Assembly (NCBI GenBank): GCA_013289165.1
Contig: JABDAL010000007.1
Location: 1 to 56,028 of the forward strand
Direction: 5' to 3'
From: Bacteroidota bacterium
GTDB lineage: Bacteria; Bacteroidota; Bacteroidia; JABEUT01
DNA: 56,028 bases
Positions within the stretch are counted from its first letter, which is position 1. The number at the start of each line of letters is the position of its first letter. Position numbers and translations under genes: made by a program. The notes under the pieces were generated by a model that made no database searches, had not been told where the DNA came from, and saw only the letters and a list, made by a program, of their open reading frames with translations. Below are positions 1 through 56,028 of this stretch, piece after piece.

Positions 1-154
1 AGCGTACCTGGCTTAGTTGTGTTCCTCCAATGGCAGTTTCACCATTTGCTCCCCCAAGTTTAAGGCCCGCATCCCATTTGGATTCGTTTCCTTGTCCAAA
101 ACCTATTACAGGAATTGAAAAAAATGCTATTAATAATAGTTTGTTCAGGCGCAT
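1..154 (-). CDS. secreted protein, N-terminal fragment (cut by window edge)
   Basis: Only the first 51 codons are in the window; the gene runs off the left edge. The protein starts MRLNKLLLIAFFSIPVIGFG, a typical Sec signal peptide with a probable cleavage site after FGQ, followed by a Gly-rich segment containing GLKLGGANGE. That resembles the first strand of Bacteroidota outer-membrane beta-barrel proteins, but the fragment is too short for a family call. A possible -7 box on the minus strand, TATATTTG, lies at 175-182. The 229 bases between this gene and the divergent glutathione peroxidase (155-383) hold nothing else that I can support. Confidence 0.6.
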   Translation of the reverse strand, partial: MRLNKLLLIAFFSIPVIGFGQGNESKWDAGLKLGGANGETAIGGTQLSQVR

Positions 155-383
155 AACGAATTTGATTTAGGATGCAAATATACAGAGATATTGGAATATA
201 GTGGAGGAATAGATGTGCTTTTTAATATAAATATAATATTCTATTTATATAGTGCTGGTTTTCAATACCCATGTTGCTCTTTATTTGAACTTTTTCTTAG
301 TGAAAAAAGAAAAATATGTTATATTTTTTAAAAAATGATATTTCTATTGGTAATTTTAATAAGTTAGCGAAAATTTAATATTT

Positions 384-950
384 ATGAATATAAAACTCAT
401 AATTTTCGCTATTATGGCTGCGGCCTGCATTTTTTTACTGACTTCTTTTGGAATAAAATCGGCTGCTAAAACATTATATGACTTTAAAGCTAAAACTATA
501 GATGGAAAGAATTTTGATTTTTCTACGCTCAAAGGGAAAAAAGTAATGGTTGTTAACACGGCTTCTTTATGCGGATATACTCCGCAATATGCTGACCTTG
601 AAAAGTTATACCAACAATATGGAGGAGCACATTTTACTATTATTGGCTTTCCGGCAAACAATTTTGGGAGCCAAGAGCCGGGCTCTAATACAGAAATACA
701 TGAATTTTGTACAAAAAACTACAATGTTACTTTCCAAATGATGGAAAAGATTTCTGTAAAAGGAGATGATATGCATCCTTTATATCAATGGCTTACTGAA
801 AAATCAGAAAATGGGGTGCAGGATGCTCCAGTTAAATGGAATTTTCAAAAGTTCTTAATTGACGAAAACGGAAATTGGGTAGGTGTGGCATTGAGCAATG
901 AATCTCCCCTCAGTGACCGTATTGTCAACTGGATAAAAGGAAGCAACTAA
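384..950 (+). CDS. glutathione peroxidase family thiol peroxidase
   Basis: Reduces hydroperoxides, most likely with thioredoxin rather than glutathione. The 188-residue protein has the family pattern: peroxidatic Cys63 in NTASLCGYTPQY (Cys, not selenocysteine), Gln97 in NNFGSQEPG, and Trp152-Asn153 in VKWNFQKFLI. Together these are the Cys/Gln/Trp/Asn active site. Cys109 in EFCTKNYNVTF matches the resolving cysteine of thioredoxin-dependent members. The usual FPCNQF cysteine is Ala here (FPANNF). A hydrophobic N-terminus (residues 4-22) suggests a signal peptide or anchor and thus action in or at the envelope. It is convergent with the bacilliredoxin gene, only 13 bases away, so two redox genes sit together. 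Confidence 0.93.
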   Translation: MNIKLIIFAIMAAACIFLLTSFGIKSAAKTLYDFKAKTIDGKNFDFSTLKGKKVMVVNTASLCGYTPQYADLEKLYQQYGGAHFTIIGFPANNFGSQEPGSNTEIHEFCTKNYNVTFQMMEKISVKGDDMHPLYQWLTEKSENGVQDAPVKWNFQKFLIDENGNWVGVALSNESPLSDRIVNWIKGSN

Positions 951-963
951 AAAAATTGCTTTC

Positions 964-1374
964 TTAGCAATACTCGTCGTAAGCCGCCTTCAGGTTTTCC
1001 GCAACCATATTGGCAGAATGTCCTTCGATGTGGTGGCGTTCAACAAAGTGGATCAGCTTTCCATCCCTAAATAAGGCTATAGAAGGAGACGAGGGTGGGT
1101 ATGGAAGAGTGTACTTGCGTGCCTGGAAAGTGGCTTCTACATCAAATCCCGCAAATACGGTTACTAAGTTATCAGGTTTCTTTTTATTGTCCAGTGATGC
1201 AATTATTCCGGGACGGGCGGCTGCAGCTGAACATCCGCAAACAGAATTAAAGACTAAAAGAACGGTGCCGGGTTGTTTAACCGCTTTATCTACACCGGCC
1301 GGAGTGGTGATGTCTTCGAAGCCTGCTTCCGTAAGCTCAGACTTCATAGGCGTTACAAGTGTTTCAGGATACAT
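964..1374 (-). CDS. BrxA/BrxB family bacilliredoxin
   Basis: Thiol-disulfide protein that in Firmicutes removes bacillithiol from S-bacillithiolated proteins. It has the diagnostic CGC motif (Cys46-Gly-Cys48 in FNSVCGCSA), followed by ARPG, VFAGFDVEAT, PPSSPSIALF and HHIEGHSANM, all family-typical. I chose the start at 1374 (MYPETLVTPM), giving 136 residues, the family's usual length. An in-frame ATG at 1434 would put the promoter's -7 box (1414-1421) inside the coding region, so it is unlikely. Whether this organism makes bacillithiol cannot be seen here. Convergent with the peroxidase. Confidence 0.93.
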   Translation of the reverse strand: MYPETLVTPMKSELTEAGFEDITTPAGVDKAVKQPGTVLLVFNSVCGCSAAAARPGIIASLDNKKKPDNLVTVFAGFDVEATFQARKYTLPYPPSSPSIALFRDGKLIHFVERHHIEGHSANMVAENLKAAYDEYC

Positions 1375-1413
1375 ACAGTTTTTATTTATTAGGGGGTTAT
1401 TAATAAAAGTCTG

Positions 1414-1421
1414 CAAAGATA
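1414..1421 (-). promoter_or_regulatory. -7 promoter element of the bacilliredoxin gene
   Basis: TATCTTTG on the minus strand matches the Bacteroidota -7 consensus TAnnTTTG and lies 40 bases before the chosen start at 1374. No clear -33 TTTG is seen. Confidence 0.55.
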
Positions 1422-1540
1422 GGTTTTTTAGCAATACCAGAGTAGTGTTTTAATGATGAGAGGAGGGAGTATATAATATAAATACTTCCAAATAAAACCT
1501 CTTTCTGAAATATTTTAAATGTAACTTTGAAGGGTAAAAC

Positions 1541-2659
1541 ATGGCTATGCGTATTGTACACCTATCCCTTATAAACTTTCGAAACTACTCTCAACTTGCT
1601 GTCGATTTTTCAGGTGGAATAAATTGCGTATTGGGGCATAACGGTGCCGGTAAAACCAATCTGCTGGATGCCATTCATTACCTTTCTTTTTGCAAAAGCT
1701 ATTTCAATTCATTTGATAACCAAAATATATTGCATGAAGAAGAGATGTTTGTGATACAAGGTTTATTTGAGCGGGATGGTAGTAAAGAAGAGATTTATTG
1801 TGCCCAAAAGCGGAATGAACGCAAACAATTCAAAAGGAATAAAAAGGATTATGCCAAACTATCAGAGCATATTGGTTTTTTACCTGTGGTGATGATAACT
1901 CCTATGGATTCGGAATTATTATATGGTGGGAGTGACATACGCCGCAAATTTGTAGATACTATTATATCTCAAATAGATACTCAATACTTAAATGCCCTGA
2001 TAGAATACAACAAAGCTCTTGTGAACCGTAATGCCACCCTTAAACAATTCCATGAAAACAGGACTTGGGACGATACACTTTTAACAACCTATGATTCCAT
2101 ATTAGTAAGCAGGGGCAATGCCGTTTTTAAAAGAAGGCAGGAGTTCACGGAGGAGTTCTCCCCACTTTTCCTTAAAGCCTATAATGAAATATCGGGGGAG
2201 AAGGAAAAAGCTCATATAGAATACTCCTCTAACCTGATGGAAGGTGATTTTGAAGGACTGCTGGCACATACATTGCCTAAAGACCGGGCATTAACATATA
2301 CTACTACCGGTGTTCACAAGGATGACTGGATTTTTTGTATGGAAGGCAAGTCACTAAAGAAGTTTGCATCCCAGGGGCAACAGAAATCCTTTATCATTGC
2401 ACTTAAAGTAGCCCAATACCGTTATCTGAAAACGAGATACACCTCGTCCCCAATACTTCTACTTGATGACATTTTCGATAAGTTGGATGATAGCCGTGTA
2501 AACTTTCTTATTGATATGGTTTGCGGGGATGAGTTTGAACAAGTGTTTATTACAGATACTAATTTGCAACGTATGAAAGGGCTTCTCGAAAACCGCGAAA
2601 AAGAATATAAGTTGTTTCCTGTTTCTGGGGGAGTGATAAAAGAATTACAATATGCGTAA
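1541..2659 (+). CDS. recF: DNA replication and repair protein RecF
   Basis: SMC-like ATPase that helps load RecA at gaps together with RecO and RecR. The 372 residues show Walker A GHNGAGKTN near residue 32, the ABC signature region KKFASQGQQKSF, and Walker B PILLLDDIFDKLD near residue 305. N-terminal sequence MRIVHLSLINFRNYS is typical. A second in-frame ATG lies two codons later at 1547. A -7 box TAACTTTG at 1522-1529 lies only 11 bases before the ATG, so the mRNA would have almost no leader. The next gene starts inside its last codons (8-base overlap), indicating translational coupling. Confidence 0.97.
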   Translation: MAMRIVHLSLINFRNYSQLAVDFSGGINCVLGHNGAGKTNLLDAIHYLSFCKSYFNSFDNQNILHEEEMFVIQGLFERDGSKEEIYCAQKRNERKQFKRNKKDYAKLSEHIGFLPVVMITPMDSELLYGGSDIRRKFVDTIISQIDTQYLNALIEYNKALVNRNATLKQFHENRTWDDTLLTTYDSILVSRGNAVFKRRQEFTEEFSPLFLKAYNEISGEKEKAHIEYSSNLMEGDFEGLLAHTLPKDRALTYTTTGVHKDDWIFCMEGKSLKKFASQGQQKSFIIALKVAQYRYLKTRYTSSPILLLDDIFDKLDDSRVNFLIDMVCGDEFEQVFITDTNLQRMKGLLENREKEYKLFPVSGGVIKELQYA

Positions 2660-2942
2660 AACAAACACACAAGCTTTGGGTGAAGCCATAAAGGAAGTTA
2701 TGCGCCTGAATGGCGTGGATGAAAAGATTGACGAATATAAACTTATCCGCTCCTGGGAAAAGACAGTCGGCCCCCTAATATCCAAGCATACGGTGGAAAT
2801 TTATATTTCCGGCAAAACGCTTTTTGTAAAAGTAGATTCCTCCCCTCTGAAACAAGAACTGCTTTACTCCCGCACTAAATTAATGGAGGACCTTAATCAA
2901 CAAGTAGGGAAAACAGTTATTGAAGAGATTGTTCTGAAGTAA
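2652..2942 (+). CDS. DciA-like DUF721 protein
   Basis: A 96-residue DUF721 protein. DciA family members act in loading or operating the replicative helicase DnaB in bacteria lacking DnaC/DnaI. Visible family features are ALGEAIKEVMR, an RSWEKTVGPLISKHT segment (W with downstream G and hydrophobics) and the beta-strand pair LFVKVDSSPLKQEL. Its location overlapping recF by 8 bases is the usual Bacteroidota arrangement and fits a replication role. The function is inferred from family and context; no experiment-defining residue is visible. Confidence 0.85.
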   Translation: MRKTNTQALGEAIKEVMRLNGVDEKIDEYKLIRSWEKTVGPLISKHTVEIYISGKTLFVKVDSSPLKQELLYSRTKLMEDLNQQVGKTVIEEIVLK

Positions 2943-2961
2943 GAATATACCGGACTATCTG

Positions 2962-3666
2962 TTATTCTTTCTCTATATACAATTTAAACCCCTTGCCATG
3001 TATATTAATGATTTGTACATTAGGGTCTTCCTTTAAGTATTTGCGGAGTTTGGTAATATAAACATCCATACTGCGGCTATTGAAATAACTGTCGTTTTGC
3101 CAAATAGCTTTTAGTGCAAAGTTACGGTCAAGCACGTTGTTGGAATGTATGCAGAGTAATTTAAGTAATTCAGCTTCTTTAGTGGTAAGTTTTTCATGCT
3201 TCCCTTTGAATTCCAATGCCAGGCTTTTATAATTAAAATGGTAAAGCCCAATTTGGAATTCTTCTTTATCATCCCCCGCAGGTTTTACACGGCGCATAAC
3301 TGCATGGATGCGGAGCAGCAGTTCCTCCGTATTAAATGGTTTGGTGATATAGTCGTCAGCGCCTTTATTGAAACCTTCTATTATATCTTCCTTCATAGAT
3401 TTGGCCGTAAGAAAGATAATGGGAATGTGCTTGTTTAGTATCCGTATTTCCTTCGCAACGGTAAACCCATCCTTTTCCGGCATCATAATATCCAGCACAC
3501 AGAGGTTAAAAGTGCCTTTTGAAAACGCATCAAATGCCTTTTTGCCATTGTTGCATAGTTGCACTTCAAAGCCTTTGGCAGTAAGGAAATCTTTTAATAA
3601 AAGCCCCAGGCTTTCATCATCTTCTGCAAGTAGGATTTTAGTTTTTTCTTCGGGTGTTGCTGTCAT
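2962..3666 (-). CDS. OmpR/PhoB-family response regulator (RprY-like)
   Basis: Transcriptional regulator of a two-component system. Receiver domain residues 9-125: acidic pair Glu15-Asp16-Asp17 in LLAEDDES, phosphoacceptor Asp59 in LDIMMP, Thr87 in FLTAK, Lys109 in DYITKPF. A winged-helix DNA-binding domain occupies about 135-232, with LTTKEAELLKLL and the C-terminal GKGFKLYIEK. It is complete and intact at 234 residues. It directly follows the histidine kinase gene on the same strand: the kinase stop codon at 3667-3669 abuts this ATG. Because the kinase is disrupted here, this regulator may lack its cognate phosphodonor. It resembles RprY of Bacteroides. Confidence 0.95.
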   Translation of the reverse strand: MTATPEEKTKILLAEDDESLGLLLKDFLTAKGFEVQLCNNGKKAFDAFSKGTFNLCVLDIMMPEKDGFTVAKEIRILNKHIPIIFLTAKSMKEDIIEGFNKGADDYITKPFNTEELLLRIHAVMRRVKPAGDDKEEFQIGLYHFNYKSLALEFKGKHEKLTTKEAELLKLLCIHSNNVLDRNFALKAIWQNDSYFNSRSMDVYITKLRKYLKEDPNVQIINIHGKGFKLYIEKE

Positions 3667-5294
3667 CTAGGTAAGAGTATTAATAAAAGGCAAATATACG
3701 AGGAAGGTACTTCCCACACCAGGTTCACTTTCTACTTCCACATGCCCCGTATGTTTTTCAACCACTGCTTTCACGTAGCTAAGCCCAAGCCCAAACCCCT
3801 TCACCGTGTGTATATTTCCCGTAGGTACACGGTAAAATGTTTCAAAAATCTTTTTCTGGTCCTCTTTGCGGATACCAATACCATTGTCCTGGAAAGATAT
3901 AGAAATACCCCCCTGGTCGCTATAAGTGGAAATTTTAATTTGTGGTGTTTCCTTGGAGTATTTCAACGCGTTATCAATAAGATTATAGATAATATTTCCC
4001 AAGTGCATACGGTCGGCAAAAAGAGAATAACGCTGAGCATTCAATTCTGTTGTGATAACAGCCCCTTTATTTTGTATTTGTAGGTTCAGGCTTTGAATGA
4101 CATCATTTATTATTTGGTGAATATCACATTCCTGTACCTTAAATTTCATTTGTCCTTTATCTAAAACAGCTGCCTGCAACACATTCTCTACCAGGCCTGC
4201 CAACCGCTTATTTTCGTCCTTAATTATTTTAAGGTATTTTTCAACTGACGCCGGAGTTTTTTCAATGCTTTCGTCACTTAATACTTCGCCTGCAAGGCTT
4301 ATGGTGGAAATTGGGGTTTTAAACTCATGGGTCATATTATTAATGAAATCGTTTTTGATTTCAGAAAGCTTTTTCTGCCTGATAATGGTGGAGATGGTGA
4401 AATAAAATGCCGCAATTATTAAAACAATAAGCAGGATCGAACTAAGCAGGGTGATTTCGACACCATTTAAACTATAACTGGTTTTTGATGGAAATACGAG
4501 CGAAAGAAAACGTGTTGAATAAACACCGTTTTGGGAGACAAGTTCACTTTATAAGGAGATTGCAGAAACTTTGAATCCATCCCAGTTTTAGAGGCAGTAA
4601 GTACAGTATCTGCAGTTGAATTTAAGATTGCAAAATGGAACGGGATATGAATGTTTTTATCATTCAGTGCCCTGGTAACAATAGAATCTATCTGGCCTGT
4701 ATCAATATGGGGGTTAAAATCATGGTAAACACGGATGCTTACCAATTCATCAAAAATGTCATTCATTACATTGCTGTCTCCCATTGCATCAGTCCGGTGC
4801 ATCAGAAACTGCATTTGTTTATCTATGGGATTGGCATTCTTTTCTTCAAACTTTAATCCCACTCCAAAATCGCCATTGGGCATAGTGTCACGGGCATAGT
4901 AACTATGGCTTATTTTGCCTGTAACCACCCCATTGGAATCAGTAGATAATTCCTCTAAAATTTTTACATTATAGTTATTGTTATGGGTAATAGTAAACCC
5001 ATTCCTATCCCTCATGTTATCTTTTGAGATCTGAGTTCCGCCCGGGGTAGAATCATTCTTGGAAAGCCAGCGGACAACCTGTTTGCGAAAATTGAATTTT
5101 TGGGTCAGTTTGGCAGCCGTGGCCGATTTTTCAACGCGGTAAACCACATCATTCATAGCCTAATTAACATCCTGGTCAAAACGCCTTTCAGTAACCCGTA
5201 TGCTACTGTTAATCCAGAATATTTGTACCCCTATGAGAGCTGATAAAGTGATGCCTACAAAAAGGCTCAAAAGCAATAAGGAACGTCGCTTCAT
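3667..5294 (-). pseudogene. RprX-like sensor histidine kinase broken by amber codon and frameshift
   Basis: Read from the ATG at 5292-5294 the frame gives TM1 (LLLLSLFVGITLSALIGVQ) and the start of a periplasmic sensor, then an in-frame TAG at 5160-5162 in the context DQDVN-stop-AMNDVVYRVEK, where relatives usually have Glu. The same frame continues openly to about 4530 and then must shift by one missing base (between about 4520 and 4553) to reach VYSTRFLSLVFP, TM2 (LLSSILLIVLIIAAFYF), the H-box NMTHEFKTPIS, N-box NLIDNALKYS, G1 DNGIGI and G2 GFGLGLSYV. The two lesions split an otherwise complete kinase of about 543 codons. The regulator downstream is intact. Sequencing error could explain either lesion. 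Confidence 0.85.
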
Positions 5295-5325
5295 ATATGC
5301 AAATATAAATAACCCGTTTCATTTC

Positions 5326-5355
5326 TTTGGGAAGACTGAAAAAATATTACCTTTG
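5326..5355 (+). promoter_or_regulatory. promoter of the prs-rplY-pth cluster
   Basis: TTTG at 5326-5329, an 18-base spacer and TACCTTTG at 5348-5355: one of the best matches in the window to the Bacteroidota pattern TTTG-N19-TAnnTTTG. It lies 20 bases before the prs ATG at 5375 and rules out the longer in-frame start at 5327, which would overlap the -33 box. Confidence 0.7.
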
Positions 5356-5374
5356 CGCCCCCTTAAAGGAAAAA

Positions 5375-6307
5375 ATGGAGACGTTTGTAAAATTTTTCTC
5401 GGGTAATTCAAGTACTGTGCTGGCTCAAAAAATAGCTCAATGCTATGGGCAAGCGCTTGGTAAATTGAGCTTTCTTCGCTTTAGCGATGGAGAGTTCGAG
5501 CCTTATTATGAGGAAAGTATAAGGGGAAGTAACGTATTTCTCATCCAGTCTACCAATCCGCCCATTGATTACTTTTTTGAACTGTTATTAATGGCCGATG
5601 CGGCTAAAAGAGCTTCTGCCAAGCAGGTAGTAGCTGTAATGCCTTATTTTGGCTTTGCCCGCCAGGACAGAAAAGACCGTCCCCGTACGGCTATAGGTGC
5701 CAAACTAATGGCTGACTTGCTTATGACCGCCGGAGTTACACGGATAATTACTATGGACCTTCATGCAGACCAGATACAAGGCTTCTTTAATATCCCGGTA
5801 GACCATTTGTATGCTTCGTATATATTTATCCCATATATTCAGGAACTTAATCTTCCTAATCTTACTATTGCCTCCCCCGATGTAGGTGGTTCAAAAAGGG
5901 CAAGTGCCTATGCTAATTACTTAAAAACAGAAATGGTAATTTGTTACAAGCAACGGTCTAAAGCAAATGTAGTAGATAAAATGACGGTTATCGGTGATGT
6001 GGAAGGAAGAGACGTTATTCTGTTGGACGATATTGTGGATACAGCCGGAACACTTACCAAATCTGCTGATATGATTATGAATATGGGAGCAGCTAGTGTA
6101 AGGGCATTGTGCTCACATGCTGTATTATCTGGCAAGGCGTATGAGAATATTGAAAATTCGAAACTCACCGAACTGATAGTCACCGATACGATAGCTTTAA
6201 AAGCTGAAAGCAAAAAAATAAAAGTCCTGTCAACAGCCTCCCTGTTTGCAGACGTGATTAATAAGGTTAATAATTTTGAATCAATAAGTTCCAAGTTCGT
6301 TTTTTAA
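5375..6307 (+). CDS. prs: ribose-phosphate pyrophosphokinase
   Basis: Makes PRPP from ribose-5-phosphate and ATP for nucleotide, His and Trp synthesis. With the start at METFVKFFSG the protein has 310 residues, the family norm. It carries the ATP-site segments FSDGEFE and FGFARQDRKDRPR, the metal/active-site MDLHADQIQGFF, and the PRPP-binding loop DVILLDDIVDTAGTL near residues 215-229. The start is fixed by the promoter at 5326-5355. It heads a cluster with rplY and pth, conserved in many bacteria. Confidence 0.97.
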   Translation: METFVKFFSGNSSTVLAQKIAQCYGQALGKLSFLRFSDGEFEPYYEESIRGSNVFLIQSTNPPIDYFFELLLMADAAKRASAKQVVAVMPYFGFARQDRKDRPRTAIGAKLMADLLMTAGVTRIITMDLHADQIQGFFNIPVDHLYASYIFIPYIQELNLPNLTIASPDVGGSKRASAYANYLKTEMVICYKQRSKANVVDKMTVIGDVEGRDVILLDDIVDTAGTLTKSADMIMNMGAASVRALCSHAVLSGKAYENIENSKLTELIVTDTIALKAESKKIKVLSTASLFADVINKVNNFESISSKFVF

Positions 6308-6329
6308 ATTATATATAAATCATCATTCC

Positions 6330-7001
6330 ATGAAAACACTTTCCATAAGCGGTACGCCCAGAAAAAGCACAGGCACAAAAGATGCCATTACTCTGCGTAA
6401 ATCAGGCAATGTACCATGCGTGCTATACGGTGGAGCAGACCAGCTTAGTTTTTCCGTTGACGAAAAACAATTTTCAAAACTATTATATACCCCCGATGCC
6501 TATCTCGTATCATTAGATATTAATGGTAAGCAAGCAAAAGCAATAGTACAAGATGCCCAGTTTGATAAAATAACAGATAAAATTTTGCATGTAGATTTTA
6601 TAGAGGCTATTCCGGGTAAGCAGCTCACTGTTAAGATACCTGTAGTTACTCACGGTGCACCTGTTGGAGTAAAAAAGGGCGGGAAATTGCAAACTAAAAT
6701 TCGTCGTTTAACTGTAAAAGGATTGGTAGATGACCTTCCGGATCATATTACAATAGAAGTTGGCCACCTGGAATTAGGGGAATCTATCTTGGTGAAAGAG
6801 TTGGACAACAATAAGCTGAGATTTATTGACCCTCAAAACGCTGCCGTAGTTACTGTGCGTACTACGCGTGAAACGGAAGCTCCTGCTGCAACTGCTGCTA
6901 CCGTTGCTGCTCCTGCCGCCGGTGCTGCTGCTCCTGCTGCCGGTGCTGTTGCTTCTGCTGCCGGTGCCAAGAAAGAGGAAAAGCCTGCTGCTAAGAAGTA
7001 A
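6330..7001 (+). CDS. rplY: 50S ribosomal protein L25 (Ctc/TL5 type)
   Basis: Binds 5S rRNA in the large subunit. Residues 1-95 form the L25 N-terminal domain (ISGTPRKSTGTKDA, GNVPCVLYGG, HVDFIEAIPGK); residues 96-185 are the C-terminal beta domain of the long Ctc/TL5 type (GVKKGGKLQ, LPDHITIEVGHLELGESI). Residues about 188-223 are a low-complexity Ala/Pro/Gly tail ending in a Lys-rich stretch (KKEEKPAAKK), common in Bacteroidota L25. It follows prs by 22 bases. Confidence 0.95.
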   Translation: MKTLSISGTPRKSTGTKDAITLRKSGNVPCVLYGGADQLSFSVDEKQFSKLLYTPDAYLVSLDINGKQAKAIVQDAQFDKITDKILHVDFIEAIPGKQLTVKIPVVTHGAPVGVKKGGKLQTKIRRLTVKGLVDDLPDHITIEVGHLELGESILVKELDNNKLRFIDPQNAAVVTVRTTRETEAPAATAATVAAPAAGAAAPAAGAVASAAGAKKEEKPAAKK

Positions 7002-7014
7002 GTTTTTAAAGTAA

Positions 7015-7071
7015 AAAGTTATAAAGTGGAAAGTCATCAGGCTTTATGGACTTTAAAAACTTTATAACTTT
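7015..7071. repeat. inverted repeat directly before the pth start codon
   Basis: Perfect 13-base arms AAAGTTATAAAGT (7015-7027) and ACTTTATAACTTT (7059-7071) enclose 31 bases that contain a second, shorter pairing (AAAGTC with GACTTT at 7030-7035 and 7049-7054). The right arm ends on the base before the pth ATG, so a folded transcript would hold the initiation region in a stem. The look is that of a small palindromic intergenic repeat built from ACTTTATG-like units. No run of U follows, so it is not a typical terminator. Confidence 0.75.
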
Positions 7072-7644
7072 ATGAACTCCTTTCTCATAGCAGGGCTTGG
7101 TAATATTGGCGATGAGTACGCCGGAACCCGCCACAATATAGGTTTTGATATCCTTGATGCTTGTGCTGCCAAATGGAAGGTTGCTTTTGATGATAACCGC
7201 CGTTATGGCTCCATTGCAAAACATTCCTTAAAAGGCAGAGCCATAACCTTGTTAAAGCCTTCCACTTACGTAAATCTTAGCGGGAAAGCTGTCCGTTATT
7301 GGTTGCAGGAAGCAAACATTCCCATATTTCATATGTTGGTGGTGTCAGATGACCTTGCCCTTCCTTTTGGAACATTGCGTATGAAGGCTTTTGGAAGCGA
7401 TGGAGGACATAATGGGTTAAAGAGCATTAACGACATTATGCAAACTACCAACTATGCCCGCCTGCGCTTTGGTATTGAAAATAAATTTAAAAAAGGTGGG
7501 CAGGTAGATTATGTGTTGGGCAAGTGGAATGAGGAAGAGGAAAAACAAATGCCCGAATGCTTACAAAAAGCGGTAGATGCCATTGAGTCTTTCTGCCTGA
7601 TTGGGATAGAAAGAACGATGAATATTCACAATACGAAGAAGTGA
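7072..7644 (+). CDS. pth: peptidyl-tRNA hydrolase
   Basis: Cleaves peptidyl-tRNA released from stalled ribosomes. All catalytic positions are visible: His21 in GTRHNIGFD, Asn68 in KPSTYVNLSG, Asp94 in VVSDDLALPFG and Asn114 in GSDGGHNGL. Length 190 residues is normal. It is the third gene of the prs-rplY-pth cluster, separated from rplY by 70 bases that hold a strong inverted repeat. Confidence 0.97.
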   Translation: MNSFLIAGLGNIGDEYAGTRHNIGFDILDACAAKWKVAFDDNRRYGSIAKHSLKGRAITLLKPSTYVNLSGKAVRYWLQEANIPIFHMLVVSDDLALPFGTLRMKAFGSDGGHNGLKSINDIMQTTNYARLRFGIENKFKKGGQVDYVLGKWNEEEEKQMPECLQKAVDAIESFCLIGIERTMNIHNTKK

Positions 7645-7660
7645 ACCTGTATCTTTCCTA

Positions 7661-7768
7661 TTAGGAAATAGTGAGATAAAGTACCTTAAACAGTAAAAGT
7701 AAGACTACAACCATTATCCCTATTAAATCGGCGTTTTCAACGGCCCAATGCTTCTTTTCTGTTTCCAT
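7661..7768 (-). CDS. possible small single-span membrane protein (35 residues)
   Basis: An ATG-TAA frame of 36 codons in the gap between pth and the glutamate-synthase-like gene. The peptide begins METEKKHWAVENADLIG and ends with one clear membrane span (IMVVVLLLLFKVLYLTIS), i.e. a charged N-terminus plus a hydrophobic helix. This composition is unlikely for a random frame of this length, but there is no recognised family, no good promoter and no ribosome binding site (normal for this phylum). It may equally be chance. Confidence 0.4.
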   Translation of the reverse strand: METEKKHWAVENADLIGIMVVVLLLLFKVLYLTIS

Positions 7769-7923
7769 AGTAAAAATATTTTTAGAGTGAATTACGGAGT
7801 AAAATTAGAAAATTTTCTTTACGGAGTTGTTAGCAATTCGTATTAGGTAATAGTACAATTATTAAATATTTGTTAAACATGGCTGCTAAGTCATTTTAGG
7901 GACAAAGTGAACTGCCATTTTCA

Positions 7924-7973
7924 TACTTTTGTTAAGCAGTTCGCAGTATGTTTTCCCCGGTTTGAACTGCGAA
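7924..7973 (+). promoter_or_regulatory. promoter element and leader hairpin of the glutamate-synthase-like gene
   Basis: TACTTTTG at 7924-7931 fits the -7 consensus. The leader that would follow contains an 8-base perfect stem, TTCGCAGT (7940-7947) with ACTGCGAA (7966-7973), loop 18 bases. GAACTGC also occurs at 7909-7915 and again at 7964-7970. A regulatory role is only inferred. The remainder of the 358-base gap 7645-8002 holds the small frame at 7661-7768 and nothing else I recognise. Confidence 0.4.
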
Positions 7974-8002
7974 TTGTATAATAAATTCTAAATACATTTC
8001 GT

Positions 8003-9505
8003 ATGAGATCAGCCACTCGTTTAATTTTTACGACAACAATATCTGTCGCCGTAGTGTTAAGTTTTATATGGTTTCCGCTATACACTTTAGCTGTAATTGT
8101 TCTCCTGTTAGTTGCTGTGGGAATTAATGACATTACACAAAAGAAGCACACCATTCTCCGCAATTTTCCGGTGATAGGGCATATGCGTTACCTGCTTGAA
8201 TTGATTTCACCCGAAATACACCAATATTTTATTGAAAATGATTTAGATGGAAAACCTATTAACCGCATTAACAGAGCATACATATACCAGCGTGCTAAAT
8301 TGGATAATTCTTCGCACCCTTTTGGAACAGAGTTGGACCTCCAGGAGGACCATGCTTCGTGGATGAAACATTCTATTTATCCGGTCAAGAGATTGGCCGA
8401 ACCACCAAGAATTACAATTGGGGGGAAAGATTGTAAAAAGCCCTACAGTGCTGCGCTGCTTAATATTTCTGCTATGAGTTACGGTTCTCTGAGTTCCAAT
8501 GCCGTGATGGCATTGAATAAAGGAGCTAAACATGGCGGATTTTATCATAATACTGGTGAAGGAGGACTTTCCAGCTATCATTTACAGGGGGGAGATATAG
8601 TATACCAGATAGGTACGGGTTACTTTGGTTGCCGGGATGAACATGGGAATTTTTCGCCCGATATGTTTGTCCGTACTGCTTCATATGACGAAGTGAAAAT
8701 GATAGAAGTAAAAATATCGCAAGGTGCTAAACCGGGTCATGGCGGGGTGTTACCTGCCATTAAAAATACAGAAGAAATTGCAGCCATTCGCGGGGTACAG
8801 CCGCATACATTGGTTTTATCGCCTCCTGGACACACTGCTTTTTCAAACCCTACGGAACTGATGCAATTCATTAAACAATTGCGGGAATTATCAGATGGAA
8901 AGCCTGTTGGTTTTAAACTTTGCGTGGGAGATAAAAAGGAATTCAGGGATATATGCCGGGCTATGCTTGAAACAGGTATCAAGCCCGATTTTATAACGGT
9001 GGATGGTGCCGAAGGCGGAACAGGAGCTGCCCCTGTAATCTTTTCGGACCATGTTGGCATGCCCTGGGAAAATGCCCTCATTTTTATATCGGATACCTTG
9101 GTAGAGTTTGGTTTAAAAAAAGATATTAAACTCATCACTTCCTGCAAAATAATTACCGGGTTCGATGTTATGAAAGCCCTCTGCATGGGCGCAGATTCAT
9201 GTAATGCTGCACGAGGTATGATGATTGCCCTCGGATGTATACAGGCCCTGGAGTGCCACAATAACACTTGCCCTACCGGGATAACGACACATAACAAGAG
9301 GCTAATGCGCGGACTTGTAGTAGAGGAAAAATGGAAAAGAGTAGTTAATTATCAAAAAGGAGTATTAGATGACTTCCTCGATATTTTTGCTGCTTCCGGA
9401 CATACAGAACTTTCAGAACTGAACAGGAGTATGCTCTACAAACAACTTCACTATAAAGAAAACTGCTACGAAGATTTGTATCCTACTCCGGTGCAAATGA
9501 CATAG
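8003..9505 (+). CDS. membrane-anchored FMN-binding glutamate synthase family protein
   Basis: A 500-residue protein equivalent to the FMN/synthase domain of the large glutamate synthase subunit, without the glutaminase domain. Residues about 7-40 form one or two membrane spans. Downstream are SAMSYGSLSSNAVMALN, HNTGEGGLSSYH, KPGHGGVLP, SPPGH, the VDGAEGGTGAAP phosphate-binding region and a 3Fe-4S motif Cys412, Cys418, Cys423 (GCIQALECHNNTCPTG) with the spacing C-x5-C-x4-C of bona fide glutamate synthases. Family members of this anchored type are widespread but mostly of unproven substrate. Monocistronic, between pth and a convergent cysC. Confidence 0.9.
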   Translation: MRSATRLIFTTTISVAVVLSFIWFPLYTLAVIVLLLVAVGINDITQKKHTILRNFPVIGHMRYLLELISPEIHQYFIENDLDGKPINRINRAYIYQRAKLDNSSHPFGTELDLQEDHASWMKHSIYPVKRLAEPPRITIGGKDCKKPYSAALLNISAMSYGSLSSNAVMALNKGAKHGGFYHNTGEGGLSSYHLQGGDIVYQIGTGYFGCRDEHGNFSPDMFVRTASYDEVKMIEVKISQGAKPGHGGVLPAIKNTEEIAAIRGVQPHTLVLSPPGHTAFSNPTELMQFIKQLRELSDGKPVGFKLCVGDKKEFRDICRAMLETGIKPDFITVDGAEGGTGAAPVIFSDHVGMPWENALIFISDTLVEFGLKKDIKLITSCKIITGFDVMKALCMGADSCNAARGMMIALGCIQALECHNNTCPTGITTHNKRLMRGLVVEEKWKRVVNYQKGVLDDFLDIFAASGHTELSELNRSMLYKQLHYKENCYEDLYPTPVQMT

Positions 9506-9536
9506 TGAGAGCATATAGGAATATTATACATAACCC

Positions 9537-10142
9537 TCACTGTACTTCTTTAAGCTTCACTCTTGGTAATACAAAATCCACCAATGTTTTCAGGTTTTCC
9601 TCAAAAGAATATTCGGTTGTTTTTATTTCCAAATCAGCAGCAGCAGGTTCTTCAAAAGGTGCGCTAATTCCGGTAAAATCTTTTATTTCTCCCTTTCGGG
9701 CTTTGGCATATAAACCTTTAGAGTCGCGCTGCTCGCATATTTCAAGAGGTGTATTTACGTAAACCAGTGTAAGATCTTTTTCTCCAATTATAGATTTGGC
9801 GAGGTTTCGTAATTCCTCTGTGGGGCTTATAAAGCAGTTAATGGTAATCATTCCGCACTGTACAAACAACTTTGATATTTCTGCAATTCGTCGTATATTT
9901 TCTTTGCGCTCCTCTTCCGAAAAACCAAGATTATTATTAATTCCTGTGCGCATATTATCCCCATCAAGTACCTGGCAAAGAAAGCCCTTTTCATGTAACG
10001 ATTTTTCCAGACCTATGGCAAGCGTAGTTTTGCCGGAAGCAGACAATCCGGTCATCCAAATCACCATTCCCTTTTGCTTTAGCAAGGTTTCTTTGTCGCT
10101 CCTGCCAAGTAGTTTGTGAAATGTTGGGAATATATCTTTCAT
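9537..10142 (-). CDS. cysC: adenylyl-sulfate kinase
   Basis: Phosphorylates adenylyl sulfate (APS) to PAPS. The 201 residues contain Walker A GLSASGKTT (32-40), the substrate loop DGDNMRTGINNNLGFS, and the C-terminal FTGISAPFEEP, which matches the usual FTGIDSPYE.P. No sulfate adenylyltransferase (cysD/cysN), reductase or sulfotransferase is nearby in the window. It starts 6 bases after the M1 peptidase stop, so the two are probably co-transcribed although functionally unrelated. Confidence 0.93.
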   Translation of the reverse strand: MKDIFPTFHKLLGRSDKETLLKQKGMVIWMTGLSASGKTTLAIGLEKSLHEKGFLCQVLDGDNMRTGINNNLGFSEEERKENIRRIAEISKLFVQCGMITINCFISPTEELRNLAKSIIGEKDLTLVYVNTPLEICEQRDSKGLYAKARKGEIKDFTGISAPFEEPAAADLEIKTTEYSFEENLKTLVDFVLPRVKLKEVQ

Positions 10143-10148
10143 AACAAT

Positions 10149-12095
10149 TTACTTCGCCGGCGGGCTCCAGGTATTATTAGATGCATCTGTATCGGGTAAT
10201 TTACCATCCGGGTCAATGGTAACAGATTGAATCATGTCGGTAGAATTATAATGAAATGTCCATTTTCCTGAACGTTGCCATATTTCCACCGGGAAACTAA
10301 CCTTGCCTATTTTTCCATTTACTTCCCTTACTTCTACTTCCACCGGCATTACCATTTGCTCATTATTGACAATGGTAATATCTACGCCCTGCTTTGGGTC
10401 TGCATTCACGTATTCCACACTTTCCACAGCCTGGTCGAGTTTCCAATTTTCATAAAACCATTCTTTCCAGAACCAGCTAAGGTCTTCACCTGTGGCGTCA
10501 TTCATGCTGCGAAAAAAATCCATGGGCTGTGGATGCTTGAATGCCCATCGGCTAATATAATTCCGGAAAGCATAATCAAACCGCTGGGGGCCAATGATAG
10601 CCTCTCTCAAAATTTTCAGGCCTGCCGAGGGTTTAAAATAAGCAAGGGTATTCAGGTCTTTGGGCTCCATTACATCGGGGTAGGTCATAATGGGATTTGC
10701 ACCGGGATGGCTTAAAGCACCAACAATTCTCTTTGCTGACGGGTTGCTTTTATATTCTTCGCCATTGAAATTTTTACGGGCATAGTTATTAATAAAAGTA
10801 TTGAATCCCTCGTCCATCCAGGCAAACTTGCGTTCATCGGAACCTACAAGCATTGGGAACCAGTTGTGCCCTATTTCATGGGTAGTTACATTGAATAGGT
10901 TTCCGTCTCTGCCATACATGCCGCAAAAAATAATTCCGGGGTATTCCATGCCATTCACTCGTCCGGCCACATTAGAGGCTGCCGGGTAAGGGAACACATA
11001 ATAGGTTTTAGAATAAAATTCTATCGATGATTTTAAATATTCGGTCGACCTGCCCCAGGCAGAATCGGAAGAAAATTCTACGGGGTAAAATGACATGGCA
11101 ATACATTTTTTATTATCCGGTAAATTAACTTTTGCAGCATCCCACACAAACACTCTCGAACAGGCCCATGATACATCACGCGACTGGTGCATTTTGTAGT
11201 GCCATGTTAAAAGACCGCTATTCTTAGGCCTTGTACAAGATTGTCCAACCTCATCACGGGCAATAATATACACCCGGCTATCGCTATTCTTAGCTTTATC
11301 CAGTCGGTCTATTTCGGTGGAGGTTAAAACTTCTGAAGGATTTTGTAATTCCCCTGAGCCGGTAACAACCAAGTTAGCAGGTGCAGTAACTGAATAATCA
11401 AAGTCTCCATATTCCAAATAAAATTCTCCTGCACCTAAGTAGGGCAATGTATTCCATCCCTGTATATCATCGTAAACGGCCATGCGCGGGTACCATTGGG
11501 CAATCTGGTATATTTTTCCTTTGCGTGTATCAGTAATTCCCATCCTGTCGGAACCATTTGGAGGAATAAGGAAGCTATAAGCTATTTTTAAAGTTAATTT
11601 ATCACCTTTAGGCTTCAATGGTTCACCCAGCATTACCTGCATGCGTGTATCAGTAACTACATATTGGGGATTGCTAACATTACCATGTTCAGTTAAACTG
11701 ATAGAATGAATACTATCCCCTCCTTCAAATGCAACATTGCCAAACCTGTATCCCCCAATAGGGGTAGACATGTGCCCTCTTGACTGGGTGGTAAAAAGAT
11801 TTTGGTCCAATTGCAGCCATAAGTAATTAAGTTCATCGGGGCTATTATTGGTGTAAGTAATAGTAACCATTCCGGTAATTTGGTCTTTAACTGTATCAAG
11901 CGTGCAGGTAATGGTATAGTCGACTTTATTTTGCCAATACATAGGGCCTGGTGCACCGCTTCCACTGCGGTATTCGTTCCCAGGCTGATTTAAAAATTCA
12001 GGGTCAAATACTTGTTTAGGGTCATATCCTGCTTTGTCCTGGCCAAATAAGGTTGTTGTAACTATAGCAAAAATAAATGTTAGTAGAACTCTCAT
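10149..12095 (-). CDS. M1 family zinc metallopeptidase, secreted
   Basis: Aminopeptidase-fold enzyme of 648 residues. A signal peptide ([19 protein letters not shown]) points to the periplasm. The zinc site is HEIGH at 406-410 followed after 18 residues by Glu429 in MDEGFN, the M1 pattern HExxH-x18-E. The exopeptidase motif GxMEN appears as GMEYPG, a variant common in Bacteroidota members, so the specificity may differ from classical aminopeptidases. There is no T9SS sorting domain at the C-terminus (ends NNTWSPPAK). It lies between gldE (4 bases upstream) and cysC. Confidence 0.92.
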
Positions 12096-12099
12096 AAAA

Positions 12100-13467
12100 T
12101 CATGAAATTATAAATTCTTTTTTCTCTCCGTCACTTTGAGATGGTAATGGCTCAGTCGTGTCTCCTATGGTAACTTTTACCCTCTGGATTCTTCTTTTAT
12201 CGGCTGCTTCTATAGTAAACAGAAGGTTCCCGAATGTTATTTTTTCATTCCGTTCAGGTATTTTACCCGCTACTTCCATAATGAAGCCTGCAAGCGTATC
12301 GGAGTCTCCTTTGTGAGAATGGAAGCGGGTTTCGTCAATTCCTATGGTACGGGAAAAATCTCCAAGTGTTACCTTACCTTCAAACACATAGTTGTGTTCA
12401 TCCAGTTTGGAGAAGACTATTTTTTCCTCATCAAACTCATCATTTATTTCACCCAGAATTTCTTCCACAATATCTTCCAGGGTAACCAATCCCGAAGTAC
12501 TTCCAAACTCATCAACCACAATGGCAAGGTGTATCTTTTTTTTACGGAAGTCTTCCAGCAGGTCACTTATTTTTTTGCTTTCGGGAACAAAAAAAGGTGG
12601 GTGCAGTAGGCTTCTCCAATTAAATGAATTATCCTTATCTGTAGAACTCAATAAATCTTTTGTATATAAAATTCCCACCATATTATCAGGTGTCTTCCGG
12701 AAAACGGGTATACGCGAAAAAGCAGAATCTACTGCTGTTGCAAGCAGTTCTATAAATGTAGTTTGTTCATCAAATGCAACAATATCTATTCTGGGTTGCA
12801 TAATTTCTTTTACATCTTTATTACCAAATTGAATTATATCTTTTAAGATTTTTTGCTGCCCTTGTGAGATGTGTTGCGATGCTAATTCGAGGGCATCGGA
12901 AAGGTCATCTTTGGAGAGTTTTATGCGGCGGCGCATAATATATTTATCAAGGAATGATGTGGAAGTAGTCAGTAATGATGCAAATGGAAAGAAAATGGCA
13001 CGGATAAAAAAAACAAAATAAAGCATACGGCTTGAAACCTTGAGCGGGTTGCCCGAAGCATAAGCTTTGGGGATAATATCGCACAGAACAAGAAGAACCA
13101 GTGTAATAAGAATTACTTGCACCAAAAAAGCAAGTACAGGATGGGCAAGAACATTGAACATCTGCCCGGTTAAAAATGCAGACAGGATAATAATACTGAG
13201 GTTGAAAAAATTATTGGCTACCAGCAAGGTAGCTAACAAGTGTTTAGGGGTATCAAGCAACAAAAGTATTTGGCGGTCCTTTCTTGAAGATGAATTGGTA
13301 AGAATTGCTTTTTCGGCTGTTGTTATTGAAAATAGGGCAGTTTCAGAACAAGACACCAGGGCAGATAAAATAATAAAAACGAAAATGCACAGAAAAGCAA
13401 ATATTTCACCTACCTGTAAAGCAATAATGTGAAGGAAAATATAACCGGGCAGTATAGCTGTACTCAA
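12100..13467 (-). CDS. gldE: GldE-like CNNM/CBS/CorC-domain membrane protein
   Basis: 455 residues. DUF21/CNNM membrane domain with four hydrophobic segments within residues 15-165 (including [13 protein letters not shown]). Then a CBS pair: [12 protein letters not shown] through [24 protein letters not shown], then [28 protein letters not shown]. The C-terminal CorC_HlyC domain is about 350-430. These proteins are annotated as hemolysin-like or Mg/Co efflux. The position directly downstream of ssb is the gldE locus of Bacteroidota, where GldE is linked to gliding and T9SS. gldD, its usual follower, is not here; an M1 peptidase takes its place. Confidence 0.88.
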
Positions 13468-13490
13468 CTCTCGTAATTATTACAAATAAT

Positions 13491-13519
13491 AACCCTCTCC
13501 CATTAAATGGCAGAGGGTT
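13491..13519 (-). terminator. hairpin between ssb and gldE
   Basis: AACCCTCT (13491-13498) pairs with AGAGGGTT (13512-13519), with a further CCA/TGG pairing inside, making an almost perfect 29-base palindrome. Read on the minus strand it is followed by TTATTATTTG, a weak U-rich tail. It probably terminates or attenuates ssb transcription before gldE. Confidence 0.6.
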
Positions 13520-13537
13520 AAATATAGTATAAAAATA

Positions 13538-13954
13538 TTAGAATGGTAAATCAGCGGGGGGAGCCGACTCCATATCATCAGCCGAAGCAGAGATAACATC
13601 ACTGCTTTTTTCGTCAGTTGTACTTCTGCGGCCCAATATCGTAAGGTTGTCACCCACTATTTCTGTTGCTCTTTTTTTAGAGCCGTCTTTGTCTTCCCAT
13701 GTTCGTGTTCTCAGCCTTCCTTCCACGTATACTTGTGTTCCCTTTTTCAACAGTTTTTCAGCTACTTCTGCCAATCCGCGCCACAATACAATATTGTGCC
13801 ACTCTGTAGATTCAATCTTATCTCCCGACCTGTTTTTGTGTACTTCAGTGGTTGCAAGAGGAAAATTAGCTACTGCTATTCCGCCTTCTAAATAACGCAC
13901 TTCAGGATCTTTCCCCAAGTTACCCACCAAGATTACTTTATTTACTCCGGACAT
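13538..13954 (-). CDS. ssb: single-stranded DNA-binding protein
   Basis: 138 residues with an OB fold at 1-108 (NKVILVGNLGKDPEVRYLEGG, FPLATTE, EWHNIVLWRGLAEVAEKLLKKG, VYVEGRLRTRTWEDKDG) and a short disordered tail ending ADLPF, the conserved acidic protein-interaction tip. It is followed by gldE, the usual Bacteroidota order. Confidence 0.97.
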   Translation of the reverse strand: MSGVNKVILVGNLGKDPEVRYLEGGIAVANFPLATTEVHKNRSGDKIESTEWHNIVLWRGLAEVAEKLLKKGTQVYVEGRLRTRTWEDKDGSKKRATEIVGDNLTILGRRSTTDEKSSDVISASADDMESAPPADLPF

Positions 13955-13985
13955 ATTCTTAAGTTTGTTTAGTATTTGATAAACA

Positions 13986-13993
13986 CAAATGTA
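13986..13993 (-). promoter_or_regulatory. -7 promoter element of ssb
   Basis: TACATTTG on the minus strand, matching TAnnTTTG, 32 bases before the ssb ATG. No obvious -33 TTTG at the right spacing. The rest of 13955-14151 shows nothing I can name. Confidence 0.5.
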
Positions 13994-14151
13994 GAAAATT
14001 ATTAGCCTGATTTAGAGTTTTTAACAAAAAATCTATCCACCTAAATAAAATTCCTCAGCTATTTACTAACTTCAGAACCACTTTAGACTGAAGGAAATTG
14101 GAAAGGTTTAATTTACAGGAAATAGAATGCTTTTAACGAATAAAAATATGC

Positions 14152-15312
14152 TTAGGGGTCAACTGCCCCGGCAAAAACATCAATATTTTTAAGATACTTG
14201 GCTGAGCGTGCCAAATAAATATGGGCAGGTTCAGGCGTTTGGAAACCTGTGTCGCTTAGTAAACGGCTATTATCAAATATTTGTCCCAATTCGGCAAATT
14301 CCAGGTAAGGCTCCAGGGCTGCAAGTAATATGCGCATTTGATTAACGTCATCAAAAATACCTTTCCAATAATCTAAATAGGTGGGGTATTGATATAGTTC
14401 AGCTTCTTGCGGAAGCTTATTTTTTGCCCACAGTTTCATTTGGTTAATCAGGGGTTTGGGCACAAACTTAAAAGGCGGCAAATGGGGGAAGGAAGGTTCA
14501 ATGGCATCCATTACACGTTTTGAAGTAGTGTAGGAAGCCTGTCCTGCAGAAATATGATAAACAGAGTGTTTGCGTTTTGTAAATAAAAGCGACACAATGG
14601 AATTGGATGCAAAATCAACGGGAACTACATCCAATGCTGAATCTCCGTTTACAGGAACTAAGCGGAGCATGTTTGCAGTCTCAATTGCCCATAATATCAC
14701 ATAGGAGCGGGGCAGCCAGTCGCGGCTGTCACCCATAATAATAGAGGGCCGTACAATAAGTGTTTTTTCTTTCGGAAGATGTTGTGCAAGTAATATTTCA
14801 CCCATCATTTTGGTGTAGGTATACTTCACCACATGATGTACTTTCGGATTAGGTGACTCATCTTCCTTAACAATTCGATTGGTAACTTCTTTCCCGCAAA
14901 TAGTAGCAGTACCTATATACACAAAAGTTTCCAGGTTGGGCAAAGTGAGCGACCATTTGATAAGCTCATTAATGCCGGAGATATTTACCTGCTCAACAAT
15001 CTTATCATATATTTTCGAGAAAGATGTATTGGCAGCTGAATGTACAATGATGTTTGTATCCCTGATTATTTTATTGGAAAGAAGCACATGTGAAAAATCA
15101 TGCTCGCCTATATTTCCCAATACAGGAATAATTTTTTCAGGGTCGAAAACATCTCCATGCAAATCAAAAACATGTTTTAACCGTATGGTAGCATGTTCTT
15201 CGGAGAGTGCGCGCACAAGGCAATAAATTTTATTTACTTCTTTACGCTTCGAAAGATCTACCAGTAATTCGCCTCCAAGAAATCCGGTACTTCCTGTTAA
15301 AAATATATTCAT
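14152..15312 (-). CDS. thioester-reductase / fatty-acyl-reductase-like SDR
   Basis: 386-residue extended short-chain dehydrogenase of the NAD_binding_4 (male sterility/thioester reductase) type. These enzymes reduce acyl-CoA or carrier-bound thioesters with NADPH. It has the Rossmann motif TGSTGFLGG (6-14), VHSAANTSFS (90-98), the catalytic pair Tyr164-x3-Lys168 (YTYTKMMGE), RPSIIMGDSRDW and DVVPVDF. There is no adenylation or carrier-protein domain, so it acts as a free-standing reductase if active. Last gene of a minus-strand pair after the SMR transporter, 6 bases away. The substrate is unknown. Confidence 0.8.
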   Translation of the reverse strand: MNIFLTGSTGFLGGELLVDLSKRKEVNKIYCLVRALSEEHATIRLKHVFDLHGDVFDPEKIIPVLGNIGEHDFSHVLLSNKIIRDTNIIVHSAANTSFSKIYDKIVEQVNISGINELIKWSLTLPNLETFVYIGTATICGKEVTNRIVKEDESPNPKVHHVVKYTYTKMMGEILLAQHLPKEKTLIVRPSIIMGDSRDWLPRSYVILWAIETANMLRLVPVNGDSALDVVPVDFASNSIVSLLFTKRKHSVYHISAGQASYTTSKRVMDAIEPSFPHLPPFKFVPKPLINQMKLWAKNKLPQEAELYQYPTYLDYWKGIFDDVNQMRILLAALEPYLEFAELGQIFDNSRLLSDTGFQTPEPAHIYLARSAKYLKNIDVFAGAVDP

Positions 15313-15318
15313 CCCCTG

Positions 15319-15636
15319 TTAATCAAAAAGTTCCAGCCCTAAAATGCCTAAAACGATTAATAATAGTGAAACAATTTTGGTAGGGGTTACCGGTTCCTTA
15401 TACCACAGAATACCTATTATAGCTATGATAGCTGTTCCTGCACTTGCCCATATAGCATATACCACGCTCACCTCCTGCATCCTTTTTAATACCAGGACTA
15501 AAGCACCTAAAGCCAATCCATAAAAAACAAAAACAAATATCGAGGGCACCAGCTTTGTAAATCCCTCTGCCGGCTTCATGCAGATTGTACCTAACACTTC
15601 AAAAATGATTCCTAATGCCAAATAGAACCAATACAT
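15319..15636 (-). CDS. small multidrug resistance (SMR) family transporter
   Basis: 105 residues, four membrane spans, with the essential Glu13 in IFEVLGTICMK (Glu14 of EmrE), GLALGALVLVLK, the conserved WASAGTAIIAIIGILWYKEP loop and the C-terminal VLGILGLELF. I chose the start at 15636 (MYWFYLALGI) because it gives the family length; an in-frame ATG at 15717 would add 27 atypical residues. Proton-coupled export of small cations or guanidinium-type compounds is the family role; the substrate cannot be told from sequence. Confidence 0.9.
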   Translation of the reverse strand: MYWFYLALGIIFEVLGTICMKPAEGFTKLVPSIFVFVFYGLALGALVLVLKRMQEVSVVYAIWASAGTAIIAIIGILWYKEPVTPTKIVSLLLIVLGILGLELFD

Positions 15637-15673
15637 AGGATATACTAATTTGTTGTGGTTTAATCTGATAGAG

Positions 15674-15681
15674 TAACTTTG
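15674..15681 (+). promoter_or_regulatory. -7 promoter element of the siaB-like gene
   Basis: TAACTTTG matches TAnnTTTG, with TTTG at 15649-15652 as a possible -33 (21-base spacer). Start codon at 15735. A minus-strand TACATTTG at 15715-15722 could serve the divergent SMR gene. Confidence 0.45.
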
Positions 15682-15734
15682 TGCTTTGGTTGTTTCCACA
15701 TTTGGAAAGGGGAACAAATGTATACATTTTCATT

Positions 15735-16277
15735 ATGAACACGCTTAATATTCTTGCGGATACTTCTTTTTTTTTAAACCAAAGCGCTGAACTGCGCTCC
15801 TTGGTTAGTTATTCGGGCATTGTTGATAGTCAATCCATAAGGTCAATATTGAAGCAATCAGAAACAAACATAACCTCTTTTCATATTAAGCCAAATGCGA
15901 AAAAAATAATAGTTGGAATTATTGCCGAAATGCTTCAAAATATACTTCATCACAGTTCGAATGAGGTTATAGACGCGCCTCCTTCTTTTTTGCTTAAAAA
16001 AAGTGGAGAGATGTTTATTATTACCACCGCTAATCTCATAGATAAAAATAGGGTTGAACCTCTCCAAAATCTGCTTGAAAAAATTAATTCATATAGTCCC
16101 GGTGAGATAAAAAGGCAACACTTAGAAATATTGAAAAACGGCAAACTGTCAGGTGAAAATGCCGGATTGGGATTAATAGATATTGTACGAAAATCGGGGA
16201 ATCCTATTGTAGCAAAGTTTTCTCCTGTAAACAATAATTATTATTTATTTACCGTTAACGCATCAGTTAAATTATAA
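15735..16277 (+). CDS. SiaB-family (DUF6272) kinase
   Basis: 180 residues from MNTLNILADTSF. It resembles SiaB, the histidine-kinase-fold protein kinase that phosphorylates SiaC in Pseudomonas. Seen: N-box-like IIAEMLQNILHHSS (family pattern E..QN..H), an IITTANLIDKNRVEPL strand-helix and the ATP-lid-like GENAGLGLIDIVRKSG. One base after its stop begins the SiaC-like gene, so the two form a kinase-substrate pair. No SiaA phosphatase or SiaD diguanylate cyclase is in the window. The start at 15735 is preferred over an upstream TTG at 15681, which overlaps the promoter. Confidence 0.82.
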   Translation: MNTLNILADTSFFLNQSAELRSLVSYSGIVDSQSIRSILKQSETNITSFHIKPNAKKIIVGIIAEMLQNILHHSSNEVIDAPPSFLLKKSGEMFIITTANLIDKNRVEPLQNLLEKINSYSPGEIKRQHLEILKNGKLSGENAGLGLIDIVRKSGNPIVAKFSPVNNNYYLFTVNASVKL

Positions 16278-16278
16278 C

Positions 16279-16653
16279 ATGACTACCATAGAAATAGAAG
16301 CAACAGCCGACACTCCTGAAATTAAATTTTATCCCGAGCGTGGCTATCTTGAAATAAAAGGGAACTCCATTTCCGAAAGCTCTGCAAAGTTTTATCGCCC
16401 ACTTATTGAAAGTATTGAGAAATATGTTTTTAAACCTGTTTCTCCAACTCTTGTACACATACACTTTGAGTATTTTAATACTGCCTCTGCCAAATGCATT
16501 ATGGAAATATTAAAACGGCTTGAAAGCCTTACCAAAAAAGGGAATAGGGTAGAAGTAAGCTGGCACTATAAAGCCAGCGAACCTGTTATGTACCAATCGG
16601 GAAAGGATTATAAATCTATTCTCAACCTAGAGTTTAAAATGGTGAAAATATAA
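16279..16653 (+). CDS. SiaC-family (DUF1987) regulatory phosphoprotein
   Basis: 124 residues of the DUF1987/SiaC family. YLEIKGNSISESSAKFY and the HFEYFNTASAKCIMEIL motif are diagnostic. Thr68 in FNTAS matches the threonine phosphorylated by SiaB in Pseudomonas SiaC, at the same number. In that system unphosphorylated SiaC binds and activates the diguanylate cyclase SiaD. Here it sits immediately behind the SiaB-like kinase and before dxr (48-base gap with its own promoter). The target in this organism is unknown. Confidence 0.85.
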   Translation: MTTIEIEATADTPEIKFYPERGYLEIKGNSISESSAKFYRPLIESIEKYVFKPVSPTLVHIHFEYFNTASAKCIMEILKRLESLTKKGNRVEVSWHYKASEPVMYQSGKDYKSILNLEFKMVKI

Positions 16654-16701
16654 GCCATATAAGGTATTTACACTCTTCCTTCTTACATTTGCATTTCTTT
16701 C

Positions 16702-17880
16702 ATGGAACAAGTCGCTCCAAAAAATATCGCAATTCTCGGCTCCACAGGCTCCATAGGTACACAGACCCTGGATATTGTACGGGCTAATCCCGGTAAGTTG
16801 CAGGTAGAGGTGCTTAGTGCACAAAGCAACGCCGACTTATTAGTTCAGCAGGCAATTGAATTTTCCCCCAATGCGGTTGTTATAGCTGAAGAGGAGAGAT
16901 ATGTATATGTAAAAGATGCTTTGCAGGAATATGATATAAAAGTATTTGCAGGAGCTGATGCCCTTTGCCAGGTGGTACAAATGGAAAGTATTGATATGGT
17001 GTTGGCAGCTATTGTAGGTTTTGCAGGATTGCGCTCCACCATTGCAGCCATTGAAGCGGGAAAACAAATTGCACTTGCGAATAAAGAAACACTTGTTGTT
17101 GCCGGGGCGTTAGTTACTGAAATGGCTAAAGCAAAGGGGGTGAATATCTACCCGGTCGATTCGGAGCATTCCGCTATATTCCAATGCCTGGCAGGGGAGT
17201 TTCACAATAAAATTGAAAAGCTTATACTTACTGCATCAGGCGGGCCTTTCCGTGGAAAGGACAAATTTTTTCTAGAAGGGGTTAAAAAAGAAGATGCCCT
17301 TAAGCATCCTAACTGGAGCATGGGTGCTAAAATTACCATTGACTCTGCAACCCTTATGAACAAAGGGCTTGAAATAATTGAAGCAGGCTGGCTTTTTGCC
17401 CTTCCTCCCGAAAAGATAGAAGTTATTATACACCCCCAGTCCATTATTCATTCTATGGTGCAGTTTGAAGATGGCTCTATCAAAGCCCAAATGGGCCTCC
17501 CCGATATGAAACTGCCTATCCAATATGCACTTTTTTATCCTGACCGGGTTTCATCCAGCTTTAAGCGCTTCGACTTTGCTGCCCATCCTTCCCTCTCTTT
17601 TGAAAAAGTGGATACGGAAACATTTCCCGCCATGCTTTTAGCTTGTGAAGCCATGCGGAAGGGTGGCAATATGCCCTGTATGTTAAATGCCGCAAACGAA
17701 ATAGCAGTAAATGCTTTTTTGAAAGATGAAATCCGTTTTACGAATATTCCTGGAGTAGTTGAAAAGGTAATGCAACAAGGTACCTTTATCGCAAAGCCTT
17801 CTCTTGCCGATTATATGGAAAGCGACAAAGAGGCAAGAAGGATTGCACAAGCCCTTATTGCCCCGAAAGTGAAGGCGTAG
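16702..17880 (+). CDS. dxr: 1-deoxy-D-xylulose-5-phosphate reductoisomerase
   Basis: MEP-pathway enzyme converting DXP to MEP for isoprenoids. 392 residues with NADPH motif GSTGSIG (13-19), metal ligands Asp153 and Glu155 in PVDSEHSAIFQ, ASGGPFRG, HPNWSMGAKITIDSATLMNKGLE (residues 200 on) and NAANEIAVNAFL. A -7 box TACATTTG at 16684-16691 lies 10 bases before the ATG, so the leader is very short. Confidence 0.97.
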   Translation: MEQVAPKNIAILGSTGSIGTQTLDIVRANPGKLQVEVLSAQSNADLLVQQAIEFSPNAVVIAEEERYVYVKDALQEYDIKVFAGADALCQVVQMESIDMVLAAIVGFAGLRSTIAAIEAGKQIALANKETLVVAGALVTEMAKAKGVNIYPVDSEHSAIFQCLAGEFHNKIEKLILTASGGPFRGKDKFFLEGVKKEDALKHPNWSMGAKITIDSATLMNKGLEIIEAGWLFALPPEKIEVIIHPQSIIHSMVQFEDGSIKAQMGLPDMKLPIQYALFYPDRVSSSFKRFDFAAHPSLSFEKVDTETFPAMLLACEAMRKGGNMPCMLNAANEIAVNAFLKDEIRFTNIPGVVEKVMQQGTFIAKPSLADYMESDKEARRIAQALIAPKVKA

Positions 17881-17966
17881 GTTCGTGTTAATTTCTTTTC
17901 TCACAGTACTTACTCAAAATCATCCCAACTTATATAATTTTGGAATTCTAAGTTCGTTTCTATTTC

Positions 17967-19994
17967 ATGTTCCGCCTTTCTCCATTAAAAGCAGTTTTAC
18001 TTATTCTTTTGTCTCTCCAGGGATGGGCTGTCTTTGCCCAGCAGGATACTGCCTGTAGCAGTACAGATGATAAAAAGGCATTGGAGCTTTATCAAAAAGG
18101 GACCGACAAAAAGAAATACCAGAAAGAAGAAAGAGTAGCCTTTCTGAAACAAGCTATTGAAATGGAACCCAATTATGTTCCTGCTAATTTTGCATTAGCT
18201 GAAGAGTTTATCAAAACAGCCTATCTCAACCAAGCTCCGTTTGACCCGGCTGTTCCCTATTTTTTGACAGTAATCAATACCTGCCCCCATTACCATTCCG
18301 ACCCATATTATTATATAGGTATAGCCTGTTACGAAGCAAACAAGTACGCCGATGCCGTGACCTATCTTCAAAAATATATTGACTTTAAAGATGAGGATGT
18401 AAAGAAATTCTCCAAAAACTACGATGATTTTATTTACGATGCAAAACGGAAATTGAAAGCTGCCAAATTTTATCGTGATATATTTACCAATAAAGTACCC
18501 TTCGACCCGCACATGGTTCCGGATTTATGTACTACTTACAATGAGTATCTTGCTATTATTTCTCCCGATAATCAGCTTAGTTTATTTACACGCCAGATGC
18601 CTGTTAAGCAAAGCAGGAATTCTGCCGTGATAGCTGAAGACAATATGAAAGAATATTTCATGATAAGCCACCGCCAGGCCGATGGCACATTCGAAATAGG
18701 CTCTCCCATGGAGCCTCCCTTTAATATGGGGCTCAATGAAGGCGGACCGGCTATTACCATCGATAATAAACACTTATTCTTTACTATTTGCAAACCCTCT
18801 GCCGATGGAGGTGTCAGTTGCCAGCTTTATTATAGCGATTTTACCAATGGGGGATGGGGCGATATTAAAAACATGGGTACACAGGTTAATGACCCCTCTG
18901 CATGGAACAGCCAGCCCAGCATATCGTCCGATGGGCAAACCCTTTATTTTGCCAGCGACCGTCCGGGTGGGCTTGGCAAGTGCGATTTGTATAAAACAAC
19001 AAAGGACCCCTCCACAGGCGACTGGGGGCAGGCAGTAAACTTAGGCCCCGGTATAAATACTTCCGGAAATGAAAAAAGCCCGTTTATTCATACGGATAGC
19101 CATACCCTCTATTTTTCTTCTGACGGGTGGCCCGGAGTAGGTGGCTTTGACATTTTTTATTCCCGTATGGATTCCAATAGTAAATGGACCGAACCTAAAA
19201 ATATTGGCTACCCTATAAACTCATCCGGAGATGAAGTTGGTTTTTTTGTAAGTACCGACGGCAATACGGGCTATTTTTGTTCCAATGATCCTACCCGTAC
19301 CAATGGGCAAAATATGGGTGGATATGATATATACCAGTTTGAACTGTATAAAGAAGCCCGTCCTGAAAAGGTAGCTCTTATGACCGGAAAGATAAAAGAT
19401 AACGAGGGGAATCCACTTACCGGGGCTACAGTTACCATTACAAATGCCAAAACACATAAAACGGCAGCCGTAATAAGTGATACGGTGAATGCCTCCTTTG
19501 CTGCTGTAGTAAATGTATCGAACAAGGAAGAATATGTAGTAACTGCTACAAAAAAAGATTATGCATTTAATTCCGGCGTAATTACTACCAAAGATACTTT
19601 TAGCGGCAAGCCAGTGGATATGAGTTTCGATATGAAGGCCTTGTCATCGGGCGGGAATTATGTATTGAACAATATTTATTATCAAACCAATTCTGCGCAA
19701 TTAGAGCCTATTTCAGAGGCAGTGGTAAAAGAATTTTCCCGGTATATGAAAGCAAATCCCGCTATAAAGGTTAAAATAGCAGGATATACAGATAATGTAG
19801 GTACGGACCAGGATAACCAGGCTCTGTCTTCTGACAGGGCATATACTGTTATGCAGGCTCTCGTAAAAGAAGGTATAAAAGCCGAGCGGTTAAGTTTCCA
19901 GGGATACGGGGCCTCAAACCCCGTGGCGAGCAATGATACCGAGGAAGGGAGGCAGAAAAACCGCCGTACCGAATTCATCATTATTCAAAAGTAG
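17967..19994 (+). CDS. PorE-like OmpA family protein (TPR, WD40-like, CRD, OmpA)
   Basis: 675 residues with a signal peptide (ending VFAQQ). Domain order: TPR-like helices 35-180; WD40-like/PD40 beta-propeller about 225-470 (repeated DGQTLYFASDRPGG, TDSHTLYFSSDG, STDGNTGYFCSND); a carboxypeptidase-regulatory-like domain about 478-560 (TGKIKDNEGNPLTGATVTI); an OmpA peptidoglycan-binding domain 569-675 (IAGYTDNVG, NRRTEF). This is the architecture described for PorE, a T9SS component that ties the machine to peptidoglycan. Similar non-T9SS paralogues are common, so the role is an inference. There is no lipobox. -7 box TAATTTTG at 17935-17942. Confidence 0.85.
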   Translation: MFRLSPLKAVLLILLSLQGWAVFAQQDTACSSTDDKKALELYQKGTDKKKYQKEERVAFLKQAIEMEPNYVPANFALAEEFIKTAYLNQAPFDPAVPYFLTVINTCPHYHSDPYYYIGIACYEANKYADAVTYLQKYIDFKDEDVKKFSKNYDDFIYDAKRKLKAAKFYRDIFTNKVPFDPHMVPDLCTTYNEYLAIISPDNQLSLFTRQMPVKQSRNSAVIAEDNMKEYFMISHRQADGTFEIGSPMEPPFNMGLNEGGPAITIDNKHLFFTICKPSADGGVSCQLYYSDFTNGGWGDIKNMGTQVNDPSAWNSQPSISSDGQTLYFASDRPGGLGKCDLYKTTKDPSTGDWGQAVNLGPGINTSGNEKSPFIHTDSHTLYFSSDGWPGVGGFDIFYSRMDSNSKWTEPKNIGYPINSSGDEVGFFVSTDGNTGYFCSNDPTRTNGQNMGGYDIYQFELYKEARPEKVALMTGKIKDNEGNPLTGATVTITNAKTHKTAAVISDTVNASFAAVVNVSNKEEYVVTATKKDYAFNSGVITTKDTFSGKPVDMSFDMKALSSGGNYVLNNIYYQTNSAQLEPISEAVVKEFSRYMKANPAIKVKIAGYTDNVGTDQDNQALSSDRAYTVMQALVKEGIKAERLSFQGYGASNPVASNDTEEGRQKNRRTEFIIIQK

Positions 19995-20012
19995 ATTAAG
20001 ATTTTTTTAAAA

Positions 20013-20046
20013 AAATCCAAAATTTGTTTGGATTTAATTTTTTTTT
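20013..20046 (+). terminator. intrinsic terminator of the OmpA-family gene
   Basis: AAATCCAAA (20013-20021), loop ATTTG, TTTGGATTT (20027-20035), followed by AA and a run of ten T. The stem is perfect but AT-rich. Just upstream, GATTTTTTTAAAAAAATC (20000-20017) is a perfect palindrome, an alternative fold. The right arm overlaps the -33 element of the next promoter. Confidence 0.7.
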
Positions 20047-20055
20047 ATACTTTTG
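20027..20055 (+). promoter_or_regulatory. strong promoter of the small lipoprotein gene
   Basis: TTTG (20027-20030) and TACTTTTG (20048-20055), spacer 17 bases (21 if TTTG at 20023-20026 is used). A long T-tract lies between the boxes. It is followed by a 34-base leader. With the two flanking terminators it isolates the lipoprotein gene as its own unit. Confidence 0.65.
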
Positions 20056-20089
20056 CGCCCTATTTTAATCCATCAAACCTACACAAAAA

Positions 20090-20332
20090 ATGAAAAAATT
20101 ATTGACCTTTGCTGCCGCTGCTGGCATGTTAGCATTTATCGCATGCGGTCCTAGCGCCGAAGACAAAGCTAAAATGGAAAAGGCTAAGGCTGATTCAGCT
20201 CGTATGGCTGATTCAATGAAGGCTTCTCAAGCTGCTGCTATGATGAAGATGAAAGCTGATTCTGCAGCCATGAAAATGAAAGCTGATTCCGCTAAGAAAG
20301 CTGATTCTGCAGCTGCTGCCGGCAAGAAATAA
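20090..20332 (+). CDS. small KADSA-repeat lipoprotein
   Basis: 80 residues. Signal peptide MKKLLTFAAAAGMLAFIACG with lipobox FIAC, lipidated Cys19. The mature part is almost only Ala, Lys, Met, Asp and Ser in imperfect repeats of KADSA and MKMKADSA, strongly helical, perhaps a coiled coil. The flanking promoter and two terminators suggest a short, abundant mRNA. Size and composition recall structural lipoproteins such as Lpp, but there is no homology I can claim. Related Ala/Lys-rich small lipoproteins are frequent in Bacteroidota and unassigned. Confidence 0.8.
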   Translation: MKKLLTFAAAAGMLAFIACGPSAEDKAKMEKAKADSARMADSMKASQAAAMMKMKADSAAMKMKADSAKKADSAAAAGKK

Positions 20333-20358
20333 GCGTTAGCAGGCCATTTTATTAGAAT

Positions 20359-20398
20359 AAAAGGGAGTCCTTCAGAGGGGCATCCCTTTTTTATTTTT
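20359..20398 (+). terminator. intrinsic terminator of the small lipoprotein gene
   Basis: AAAAGGGA (20359-20366) pairs with TCCCTTTT (20383-20390), loop 16 bases, followed by TTATTTTT. Overlapping its tail, TATTTTTG at 20392-20399 could be the -7 box of the next gene (ATG at 20410). Confidence 0.8.
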
Positions 20399-20409
20399 GT
20401 AACTGAAGT

Positions 20410-21459
20410 ATGAATTCCGCGGGAATAGATAGTCCAAATGACGATACCGATCTTTACGAACACTTTTCGTTTAAAGTAGATCCGGGGCAGGAGCCTATGC
20501 GCATTGATAAATTCCTCCTGCATAAAATTGAAAATGCTACCCGTACCCGTATCCAATATGCTCTTGAAGAAGGGAATGTATTGGTAAATGGTAAAACCAG
20601 CAAGTCAAGCTATAAGGTGCGCCCTGCTGATGAAATTAGTGTAGTATTTCCCTATCCCAAGAGGGAAATTGAACTCATTCCTGAAAATATACCCCTGAAT
20701 ATTGTGTATGAAGATGCTGACCTGATGGTGGTTAATAAATCTGCCGGAATGGTGGTGCATCCGGGAGTCGGTAATTTTACCGGAACCCTTATGAATGCCC
20801 TTTTTTATTACGTGGGCAGCCTGCCCAAATCAAAGCGGCCAGGTAAAGACCCTTTTAGTGAATTGCGTCCGGGGCTTATTCACCGCATAGATAAAAACAC
20901 TTCGGGCTTATTGGTAATTGCTAAAAACGATAAGGCAATGACTAAGCTTGCCAAAGAGTTTCATGAAAAAAAGGTATTGCGAAAATATATTGCCTTAGTG
21001 TGGGGCGATTTTAAAGAGGATGAAGGAACCGTAGATGCCCACGTAGGCAGGGACCATAAGGATCGTAAAAAAATGGCCGTTTATCCAGCTGGGGGTCACG
21101 GGCGGAATGCCGTAACACACTATAAGGTACTTGAGCGGTTTCATTACGTAACCATCCTTGAATGCAGGCTCGAAACGGGACGTACCCACCAGATAAGGGT
21201 ACATATGCAATATTTAAAGCATCCTATATTCAACGATGAAGTATACGGCGGCGATAAGATATTACGCGGGCAGGTAACAGCTAAGTATGGCAAGTTTGTA
21301 GAAAACTGCTTTGATTTGCTCCCCCGCCAGGCACTTCATGCCATGTCACTTGGCTTCACACACCCCACAACAGGCAAAGCCATGTATTTTGAATCGCCCT
21401 TACCCGACGATATGCAACAGGTAATTGAAAAGTGGAGAGTGTATCATAAGCATAATTAG
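20410..21459 (+). CDS. rluD: RluA/RluD family 23S rRNA pseudouridine synthase
   Basis: 349 residues. An S4 RNA-binding domain spans about 30-95 (RIDKFLLHKIENATRTRIQ, VLVNGKTSKSSYKV). The pseudouridine synthase domain carries the catalytic Asp161 in LIHRIDKNTSGLLVIAK, then KYIALVWG, ETGRTHQIRVHM and a C-terminal LHAMSLGFTHPTTG. In E. coli RluD modifies helix 69 of 23S rRNA; the exact member (RluC, RluD or a relative) cannot be fixed from sequence alone. Positioned between two well-marked transcription units. Confidence 0.9.
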   Translation: MNSAGIDSPNDDTDLYEHFSFKVDPGQEPMRIDKFLLHKIENATRTRIQYALEEGNVLVNGKTSKSSYKVRPADEISVVFPYPKREIELIPENIPLNIVYEDADLMVVNKSAGMVVHPGVGNFTGTLMNALFYYVGSLPKSKRPGKDPFSELRPGLIHRIDKNTSGLLVIAKNDKAMTKLAKEFHEKKVLRKYIALVWGDFKEDEGTVDAHVGRDHKDRKKMAVYPAGGHGRNAVTHYKVLERFHYVTILECRLETGRTHQIRVHMQYLKHPIFNDEVYGGDKILRGQVTAKYGKFVENCFDLLPRQALHAMSLGFTHPTTGKAMYFESPLPDDMQQVIEKWRVYHKHN

Positions 21460-21520
21460 TAAGCGGTTCAAGAGTCCCATATCATAGTCCCCTCTTTTTT
21501 CTAAATTAGCACTCTCAAAA

Positions 21521-22489
21521 ATGTATGGAATGAACTTTCTTGATTTTGAAAAACCCGTTCAGGAATTACTCGAGCAGATAGACAAAGTAAAGCAGATAGG
21601 CGAGAAAGGCAAGGTAGATACCGGTGCAACTGTGAAAGATTTGGAAGGTAAAATTATAGAGGCCCGCAAGCATATAGCTGAAGGTCTAACCCCTTGGCAA
21701 ATAGTACAGTTATCACGTCACCCCGACAGGCCTTATACGCTTGACTATATAGAATATCTCACAGAGGGCACGTTCTTAGAATTGCACGGTGACCGCAACG
21801 TAAAAGACGATAAAGCCATGGTAGGTGGCTTGGGCAAATTAGATGGGAGGAGTATTATGTTTATAGGCCAACAGAAAGGAAACTCAACGAAGCTGCGCCA
21901 ATACCGCAACTTTGGGATGCCCAATCCCGAAGGTTATCGCAAGGCATTACGCCTTATGAAACTGGCAGAAAAGTTTGAGATACCCATAGTTACCTTTATT
22001 GATACTCCCGGCGCTTATCCTGGGCTGGAGGGTGAAGAACGGGGGCAGGCAGAAGCCATAGCCCGTAACCTTTATGAAATGATGCGGCTTACAGTGCCTG
22101 TTATTTGCATTATTATAGGAGAGGGAGCTTCCGGGGGTGCGCTCGGAATCGGAATAGGGGATAAAGTGCTGATGCTTGAAAATACATGGTATTCTGTAAT
22201 ATCGCCTGAATCGTGCTCCTCTATTCTTTGGAGAAGTTGGGATTTTAAAGAAAAAGCAGCGGAACAACTAAAGCTGACTCCTGATGATATGTTGCATAAC
22301 AAACTTATTGACGGAATTATAAAAGAACCTCTTGGAGGTGCGCATGTTGCTCCCCAGGAAGCTTTTGGATATGTAAAAGAAGAATTACTGAAGCAGCTTG
22401 AAAAACTAGTGAAAACCGACCCCGAGAAGAGAATCCAAAAGCGTATTGCGAAGTTCTGTGCGATGGGTGTTTTCGAAGAAAAGAAATAA
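21521..22489 (+). CDS. accA: acetyl-CoA carboxylase carboxyltransferase subunit alpha
   Basis: First step of fatty acid synthesis: transfers carboxyl from biotin to acetyl-CoA together with AccD. 322 residues with N-terminal [19 protein letters not shown], then [61 protein letters not shown] and [15 protein letters not shown], all family landmarks. A second ATG three codons later (21530, MNFLDFEKP) is equally plausible as start. The LRR gene follows after 8 bases. Confidence 0.96.
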
Positions 22490-22497
22490 TTGCCTCA

Positions 22498-23097
22498 ATG
22501 AAAGTATTTATTTTTATTATTCTCCTTTTATCCCCTTTTGCGGGATTCTCCCAACTGCTCGATTCCCTTTCACTCGACACCATGGAAGGTTATCAAAATG
22601 TGCAAGAGGCTTTGCGTGATCCGCAAAATGCTTTAAAATTGGACCTTTCCAAGAATAAACTTTCAGAAGTTCCAAAGGATATTGAAAAGTTAACCAACTT
22701 GCAATATCTTGACCTCAGCAAAAATAAAATTACCAGCATCCCCTCCTGGATTGGTGAATTGAAAGATTTGCAATTTCTGATACTTTCTAAAAACAATATA
22801 GATTCTTTACCTGACGAAATTGGTAATCTCACACATTTAAAATACCTCATTGCGGGCCGCTGCGAAAAGTTGTCCACATTGCCTCATACTATAGGAAACC
22901 TCAAAGAGCTACGCTATATTGATTTATGGGATGACAATATTTCCTCCTATCCATATGAATTGAAAAACATAAGCGGTAATTTGAAGGTTCTTGACCTTCG
23001 TGATGTATTGGTGGAAGCCGCTGCCCAGGATTTTTTGAAATCTATTCTGCCAACCACTAATATTTATTTCACACCTGTTTGTCCTTGCGAAAGATAA
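22498..23097 (+). CDS. secreted leucine-rich repeat protein
   Basis: 199 residues with a signal peptide (MKVFIFIILLLSPFAGFSQ). About five leucine-rich repeats of 23 residues follow from residue 48 on (LDLSKNKLSEVPKDIEKL, LDLSKNKITSIPSWIGEL, ILSKNNIDSLPDEIGNL, AGRCEKLSTLPHTIGNL, IDLWDDNISSYPYEL). The protein ends in a CPC motif (TPVCPCER). Probably a periplasmic or surface protein-interaction module; no enzymatic domain. It lies 8 bases after accA, so likely co-transcribed, with no clear functional link. Confidence 0.88.
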   Translation: MKVFIFIILLLSPFAGFSQLLDSLSLDTMEGYQNVQEALRDPQNALKLDLSKNKLSEVPKDIEKLTNLQYLDLSKNKITSIPSWIGELKDLQFLILSKNNIDSLPDEIGNLTHLKYLIAGRCEKLSTLPHTIGNLKELRYIDLWDDNISSYPYELKNISGNLKVLDLRDVLVEAAAQDFLKSILPTTNIYFTPVCPCER

Positions 23098-23150
23098 TTC
23101 ATCCGGTTTTCTTTCTCCATAAAACACAGAAAGCCTACTTTTGAAAATCG

Positions 23151-23798
23151 GTGAGGAAAATTCTTTGTATACTACTTTTCTGCTGCTTAGGGCTTATATC
23201 AAAGGCGCAGTTTATTGATTCCCTCCAGTCTGCTATAGAAAAAAAAGGAAGTTTTTCATTTAACGTTGATTCGCGCGACTCCTATATTGATAATAATCTG
23301 GCATACATTTTTGGTTTTAGCGTGGGTGTATGTTTTGATAAAAAAATTACCATTGGCGGAGGGATTAACATTCTTGCTTCAACCATATCTTCTATAAAAT
23401 ATACAGGAGGAGACACTTTAAAAGGCAAGCTTAAATTTTCATATATTTCCTATTTTGCAGAGTATACTATGGCTCTTACAAAGCATTGGACACTGGATTT
23501 CCCTGTATATATTGGCATTGGCAGCTCAAGTTATCAGTACACCAACAAAACAGAAATAGTTATTGCCAGCAATAAAATTATTATGCCCCTCGAGCCCCAG
23601 GTAGAGTTGGATTATAATTTTAATAAATATGTAGGGCTTTATACCCAGGTAGGATACCGGTATATGCTGGTTAATAAAACACTTTTGGGATATGATTTTA
23701 ATTCGGTTACATATTCTGTCGGAATGCTGATTGCCCCATTGCAGATATATGCCGGCCTTTTTCCTCATTCCAAATTGGCCAGAATGATAGAAGATTGA
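23151..23798 (+). CDS. outer-membrane beta-barrel protein with GTG start
   Basis: 215 residues. Signal peptide ILCILLFCCLGLISKAQ, then alternating amphipathic strands (FSVGVCFDKKITIGGGINIL, KFSYISYFAEYTMAL, WTLDFPVYIGIGSSSYQY, VELDYNFNKYVGLYTQVGY), typical of small beta-barrels. No named family. The start is GTG at 23151, only 7 bases after a perfect -7 box TACTTTTG (23136-23143), so the transcript would be leaderless. That supports this start over any downstream one. Confidence 0.75.
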   Translation: MRKILCILLFCCLGLISKAQFIDSLQSAIEKKGSFSFNVDSRDSYIDNNLAYIFGFSVGVCFDKKITIGGGINILASTISSIKYTGGDTLKGKLKFSYISYFAEYTMALTKHWTLDFPVYIGIGSSSYQYTNKTEIVIASNKIIMPLEPQVELDYNFNKYVGLYTQVGYRYMLVNKTLLGYDFNSVTYSVGMLIAPLQIYAGLFPHSKLARMIED

Positions 23799-23831
23799 TT
23801 TTCCTACATTTGCAAAAGCTGAAACAAGTTC

Positions 23832-24854
23832 ATGAACGAAAACCTAAACCCGGATAGTGAAAGCCTTTCTCCCGACGAGAAAGAAGTGGAGGCCGTATTG
23901 CGTCCACAGCATTTCAAGGAATTTACGGGGCAGGAAAAGGTAGTTGAAAACCTGCGTATTTTTGTTCAGGCGGCCAAGCAACGGGAAGAAGCGCTTGACC
24001 ATGTACTGTTACACGGTCCCCCCGGCCTAGGGAAAACAACCCTTGCCAATATTATAGCTGCAGAGTTGGAAGTAAATATCCGCATCACTTCAGGGCCTGT
24101 GCTGGAAAAACCGGGTGACCTTGCGGGGCTTCTTACTAATCTCAACAATTTTGATGTTTTATTTATTGATGAAATACATCGCTTAAGCCCGGTAGTAGAA
24201 GAGTATCTCTATTCTGCTATGGAGGACTACCGTATTGATATTATGCTCGATACCGGTCCTAATGCCCGCAGCGTTCAGCTAAAATTAAATCCTTTTACAC
24301 TTATCGGGGCTACTACTCGTTCCGGCTTGCTTACTTCTCCGCTTAGGGCACGCTTCGGCATTAATTTCCGCTTAGATTATTATCATGCTGAGTTGTTGCA
24401 AAAAATTATTGAACGCTCCTCTGCCATTCTAAACATACCTATCAGCAAAGAGGCCTCCTGGGAAATTGCCCGTCGCAGCCGTGGTACTCCCCGTATTGCA
24501 AATGCTTTATTGAGAAGGGTTCGTGACTTTGCACAAATAAAAGGAGGTGGTAGTATTGACCTCAAGATTACCCAGTATGCCCTCAAGGCGCTTAATGTAG
24601 ACGAAAACGGCTTGGATGAGATGGACAATCGCATCCTCAGTGCCATGATAGATAAATTTAAAGGCGGCCCCGTTGGAATCACCACTATTGCTATTGCAGT
24701 AGGCGAACAAGCGGGAACTATTGAAGAAGTGTATGAACCTTTCCTGATTCAGGAAGGCTACCTTATTCGTACCCCGCGCGGCCGTGAGGTTACTGACAAA
24801 ACCTATAAGCACCTCAAAAAAATGCCCAACCTGGGGACGAACAGGTTGTTCTAG
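23832..24854 (+). CDS. ruvB: Holliday junction branch migration helicase RuvB
   Basis: Hexameric AAA+ motor of the RuvABC complex. 340 residues: Walker [10 protein letters not shown] (62-70), Walker [11 protein letters not shown] (Asp111-Glu112), sensor GATTRSGLL (157-165), the arginine finger region LRARFGI, and the winged-helix domain with RTPRGREVT near the C-terminus. A TACATTTG -7 box lies at 23805-23812. Convergent with the next gene at 14 bases. Confidence 0.98.
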
Positions 24855-24868
24855 CTGGTTGTTCCCTT

Positions 24869-25570
24869 TTACACTCCCTTAGTCGTATACTCCAGAATGC
24901 TTTTTATATGGTCTTTGTTAGGGGCAATTAGCCCCCTATCAGTAAGGTATTTAACTGTTTCTTGTGTGATTTTTGCAAATCTAGGGATAATGAATTTTGA
25001 ATCATCATGATCGGATAAAAGTATTTCCCTCTGCTCCCATATTCCCGTATCAACGGACCACAAAACTTTTGAATAGAATAGAAAATAAATTCTAGTCAAG
25101 GTAATATCTTTGATTTTATCATTCTTGTAATTAGTATCATTTTTGGCAATTTCAATTAAATTTTCAAATGAAAGAAGAATTGAATTCAGAGTGTCCATGA
25201 TTGAATTTTTTATTTCGGAATTCCATTTAAAATTATAGATTGCTTCTAATCCTTTATATTTACCATAAACAGCATTACTAATATCATCAACTATATTATT
25301 ATATAAAATATTTATGTACTCAATATCTTGGGTTTGGCGATTTATGTGAGTTTCTTCATGTTGAAGGTTATACGTATATATTAATAAAATGAAACTAATA
25401 GCACCAAATATACCGCCCAAATAATCTCCAAACTCTTCAAATTTTGTAGCATCAATTTCATTTCTAAAATGAAATATGGGAACCTTCCACAAAAACATAA
25501 AAAGGGTTAGAAGAATAATAACAATGGCTATAACAATTAGTAAACGCGTTGTACGTGTTATTCTATCCAT
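24869..25570 (-). CDS. AbiC-like putative phage abortive infection membrane protein
   Basis: 233 residues. Two membrane spans at 9-30 and about 50-68; the second carries FGDYLGGIFGAISFILLIYT followed by a YNLQ-type helix, which is the recognisable core of the putative abortive-infection family (putAbiC, PF16872). A cytoplasmic helical domain of about 160 residues, rich in Asn, Ile and Lys, follows. The gene is visibly more AT-rich than its neighbours ruvB and accA, suggesting transfer. No partner gene is adjacent except a DUF2283 protein. The defence role is inferred from family naming only. Confidence 0.6.
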   Translation of the reverse strand: MDRITRTTRLLIVIAIVIILLTLFMFLWKVPIFHFRNEIDATKFEEFGDYLGGIFGAISFILLIYTYNLQHEETHINRQTQDIEYINILYNNIVDDISNAVYGKYKGLEAIYNFKWNSEIKNSIMDTLNSILLSFENLIEIAKNDTNYKNDKIKDITLTRIYFLFYSKVLWSVDTGIWEQREILLSDHDDSKFIIPRFAKITQETVKYLTDRGLIAPNKDHIKSILEYTTKGV

Positions 25571-25610
25571 AATGTTACTTGCTAGCCACCAAAAATAATA
25601 ATTTTGGAGA

Positions 25611-25871
25611 TCATTTTTTCAATTTCTGCTTGGCGTCTATAATGGTTACACCTATAATTTCATTGTTCTTGTAGTGAATGACAACCTCATCTTCTTTCAT
25701 TTTAACAGTATTTGTAAGCCCCGGCTTTTTAAAATGCAGGTATAAAATATCCTCATCATTATCATACGAAGTCCACGCCACTCTATAATTAAAGAAATAT
25801 GGAGACGGTGCTTTTGTTTCCTCCAACTCTTCGGTTTTCAACTCATTTTTCCAAACTAATTTCACAGGCAT
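25611..25871 (-). CDS. DUF2283-like small protein
   Basis: 86 residues. The C-terminal two thirds show the DUF2283 pattern: SYDNDEDILYLHFKKPG, an acidic strand (DEVVIHYKNNEIIGVTII) and a Lys-rich end. These are small proteins of unknown function, often near toxin-antitoxin or mobile genes. It sits 40 bases upstream of the AbiC-like gene on the same strand, so the two may be co-transcribed. Confidence 0.6.
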   Translation of the reverse strand: MPVKLVWKNELKTEELEETKAPSPYFFNYRVAWTSYDNDEDILYLHFKKPGLTNTVKMKEDEVVIHYKNNEIIGVTIIDAKQKLKK

Positions 25872-25907
25872 ATATATTTAGGTTATTTATAAAGAACAAA
25901 AATCCAA

Positions 25908-26381
25908 TCAATTCCTGCTACCTACGCTGAATAACTCATCGGTAGCTGCGTATTCCTTAAGTAAATAATGATCGTGCGGGTGTGGCTTACCCTCTTTTAA
26001 AGATACAAATACCAGCCGTGCATCGCATATCTTTTCAATATTACCATACTCATCTTCTTTGGTTACGTGTACAAAAACACTCACCGATGTTCTGCCCAAT
26101 TTATAGATGGTAGCAGTCAGTTCAACAATGTCTCCCAACTTGGCAGGTTTTAAAAAGTCAACCCGGTCAATACTGGCAGTAACTGCCGTATCGCAATCGG
26201 TATTATATAACATTCTTCTTACAGCTTTTAGAGCAGAGAGATCAATTTCAGCTAATATTTTGCCTCCGAATAAAGAGCCTTTATAGTTCAAATCATCCGG
26301 AAAAACTGTAAACGAATGTACAGCGCTTACACTTTTCAGTTCGCGGGGCAGTGTTTTAGTTATTGGTTCAAGTATTGTCAT
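25908..26381 (-). CDS. hotdog-fold acyl-CoA thioesterase
   Basis: 157-residue 4HBT-family protein of the YciA/BFIT type. Core motifs: NYKGSLFGGKILAEIDLSAL (Asn and Gly-Gly of the hotdog helix, with Asp), VTASIDRVDFLKPAKLGDIV and VFVHVTKEDE. It likely hydrolyses acyl-CoA esters in the cytoplasm; chain length unknown. A Cys-rich micro-ORF with its own promoter lies upstream on the same strand (26448-26519), 66 bases before this ATG, so expression may be leader-controlled. Confidence 0.88.
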   Translation of the reverse strand: MTILEPITKTLPRELKSVSAVHSFTVFPDDLNYKGSLFGGKILAEIDLSALKAVRRMLYNTDCDTAVTASIDRVDFLKPAKLGDIVELTATIYKLGRTSVSVFVHVTKEDEYGNIEKICDARLVFVSLKEGKPHPHDHYLLKEYAATDELFSVGSRN

Positions 26382-26447
26382 AAAGTAATAAAGTATAGTA
26401 CAGTTAAAATTTGAAAAGTAAGAGAGAAAGGGACCGGGAACAAGCTG

Positions 26448-26519
26448 TTAGCAACAACAACATACAGGCATACAGCATCCTTGATGGATATAACGATGAT
26501 GTAGTTTGTTTGCCTTCAT
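26448..26519 (-). CDS. 23-residue Cys-rich micro-ORF, possible leader peptide
   Basis: ATG at 26519, TAA at 26448-26450. The peptide starts MKANKLHHRYIHQ and ends GCCMPVCCCC: six Cys in the last nine residues, the final four consecutive (TGT TGT TGT TGC) directly before stop, and four His/Arg in HHRYIH. A TATCTTTG -7 box at 26552-26559 gives a leader of about 30 bases. Runs of Cys codons in a short upstream frame are what a cysteine-sensing translational attenuator would look like; a tiny metal-binding peptide is the alternative. Too short to identify by family. Confidence 0.45.
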   Translation of the reverse strand: MKANKLHHRYIHQGCCMPVCCCC

Positions 26520-26523
26520 GTTT

Positions 26524-26559
26524 CTCGTATACGAGTGTGTGAATGATGATGCAAAGATA
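26524..26559 (-). promoter_or_regulatory. promoter and palindrome before the Cys-rich micro-ORF
   Basis: TATCTTTG (minus strand, 26552-26559) fits the -7 consensus. Between it and the micro-ORF start is a perfect 12-base palindrome, CTCGTATACGAG (26524-26535), which would span the first transcribed bases and could be an operator for a dimeric regulator. The box itself lies inside GATGCAAAGATACATC, a weak inverted repeat. Confidence 0.45.
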
Positions 26560-26678
26560 CATCATTTACACCTCTCCAAACAAGAGGTTTAAGAAAATTT
26601 CACAAAATGGTAATGTGAAGGCCCGGTTATACTTGTGAATAAAGTCTTACAAACGAATAATTAAATGTGGCTATCAGG

Positions 26679-27020
26679 CTATGCTTTCATTTTATCCATA
26701 AAGGCATAACTCAGCATAATGCTGCAAATAAGTATGCCAATAAAAAGCACGATTAGCAGAAGTTTGTTTTTGTGTGACGCCTTGCTAGCTTTCAAAAGTA
26801 TATAGCCCACCAGCAAATTAAAACATGCCCATAGTACATTCGTAGTAGGTGTGGAAAGCCCTTTGCCCGGAGGGTTTGAAAATGGAGTTGGAAAAGCGTC
26901 GCCGGAAATTCCATGTATGAAATGCGGAACAGTATTTGCAAGAAAAAACCCTGCAAAAAATGCGGCTAAGTAATGATACCACTTTATTTTTGGTTCTGCT
27001 AATGGCATAGTGTTTTCCAT
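26679..27020 (-). CDS. conserved membrane protein, function unknown
   Basis: 113 residues with three membrane spans (about 15-32, 58-76 and 86-105). The first loop has a distinctive HFIHGISGDAFPTPFSNPPG segment, which I associate with a recurrent family of uncharacterised bacterial membrane proteins. Alternative start four codons in (MPLAEPKIKWYHY). Monocistronic between a promoter region and a second membrane protein gene. Confidence 0.7.
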   Translation of the reverse strand: MENTMPLAEPKIKWYHYLAAFFAGFFLANTVPHFIHGISGDAFPTPFSNPPGKGLSTPTTNVLWACFNLLVGYILLKASKASHKNKLLLIVLFIGILICSIMLSYAFMDKMKA

Positions 27021-27075
27021 AGTTTTAGAGTTTTATTTGGTGAATATTCCAGATGCGTCATTTCAAATGTAACAA

Positions 27076-27654
27076 TTATTTCAATTGGTTTCTTCTAATC
27101 AATAATAGCATCACCACCAGGCTATTCATAAATATCTGCGATGCAGGATAAATCCAAGTGGCTACCAAATAATTTTGTAAAGCAAAGAATGAAAAGATAT
27201 GCTTCAGAGCATTAAGCCCGAAGGATACAGCTCTTTCCTCATGCGGGAAATAATAGCTTTTGCGAAGTGTGGGCCCATAGCCCAGTACATCAATACTTGC
27301 AATCAGCACTACAGAAGTGGTAGGATTTTTGGTAAAAAACCAGGGCAGCAGAGCCAGCAATGCAACACTTATAAAAAGTATATCGGGAAGAGAATATTCT
27401 TTGTCATATTTGAATAGCGAAATAAGGCCAATTGCCAAACAAACTATACATGTAAATCCCGTTGACCAGGAGCCTGCTCCTCCGCCTTTCATTACCTGTG
27501 CTATAAATACAATAGCAGTAGTCAGCGTCCATAAAAGCCATGAGAAGGCGTGGGGTTTTATTTTATTTTTGAGGGTACTTACTATATACAGGAGATATGC
27601 TGTAAAACCCAAGCCAACAGCAATTATACCCAGCAATGGTTTAATAGATTCCAT
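27076..27654 (-). CDS. multi-span membrane protein, function unknown
   Basis: 192 residues with six or seven hydrophobic segments. IKPHAFSWLLWTLTTAIVFI, about residues 32-52, and the later GYGPTLRKSYYFPHEE are reminiscent of PQ-loop/SWEET-like repeats, which suggests a small-molecule transporter, but I cannot identify the family with confidence. Same strand as its neighbours, 55 bases from the next gene. Confidence 0.7.
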   Translation of the reverse strand: MESIKPLLGIIAVGLGFTAYLLYIVSTLKNKIKPHAFSWLLWTLTTAIVFIAQVMKGGGAGSWSTGFTCIVCLAIGLISLFKYDKEYSLPDILFISVALLALLPWFFTKNPTTSVVLIASIDVLGYGPTLRKSYYFPHEERAVSFGLNALKHIFSFFALQNYLVATWIYPASQIFMNSLVVMLLLIRRNQLK

Positions 27655-27694
27655 TACTACAAGGATACGAAAATATTATGAAGAGTCAGCCCCT

Positions 27695-28174
27695 TTAGGG
27701 GTTGGGGGACTTCCAGTAGTTTTGCATCAGCTCTGTCATCCAGGCTGGTTGGGTGGTTTCTTCTCTTGGAAGAAATTCTTTTACTACCGGTTTTATATCA
27801 ATTACGGGTGTACCATTATCTGCGTCTAAGCCCTGCACAACAAGCGTTCTTCCTTTACGCGAAATAAGTTTTACAGTGGTAATGCCTATGTGATTGGGCC
27901 GGTCTTTTTTTCGTTGGGCAAACACGCCAACCTTTGGCCATGCCGTATTTCCCCTTGAATGGCCGGCGCCGTATAAAGTTTTTCCCTGGTCGGCTTTATC
28001 GAAAATAAAAATAATTTCCAAATGCGAAAATGAATCTATTCCATCCAGGCATTCATCGGGCAAATCATCTGTAATAATAATTTCAGAAGTTATACTTCCC
28101 CAATAATCATCCGTCATTCCGCTACGTTCATTTTTTACGTAGGCAACCGGAGTAACGGCAAAAGAAGCTTTCAT
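27695..28174 (-). CDS. trmO: tRNA t6A37 methyltransferase TrmO-like
   Basis: 159 residues of the TrmO/YaeB (UPF0066) family, which uses SAM to methylate N6-threonylcarbamoyl-A37 in tRNA. Family motifs: SFSHLEIIFIF, the DRPNHIGITTVKLISRKG segment (usually RPNPIG) and GLDADNGTPVIDIKP. His replaces the usual Pro in RPNxIG. Length corresponds to the beta-barrel core without a long C-terminal domain. Its ATG overlaps the last base of the helicase stop codon, so the two genes are translationally coupled. Confidence 0.88.
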   Translation of the reverse strand: MKASFAVTPVAYVKNERSGMTDDYWGSITSEIIITDDLPDECLDGIDSFSHLEIIFIFDKADQGKTLYGAGHSRGNTAWPKVGVFAQRKKDRPNHIGITTVKLISRKGRTLVVQGLDADNGTPVIDIKPVVKEFLPREETTQPAWMTELMQNYWKSPNP

Positions 28175-30228
28175 TAATCTTTCTTTTTGTCGGTATTGTC
28201 TGAATTTCCAAACATTGACTTTCTTCTTTCTCTTCTATTTATTCCGGTTGGAGGTTCATTATATGAGTTGCTCTTTTTCTTAAAATCTGCTTTCCCTTTT
28301 CCAAAGCTTCCGCCACTTCGTTTCTCACCACCTTCACGGGGTTTGTAACTGGAATTGCTACGTCGTTCGAATCCGCCACTACGTTTTTCACCACCTTCAC
28401 GTGGTTTATAAGTAGAACTGCTGCGTTTTTCAAATCCTCCACTACTGCGTCTGTCGCTGCCTTCACGAGGCTTATAGCCGGAACCACTCCGTCTTTCAAA
28501 TCCGCCTCCACTTCTTCTATCACCACCGCTACTTCCTCCATCGCTGCCCCAGCCTTTTTCAAAACGCCTGTCGCTACCACCACCTGAACGACTGCCTCTA
28601 TTACGTTCTCTTGGAATACCAGCTTCACGATTGCCACGAGATTCAATTTTTACAGGCCTTCCCCGGTAAGTTTGGCCTTCCAATCCATTCATTAATTGGT
28701 CTTTCATTTCATTTTTCACTTCAATAAAGGAAAAACTGTTTTTAATGTCGGCCCATACAAGAGCCTCCGCCGGAACACCCGTTGTTTCAGTGAGGTATTG
28801 TTTCAGGCTATCATTGTCAAAGCCATCCATTTTGCCCACGCTGAGGAATAATCTTATAGCACCCTCCTGTGAGCGGCGTTCGGTTCTTTCTTCTGTTCCA
28901 TTAGCATCCAGGTCGGGAGCATTGCGGTAGTAATCAAGAAAGCGGTTGAACTCTATAGATACAAAACGTTTAATAATTTCCTCTTTGCTTAAGTCATTCA
29001 ATTGCGTCATAATGTTTGGGAGATATTCTTTTATCTCCTCTTCATTCACTTTAGCATTATGCAGGCCCTGCACCAAATGGAACAACTGCTTTTCACATAT
29101 CTGGAACCCGGTAGGGATGCTGGAACGGGTGAATTTTTTTTGCGTAAGTTTTTCCAGTGTTTTGATTTTATAGACATCCCTGCTATTTATAATAGCAATA
29201 GAGATGCCCGTTTTCCCTGCTCTCGCTGTGCGTCCGCTACGATGGGTATAATTTTCTATTTCATCGGGCAGGTTATAATGAATCACGTGTGTAATGTCAT
29301 TCACGTCAATACCACGTGCAGCTACATCGGTAGCAACAAGCAGTTGCAACGTACGTGCCCGGAAACGTTTCATAACGTGGTCACGCTGTGCCTGCGATAA
29401 ATCGCCGTGCAGGGCATCGGCATTATATCCGTCTTTTATAAGCCTGTCGGCTACCTTTTGGGTCTCTATTTTAGTGCGGCAAAAAACAAGCGCAAAAATA
29501 TCAGGATAAAAATCGGCTATGCGTTTCAGTACATTGTACCTGTCTTTTTCATGCGTTACATAATAGGTATGCTCAATGTTTTCGTTGGCAAGGTTTTTAA
29601 CGCCTGCAGTAATTTCAACAGGGTTATTCATATAGTTGCGCGAAATGGCAAGCACCTCATCAGGCATGGTAGCGGAAAACAACCAGGTGTTTTTACTGCT
29701 AGAAGTAGAAGAAAGTATAAAATCAAGGTCCTCTTTAAAGCCCATATTCAGCATTTCATCGGCTTCATCGAGTACGACATAGCGAATATTTTGGAGGTCT
29801 ACATCTCTACGTTGAAGGAGGTCAACCATACGGCCCGGGGTAGCCACTACTATTTGCGCACCACGCTGCAGGTCATTCACTTGTCCGCGTATGCTGGCAC
29901 CTCCATATACCGCTACAACATTTGCTCCGTGAATATGTTTCGAAAAATTCTTTAAGTCAGAAGTTATCTGCATACACAATTCCCTTGTTGGGGCGAGGAT
30001 AAGCGCTTGCGGTTCCCTTTCGGCAAAATTAATTATTGAAACTAAGGGCAGCCCAAAGGCAGCTGTTTTGCCGGTGCCCGTTTGCGCAAGGGCCACTATG
30101 TCGCAGGAATCACTTAATAGAGTTGGTATTACTTTTTCCTGTATGGGGGTAGGAGTTTCAAACCCCAATTCGGTAATAGCGTCAACTACGGGTTTAATTA
30201 TCCCGAGTTCTTTAAATCTGTTGCTCAC
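28174..30228 (-). CDS. DEAD-box ATP-dependent RNA helicase (DeaD/CsdA type) with RGG-like tail
   Basis: 684 residues. Helicase core 1-380: Q motif FETPTPIQEKVIP, motif I AQTGTGKT, DEADEMLNMGF, SAT, HRSGRTARAGKTG. A DbpA-like RNA-binding domain lies around 455-530 (IRLFLSVGKMDGFD to GRPVKIESRG). The last 140 residues are a low-complexity Arg/Gly/Ser tail with three YKPREG repeats (Tyr585, Tyr607, Tyr628). Probably unwinds RNA in ribosome assembly, mRNA decay or cold adaptation. A -7 box TACCTTTG at 30322-30329 gives a leader of about 90 bases. Coupled to trmO. Confidence 0.95.
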   Translation of the reverse strand: MSNRFKELGIIKPVVDAITELGFETPTPIQEKVIPTLLSDSCDIVALAQTGTGKTAAFGLPLVSIINFAEREPQALILAPTRELCMQITSDLKNFSKHIHGANVVAVYGGASIRGQVNDLQRGAQIVVATPGRMVDLLQRRDVDLQNIRYVVLDEADEMLNMGFKEDLDFILSSTSSSKNTWLFSATMPDEVLAISRNYMNNPVEITAGVKNLANENIEHTYYVTHEKDRYNVLKRIADFYPDIFALVFCRTKIETQKVADRLIKDGYNADALHGDLSQAQRDHVMKRFRARTLQLLVATDVAARGIDVNDITHVIHYNLPDEIENYTHRSGRTARAGKTGISIAIINSRDVYKIKTLEKLTQKKFTRSSIPTGFQICEKQLFHLVQGLHNAKVNEEEIKEYLPNIMTQLNDLSKEEIIKRFVSIEFNRFLDYYRNAPDLDANGTEERTERRSQEGAIRLFLSVGKMDGFDNDSLKQYLTETTGVPAEALVWADIKNSFSFIEVKNEMKDQLMNGLEGQTYRGRPVKIESRGNREAGIPRERNRGSRSGGGSDRRFEKGWGSDGGSSGGDRRSGGGFERRSGSGYKPREGSDRRSSGGFEKRSSSTYKPREGGEKRSGGFERRSNSSYKPREGGEKRSGGSFGKGKADFKKKSNSYNEPPTGINRRERRKSMFGNSDNTDKKKD

Positions 30229-30321
30229 GTTGTTTATAGGAATTAAAAGTCGATTTTCACAAATAGGGAAAAATCAATAGAATATAAATTCCTCACGTAT
30301 AAAAATTGATTCTTCCGGGCG

Positions 30322-30385
30322 CAAAGGTACGCTTTTTAATTGGGATGGGGGAAATGGGTACGTTAGGAGGAATTTCCTACCTTTG
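30322..30385. promoter_or_regulatory. divergent promoters of the helicase and NHL-protein genes
   Basis: CAAAGGTA at 30322-30329 is TACCTTTG on the minus strand, for the helicase. TACCTTTG at 30378-30385 on the plus strand serves the NHL-repeat gene, leader about 65 bases. Both fit TAnnTTTG. The 227-base gap holds nothing else identified. Confidence 0.55.
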
Positions 30386-30455
30386 GCGTCCTATTTTAAA
30401 CCATATTCGTTGAACATCATCAACAAATATGTAGTTTAAAGGCACATTTTCTAGT

Positions 30456-31922
30456 ATGTTAAAAAATAAATCTGTTCTACTACTTCCCCTTCTTTTTTTA
30501 TGTATCTCAGCTTATAGTCAGAGCCAATATTATGTATTGACCCTGGCAGGAGACACTGCTAATTTGTATCAAGGCAATGGTGCTAACGCAGGGTTTCGTG
30601 ATGCTGTAGGGACGAATGCATTATTTAATGCCCCTACCGGCATAGCAGTTGATTCAGTTGGTAAATATGTATATGTGGCTGATACATACAATAATGTTAT
30701 AAGAAAAATTAAAGTGTCTTCACAAGTCGTAACTACCCTTGCCGGAGATACTGCTGATATTAAAAAGGGATTGGATTCAAATTCCGGCTATGTAAACGGA
30801 CCAAGTTATACTGCAAAGTTTAACAATCCCTATGGAATTTGTGTGGATGCCAATGGAAATGTTTATATAGCAGATACGTATAATAATGTGATTCGTAAAA
30901 TATCCACTTCGGGCATGGTTACTACGTATGCAGGAAGCGGTTCTGAGCCAACACCGGGATATGTAAATGGACCTGATTCTGTGGCTGAATTCTTCACTCC
31001 TACTTCACTGGCTATTGATAATTCAGGCAATATTTATGTGGCAGATAATGGAAATAATGCGATTCGTGAAATTGTAGCATCTACCCATATGGTTACAACC
31101 ATTGCCGGAACAGGGCCTGATACTGTCGGATACATGAATGGTCTGGTTGATACTGCCGAATTTTATAGTCTTTACGGAATAGCAGTAGCAAAAGGAGGAG
31201 CCATTTTTGCTACCCAGTTTGCCAATGGGTATAATGCCATACGGAGGATATACCAGGGTATGGTTACTAGCTACTGCAGTTACGATACCTTTGGAATAGA
31301 TACTATCCAGTCAGGTATTCCGTCAGGTTATATGAATGGTAACGATACTGATAGCAGAGGGGATTCTCTCGTTGTTGGAGTTTTATATAACAGCCCTACC
31401 GGAATTGCTTTTGATACGTCTGGGAACCTCCTCGTAGCTGATGAGTATAACAATGTCATCCGGATGATAAATCCCAACGGTTCAGTAGCTTCTACATTTG
31501 CGGGGGTACATACGGAAGTTGACAGTTTTCCAAGCTTTGCAAACGGAACGGTTTCTAATGCTAAATTCTCTGACCCGGTAGGAATAGCAGCTGACAAAAA
31601 AGGAAATTTTTATGTAACTGATTTAGGGAACAACCTTATACGTATAATTTCGACCAGTAATGTGTTGGGAATTCCAACAGTTAAACAACCTGTATCTACA
31701 CTGAACGTTTATCCCAATCCATGCATAGATAGATTGAATATTGTCTCCTCATTCAATGGCAATGCAGAACTCATGGATGTTATGGGTAGAGTTATATGGA
31801 CTGATAATGACTTTAAATCTCCTTACACTCTTTCCACTTCAGCTATTTCACCGGGTATTTATTTCCTAAGGGTTTCTTCTCCCTCACAGGTTGGCATTCA
31901 GAAGGTAGAAATTCTTAAATAA
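30456..31922 (+). CDS. NHL-repeat protein with T9SS type A sorting domain
   Basis: 488 residues. Signal peptide ending SAYSQSQ, then about six NHL beta-propeller blades, each with the pattern FNAPTGIAVDS...YVYVADTYNNVIRKI and a VTTLAGDT-like linker. The last 80 residues are a T9SS type A domain (STLNVYPNPCIDRLNI, DVMGRVIW, SPGIYFLRV, QKVEILK). The product should be exported by the type IX system to the surface or medium. NHL propellers bind ligands or proteins; no catalytic residues can be named. Confidence 0.93.
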   Translation: MLKNKSVLLLPLLFLCISAYSQSQYYVLTLAGDTANLYQGNGANAGFRDAVGTNALFNAPTGIAVDSVGKYVYVADTYNNVIRKIKVSSQVVTTLAGDTADIKKGLDSNSGYVNGPSYTAKFNNPYGICVDANGNVYIADTYNNVIRKISTSGMVTTYAGSGSEPTPGYVNGPDSVAEFFTPTSLAIDNSGNIYVADNGNNAIREIVASTHMVTTIAGTGPDTVGYMNGLVDTAEFYSLYGIAVAKGGAIFATQFANGYNAIRRIYQGMVTSYCSYDTFGIDTIQSGIPSGYMNGNDTDSRGDSLVVGVLYNSPTGIAFDTSGNLLVADEYNNVIRMINPNGSVASTFAGVHTEVDSFPSFANGTVSNAKFSDPVGIAADKKGNFYVTDLGNNLIRIISTSNVLGIPTVKQPVSTLNVYPNPCIDRLNIVSSFNGNAELMDVMGRVIWTDNDFKSPYTLSTSAISPGIYFLRVSSPSQVGIQKVEILK

Positions 31923-31926
31923 AGGC

Positions 31927-32757
31927 TTACAAGCGGTCCTTAATAAATGCTATTGCTGTTTTATTGGCATCTTCTGCCGATACTTTGTCGTATTTTGGAT
32001 TGCTTGGATTAGCAAAAGCATGGTCAGCAGTATAAGATTTTACAATTAGTTTTTTACCCGCTTTCTCCATATTTCCCTGGAATGTTTTAACTACATCCGG
32101 GTTAATCCACTTGTCCATATTAGCAAACAAGCCAAGCACATCACAGTTTAGTGTCTGCAGCTTGCTCATGTCCGTTTCTGGCATACCATAATACATAACA
32201 CATCCTGCCCCCTGCTTGCCGGCAGCTATAGCAATCTGGAGGGCATACCCGCCTCCAAAGCACCAACCGAGTGAGAATATGCGGGCATCACCTCCGGCAT
32301 ATGTAATGGCGCCCTTAATAATGCTCATAACACGGTCATTTGTTGCAGATCTCATATATTTTCCCGCAGAATCAGGCGATGCGGCTACTTTCCCGTCATA
32401 CATATCAATGGCAATAATATTCACATTTCCCAATGTTTTTTGCAACTCATCGGCGCGTTGCTTAATATAGTCGTTCAGGCCCCACCATTCATGGGTTACA
32501 ATAAGATAGTTCTTAGTGGGCTTGGAAGCCATCACTTCATAGGCCCATCCTTTTTTGCCATCAGGTGTGCTAAAACTTATCATTTTTCCTGCTTGTGCAG
32601 TATAGTTAAAAGGTAGAGGAGCTTCGTGTGCTGCTATAAATGCAGGATCGTCTGCCATGGCACGCATACCTTGAACAGGGGATTTACTGCAACACAGGGG
32701 TTGTGAAAAACCAGTGTAAGCAGCAAATAACAAAATGGGTAATAGTAGTTTTTTCAT
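31927..32757 (-). CDS. dienelactone hydrolase family protein, exported
   Basis: 276-residue alpha/beta hydrolase. Signal peptide MKKLLLPILLFAAYTGFSQ. Catalytic triad by family comparison: Cys166 in LGWCFGGG, Asp215 in ANMDKWINP and His246 in TADHAFANPS, with Glu90 in THEWWGLN. A Cys-Cys pair follows the signal cleavage site (PLCCSK). The substrate is unknown; this type is widespread in periplasm-directed form. Convergent with the NHL gene (4-base gap). -7 box TACATTTG on the minus strand at 32778-32785. Confidence 0.92.
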   Translation of the reverse strand: MKKLLLPILLFAAYTGFSQPLCCSKSPVQGMRAMADDPAFIAAHEAPLPFNYTAQAGKMISFSTPDGKKGWAYEVMASKPTKNYLIVTHEWWGLNDYIKQRADELQKTLGNVNIIAIDMYDGKVAASPDSAGKYMRSATNDRVMSIIKGAITYAGGDARIFSLGWCFGGGYALQIAIAAGKQGAGCVMYYGMPETDMSKLQTLNCDVLGLFANMDKWINPDVVKTFQGNMEKAGKKLIVKSYTADHAFANPSNPKYDKVSAEDANKTAIAFIKDRL

Positions 32758-32777
32758 AGGATTGAATTTTATATGGG

Positions 32778-32877
32778 CAAATGTACTATTCTAAGTTCTC
32801 TTTTACAATAACTGGATGTTAATTCTAACCCGGTGGAGGGGTGTTTAAAATAAGTTGCTGAAATTACTATATCTTTG
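32778..32877. promoter_or_regulatory. divergent promoters of the hydrolase and desaturase genes
   Basis: CAAATGTA at 32778-32785 reads TACATTTG on the minus strand, for the hydrolase, with a possible -33 TTG 20 bases upstream. TATCTTTG at 32870-32877 on the plus strand lies 14 bases before the desaturase ATG at 32892. Confidence 0.55.
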
Positions 32878-32891
32878 CAGAAATTTTAAAA

Positions 32892-33929
32892 ATGCTGAGT
32901 GAAACGAAATCCCGCGAAACTGCTGGGGCTAAGAGGCATGACTTTTATTATACCGAAGAAAAAGATCTTCATTTCATTCGTCCTATCGAAATAATAAAAG
33001 AACACCCTGAAATAAGGGAATATATGGGTAAAAATCCCTATACCTTTATTGCTGTTACCGCACTGGTTTCCTTGCAAATTGGCATAGCTATTGCAATTAA
33101 GCAATTTAGCATTCCCTGGTGGGGAGCATTGATTGCAGCCTATGTGTTGGGTGCTTTTCTCGTTCATGCATTGTTTGTAATGGTTCATGAGTGTTCCCAT
33201 AACCTTCTTTTTAAGAGAAAACAGCTAAATACCCTGGCCGGGATATTTGCTAATTCTGCTATGTTTTTTCCAAGCTCTGTCTCCTTTCAACGGTATCATT
33301 TGAAACATCATGCGCACCAGGGCATTCATGAGCTGGATGCCGATTTGCCATCGTTCGGAGAAGCTGAATTTGCCAATAATACTTTTTTGGGAAAAGCCAT
33401 CTGGTTACTGCTCTATCCTATTATGCAAACATTGCGCTTGCCACGCATGAAAGAAGTAAAGCATGTTGACAAGTGGGTATTATTAAATTTTGTGGTTGTA
33501 GTTGGGGTAGATGTGGCGGTTTGGTTTGTACTGGGTCCTGCCGCATTTTTATATATGTGTGCTTCTCTTTTCTTTTCAGTTGGTTTGCATCCGCTTGGGG
33601 CTCGCTGGGTACAGGAACACTATCTCACTACAGATGATATACAAGAAACCCACAGTTATTATGGCCCGTTGAATATAGTGGCCTTTAATGTAGGGCATCA
33701 TAATGAACACCATGATTTCCCTTCTGTTCCCTGGAACAGACTTCCTAAGGTGCGCAAAGCAGGGGAAAAATGGTATAATAATATAGCGTACCATAATTCC
33801 TGGACATTGCTTTGGCTGCGTTTTTTATTCGATAAAAATATTTCTGTCTATTCCCGTATGCTCAGAAAGAAAAAAGAGCCCAAGGTTTCATCCGTCAATA
33901 AGCGGGTTCCTCAAGTTGAAAGTGTATAA
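32892..33929 (+). CDS. sphingolipid delta-4 (dihydroceramide) desaturase-like membrane di-iron enzyme
   Basis: 345 residues with four or more membrane spans and three His boxes: HECSH (99-103), HLKHH (136-140) and HNEHH (270-274). What sets it apart from ordinary fatty acid desaturases is the resemblance to animal DEGS1. The N-terminus DFYYTEEKDLHFIRP with HPEIREYMG corresponds to the Lipid_DES domain of DEGS1 (from memory DFEWVYTDQPH...YPEIK.LM), and ETHSYYGPLNIVAFNVG plus the third box and HNSW/YSRM are nearly the DEGS1 sequence. The predicted reaction is insertion of a delta-4 double bond, or hydroxylation, in dihydroceramide. It is 20 bases upstream of gpsA. The call is strong for subfamily, inferential for substrate. 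Confidence 0.85.
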   Translation: MLSETKSRETAGAKRHDFYYTEEKDLHFIRPIEIIKEHPEIREYMGKNPYTFIAVTALVSLQIGIAIAIKQFSIPWWGALIAAYVLGAFLVHALFVMVHECSHNLLFKRKQLNTLAGIFANSAMFFPSSVSFQRYHLKHHAHQGIHELDADLPSFGEAEFANNTFLGKAIWLLLYPIMQTLRLPRMKEVKHVDKWVLLNFVVVVGVDVAVWFVLGPAAFLYMCASLFFSVGLHPLGARWVQEHYLTTDDIQETHSYYGPLNIVAFNVGHHNEHHDFPSVPWNRLPKVRKAGEKWYNNIAYHNSWTLLWLRFLFDKNISVYSRMLRKKKEPKVSSVNKRVPQVESV

Positions 33930-33949
33930 ACACTTTATAAGTCAAATTA

Positions 33950-34948
33950 ATGTCGCAAGGAAGAATTAGTATACTGGGTGCAGGGAGCTGGGCTACTGCT
34001 ATGGTAAAAATTCTTTCGAACAACGCGTCTCATCTAAACTGGTGGGTGAGGAAACAGGAGAATATTGACTACATTAAAAAATACAGGCATAATCCGAATT
34101 ACTTGGGTGACATAGAGCTGCCGGTTGAGAAGACTACTTTCTACCCAAATTTGAAAGAGGCAATTGCTAATTCTGATATACTGCTTATAGCGGTTCCTTC
34201 TGCATTTATAAGTGAAGCATTCAAAGGATTATCTAAAGATGATTTTAAGGGAAAAATGATATTCTCTCTTATAAAGGGTACTTTGCCCGACAAGAAAATA
34301 ATGGTGAGCGAATATTTTCATAGGCATTTTGATGTGTCATTAAATGCCTTCGGCATGATTGCCGGACCATGCCACGCAGAAGAAGTCGCATTAGAAAAGC
34401 TTTCTTATCTCACTGTTGCCTGTTCTGAACAATCGGAAGCGCAAAAGATGGCAAGCCTGCTGAATTGCCGCTATATCAAAGCCTGCACATCCAACGATAT
34501 GCAAGGCATAGAATACACCGCCGCCCTGAAAAATATTTATGCTGTTGCAAGTGGAATCTGCCATGGATTAGGTGGCTATGGCGATAATTTCCAGGCGGTG
34601 CTGGTGGCCAATGCGATACAAGAAATCCGCCGCTTCATTGATGTGGCCTATCCTACACTCAGGGATACTAATCTTTCTGCTTACTTGGGAGACCTTTTGG
34701 TAACAGCCTATTCTCAATTCAGCCGGAACCGTATGCTCGGAAGTATGATTGGCAAAGGCTATTCAGTGAAATATGCACAGATGGAAATGAATATGGTTGC
34801 GGAAGGATATTACGCCGTAAAAACCATCTATACCCTTAACCAGGACTATAAAGTGGAAATGCCGATATGCGATGCTGTGTATCGCATTCTCTATGAAAAA
34901 ATGTCCCCTTCGGTAGAAATTCGTTTACTCTCTGAAAAACTTGCATGA
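33950..34948 (+). CDS. gpsA: NAD(P)-dependent glycerol-3-phosphate dehydrogenase
   Basis: Makes sn-glycerol-3-phosphate for phospholipids from dihydroxyacetone phosphate. 332 residues: Rossmann ILGAGSWATAM, SLIKGTLPDKK, IAGPCHAEEVA (usually GPSxAxE), the catalytic Lys in EYTAALKNIYAVASGI, and GLGGYGDNFQAVL. It sits 20 bases downstream of the desaturase and overlaps the methyltransferase start by 4 bases (ATGA), making a three-gene unit with at least two lipid enzymes. Confidence 0.95.
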   Translation: MSQGRISILGAGSWATAMVKILSNNASHLNWWVRKQENIDYIKKYRHNPNYLGDIELPVEKTTFYPNLKEAIANSDILLIAVPSAFISEAFKGLSKDDFKGKMIFSLIKGTLPDKKIMVSEYFHRHFDVSLNAFGMIAGPCHAEEVALEKLSYLTVACSEQSEAQKMASLLNCRYIKACTSNDMQGIEYTAALKNIYAVASGICHGLGGYGDNFQAVLVANAIQEIRRFIDVAYPTLRDTNLSAYLGDLLVTAYSQFSRNRMLGSMIGKGYSVKYAQMEMNMVAEGYYAVKTIYTLNQDYKVEMPICDAVYRILYEKMSPSVEIRLLSEKLA

Positions 34949-35865
34949 TGGGTATTGAGCACTGCCGGGATATGGAAAACCTGACAAGCTGCCCTATTTG
35001 TCAATCTTCTGAACTTAAGCCATTTCTTGAGTGTACCGATTATACCGTTAGCAAAAGTGACTTCAATATTGTGCAATGTGCTTCCTGCGGGTTTCATTTC
35101 ACCAATCCCCGCCCCAGGGAAGCAGAATGCGGGAAGTATTACCAAAGCGAAGATTATATTTCTCATTCCGATACACGCAAGGGGCTCATCAATAATCTCT
35201 ATCATTATGCACGTAAGTTTACCTTAAAGAAAAAACTAAAACTAGTAGCTTCTGTCACAGAAAAACAGCAAGGCAATATATTGGACTTAGGTTGCGGAAC
35301 AGGAGCATTTTTAAATACATGTAAAGAATCAGGCTGGAAAGTGCAGGGAATAGAGCCTTCTGCCGATGCCCGCGAATTTGCACACAAAAATTATGCGCTC
35401 GATTTATACGATGTAAACTCCTGGGAAAAGTTTCCTGATAATTCCCTGGGTGTAGTTACCGCGTGGCACGTGTTGGAGCATGTATATAAATTAGAAGATG
35501 AAGCAAAACAAGTTAAAAGAGCGCTATCAAATAATGGCACTTTTATAGTTGCTTTGCCAAATTGCAGTTCTGCCGATGCCCGCTTCTATGGCCGCTATTG
35601 GGCAGCCTATGATGTACCCCGCCACATATGGCATTTCACACCTGCTGATGTAAAACGCTTTTTTGAAAACCAGGGTTTCAAACTCGAATCTGTTTTGCCT
35701 ATGCCTTGGGATGCCTATTATATCTGTATGTTAAGTGAAAAATATAAAGGGGGAAATGTGAACTATGGCAGGGCCATGATACATGGGTGGTTCTCCAATA
35801 TCAATGCCAAAAAAGAAGGAAATACCTGGAGCAGCCAGATATATATTCTGAAGCCTGATAAGTAA
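34945..35865 (+). CDS. class I SAM-dependent methyltransferase with N-terminal zinc ribbon
   Basis: 306 residues. An N-terminal four-Cys zinc ribbon (Cys16/Cys19 in SCPICQ, Cys45/Cys48 in CASCGFHF) is followed by a Methyltransf_23-type Rossmann fold: NILDLGCGTGAFLN, VQGIEPS, TAWHVLEHV, ALPNCSS and the DVPRHIWHFTP motif typical of this group. Such proteins often act in polysaccharide or lipid modification; the substrate is unknown. The start at 34945 overlaps gpsA by 4 bases; an internal ATG at 34972 (MENLTSCPIC) would also work. Confidence 0.88.
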   Translation: MMGIEHCRDMENLTSCPICQSSELKPFLECTDYTVSKSDFNIVQCASCGFHFTNPRPREAECGKYYQSEDYISHSDTRKGLINNLYHYARKFTLKKKLKLVASVTEKQQGNILDLGCGTGAFLNTCKESGWKVQGIEPSADAREFAHKNYALDLYDVNSWEKFPDNSLGVVTAWHVLEHVYKLEDEAKQVKRALSNNGTFIVALPNCSSADARFYGRYWAAYDVPRHIWHFTPADVKRFFENQGFKLESVLPMPWDAYYICMLSEKYKGGNVNYGRAMIHGWFSNINAKKEGNTWSSQIYILKPDK

Positions 35866-35902
35866 AAATAACCTGTATATATTTGTATTATAATATTGAA
35901 TT

Positions 35903-36634
35903 ATGGCTTTAACTATTGGTATTACAAATTGCAATGAATGGGTCAACTACGAACGCTGGGTTAAAAGTGCAGATAAAGACATATCCATAGTTAAACTGGA
36001 AGCAGGTAAGGGAGAGGATAGCTTTGTAAGCCATTGCGATGGAATTATACTCACGGGCGGTGAAGATGTAGACCCCGCTTTGTATGGCAAGCCGGAATAT
36101 GCAGAACAATACAAACTGGAAAAGTTAAATCCGGAAAGAAACAAGTTTGAATTTGATATCTTAAAAGAAACGGAAGAATATAAAATTCCTGTGTTGGGTA
36201 TATGTAGAGGCTTGCAATTAGCTAATGTATATTTTAAAGGTACTTTAATCCCTGATTTGCCAAGCATAGAAAAGGCAAGCCATTCCGCCGGGCCAAAGCA
36301 GGATTCCGTTCACCGGGTTAGCTTGGAAAGAAATAGCAGGCTGGGTAAAATTATAGGACAATCTGAAGGAGAAATAAATTCTCACCACCACCAGGCTGCA
36401 GATGAAATTGGCAATGGCTTGGTTGTTACTGCTCGTTCAGAAGATGGAGTAGCAGAAGGCCTGGAGAAGAATAAAAAACACGATGCAGAATTTTTCCTCT
36501 TGGTTCAATGGCACCCGGAACGAATGGATGTAAATAATCCTTTCTCAGGGAAATTGAGAGATGCATTTCTAAAAGCCTGCAGCGAGTATAACCGGTATTC
36601 TAATCTTACGCAATCCTTAAGCGTAGCGCCGTAA
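35903..36634 (+). CDS. class I glutamine amidotransferase-like (peptidase C26 / PuuD type) hydrolase
   Basis: 243 residues. Nucleophile Cys101 in VLGICRGLQLANV; His204 and Glu206 in VQWHPERMD complete the triad. LTGGEDVDPALYG and INSHHHQAADEIG are typical of gamma-glutamyl-GABA hydrolase PuuD and relatives. It likely hydrolyses a gamma-glutamyl amide. No putrescine pathway genes are near. Convergent with aspS, 3 bases apart. Confidence 0.88.
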   Translation: MALTIGITNCNEWVNYERWVKSADKDISIVKLEAGKGEDSFVSHCDGIILTGGEDVDPALYGKPEYAEQYKLEKLNPERNKFEFDILKETEEYKIPVLGICRGLQLANVYFKGTLIPDLPSIEKASHSAGPKQDSVHRVSLERNSRLGKIIGQSEGEINSHHHQAADEIGNGLVVTARSEDGVAEGLEKNKKHDAEFFLLVQWHPERMDVNNPFSGKLRDAFLKACSEYNRYSNLTQSLSVAP

Positions 36635-36637
36635 ATA

Positions 36638-38443
36638 TTACTCCGGTGCATTCACCTGTATCCCCAATTCCTTTAACTGCTCTTCATTAATAGTGGCAGG
36701 TGTATCCATCATGGTATCTCTGCCGGCATTATTTTTTGGGAAGGCAATAAAATCGCGTATATAATCCTCGTTCGAAATACATATAGAGCAGAAGCGGTCA
36801 AACCCAAATGCTATCCCGCCGTGCGGTGGGGCTCCATATTCAAAGGCATTCAAAATAAATGAAAACTTCTTTTCCCATTCTTCTTTTGAAAGGCCAATAG
36901 CCTGGAACATTTTCTCCTGTTTACCACGGTCGTGTATCCGCACAGAACCACTGGAGAGCTCTACTCCATTAATTACAAGGTCATAAGCATTGGCCCTTAT
37001 TTCGCCCGGGGCTGTTTCGAAATAATGCTCATCCTCTTTTTTCCACGAAGTGAACGGATGGTGGCATGCCACCCATCTTCCCGTTTCTTTATCTTGTTCA
37101 AGCAAAGGAAAATCAAGTACCCAGAGGGGTTTATAAACATTCTTATCGCGCAGTCCGAGGCGGTTACCCATCTCCAAACGTAGCTCCGATAGGGCCCTGC
37201 GGGAAGTTGCTTTATCTCCCGACACAACTAATAGTAAATCTCCCGGCTTGGCTTCAGCAGCCTCTGCCCATTTTTTTAAATCATCGGGAGTATAAAATTT
37301 ATCCACCGAAGATTTTAAGGAGCCGTCTTCTGAATACTTTACATATATTAATCCTTTCGCTCCAATTTGGGGGCGTTTTACAAATTCGGTAAGGTCATCC
37401 GTTTGCTTTCGAGTATATTCCGATGCTCCCGGAACTGAAATAACTCCTGCATATTCTGCATCATCTAATACTTTAAAACCTTTGCCTTTTACTACACTGG
37501 TAATCTCATGCAAAAGCATACCAAAGCGGATATCGGGCTTATCATTTCCATATAAACGGAGAGCGTCAGCGTACGTCATCCGTGGGAAATTGGGGAATTC
37601 TATATTTCTCACTTTTTTGAAAGCATATTTTACCATACCTTCAAACATATTTAACACGTCTTCCTGCTCCACAAAAGCCATTTCACAGTCAATCTGGGTA
37701 AATTCCGGCTGGCGGTCTGCCCGTAAATCCTCATCGCGGAAGCAGCGTACAATTTGATAGTAGCGGTCAAATCCTGCCACCATAAGCAATTGCTTAAATG
37801 TTTGCGGTGACTGGGGCAGGGCATAAAATTCTCCTTGGTTTACCCGCGAAGGAACTACAAAGTCGCGTGCCCCTTCGGGAGTGCTTTTTATTAAAAAGGG
37901 TGTTTCAATATCTGCGAAGCCCTGTCCGTCCAAGTATTCCCTGATGGCTTTTGCAACCTTGTGCCGGTTTAATAAATTATCCTTTACTGCATCTCTGCGT
38001 AAATCAAGATAACGATATTTCATGCGTAGTTCATCACCCCCGTCAGTTTCATCTTCCAGCGTAAATGGAGGAGTTTTTGAAGCATTTAATACTTCTAACG
38101 ATTCTACCAGTATTTCAATATCTCCGGTAGTAATATTCGGATTCTTATTCGAGCGTTCTTGAACTATTCCGGTAGCTTTTATCACATATTCCCGCCCCAG
38201 TGTTTTAGAAGAATCATATAAGCTTTGTAATTCCGCATCACTCATCTGTTTGCGGTAAGCCCCTTTACCTGCCATATTTTTGGCAGGATTAAGAAACACT
38301 AACTGGGTAAATCCATAGCGGTCACGAAGGTCAATAAATACCATTCCTCCCTGGTCGCGGGAACGGAATACCCATCCGGACAGGGTTACTTCCTTACCTG
38401 CATCCTGTACTGTCAACTCACCGCATGTATGTGTTCTAAGCAT
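36638..38443 (-). CDS. aspS: aspartyl-tRNA synthetase
   Basis: 601 residues, bacterial-type class II synthetase. An anticodon-binding OB fold at 1-110 ([21 protein letters not shown]) precedes the catalytic core ([43 protein letters not shown]). Then come the bacterial GAD insertion around 300-420, motif 3 [13 protein letters not shown] and the C-terminal [25 protein letters not shown] on the minus strand (38459-38466) is a variant -7 box, giving a very short leader. Confidence 0.98.
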
Positions 38444-38516
38444 GGTTTTTAATGGTTGCGAAGTTAAAAAGAAAAGAGATGCTGTAGCTTTTTCAAAATC
38501 TGGTTACATTCGTGGA

Positions 38517-39095
38517 ATGAAAAATGCTTTACATATTTTATTCCTCTTAATTTGTTTTAGTTGCTTCGGCGGGAATCCTAAGGATATCATTTTTAAAAGC
38601 CATGTGTTGAAAGGTGGTTACACACTTGAATATAAAAGACATGACAGCATAAATTATGCCTGCCTGGTGAAAGATGGAAAAGAGGCAGAGGTTTCGGAAC
38701 ACGAATCGGATACCAATATGCCCCTGGATTTGTTGGGCAAGCTGTACGCTGATTTTGACAGCACTTTTGTAATGACCACCCATATAGGTGCTGACCCTAT
38801 TAAAATTGAAATAATTAACAAAATAAATGGGGCAACTGTGATGTATGGCGCTTCTCCTTTTTATTTGGATACCGTTAAGAACCTAATGATGTTCGAAGGC
38901 TCCTATAGGCGCCGGGGTAAGCTTATTTTATATAACTTCAATACCAATAAAACGGAGGTTTATGTGGCTCCCCAGGATACACATTGTTTTTGCTGTTTTT
39001 GCTGGAAATTAATAAGCCTCACACCCACTGAAATTCAGATTGAGTACCTAAATATGAATCACGAAAAGGTGATAAAAACATACCAAAGGCAATAA
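38517..39095 (+). CDS. secreted protein of unknown function with CFCCFCW cluster
   Basis: 192 residues from MKNALHILFLLICFS, a Sec signal peptide possibly with a lipobox-like FSC. The body is beta-rich, with no family I recognise. Near the C-terminus is an unusual aromatic/Cys cluster THCFCCFCWKL (four Cys within six residues), which could bind metal or form disulfides. The longer in-frame start at 38442 would overlap aspS and lack a signal peptide at the N-terminus, so 38517 is preferred. TACATTCG at 38505-38512, a variant -7 box, lies 4 bases before this ATG, so the mRNA may be leaderless. Confidence 0.72.
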   Translation: MKNALHILFLLICFSCFGGNPKDIIFKSHVLKGGYTLEYKRHDSINYACLVKDGKEAEVSEHESDTNMPLDLLGKLYADFDSTFVMTTHIGADPIKIEIINKINGATVMYGASPFYLDTVKNLMMFEGSYRRRGKLILYNFNTNKTEVYVAPQDTHCFCCFCWKLISLTPTEIQIEYLNMNHEKVIKTYQRQ

Positions 39096-39097
39096 AA

Positions 39098-39128
39098 AAA
39101 CCCCGCCATTGGCAGGGTTTAATTTTTT
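39098..39128. terminator. bidirectional terminator between convergent genes
   Basis: AAACCC-c-GCC (39098-39107), loop ATT, GGC-a-GGGTTT (39111-39120). It is flanked by a run of seven A on the left (39094-39100) and seven T on the right (39123-39129), so it can terminate both the plus-strand secreted-protein gene and the minus-strand clpP. Confidence 0.85.
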
Positions 39129-39140
39129 TATACTTGCTTA

Positions 39141-39845
39141 TTACTGTGCAGCCCTTATCAGTACTTCATCAATCATGCCATATTCTTTGGCTTCTTGTGC
39201 AGTCATCCAATAATCGCGGTCGCTGTCCTTATACACTTTGTCATATTCCTGGCCGGAATGCTTAGCAATAATTTCATAAAGCTCTTTTTTGAGTTTCATG
39301 ATTTCCTTTGCAGTAATTTCAATATCCGATGCCTGGCCTTCAGCTCCGCCCATTGGCTGGTGAATCATAATACGGGCATGAGGCAGGGCCGTTCTCTTTT
39401 TAGATGCCCCGGCACACATCAATACAGCACCCATACTGGCAGCCATTCCGGTACAAATGGTAGCAACCTCTGGAGTAATATATTGCATCGTATCATAAAT
39501 CCCTAATCCTGCATATACAGAACCTCCGGGAGTATTAAGATAAAGGGAAACAGGTTTCTTTGAATCAGCAGACTCAAGGAAGAGAAGTTGCGCCTGGATA
39601 ATATTGGCTACATCTTCATTAATAGCTACACCAAGAAATATAATCCGGTCCATCATAAGACGGGAGAATACATCCATTTGTGCAACATTTAATTGGCGCT
39701 CTTCAATAATAGTAGGGGATATGTAGCTATTTACCGAAGAAGTAAAATTCCGTTTATTGAAATAGGATACAAAACGGTCGTAATTAGAGCCGCTTATACC
39801 TTGGTGCTTTACGGCATATTTTCTAAATTCATCTGGCTTTATCAT
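39141..39845 (-). CDS. clpP: ATP-dependent Clp protease proteolytic subunit
   Basis: Serine protease barrel that works with ClpX or ClpA. 234 residues. Ser137 in CTGMAASMGAV, His162 in RIMIHQPMGG and an Asp in DRDYWM near 213 form the triad. The N-terminus is about 25 residues longer than the E. coli precursor (Ser at 137 rather than 111), common in Bacteroidota. It follows tig by 30 bases; the clpX gene usually expected next is absent, and a terminator follows instead. Confidence 0.96.
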   Translation of the reverse strand: MIKPDEFRKYAVKHQGISGSNYDRFVSYFNKRNFTSSVNSYISPTIIEERQLNVAQMDVFSRLMMDRIIFLGVAINEDVANIIQAQLLFLESADSKKPVSLYLNTPGGSVYAGLGIYDTMQYITPEVATICTGMAASMGAVLMCAGASKKRTALPHARIMIHQPMGGAEGQASDIEITAKEIMKLKKELYEIIAKHSGQEYDKVYKDSDRDYWMTAQEAKEYGMIDEVLIRAAQ

Positions 39846-39875
39846 AACAGTATAAATAGATTTTAAAATTATAGA

Positions 39876-41210
39876 TTATTTCGCTGACTCCGTTAGTTTG
39901 TCATACTCGTCCCGTTTGATTTCTTTTGGTTCAATCGTATACGTTTTTCTTAACAGGTCTATCAACTTCGTTTCATACAGACGCTCATACATACGATTTA
40001 CTTCTTTTTCATCCTGTAGCAATCGTTTGCTTGCCTCATCAATTTGTTCATGCGGAACACTATGTCCCATATAGCGGTGTGCAAGTTGGTGGGCATATTC
40101 CGTCACCTCTTCCTGGGTAACGGTTATATTATTCTCTTTATAAATTTTGTCTTCAATAAGCCTCCATTTCAATGATTGGGTATAGGCTTCCATCTCCATA
40201 TTGAACTGGGCTTCCGACATGGGCTCTTTATTAACCCGTGCCAGCCATTTTTTCAAAAATTCGGTAGGCAATGTGATGGTAGTATTTTTTATAAGGTGGT
40301 CTACCATATCATTATTCAGTTTGCGTTCTCCCTTTGGACCGAAAATGGACATCAGTTCCATTTTAAGGCTTTTCCGGAAGTCTTCCGAATTATTCACCTT
40401 TCCCGGGCCATAAATTTTATCCCACAATTCCTGGTTCACTTCAGCCGGAACAATATGGTGTATTTGTGTAACGGTGAACTGAAAAGAGCCGGTCAATTTT
40501 TCTGCTTCTTCTTTTGATATTCCAAACATAGAAGCAACCTCGGCAGCATCCTTACTTAATTCAGCCAGCTTAAGTTCAATCTTATCTCCTTTTGCCTTAC
40601 CGATATATTTCGACTTAAATTCTTCTCCAACTTTATTGATGTTTATTACAGATGGCTTATAAACCCCACCTGCCAGCACTTCTCCTTTTTCATCCAGTTC
40701 TACAAAATCTCCTCCGAGCAAATCATTTGCAACTGAAACTTCCGGGGTTGTCACCGTTCCATAGCGGTTGGTAAGCTCTTCGGTATATTCAGTTATAAGT
40801 GATTCCTCTATTTCAGGCTGTAGCAATGTAAATTTATCTGTTGCAGAAAGAGGAATAGTAAAATCAGGAACCAATCCTATTTCAAAACCAAATTCATGTT
40901 CTACTTCTTTGTCCAAATCCACCTTGTTTTCTAATGGTAAGGGTTCGCCAACTATTTGTAATTGGTTGTCTTTTATATATGTATTAAGGGAGTCTGAAAG
41001 AATGGTATTGATTTCTTCCACTAAAACAGCCTTGCCATATCTTTTATTTATAATAGATATCGGTACCATTCCGGGGCGGAAACCGGGTATATTGGCGCTT
41101 TTCCTGTAATCTTTTAAAGTTTTGTCTACTTTGGGTTTCCAGTCTTCGGGTGCAATTCGTATTCGTATTACAGCGTTAGTCTGGTTAATGTCTTCTTTGG
41201 TAATGTTCAT
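39876..41210 (-). CDS. tig: trigger factor
   Basis: Ribosome-associated chaperone. 444 residues. The N-terminal ribosome-binding domain contains IPGFRPGMVPISIINKRYG (the usual signature is GFRxGKxP, here GFRPGMVP). The middle PPIase-like region (about 150-250) is divergent, and the C-terminal helical chaperone arms extend to 440. The ribosome-docking loop deviates from consensus (Met for Lys), as in many Bacteroidota. A TATCTTTG -7 box on the minus strand lies at 41243-41250. In an operon with clpP. Confidence 0.92.
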   Translation of the reverse strand: MNITKEDINQTNAVIRIRIAPEDWKPKVDKTLKDYRKSANIPGFRPGMVPISIINKRYGKAVLVEEINTILSDSLNTYIKDNQLQIVGEPLPLENKVDLDKEVEHEFGFEIGLVPDFTIPLSATDKFTLLQPEIEESLITEYTEELTNRYGTVTTPEVSVANDLLGGDFVELDEKGEVLAGGVYKPSVININKVGEEFKSKYIGKAKGDKIELKLAELSKDAAEVASMFGISKEEAEKLTGSFQFTVTQIHHIVPAEVNQELWDKIYGPGKVNNSEDFRKSLKMELMSIFGPKGERKLNNDMVDHLIKNTTITLPTEFLKKWLARVNKEPMSEAQFNMEMEAYTQSLKWRLIEDKIYKENNITVTQEEVTEYAHQLAHRYMGHSVPHEQIDEASKRLLQDEKEVNRMYERLYETKLIDLLRKTYTIEPKEIKRDEYDKLTESAK

Positions 41211-41242
41211 AATAATGGTTTTCTAAATGACTTTTGAGCGCG

Positions 41243-41250
41243 CAAAGATA
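41243..41250 (-). promoter_or_regulatory. -7 promoter element of tig-clpP
   Basis: TATCTTTG on the minus strand, 33 bases before the tig ATG; matches TAnnTTTG. Confidence 0.5.
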
Positions 41251-41293
41251 AGATTAATGAACCATCGAAAATAGGAATATTGTTCTCCTGTTC

Positions 41294-42502
41294 TTATTGG
41301 ATTTTTACCATTTTTTGCTGGCCGATAAAGCTTTCGTCTTTGCTTAAGACCCTGATAAGGTAAACCCCGTTGGCTCTGCCTGAGATATTTATATCCAAGC
41401 TATTCTTGTCTGCAATAAAAGTATTTAATTTCTGTCCCAGGCAATTATATAACTCGGCATATTCTCCGATTGCAAGGCCCGAAATAGTAAAACGGCCTGT
41501 GTTAGGGTCGGGAAATATAGTAATGTTAGAACTATTACTAATCGTACCTATTCCTGCCGTATTCGAAATAGTAACACAGATGCTGTCAGTACACCCTTTG
41601 CTATCAGTAACGGTACAACAATAGGGGCCGGCACAAAGGTTCCCTATAGAATCATTAGTTTGATTGTTTGGTGACCATAGATAGGTGTAAGGTGGAATAC
41701 CGCTGGAAGGAATAATTTTAGCTGTACCTTGACATCCTACCTTATCAGAGGTAGTAACCTTTGTAAGATTTATAATAGGATAGCCCGTTATGTAAGCTGA
41801 AAAATAATATTGGGGGCCAAGCTTTCCCGCAGCCGCATACCATATATAGGTAGTATCACATCCTGCGCCTCCATGTAATCTTGTTAAATGGGCATCTAAC
41901 CAAAACGATTGGGAATTGCAGGAGGGGGTAATACAATCGGTTAAAAGATTGCGGAAATCTGCATTGGCAGGTAAGACACAAATACCCGGCGAGTTACTAT
42001 TGCATCCAATAGTATCTGTTTTGCCGCAGGGAGTACTGAAATAATATTTCCCATCACTTAAAGGGATGGGTACGGTAATACTTGAAGAATAAGCATAAGT
42101 AATGACAAATGAAGCAATATTTATCCCGGCAGGAACAGTAATTAAAATGCTGTCAGTATAGTAATTTGGATATAGGCAGGAGGGTGTAGAGCCTCCTTTC
42201 CATTGACTTGTAGGCCCGACAATAGGTTGGTTAAGAACTGCACCCGGCTTAACCGAACTTAAATTACCAGGGGCTGAATTGTACCGGATAATCACTTTGC
42301 CGTCTTTTGCTACCCATGTTGAACTTGAGGGCGTCCTTTTCGAAACATCTTCAATCGCACCAGCCGGAATATTTTCATCATTCACCGGCTCAACATTTTT
42401 TAAGCTGCAACAGCTGACTACCGGCTTCGGAGTATTCTGCGCAAGTAGAATAATGGGGAGGCTAATAAAACAAAAACTCACGAAGGCAACATATTTTTTC
42501 AT
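41294..42502 (-). CDS. secreted protein with SprB-like repeat and T9SS type A sorting domain
   Basis: 402 residues. Signal peptide ends ILLAQ. The mature protein is Cys-rich, with about 17 Cys. A single SprB-like/PKD-like segment near 270-310 reads PPYTYLWSPNNQTNDSIG, then AGPYCCTVTDSKGCTDSI. The C-terminal 75 residues form a T9SS type A domain (NITIFPDPNTGRFTISG, NGVYLIRV, QQKMVKIQ). Exported, probably surface-attached or released; the central domain (residues 30-260) is unrecognised. -7 box TATATTTG on the minus strand at 42527-42534. Confidence 0.88.
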   Translation of the reverse strand: MKKYVAFVSFCFISLPIILLAQNTPKPVVSCCSLKNVEPVNDENIPAGAIEDVSKRTPSSSTWVAKDGKVIIRYNSAPGNLSSVKPGAVLNQPIVGPTSQWKGGSTPSCLYPNYYTDSILITVPAGINIASFVITYAYSSSITVPIPLSDGKYYFSTPCGKTDTIGCNSNSPGICVLPANADFRNLLTDCITPSCNSQSFWLDAHLTRLHGGAGCDTTYIWYAAAGKLGPQYYFSAYITGYPIINLTKVTTSDKVGCQGTAKIIPSSGIPPYTYLWSPNNQTNDSIGNLCAGPYCCTVTDSKGCTDSICVTISNTAGIGTISNSSNITIFPDPNTGRFTISGLAIGEYAELYNCLGQKLNTFIADKNSLDINISGRANGVYLIRVLSKDESFIGQQKMVKIQ

Positions 42503-42585
42503 AGAAAGACAGGTAGTTTACTGGCACAAATATAATGACAGTTGTATAAAATACCTTTCAACTAAGAAGGCCGGTCTCTTTTTTG

Positions 42586-42667
42586 TGCGGATGAAGGGAC
42601 TCGAACCCATACGTCTTGCGACACCGGCTCCTAAGACCGGCGCGTATACCAATTCCGCCACATCCGC
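42586..42667 (-). tRNA. tRNA-Leu (anticodon UAG)
   Basis: Acceptor stem GCGGATG/CATCCGC with discriminator A; D-arm GGCGGAATTGGTATACGC; anticodon stem CCGGT/GCCGG enclosing CTTAGGA, so the anticodon is TAG; long variable arm TGTCGCAAGACGTAT, as expected for Leu; T-arm GGGTTCGAGTCCC. 82 bases; CCA is not encoded. A TATATTTG -7 box lies upstream at 42687-42694 (minus strand). Confidence 0.95.
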
Positions 42668-42686
42668 AGCATTTAAAATTGGGCTG

Positions 42687-42694
42687 CAAATATA
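42687..42694 (-). promoter_or_regulatory. -7 promoter element of tRNA-Leu
   Basis: TATATTTG on the minus strand, 20 bases before the tRNA 5-prime end. Confidence 0.5.
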
Positions 42695-42750
42695 GGGTTT
42701 TAAATGTGTTTTTTGGGAAAGTAAATTATAGAGTGGAAAACAAAAAGGGC

Positions 42751-43542
42751 TTACTTTTCAGGAGAATAAAGTCCTTTAGCAACTCCTTCAACCATATTCT
42801 TAGGGAGTAAGCGGCTTGAAAAAGCCCCTACTTTATTGGCTAATCCTGGAATAACCTCTGTCTTGCCTTGCAGCATAGCTTTTATTCCAAACTCAGCTAC
42901 CACGTCAGCCTGCATATTAAACTTGTCAGCCTGCTTTACAATCTTCTGCACCTTGCTCATACCCGCTCTTTCCATAAAATGGGTTTCTACCGTGCCTGGG
43001 CTAAGGCAGGTTACAGATACATTGCTTCCCTTCAATTCTTGCTTCAAAGCCCTCGTAAATGAAAGTACAAAAGATTTGGTAGCAGAATAAACTGCCAGGT
43101 AAGGAACAGCCTGGTAAGCTGCCGTGCTGGCTATATTCATAATATAACTTTTGCCGGAATATTTTTGAAGAATGGGTAATATCATATAAGTTAATTGAAC
43201 ACCCGCATTCATATTCAGCGCCATCATATTAAGCTGCTCTTCCAACGATAATTTTTCAAAAGCTCCATGCAATCCGTAGCCTGCATTATTTATAAGCACA
43301 TTAATGTCATAGCCTCCCTTGTTACACCATCCTACTATCTCTTTAGCCGCATCGGGAGAGGATAGGTCAATGGCTTTATAATAAACAGAGCCTCCGTATT
43401 TTTTTTGTAATTCTTTCGAAAGCTCCGCGAGTAGATTTTCGCTACGTGCTATCAATAATAAATTGTACTTGCGCTTAGCCAGGCTAATGGCCAATTCCTT
43501 ACCTATACCCTTGCTTGCCCCTGTTATTAATGCGTATGGCAT
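42751..43542 (-). CDS. classical short-chain dehydrogenase/reductase
   Basis: 263 residues. Cofactor motif TGASKGIG (7-14) with Arg33 nearby, suggesting NADP; NNAGYG (85-90); catalytic Ser139, Tyr152 and Lys156 (YSATKSF); PGTVETHF. The C-terminus (VIPGLANKVGAFSSRLLP) is typical of the DltE/SadH-like SDR group. The substrate is unknown. It follows the phytanoyl-CoA-dioxygenase-like gene by 6 bases, so an oxygenase-reductase pair acting on one pathway is possible but unproven. Confidence 0.9.
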   Translation of the reverse strand: MPYALITGASKGIGKELAISLAKRKYNLLLIARSENLLAELSKELQKKYGGSVYYKAIDLSSPDAAKEIVGWCNKGGYDINVLINNAGYGLHGAFEKLSLEEQLNMMALNMNAGVQLTYMILPILQKYSGKSYIMNIASTAAYQAVPYLAVYSATKSFVLSFTRALKQELKGSNVSVTCLSPGTVETHFMERAGMSKVQKIVKQADKFNMQADVVAEFGIKAMLQGKTEVIPGLANKVGAFSSRLLPKNMVEGVAKGLYSPEK

Positions 43543-43548
43543 AACAAT

Positions 43549-44388
43549 TTATTCATCAAACTTGGCAAATGCCTGCAAATGGTGATAAATAGGGGTTTTC
43601 TTTTTGTTGGTGGTAGCCTTTGGTTTGTGCTTAGGGCCGCATAATACAGGTATATACATTATCCGGCGGCGGCTCACTCCGTCCTTATGTTCGGAATGCC
43701 CAACCCGGTGCCACATATGCCCGTGGTGCACTACTACGTCTCCGGCAGTTGCTTCTACCAATACTTCATTCTTATCTTCTTTCGTATTCCGGTAATACAT
43801 CTTGGTAAAGAGCATACCAAATAAGCCTTGCCTATGGGTTCCGGGTAGTATACGCAAACCACCATTTATGGCAGAGGAATTATCTAAATAAATACCTATG
43901 TTCAGGGTTTCATAAACTTTTTTGCCATAAAATACTTCACGCAGAGAGTCTGTATGCCAACCCATTTGTTTAAAACGGCTGTGCTTGGAATTTACATAGT
44001 GGTTAAATACCACCCCGTCGCGTTCGTCTTCTGCTACGCGGGCAGTTTTTTGGTGAAGTAATTGTCTAAACCCTTGTATGCGGGGGTCTATTGCCATTTT
44101 ATGGATACGCTCGCTCCATTGTGAAGTATAAGGGAAGCGCTGAACGATTCTCTTACCGTTTTCGTCGTGTCCAAAAATTACGGGTATACCGTTTACTACT
44201 TTGTCTTTTGAGGCAATCAGCTTAGCTTGTGCATCCTCATAGCCCAGTATAAATTCCTTTACCTCTTCAGGGGAGAAAACACCGGTAAAATGCACAAAGC
44301 CGTATTTAGTAAAAAAATCGAGTTGCTCCTTAGTAATAGTATCTCCAAGTGTAAACCTGGGATAGTTTTTTAAAGATGCTTTATCCAT
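43549..44388 (-). CDS. phytanoyl-CoA dioxygenase (PhyH) family Fe(II)/2-oxoglutarate oxygenase
   Basis: 279 residues. The facial triad is His145-x-Asp147 (GWHTDSL) with a distal His in VHHGHMWHRVG (221-227, most likely His222 or His227). An Arg in RRRIMYIPV would bind 2-oxoglutarate. PGTHRQGLFG is a PhyH feature. It likely hydroxylates a lipid or another small molecule. First gene of a two-gene unit with the SDR. -7 box TATTTTTG on the minus strand at 44422-44429. The gap 44389-44619 shows nothing further. Confidence 0.87.
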   Translation of the reverse strand: MDKASLKNYPRFTLGDTITKEQLDFFTKYGFVHFTGVFSPEEVKEFILGYEDAQAKLIASKDKVVNGIPVIFGHDENGKRIVQRFPYTSQWSERIHKMAIDPRIQGFRQLLHQKTARVAEDERDGVVFNHYVNSKHSRFKQMGWHTDSLREVFYGKKVYETLNIGIYLDNSSAINGGLRILPGTHRQGLFGMLFTKMYYRNTKEDKNEVLVEATAGDVVVHHGHMWHRVGHSEHKDGVSRRRIMYIPVLCGPKHKPKATTNKKKTPIYHHLQAFAKFDE

Positions 44389-44619
44389 TTAACTTATTAT
44401 AACGTGTTTGGCGATGGGTGGCAAAAATATACAAAAATTCCTTTGCGGCTTAAATTAATTACTTGTTGGATGACGCTGAAATGATGTATTTACTATATCC
44501 AAAATCCGGAAAAGGCACATTTTGAATTGGTTAAATTTTTTCATACGTCTATTCCTGGCTTTTAAATTAGGCAATAATATATCTATTTACACCGAAGTGG
44601 TTTAGTAGAAAAAAAACAA

Positions 44620-45090
44620 TTATTTCTGACAATTCATTAGGTAAGGCACAAGTCGTATCAGAATGTCTATTGCCGCAAATATACAAGCACCAATCGTACC
44701 AAAAGCAATTAGACGATTATTCCGGCGGTCTTCTGCGAATTTCGCCGCTCGTATTTTCAATATGTGAGCATAACCACTTGTCCGAATGAAAAATTTACCT
44801 CGTAAAGTTATTTTCATAGCTGCAAAAGTTCCTACATCATATTGTTTGGATGTTGCTATAGCGGAATCTCCGAAGTCAAATACTTCAATCATTTCATTTA
44901 TGTTTTTAAATGTTCTTAATTCAATATATCCATCCGCTTCGAGAATAGTTAATAATTCCACAAATTCTTTTCCTGATAAATGGAATCTTTCAAAAAATGG
45001 GTCAAATTCTTTATCGGTAGCAAATAGCTTTTCTTTATGTTGAGACAAATATGTAAGTACATAATCTAAAGATTCTTCGATGGTATTCAT
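44620..45090 (-). CDS. unknown protein with C-terminal membrane span
   Basis: 156 residues. The N-terminal 80 residues are helical, with a winged-helix-like look (FHLSGKEFVELLTILEADGY then IELRTF). A basic linker (KIRAAKFAEDRRNNR) leads to one membrane span at about 127-150 (LIAFGTIGACIFAAIDILI). No family recognised. It opens an AT-rich stretch of accessory genes. Its ATG is preceded by GCTTAAATCAC, also found 1.1 kb away at the edge of the IS element. Confidence 0.6.
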   Translation of the reverse strand: MNTIEESLDYVLTYLSQHKEKLFATDKEFDPFFERFHLSGKEFVELLTILEADGYIELRTFKNINEMIEVFDFGDSAIATSKQYDVGTFAAMKITLRGKFFIRTSGYAHILKIRAAKFAEDRRNNRLIAFGTIGACIFAAIDILIRLVPYLMNCQK

Positions 45091-45127
45091 GGTCGTGTGA
45101 TTTAAGCGTTAGCGACTGTGGACTATG

Positions 45128-45154
45128 GGCGGTGTTTCAGCACCGCCTTTTTTT
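45128..45154 (+). terminator. plus-strand intrinsic terminator with no plus-strand gene before it
   Basis: GGCGGTG (45128-45134), loop TTTCAG, CACCGCC (45141-45147), then seven T. A textbook rho-independent terminator, but only for rightward transcripts; the genes on both sides read leftward. On the minus strand no U-run follows the stem. The T-run overlaps the stop codon of the next gene. Confidence 0.75.
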
Positions 45155-45350
45155 ATTTTTTATATCCTCTCTTACCTGTATATGGGTTAGTATTCCCTTT
45201 ATGGGAATAGTTGTCCTTTGTAGTGTGATTTGGTGAAGTACGTTTATAAGACTGTACGGCAGTTCCGTTTTTCTTGTGATAGGTACGTACACGAGTGCTT
45301 GATTGCCCAAAGAGGCAGAAAGGCAATAGGAGTAAGATTAATATTTTCAT
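45153..45350 (-). CDS. small basic secreted protein
   Basis: 65 residues: signal peptide MKILILLLLPFCLFGQ, then a short, very basic, Tyr/His/Asn-rich chain containing HKKNGTAVQSYKR and ending NTNPYTGKRGYKK. The NPYTGKxG ending recurs in small Bacteroidota exported proteins and phage-associated proteins, but no function is known to me. It starts 2 bases after the stop of the preceding gene, so it is in an operon with it. Confidence 0.65.
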   Translation of the reverse strand: MKILILLLLPFCLFGQSSTRVRTYHKKNGTAVQSYKRTSPNHTTKDNYSHKGNTNPYTGKRGYKK

Positions 45351-45352
45351 AG

Positions 45353-45970
45353 TTAGTTTTTTGTTGAAAATGGGTCGTTTGGGTCATTTTTCTTTCTATA
45401 TAAAGGGTCTTTTAATGTTACTCTACATAAGTATTTAAGCGCATTTAAAACGTTTTGTCCTACTTCTTCGTCACGTGAGAAGTATATATTTAAGGAGTCA
45501 AGATATTGATTCCCATATCCAAAATCTAACGTATCCTCATGGAATGATGCTTTCCGTAAAATACAATCTCCATTTTTACAGCGTATTGTTATACATGCTA
45601 CTGTATTATGATAGCTTAATTTTATTCCATTGGTATCAATATCTGTAAAGTAAATTGATTTTGTTTCATTATACCATTTGTTATCACCATAATAAAATGA
45701 TAGTCTAATATCTAATTTTATATCTGTTTGTTTTTCAAAAGTTCCCATATCAAGAGCCGCAAAGTAATCAACTGTATCTATCGCCTCTACATCTGATGAT
45801 AAGTAAGTATCTTTAGCTATATTATCTTTGGGTTGGCTGACATAAACAAAAGCAGCACTTTCCAATTTTCTATTTATGTAATCAATAGTTTGTGATGAAT
45901 TTAATTTCTGTTTTTGAGCCGATACGTATAAAGGAATTAATGAAACAAGAAAAACAAGTATTTTCTTCAT
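45353..45970 (-). CDS. secreted protein of unknown function
   Basis: 205 residues with a signal peptide (MKKILVFLVSLIPLYVSAQ). The rest is mixed alpha/beta with many Asp, Tyr and Lys; no family recognised. First gene of a two-gene unit with the small basic protein. Its 5-prime leader may be long and structured, because the only fair -7 box (TATATTTG, minus strand, 46238-46245) lies about 270 bases upstream at the edge of the IS element. AT-rich like its surroundings. Confidence 0.65.
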   Translation of the reverse strand: MKKILVFLVSLIPLYVSAQKQKLNSSQTIDYINRKLESAAFVYVSQPKDNIAKDTYLSSDVEAIDTVDYFAALDMGTFEKQTDIKLDIRLSFYYGDNKWYNETKSIYFTDIDTNGIKLSYHNTVACITIRCKNGDCILRKASFHEDTLDFGYGNQYLDSLNIYFSRDEEVGQNVLNALKYLCRVTLKDPLYRKKNDPNDPFSTKN

Positions 45971-46259
45971 TGGGTTTTAATTGTCCCCAATATCCCGAAC
46001 AGGATGTTGTAAATAATCGGCGTGGGATATTTATCTCATCTGGTCGAGGCATTTCCACACGCCTAATCATAAACAAGAAAACTCCCACGCCTTAACGTGA
46101 GCAGTATTCTCTCTATGATTGTTTTCGGGGAACCTTATAAAGGTAGCCGGGGACGTGGAAATTTCCGAACCAAAGAAAATAACGCTGATATGTTACTTTA
46201 CTCTATGTATGTTTCATTGTAGTGATTTAAGCACCACAAATATAGAAAACTTATGATAT
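45971..46259 (-). other. structured non-coding stretch between unknown gene and IS element
   Basis: No convincing coding frame. It holds several pairings: GGCGTGGGA (46019-46027) with TCCCACGCC (46083-46091), 9 bases perfect around 55 bases; a smaller GGCATTTCC...GCC fold inside; ACCTT-ATA-AAGGT at about 46133-46145; and the palindrome GGAAATTTCC at about 46160. The pattern fits a structured leader or ncRNA transcribed leftward, or the remains of a palindromic mobile element. Unidentified. Confidence 0.4.
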
Positions 46260-47255
46260 TTACTTATTTTCTTCCTTCCGAGGTGGCGGAACCGCCAATA
46301 AGCCCTTTAGTTGCTTATCAAAGTTTGTTGGATTTATTATTTTGGGCGTTTCAACAATATCCAGTTCCTCAAATAATAGCTTCAATTGTTTATCCTTATC
46401 CCCAAACTTTTGTTCCATTAGGCTTTTAAATTGCTCCTTAGTCTCACTAATAGAAGCTAATGTTTCAACTGATTGAACTATTTTTTTCAGGGCTTCCCTT
46501 CCAGCGTCTTTTGTTAACGATTGATGTAATCTGTATCTATAATTACCTCCTTTAGTAAGCGGTGTTTTTTCTTTCAATTTCTCTAATATTACTGTTCCTT
46601 TAGGCATGTTCTTATAAACTAAGTCATTCGTCAATCTACCTATGAACATTGGCTTTTTACGAATATTTTGAGCGGTAAATGGTATATTCCATAACCTGAA
46701 TATTTCTTTATAAAAACTCAATTCAAATATTCTTTTCCAATCTAATATTTCCTTGGAAATAAATAATTGAAGTATTGCTTGTAATTCATGTTTCTCTCTT
46801 TCATATTGATACCCTGTTGCTTCATCTATCAATGATATAATCCCAATCTTAGCAAAAGACCGTACCAATATTTCGCATTGTTCAGCAATTATTTTCTGTC
46901 TTGGACTTAAATTGATATGTTTACGAGCTTCTAAAAAGCCATCACATATATCTACAAGTGTAGTTGCTTCGTATCCATTAACTTTCAAACCTCCTTTTGT
47001 CTCGCAATTTATAGGCGCAAAATGGCCCTGTTCAACATTTCTGAAAATGAAAGGGTTAAGCGTCTTTTGGTTTAAATATCGTGTTAATCTGGCCCCAGAT
47101 TCTTGTTTGCCTTTTTCATTTTCATCGACCATTTTTAATGCTCTTTGCATTTGCCTTCCTGCTAATACCCTGGTTCCATCTTCAAGCACATAGCAAGGGA
47201 TTTCATTACCTTCACCTAAACGAAGAACGCCTTCGTGTGTTATTTTCTTAGTCAT
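46260..47255 (-). CDS. P63C-domain protein, IS passenger
   Basis: 331 residues. The P63C domain (PF10546) is seen in EATGYQYEREKHELQAILQL, LSFYKEIFRLWNIPF, KPMFIGRLTNDLVYKNMP and HQSLTKDAGREAL (about residues 145-275). The N-terminal part (YVLEDGTRVLAGRQMQRAL) resembles a short beta-hairpin plus helix common to this group. The C-terminus is charged. P63C proteins are frequent on phages and mobile elements; the function is unknown. The start overlaps the transposase end by 8 bases, so they are translated as a unit. Confidence 0.85.
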   Translation of the reverse strand: MTKKITHEGVLRLGEGNEIPCYVLEDGTRVLAGRQMQRALKMVDENEKGKQESGARLTRYLNQKTLNPFIFRNVEQGHFAPINCETKGGLKVNGYEATTLVDICDGFLEARKHINLSPRQKIIAEQCEILVRSFAKIGIISLIDEATGYQYEREKHELQAILQLFISKEILDWKRIFELSFYKEIFRLWNIPFTAQNIRKKPMFIGRLTNDLVYKNMPKGTVILEKLKEKTPLTKGGNYRYRLHQSLTKDAGREALKKIVQSVETLASISETKEQFKSLMEQKFGDKDKQLKLLFEELDIVETPKIINPTNFDKQLKGLLAVPPPRKEENK

Positions 47256-48177
47256 GCTTAATAAGTGTTTGATATTTTAATCTTTTACCCGCTACGTTAC
47301 CCAAAATTAAATCAAAGCGGGTTGCGGTGGTAAATTTACGGGTATTAAATCGTAAAGCAAACTCATCTACATACGATTGTAAGTGCGGAACGCTAACCCA
47401 ATGGTATATTCCGTCAATGCCTCTCTTTAAGTGGCTCCAAAATCCCTCTATACCCTGTGTGTGCGTCATACCATTTACATATTCATTACCCGAATGATGT
47501 ATAATATTGTGTTCGTATTTTTTATGAAGTCCCGTATATCCTGCCCATTCATCGGTCATAACTTGCGCCCCTTCCTGTATATTTTGCATTACAATAGGCT
47601 CAAGTGTTCGTTTCTTAGTATCCTCAACCACTTTAGCTATTACATTACCTTCCCGTTCCAACATACCGACGACTGGCGTTTTAGTCTTTGCGCTTCTTCC
47701 CTGATTGCCTTTAGTTCTTTTATTCATGTGTTTATTTTTTTCATTACCACCTATATAAGTCTCATCTACTTCCACAACATTACCTAATACTTGTTTAAAT
47801 GCGGGATGGTCGAACGCATGGCGTAAACGCATCAGTAAAAACCATGCACTCTTTTGGGTGATACTAATATCCCTTGCTAATTGATGTGAGGATATTCCTT
47901 TCTTGTGTGAACTGAATATATACAGAGCCATGAACCATTTTTGTAATGGCACTTTCGTATCTTCAAATATAGTTCCCGTGCGAACATTGAAATACTTGCC
48001 TGTATTCTTACACTTATATTTATTGCCTTTACACTTGTATACTTTGCTCGTTTCGTCAAATGGAGATATAACTACTCCATCCCAACGCATAGCCTCTAAA
48101 TGATTGATACAACTTTGCTCGTCGGGAAACTTATTTAATAGCTCTATGATTGATGAAAATTCTGTAACTTGCAGCAT
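47248..48177 (-). CDS. IS1595 family transposase
   Basis: 309 residues. The ISXO2-like DDE domain has Asp138 (VVEVDETYIGG), Asp209 (VMTDEWAGY) and Glu244 (GIEGFWSHLKRG). The N-terminal region has the GTIFEDTKVPLQKWFMALY segment of the IS1595 group. The zinc ribbon is degenerate: the first CPxCG is replaced by ISPFDE, leaving CKGNKYKCK. The frame is intact, so the element could be active. -7 box TATATTTG on the minus strand at 48198-48205. Confidence 0.93.
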   Translation of the reverse strand: MLQVTEFSSIIELLNKFPDEQSCINHLEAMRWDGVVISPFDETSKVYKCKGNKYKCKNTGKYFNVRTGTIFEDTKVPLQKWFMALYIFSSHKKGISSHQLARDISITQKSAWFLLMRLRHAFDHPAFKQVLGNVVEVDETYIGGNEKNKHMNKRTKGNQGRSAKTKTPVVGMLEREGNVIAKVVEDTKKRTLEPIVMQNIQEGAQVMTDEWAGYTGLHKKYEHNIIHHSGNEYVNGMTHTQGIEGFWSHLKRGIDGIYHWVSVPHLQSYVDEFALRFNTRKFTTATRFDLILGNVAGKRLKYQTLIKHD

Positions 48178-48197
48178 AATTTCTTAATTTGATACTG

Positions 48198-48205
48198 CAA
48201 ATATA
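48198..48205 (-). promoter_or_regulatory. -7 promoter element of the transposase gene
   Basis: TATATTTG on the minus strand, 20 bases before the transposase ATG. Confidence 0.45.
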
Positions 48206-48282
48206 ATACACAATGAGACGTAAAATACACTTGTTAATAACTTTTAGTGTAAATTAATATATCATTGCCTTAAATTATACCA

Positions 48283-48768
48283 TTATGACTCCGTATTTCC
48301 CAAATATTTAATATTTGTTTCATGCTTTACTTCAAAATTGAGGGAATTAGCTATAAAACACATTTTGTTTGCACGGTGGTGTAATTCAGTTGCTTTTGCA
48401 ATCAAAGAAGTATCACTTATCAAAACTTCAGGATAAAGAGTTATCTCTTCAAATCGGCCACTGCCATCGGGGTTTTCAATCATTTTTCCTATGGGCTTAT
48501 CAGAGTAATCAATAACCACCACCCCATTATCCGCACACAGGTGCAAATACCAAAGCATATGGCACGATGCAACAGAGGCCACCAGCATTTCTTCCGGCGT
48601 ATATTTATCTACATCACCCCGGAATAATTTATCAGCGGACATCTCAATCTCTTCTTTGCCCTCGATTGAAATAATATGGTTCCGGCTATAGCCCCGGTAT
48701 GTTTCTGTTCCTTTACCCAGGTTACCTGTCCACTTAAGGTTTATATAGTACTCGTGGGTATTGCTCAC
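48283..48768 (-). CDS. OsmC family protein
   Basis: 161 residues. Two redox cysteines in family positions: Cys69 (VASVASCHMLWYLHLC) and Cys137 (HHRANKMCFIANS). Residues 57-68 (TPEEMLVASVAS) are typical. Likely a hydroperoxide-reducing or thiol-stress protein of the OsmC/Ohr superfamily; the longer N-terminus with GYSRNHIISIEGK suggests the SACOL1771-like branch rather than Ohr. It follows the lipoprotein gene by 11 bases. Confidence 0.9.
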   Translation of the reverse strand: MSNTHEYYINLKWTGNLGKGTETYRGYSRNHIISIEGKEEIEMSADKLFRGDVDKYTPEEMLVASVASCHMLWYLHLCADNGVVVIDYSDKPIGKMIENPDGSGRFEEITLYPEVLISDTSLIAKATELHHRANKMCFIANSLNFEVKHETNIKYLGNTES

Positions 48769-48779
48769 AAAAGGGTTTG

Positions 48780-49412
48780 TTAATCATTTTGATAATAGCC
48801 TACGAAAATGCCATTTGTTAGCGGGATATTTCCGCCTGTAGAATTGTATAGTGTGCAATTAAATGTGGCCACTATTTTCACCTCGTAATAGCCATTTGTA
48901 AAGCTCGCTTGTTTAGCTACTATCGTAAATATACTACCCGTTTGCACCCCCGTACCTTGCGAAGTTGTGTATAGGTTCCCGTTTGGGTCAATCCAGTCAA
49001 CTTCAATACCATTTGTATAATTAACCGAATAGGGGTAGGATTGCAACCCAAAAAAGGCATCAAAAGAAGCAGAATCTGGCGTGTTGGATGATAAAGGAAA
49101 CTGTATGGTCCCTTTCCAAATACCCAAAAATGGCTGGTTCGCAGTAGCACTAACCACATTCGACTGGTATGTAGCGCTATTATAAGTATTTGAACCACCT
49201 CCTACATTTCTATTGGAAGTTGAACCGCTGGAATAGGAAGTAGTCCCGCCTACCATGCTATATGCACTATTATTAATTGTTGCTGAAAGTTGAGGGGGAG
49301 AAGTTATAGAAATTACCGCAGGGCTGTTTTGAGCCGGTGCAAGAGGGTCATTTTGACTGCATGAGGCAAATATAATTATTAATATCGTAAATAAAAATGA
49401 TATTCTTTTCAT
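48780..49412 (-). CDS. lipoprotein of unknown function
   Basis: 210 residues from MKRISFLFTILIIIFASCSQ, with a lipobox (FASC). The mature protein has a Ser/Gly/Asn-rich linker (residues 45-85) followed by a beta-rich domain (GIWKGTIQFPLSS, PFLG start, TNGIEVDWIDPNGNLY). WKG followed by a strand recalls lipocalin-like domains, but I cannot assign it. The in-frame ATG at 49433 would place seven residues before the signal peptide; 49412 is preferred. Confidence 0.7.
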   Translation of the reverse strand: MKRISFLFTILIIIFASCSQNDPLAPAQNSPAVISITSPPQLSATINNSAYSMVGGTTSYSSGSTSNRNVGGGSNTYNSATYQSNVVSATANQPFLGIWKGTIQFPLSSNTPDSASFDAFFGLQSYPYSVNYTNGIEVDWIDPNGNLYTTSQGTGVQTGSIFTIVAKQASFTNGYYEVKIVATFNCTLYNSTGGNIPLTNGIFVGYYQND

Positions 49413-49495
49413 GGTTTTTATTTCAAAGTACAAAGTAATGAAATAATTATTTTGAATACGTTAGCTTAAAATTGTATTTTGAAATAACCTGCAAA

Positions 49496-49527
49496 CAAAA
49501 AAGACACCCCATTGCTGAAGTGCCTTT
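49496..49527 (-). terminator. terminator of rpoBC
   Basis: On the minus strand AAAGGCAC, loop of 12 bases, GTGTCTTT with one G-U pair, followed by TTTTGTTTGC. Located 22 bases after the rpoC stop. Confidence 0.8.
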
Positions 49528-49548
49528 GTATTGATTTATCCTTTTAGC

Positions 49549-52500
49549 TTACTTGGATACTTCTTCTTCCACCAGCTCGTTCTCTTTCTTCGATTCCATG
49601 AGGCGTTGATATTCCTCCATAGAGCCAACGATGAGCTTTTCGTATTCGCGTAACCCTGTGCCTGCAGGTATCAAGTGTCCCACGATAACGTTTTCTTTCA
49701 AGCCTTGTAAGTAGTCAACTTTACCGCTGATAGCAGCTTCGTTGAGCACCCTTACTGTTTCCTGGAAGGAAGCAGCCGAAATGAAGCTTTCTGTTTGCAG
49801 AGAAGCCCTGGTAATACCTTGCAAAATCGGGTTCGAAGTAGCCGGAACCGCATCTCTGAACTGGATAAGGATTTTACCTTCCCGTTTCAGGCGTTGGTTT
49901 TCATCGCGCAACTTACGGGCACTTTCTATCTGGTGAATTTTGTAGATGGTCGAATCTCCAGCATCAATAATTACTTTTTTGCCATACAGGTCATCATTGT
50001 TACCCATAAATTCACTCTTAGGTATAAGTTGTCTTTCAAGGAATACGGAATCTCCCGGGTCCTCAATTTCAACTTTACGCATCATCTGGCGCACGATAAC
50101 TTCAAAGTGCTTGTCATTAATCTTCACACCTTGTAAGCGGTAAACTTCCTGTACTTCGTTCACAAGATATTCCTGAACTGCTGTGGGCCCTTTAATTGAA
50201 AGGATATCAGCCGGTGTAATAGCGCCATCTGAAAGGGCTTCACCGGTTTTTACAAAGTCATTTTCCTGTACCAATATATGTTTGGAGAGTGGAACGAGGT
50301 AGGTTTTCTTTGCTCCTGTCTTCGATTCAATCATAACCTCGCGGTTACCTCTCTTCACTTTTCCAAAGGAAACTACACCGTCAATTTCCGATACTACTGC
50401 CGGATTAGAGGGGTTACGTGCTTCGAATAATTCTGTTACACGAGGCAACCCACCTGTAATGTCACCCGACTTACCGGAAATACGAGGTATCTTAACCAAT
50501 ATTTGTCCTGTTTCAATACTATCACCATCAGAGATGATAACGTGTGAGCCAACAGGAATGTTATAAGATTTGAGAGTTTCCTTTTTGTTTACAATCTTGA
50601 TGGTAGGATTCTTGGTTTTGTCTTTTGTTTCAATAATTACCTTTTCCTTAAATCCTGTTTGTTCATCCGATTCTTCGCGGAAGGTAATACCTTCTTCTAT
50701 AAATTCAAATTCAGCCTTACCAGAGAATTCCGAAATAATAACGGCATTATACGGATCCCAATCGCAAAGCAGGGTTCCGGCTTTAACAGTGTTACCACTC
50801 TTCACATATAAGAACGAACCATAAGGCACGTTAGTAGTGGTAAGCACCAGCCCGGTATTCGAATCAAGTATTTTCAATTCTGCCGAACGGGATATTACTA
50901 CTTCCTTGTTGCCATCAATACCCTTGTTAGTAACGGTACGTACTTCTTCTATTTCAACAACACCGTCATATTTAGCTTCAATTTTTGATGAGGCCATAAT
51001 GTTAGCTGCTGTACCACCCACGTGGAATGTACGGAGTGTAAGCTGTGTACCCGGCTCACCGATAGATTGTGCTGCAATAACACCCACGGTTTCTCCTTTT
51101 TGAACCATTCTGCCTGTAGAAAGGTTGCGCCCGTAGCACTTAGAGCATACGCCGGAGCGCATTTCACAAGTAAGAACGGAACGGATTTCAACGCTTTCAA
51201 TAGGTGAGTTCTTTATTTTTTCGGCATGGTATTCGGTAACCTCTTCCCCGGCACCAACAATTAATTCACCGGTGGCAGGATTATGAATATCGTGCAAGCT
51301 TACACGTCCGAGTACCTTATCATAAAGGGTTTCAACTATCTCATCATTCTTACGAAGAGTGGTTGCTGTAAGTCCGCGGAGTGTTCCGCAGTCTACACCT
51401 GTGATGATAACGTCTTGAGATACGTCAACCAAACGGCGGGTCAGGTAACCTGCATCAGCTGTTTTCAATGCTGTATCGGCAAGTCCTTTACGCGCACCGT
51501 GCGTAGAGATGAAGTACTCCAATATGGAAAGACCTTCTTTAAAGTTAGATATAACTGGGTTTTCCACAATTTCCTGCATGGTAGCACCCGATTTTTGAGG
51601 CTTAGCCATAAGTCCGCGCATACCCGAAAGCTGGCGGATTTGTTCTTTAGAACCCCTTGCACCGGAGTCAAGCATCATGTAGATAGCATTGAAACCTGCA
51701 CGGTGGCTACTCAATTGGTCCATTACCTGCTTGGTAATTTTCGAATTGGTATGTGTCCAAATATCAATAACCTGGTTATACCTTTCGTTATTGGTAATGA
51801 ATCCCTGGCTATAGTTTTCTCTTACTTCGTCAATTTGTGAGTTGGCATCGGCAATCATCTTTTCTTTGTCAGCCGGAATTACCACGTCATCCAAGCGGAA
51901 TGATAATCCGCCTTTAAATGCGTAGTAATATCCTAAATCCTTAATGTCATCAAGGAATTTGGCTGTTTTTGCCATACCGGCAACTTTCAGCACATCAGAT
52001 ATAATATCACGAAGGTTTTTCTTGGTCAAAAGTTCGTTGATATACCCCATTTCCTTAGGTACAACCTGATTGAACAGGATACGTCCCAAAGTAGTTTCAA
52101 TGAGCTTTTCAGTGAGCACATCTTTTTCTTTCACTAGTGCCTTCACTCTAACAATCGCGTGGAGGTCAATTTTCTTTTCGTTGAAGGCTATGATGGCTTC
52201 TTCTGCCGAATAGAAAGTCAATCCTGTTCCTTTTACTGGGAGTTCTGCCGTAGTCTTTTTTGCCTTGGTCATGTAATATAAACCAAGCACCATATCCTGC
52301 GAAGGAACTGTTATTGGCGCACCATTGGCAGGGTTCAACACATTATGCGATGCGAGCATCAGCATTTGTGCTTCCAGTATGGCTGCATTGCCTAAAGGTA
52401 AATGCACGGCCATTTGGTCACCGTCAAAGTCGGCATTAAATGCTGTACATGTCAACGGGTGCAATTGGATAGCCTTACCTTCAATAAGCTTAGGCTGGAA

Positions 52501-53850
52501 TGCCTGTATGGACAAACGGTGCAGGGTAGGAGCACGGTTTAGCAATACAGGGTGTCCCTTAATTACATTTTCTAATATATCCCATACGGCAGCCACCTTT
52601 TTATCTACAAGCTTGCGTGCCGATTTTACTGTTTTAACAATACCCCTTTCAATAATTTTGCATACTACAAAGGGCTTGAACAACTCCAATGCAACGTCTT
52701 TTGGAAGGCCGCATTCGTGAAGTTTTAATTCAGGGCCTACAACAATTACCGAACGGGCAGAGTAGTCAACACGTTTACCGAGCAGGTTTTGACGGAAACG
52801 TCCTTGTTTTCCTTTTAAGCTGTCGGCAAGTGATTTGAGGGCGCGGTTCGATTCAGTTTTTGTAGCTGTTGATTTGCGTGAGTTATCAAGCAATGCATCA
52901 ACCGACTCCTGCAACATACGCTTTTCATTACGTAAAATAATTTCAGGAGCTTTAATTTCCATAAGCCTCTTCAACCGGTTATTACGAATAATAACACGGC
53001 GGTAAAGGTCATTTAAGTCAGATGTAGCAAACCTTCCACCATCCAGTAATACGAGGGGGCGTAATTCCGGCGGAATTACAGGCACCGCTTTTAATACCAT
53101 CCATTCAGGGCGGTTTTCAACGTGCGTGTTTGCCCTGCGGAATGATTCTACAACTTGCAGCCTTTTCAACGCTTCATTTTTGCGTTGTTGGGCAGTTTCT
53201 GTATTAGCCTTATGGCGGAGTTCATAGGCAAGCGATTCCAAATCAATCCTCTTTAAGAGGTCGTTCAGGGCATCACCACCCATTTTAGCTATAAACTTGT
53301 TTGGGTCGTTATCATCCAGGTGCTGGTTTTCTTTCGGAAGAGACTCCAGAATTTTTATGTACTCATCTTCCGTTAAAAAATCAAGCGGCTTAATATTATC
53401 GGCAGCTTTTGGCCCCGGCTGAATAACGATATACTTTTCATAGTAAACCACCATTTCCAGTTTCTTGGTAGAAAGACCAAGCAGGTAACCTATTTTGCTG
53501 GGCAGTGAACGAACGTACCAAATATGTGCCACAGGAACAACCAGGGAGATATGTCCCATACGTTCGCGGCGTACTTTCTTTTCAGTAACCTCCACACCGC
53601 AACGGTCGCAAATAATACCTTTATAACGGATTCTCTTGTATTTTCCGCAATGGCATTCCCAGTCCTTAGTAGGGCCGAAAATACGTTCGCAGAAAAGCCC
53701 GTCACGTTCCGGTTTGTAAGTCCGGTAGTTGATGGTTTCGGGCTTTAGTACTTCACCATGTGAACGGCTCAGTATCTTCTCCGGAGAGGCGAGACTGATG
53801 GTCACTTTGGTAAAGTTACTTCTTTGTTTTTGTTCTTTAAAAGAAGCCAT
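49549..53850 (-). CDS. rpoC: DNA-directed RNA polymerase subunit beta-prime
   Basis: 1433 residues, complete. N-terminal zinc site Cys66, Cys68, Cys81, Cys84 (ECHCGK, ICDRCG); [18 protein letters not shown]; the catalytic Mg loop Asn472-Ala-Asp474-Phe-Asp476-Gly-Asp478-Gln; the bridge/trigger region [20 protein letters not shown]; the second zinc site starting at CGTLRG with [13 protein letters not shown]; and [16 protein letters not shown]. Follows rpoB by 41 bases, with a good terminator after it. Confidence 0.99.
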
Positions 53851-53891
53851 ATGTATATTAATTTCTAATTATTAATTCTTCCTAATTCTCT

Positions 53892-56028
53892 TTACTCCAT
53901 TTTTATTTCCAGTCCTAAGCCGTGCAACTCATGTAGCAATACGTTGAAGGATTCGGGAATTCCCGGTGTTGGCGGGTTTTCACCCTTCACAATAGCTTCG
54001 TAGCTCTTGGCTCTTCCTATCACATCATCCGCTTTTATGGTTAGCATTTCCTGCAGGATATGCGATGCACCGAATGCTTCGAGTGCCCACACTTCCATTT
54101 CACCAAAACGTTGTCCGCCGAACTGTGCTTTACCACCCAGCGGTTGTTGTGTAATAAGTGAGTAAGGACCGATGGAACGTGCGTGCATCTTATCGTCAAC
54201 CATGTGTGCAAGCTTAATCACATAAATTATGCCCACAGTAGCCGGCTGGTCAAAGCGTTCGCCTGTTCCTCCATCACATAAGTAAGTAGTTCCGTAGGCA
54301 GGTACACCTGCTTTCTCTGTCCACTCGCTGATTTGTGCAAGGGTAGCCCCGTCGAAAATAGGAGTTGAAAATTTCACACCTAATTTTTCTCCGGCCCATC
54401 CTAAAACAGTTTCATAAATCTGTCCGAGGTTCATACGCGAAGGCACACCCAACGGGTTGAGAACTACGTCTACCGGTGTTCCATCTTCAAGGAATGGCAT
54501 GTCTTCTTCTCTCACAATACGTGCTACCACGCCTTTGTTACCATGACGGCCTGCCATTTTATCACCTACTCTCAGCTTACGCTTTTGTGCCAAATAAACT
54601 TTTGCAACCTGGTTTACACCGGTTGGTAGTTCATCGCCCACAGTGATAGCAAATTTTTTCCTTTTGCTGATACCGAGCAACTCATTGTATGCAAGGGTAT
54701 AGTTATGGATAATTTGCTCAATCATCAGGTTCTTGTCCTTGTCGTGGGTCCACCTTCTGGGGTTCACTTCCAGGAAATTAACCTTTTCGAGTATCTTTTG
54801 GGTGTACTTGGTTCCTTTAGGAATTACTTCCTCTTTCAGGTTGGTAACAACCCCGTTAGATACTTTACCATTCAGGATAACGAACAACTTATCTACTACC
54901 TTGGTGTGAAGCTGGGCAGCAGATTGCTCATGTTCCTTATCAATCTTTTCTACCAAAGCCTTTTCTTCGGTTTTGGTTTTCTTGTCTTTTAAGTATTTCG
55001 AGAAGAGCTTACGGTCAATCAGCATACCCTCAACACCCGAAGGAACACGCAATGATGCGTCTTTCACGTCGCCGGCTTTGTCACCAAATATGGCGCGCAA
55101 TAGTTTTTCTTCCGGTGAAGGATCGCTTTCACCTTTTGGTGTGATTTTTCCGATAAGAATATCACCTTCTCTCACTTCCACACCTACGCGGATAATTCCC
55201 ATGTCGTCAAGGTTCTTGGTAGCTTCCTCGCTTACGTTAGGAATATCAGGTGTAAGTTCTTCAGGACCCCTGCGGGTATCGCGAACTTCAAGAGCGTATT
55301 CATCAATATGGATGGAAGTAAAGAGGTCTTCTCTCACTACGCGTTCCGAGATAACGATAGCATCCTCGAAGTTATACCCTTTCCATGGCATGAATGCCAC
55401 TTTAAGGTTTCTTCCGAGTGCCAGTTCCCCGTCTTTCGTCGCATAACCTTCACAAAGTATTTGGTCTTTCGTCACCTTATCGCCTTTTTTTACAATAGGG
55501 CGAAGGATGATCGAGGTACTCTGGTTAGTTTTACGGAACTTGGTGAGTTTATATGATTTTACATCATCTTCAAAACTCATCAGCTTCTCATCATCCGTAC
55601 GGTTGTATCGGATTACTATTTCAGTAGCATCTACACGCTCAACAGTGCCCGGGCCTTCGGCCGAAACCAGTACGCGGGAATATTGGGCAACTTGTTCTTC
55701 CAACCCTGTTCCCACAATAGGAGCTTCGGGGCGCATAAGCGGAACAGCCTGGCGTTGCATGTTTGAACCCATGAGTGCACGGTTAGCATCATCATGTTCA
55801 AGGAACGGGATGAGTGATGCCGCTATGGATGCAATTTGGTTAGGAGCAACATCGAGCAGGTTTACCTGCTTTCTGTCAATAATTGGGAAGTCTCCTTTCA
55901 AACGAACCTTTACTTTTTGGTCCTCAAACTGCCCGCTTTCTGAAACAGCTGTATTGGCAGGAGCTATAATCTTATCATCTTCTTCTTCAGCAGTAAGATA
56001 AACCGGGGCTTCATGCGGATTAATCTTA
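53892..56028 (-). CDS. rpoB: DNA-directed RNA polymerase subunit beta (C-terminal part, cut by window edge)
   Basis: 711 residues are visible; the frame is open to the last base of the window. Seen: [20 protein letters not shown] just after the beginning, [31 protein letters not shown], the [20 protein letters not shown] lobe and the C-terminal [19 protein letters not shown]. The rifampicin-binding region lies upstream, outside the window, so resistance positions cannot be read. Operon with rpoC. Confidence 0.99.

What the first reader, a model, noticed from the sequence alone, without database searches (positions are those of the whole stretch)
32892..33929. Bacterial enzyme closely resembling the eukaryotic sphingolipid delta-4 (dihydroceramide) desaturase
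Beyond the three His boxes found in all membrane desaturases, this protein has the Lipid_DES-like N-terminus (DFYYTEEKDLHFIRP, HPEIREYMG) and a long stretch around box 3 (ETHSYYGPLNIVAFNVG, NEHHDFP, HNSW, YSRM) that I recall almost verbatim from animal DEGS1. Bacteroidota make saturated dihydroceramides through a bacterial serine palmitoyltransferase, so a delta-4 desaturase would let the organism make true ceramide-type lipids. It is co-directional with gpsA and a methyltransferase, a plausible lipid unit. The subfamily resemblance is seen; the activity is inferred.
Basis: partly seen in the sequence, partly recalled or inferred. Interest (0 to 1): 0.78.

Follow-up and report, generated by a model that had tools for sequence, protein, structure and literature searches.

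The report
Ceramide-type desaturase in sulfonolipid-making bacterium
A bacterium carries a cousin of the animal enzyme that turns dihydroceramide into ceramide, but its genome seems to build sulfur-headed look-alikes of sphingolipids instead, so the enzyme probably puts its double bond into those.

Summary
The gene is real and intact: 345 aa with FA_desaturase (103 bits) and the DES-specific domain PF08557 (33.5 bits, cut-off 23). PF08557 is over cut-off in 11 of 11 genomes of its order, own included, one genus. The protein falls in a DES clade apart from other PF00487 desaturases (96/96; 93/93).

The metabolic story changes. The own genome's only long-chain-base-type condensing enzyme found is not serine palmitoyltransferase (SPT) but a cysteate fatty acyltransferase (CFAT/SulA), first enzyme of sulfonolipid (capnine) synthesis: 613 and 585 bits to 7u7h and 28eh, 258 to the best solved SPT, with the SulA-diagnostic lysine. 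In the genus CFAT is in 8 of 11 genomes, SPT in 1 of 11; in the three at least 96% complete, CFAT 3 of 3, SPT 0 of 3.

Best reading: a delta-4-type desaturase acting on N-acyl-capnine (0.5). Against it: 17 of 40 desaturase-bearing genomes of a phylum sample have no CFAT match and score as SPT-like, and in the class the gene goes with SPT more than with CFAT. Hydroxylase activity is not excluded. No activity was shown.

The parts
32892..33929 (+). DES-family (sphingolipid delta-4-desaturase-like) membrane desaturase, 345 aa
   Evidence: ORF; PF00487 and PF08557 over cut-off; trees
32931..33041 (+). PF08557 Lipid_DES N-terminal domain (residues 14-50)
33186..33200 (+). His box 1, HECSH (residues 99-103)
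   Evidence: translation; H99 and H103 invariant
33297..33311 (+). His box 2, HLKHH (residues 136-140)
   Evidence: translation; H136, H139, H140 invariant
33699..33713 (+). His box 3, HNEHH (residues 270-274)
   Evidence: translation; H270, N271, E272, H273, H274 invariant
33950..34948 (+). gpsA-like NAD(P)-dependent glycerol-3-phosphate dehydrogenase, 20 bp downstream; follows the desaturase in 11 of 11 genus loci; link to the desaturase's function not shown
34945..35865 (+). class I SAM methyltransferase (Methyltransf_23), overlaps gpsA by 4 bp; in 11 of 11 genus loci; link to function not shown
35903..36634 (+). Peptidase C26 / class I glutamine amidotransferase, co-directional (one cluster of it in 6 of 11 genus loci); probably not part of the lipid function

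Best explanation
The gene encodes an integral-membrane di-iron desaturase of the DES (dihydroceramide delta-4-desaturase) family. It most likely removes two hydrogens at C4-C5 of an N-acylated long-chain amino-alcohol. In this organism the base is most likely capnine, made by a cysteate fatty acyltransferase (CFAT/SulA), then reduced and N-acylated, so the product would be a delta-4-unsaturated sulfonolipid, a sulfonate analogue of ceramide. Shown: DES-family membership by sequence, intact His boxes, CFAT in the same genome, no SPT found in the near-complete congeners. Inferred: desaturation rather than hydroxylation, the C4-C5 position, the sulfonolipid substrate, the di-iron centre and the electron donor.
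For: PF08557 and PF00487 over cut-off. DES clade separate from the other PF00487 proteins taken from six genomes. His-box histidines invariant in 30 sequences, own included. Alpha-oxoamine synthases (AOS) of the own genome, four matches to TIGR01825: C84 is Kbl (TIGR01822, 686 bits, cut-off 493); C3 is BioF-like (354 bits, cut-off 426; a bioD-like gene beside it, by eye); C8 is in an 820-aa protein, 161 bits on the SPT model; C61 (L038:2518-3762) has 316 bits on the SPT model (cut-off 640) but 613 bits to 7u7h and 585 to 28eh (named cysteate-C-fatty acyltransferase), against 258 for the best solved SPT. C61 has the Lys that separates SulA from Spt (PMC9304779 abstract and passages; alignment). 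In one search that place is Lys in 18 of 18 CFAT rows (at least 50% identical to C61) and Ala in 14 of 14 SPT-like rows (at least 45% identical to the G109 SPT). Genus: CFAT 8 of 11 (the other three are 60-68% complete), SPT over cut-off 1 of 11; G008-G010 (96-99% complete) CFAT 3 of 3, SPT 0 of 3. Seven class genomes from seven genera, own included, six of them 99-100% complete, carry DES and CFAT with no NF047600 match above 360 bits. Among SPT-positive class genomes DES goes with CFAT: 8 of 10 against 0 of 7, p 0.002, kinship ignored. A homologue of the GNAT that sits beside SPT (ceramide synthase is my recalled label) is in 10 of 11 genus genomes, own at 29% identity.
Against: DES is not tied to sulfonolipids: 17 of 40 DES genomes of the phylum sample have no CFAT match (E 1e-85) and do match the SPT model at 1e-120 (four of the 17 inspected), and seven more distant DES-bearing genomes have an SPT-like (4) or Cys-type (3) AOS. 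Within the class DES is not significantly associated with CFAT (15 of 15 DES+, 76 of 83 DES-, p 0.59) but is enriched in SPT+ genomes (8 of 17 against 7 of 81, p 0.0005; within CFAT+ genomes p 3e-6; kinship ignored, five of the eight are one genus). G001, a congener, has SPT over cut-off. The own genome is 70% complete. In 52 stretches around DES only one, G008, holds a CFAT gene, about 9.4 kb away. Cysteate synthase and 3-ketocapnine reductase were not sought. An unsaturated capnine in this lineage is not known to me.
Confidence: 0.5

Rival explanations
1. Same chemistry, first reader's substrate: it desaturates dihydroceramide, and the organism makes true ceramides with an SPT missed by the incomplete assembly.
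For: DES occurs in genomes that match the SPT model and have no CFAT (17 of 40). DES is enriched in SPT+ class genomes (8 of 17 against 7 of 81). Congener G001 has an over-cut-off SPT and a GNAT 53% identical to the SPT-linked one.
Against: No SPT in the 70% assembly nor in G008, G009 and G010 (96-99% complete), while CFAT is there. Six other near-complete class genomes keep DES with CFAT and without SPT.
Confidence: 0.22
2. It is a hydroxylase rather than a desaturase: it hydroxylates the long-chain base (C4 or near it) or the 2-position of the amide-linked acyl chain of the sulfonolipid.
For: DEGS2 is listed as a delta-4-desaturase/C4-monooxygenase (PMC13161914 passages). A DesA-family protein, CC_0202, is suggested to hydroxylate the amide-linked acyl residue of Caulobacter sphingolipids (PMC11324152 passage). 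RIF-1, a natural sulfonolipid, has a 5-hydroxy capnine base and a 2-hydroxy acyl chain (PMC3463246 passage). I had no sequence test that separates the two activities.
Against: The protein is in the DES clade and has PF08557. CC_0202 itself was not compared here; PF08557 matched none of the 14 control genomes, Caulobacter vibrioides among them (the control's name is printed).
Confidence: 0.2
3. It is an ordinary acyl-lipid or acyl-CoA fatty acid desaturase that resembles DES.
For: Weak matches to CrtW, GntB and a bacterial DesA model in NCBIfam, far below their cut-offs. Membrane desaturases share the His boxes (general knowledge).
Against: Separate DES clade; PF08557 over cut-off; the genome has three other PF00487 proteins that could serve acyl lipids and lie outside the DES clade.
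Confidence: 0.05

Closest known systems
Eukaryotic sphingolipid delta-4-desaturase DES1/DEGS1 (PF08557 + PF00487)
   Different: Own protein lies in a genus sub-clade (100/100) apart from the sub-clade that the recalled DEGS1 joins (93/100); the motifs differ (GARW-QEH...PWN against GHFISEH...PG). No SPT was found in the genome, so the substrate is probably different.
Sulfonolipid (capnine/sulfobacin) pathway: cysteate synthase, CFAT/SulA, 3-ketocapnine reductase, N-acylation
   Same: CFAT orthologue with the diagnostic Lys in the same genome and genus.
   Different: The described four-step route from L-phosphoserine to sulfobacin B (PMC11211663 abstract and passages) names no desaturase in what I saw; this would be an added step.
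Caulobacter CC_0202, DesA-family sphingolipid acyl-chain hydroxylase
   Same: Bacterial desaturase/hydroxylase-family protein that modifies a sphingolipid (PMC11324152 passage).
   Different: Suggested to hydroxylate the acyl chain; its sequence was not compared here. PF08557 matched none of the 14 control genomes.

Membership tests
DES family (sphingolipid delta-4-desaturase, PF08557/PF00487) | N-terminal Lipid_DES domain over Pfam's cut-off | tested here: met
   33.5 bits, cut-off 23; 30 of 30 aligned sequences, own included, match at E 0.001
DES family (sphingolipid delta-4-desaturase, PF08557/PF00487) | three His boxes | tested here: met
   HECSH, HLKHH, HNEHH; histidines invariant in 30 sequences
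DES family (sphingolipid delta-4-desaturase, PF08557/PF00487) | groups with DES and not with acyl-lipid desaturases | tested here: met
DES family (sphingolipid delta-4-desaturase, PF08557/PF00487) | introduces a 4E double bond into dihydroceramide | not testable with these tools
   no biochemistry possible
Sphingolipid (ceramide) pathway in this organism | serine palmitoyltransferase in the genome | tested here: not met
   own genome (70% complete): best NF047600 match 335 bits (the Kbl gene), cut-off 640; G008-G010 none over cut-off; G001 one at 665 bits
Sulfonolipid pathway in this organism | CFAT/SulA orthologue with the Lys281-equivalent | tested here: met
   613 bits to 7u7h; Lys280
Sulfonolipid pathway in this organism | cysteate synthase and 3-ketocapnine reductase | not tested
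   no reference sequences to hand
Ordinary acyl-lipid desaturase | nested among other PF00487 desaturases of the same genomes | tested here: not met
Long-chain-base C4-hydroxylase / bifunctional DES2 | hydroxylase activity | not testable with these tools
   no sequence test at hand separates it from desaturase

The most novel reading that the evidence does not exclude
A sulfonolipid delta-4-desaturase: bacteria using the ceramide-type desaturase to make a delta-4-unsaturated capnine, which would be a still closer non-hydrolysable mimic of sphingosine-1-phosphate than saturated capnine, in lineages with no sphingolipids of their own. The DES family would then act on either headgroup, depending on which condensing enzyme a lineage kept.
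Probability: 0.45. Interest if true: 0.75.

Novelty: new variant of a known kind. Interest (0 to 1): 0.58.

Why it matters
[quoted passage not shown] A DES-family gene in 40 of 395 sampled genomes of the phylum (Bacteroidetes by the record titles) questions that as a generalisation and gives a gene to test. Capnine is described as a non-hydrolysable analogue of sphingosine-1-phosphate (PMC9304779 passage), and a bacterial sulfonolipid triggers multicellular development in choanoflagellates (PMC3463246, title and passages). An enzyme that adds the sphingosine-type double bond would matter for signalling by these lipids. Genomes that keep the desaturase with CFAT and without SPT make the substrate question directly testable.

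Tried and rejected
PDB sequence search with the desaturase: no hit at E 0.01. Search of viral contigs for DES relatives as eukaryotic-type references: none confirmed. Neighbourhood as evidence of pathway: among 52 stretches around DES only L020 (AOS and GNAT), L041 (CFAT) and the fused AOS of L042 and L043 showed a relevant gene, plus a weak BioF-like match in L111 and a fatty acid hydroxylase in L021; no such gene recurs across genera. Specificity residues: position 134, two residues before the first His of box 2, is Arg in 11 of 14 CFAT-only DES rows and not basic in 17 of 17 SPT-only rows, but the recalled human DEGS1 has Arg there too (by eye) and the groups follow kinship, so I do not use it. 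Promoter and terminator scan: about what shuffles give. Structure prediction: no fold evidence, the machine was full seven times. Literature, within the held open-licence PMC library only: searches listed no paper that I recognised, from titles and abstract starts, as being on a bacterial DES-family desaturase or a sulfonolipid desaturase; several lists were capped. In one search four of six terms, 'capnine desaturase' and 'bacterial dihydroceramide desaturase' among them, occur in none of the nine papers found. Subscription papers are mostly not searched. The structures of RIF-2 and of Salinibacter halocapnine, which I recall as unsaturated, could not be checked (papers not held; passages give no structure).

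Full report
What is there. ORF 32892-33929 (+, 345 aa) matches FA_desaturase PF00487 (103 bits) and, at residues 14-50, the sphingolipid delta-4-desaturase domain PF08557 Lipid_DES (33.5 bits, cut-off 23). No NCBIfam model is reached over its cut-off and no solved structure matches at E 0.01. The window is contig 7 of a 2.2-Mb assembly put at 70% completeness. PF08557 is over cut-off in 11 of 11 genomes of the order (one genus, own genome included) and in 40 of 395 genomes sampled from the phylum; 0 of 14 control genomes match.

Family. In an alignment of 30 sequences, own included, the His-box histidines and QET, S.YYG and HNEHHDF are invariant, and 30 of 30 match both Pfam families. All 33 DES rows form one clade (96/96); the recalled DEGS1 falls inside it, with a bacterial sub-clade of G201, G272, G099, a Saprospiraceae and SW_11 (93/100); the own genus is a separate sub-clade (100/100). 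The program warns that long branches meet. Without the recalled row and three others the DES clade is 93/93, not starred. By BLAST the recalled DEGS1 is 35% identical to the own protein over 322 aa (E 1e-64) and 49% to G201; its best E to any of the other desaturases in the set is 0.006.

Pathway. A TIGR01825 search of the own genome gave four alpha-oxoamine synthases. NCBIfam names C84 Kbl (686 bits, cut-off 493) and C3 BioF-like (354 bits, below its cut-off 426; a bioD-like gene beside it, by eye); C8 is the N-terminal half of an 820-aa protein nearest to PRK07505 (261 bits, cut-off 342) with 161 bits on the Bacteroidota SPT model; C61 (L038:2518-3762) has 316 bits on that SPT model, cut-off 640. 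But C61 has 613 bits to PDB 7u7h and 585 to 28eh, named cysteate-C-fatty acyltransferase, against 258 to the best solved SPT. [quoted passage not shown] The aligned residue in the own enzyme is Lys280. In a wider alignment of 44 rows it is Lys in 18 of 18 CFAT rows (at least 50% identical to C61), Ala in 14 of 14 SPT-like rows (at least 45% identical to the G109 SPT), Asn in the own Kbl and the 4 rows at least 60% identical to it; the other 7 have Ser, Cys or Thr.

Genus. CFAT orthologues (at least 80% identity) are in 8 of 11 genomes; the three without (G002, G003, G004) are 60-68% complete. SPT over cut-off is in 1 of 11, G001; in G008, G009 and G010 (96-99% complete) CFAT is 3 of 3 and SPT 0 of 3. 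A GNAT that sits next to SPT in G109, G263 and G101 ('ceramide synthase' is my recalled label) has a homologue in 10 of 11 genus genomes, at 28-35% identity in most (29% in the own) and at 52-53% in G001 and G008.

Phylum sample. CFAT (own C61 as query, E at most 1e-85) is in 139 of 395 genomes, SPT over cut-off in 17 of 395. Of 98 class genomes DES is in 15, all 15 with CFAT, 8 of them also with SPT; of the 7 with SPT and no CFAT none has DES. Fisher tests, kinship ignored: DES by CFAT p 0.59; DES by SPT p 0.0005; DES by CFAT within SPT+ genomes p 0.002; DES by SPT within CFAT+ genomes p 3e-6; five of the eight DES+SPT+ genomes are one genus. So in the class the gene goes with SPT, or rather with having both pathways, more than with CFAT alone. 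Yet seven class genomes (own included, seven genera) have DES and CFAT without SPT; their best SPT-model score is 358 bits. Outside the class 8 DES genomes have CFAT and 17 do not. All 17 are among the 298 of 395 with an SPT-model match at 1e-120, a threshold that also lets in Bacillus subtilis among the controls. I inspected four of the 17 (G061, G080, G246, G394): each has an SPT-like enzyme with Ala at the diagnostic place and the GNAT next to it. So the family goes with long-chain-base synthesis of either kind, and it is the genome around this copy that points to sulfonolipid.

Mechanism proposed. CFAT condenses cysteate with an acyl chain to 3-ketocapnine; after reduction and N-acylation the base presents the same 2-acylamino-3-hydroxy-alkyl part as dihydroceramide, with a sulfonate where the 1-hydroxyl would be. 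A DES-family enzyme would then remove hydrogens at C4 and C5. Shown: sequence family and co-occurrence. Inferred: substrate, position, and desaturation rather than hydroxylation. A bacterial DesA-family protein is suggested to hydroxylate sphingolipid acyl chains (CC_0202; PMC11324152 passage) and a natural sulfonolipid with a 5-hydroxy base exists (RIF-1; PMC3463246 passage), so a hydroxylase is a live rival.

Surroundings. gpsA starts 20 bp downstream, the methyltransferase overlaps it by 4 bp, a C26 amidotransferase follows. gpsA (same strand, gap -1 to 63 bp) and the methyltransferase follow DES in 11 of 11 genus loci and in none of the other loci compared: a genus-level arrangement and weak functional evidence. 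In G008 the CFAT gene is about 9.4 kb from DES on the same contig. In a Verrucomicrobia contig (L020) DES lies 275 bp before an AOS gene on the same strand, and 7.4 kb from a GNAT that is 40% identical to the SPT-linked one of G109 over 211 aa (E 3e-53).

Literature. A review says that bacteria produce dihydroceramide as distinct from ceramide (PMC10191378 passage). The sulfonolipid route is described as four steps from L-phosphoserine to sulfobacin B (PMC11211663, abstract and passages); what I saw of it mentions a desaturase only for eukaryotic sphingolipids. My ten searches of the held library (listed under Tried and rejected) showed no paper on a bacterial DES-family or sulfonolipid desaturase that I recognised; this covers only open-licence PMC papers.

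Verdict. Real, correctly placed in the DES family, substrate most likely reassigned from dihydroceramide to N-acyl-capnine. A new variant of a known kind.

Noticed in passing
window 42751-43542 (-) and 43549-44388 (-): An SDR whose best NCBIfam match is mycolate reductase (178 bits, cut-off 380) beside a PhyH dioxygenase; a beta-keto reductase of this kind could be a 3-ketocapnine reductase candidate, but SDRs are common (168 models match).
   Followed up: partly
L040:5564-8026 (-) (own genome contig C8): 820-aa protein: N-terminal alpha-oxoamine synthase half (PRK07505-like) and a C-terminal half of about 400 aa with no Pfam match at 1e-4; similar long frames in G002, G005, G009, G010 and G411.
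   Followed up: partly
G189, G229, G264 (L180:2145-5576): CFAT-like matches inside open frames of 1113-1171 aa; the G264 copy keeps the diagnostic Lys. A fused sulfonolipid enzyme is possible, but GC-rich frames can stay open by chance.
   Followed up: no
L020:6060-14986: Verrucomicrobia contig with DES 275 bp before an AOS, and a CDP-alcohol phosphotransferase (PF01066) and an SPT-type GNAT nearby; looks like a lipid cluster.
   Followed up: partly
L209, L210, L213: AOS enzymes of DES-bearing proteobacterial, Bradymonadaceae and Verrucomicrobia records with Cys where SPT has Ala and CFAT has Lys; possibly another substrate class.
   Followed up: no
L021:10982-11650: A PF04116 fatty acid hydroxylase gene about 1.9 kb from a DES relative.
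   Followed up: no
L041:9113-11320: In G008, genes that look by eye like CysN and CysD (sulfate activation) lie between CFAT and DES; not checked with a profile.
   Followed up: no
L096, L097, L098, L023, L024: A second bacterial DES sub-type (GHFISEHY...PG) that is nearer to the recalled eukaryotic DEGS1 than the window's protein; relevant to the origin of the eukaryotic enzyme.
   Followed up: partly
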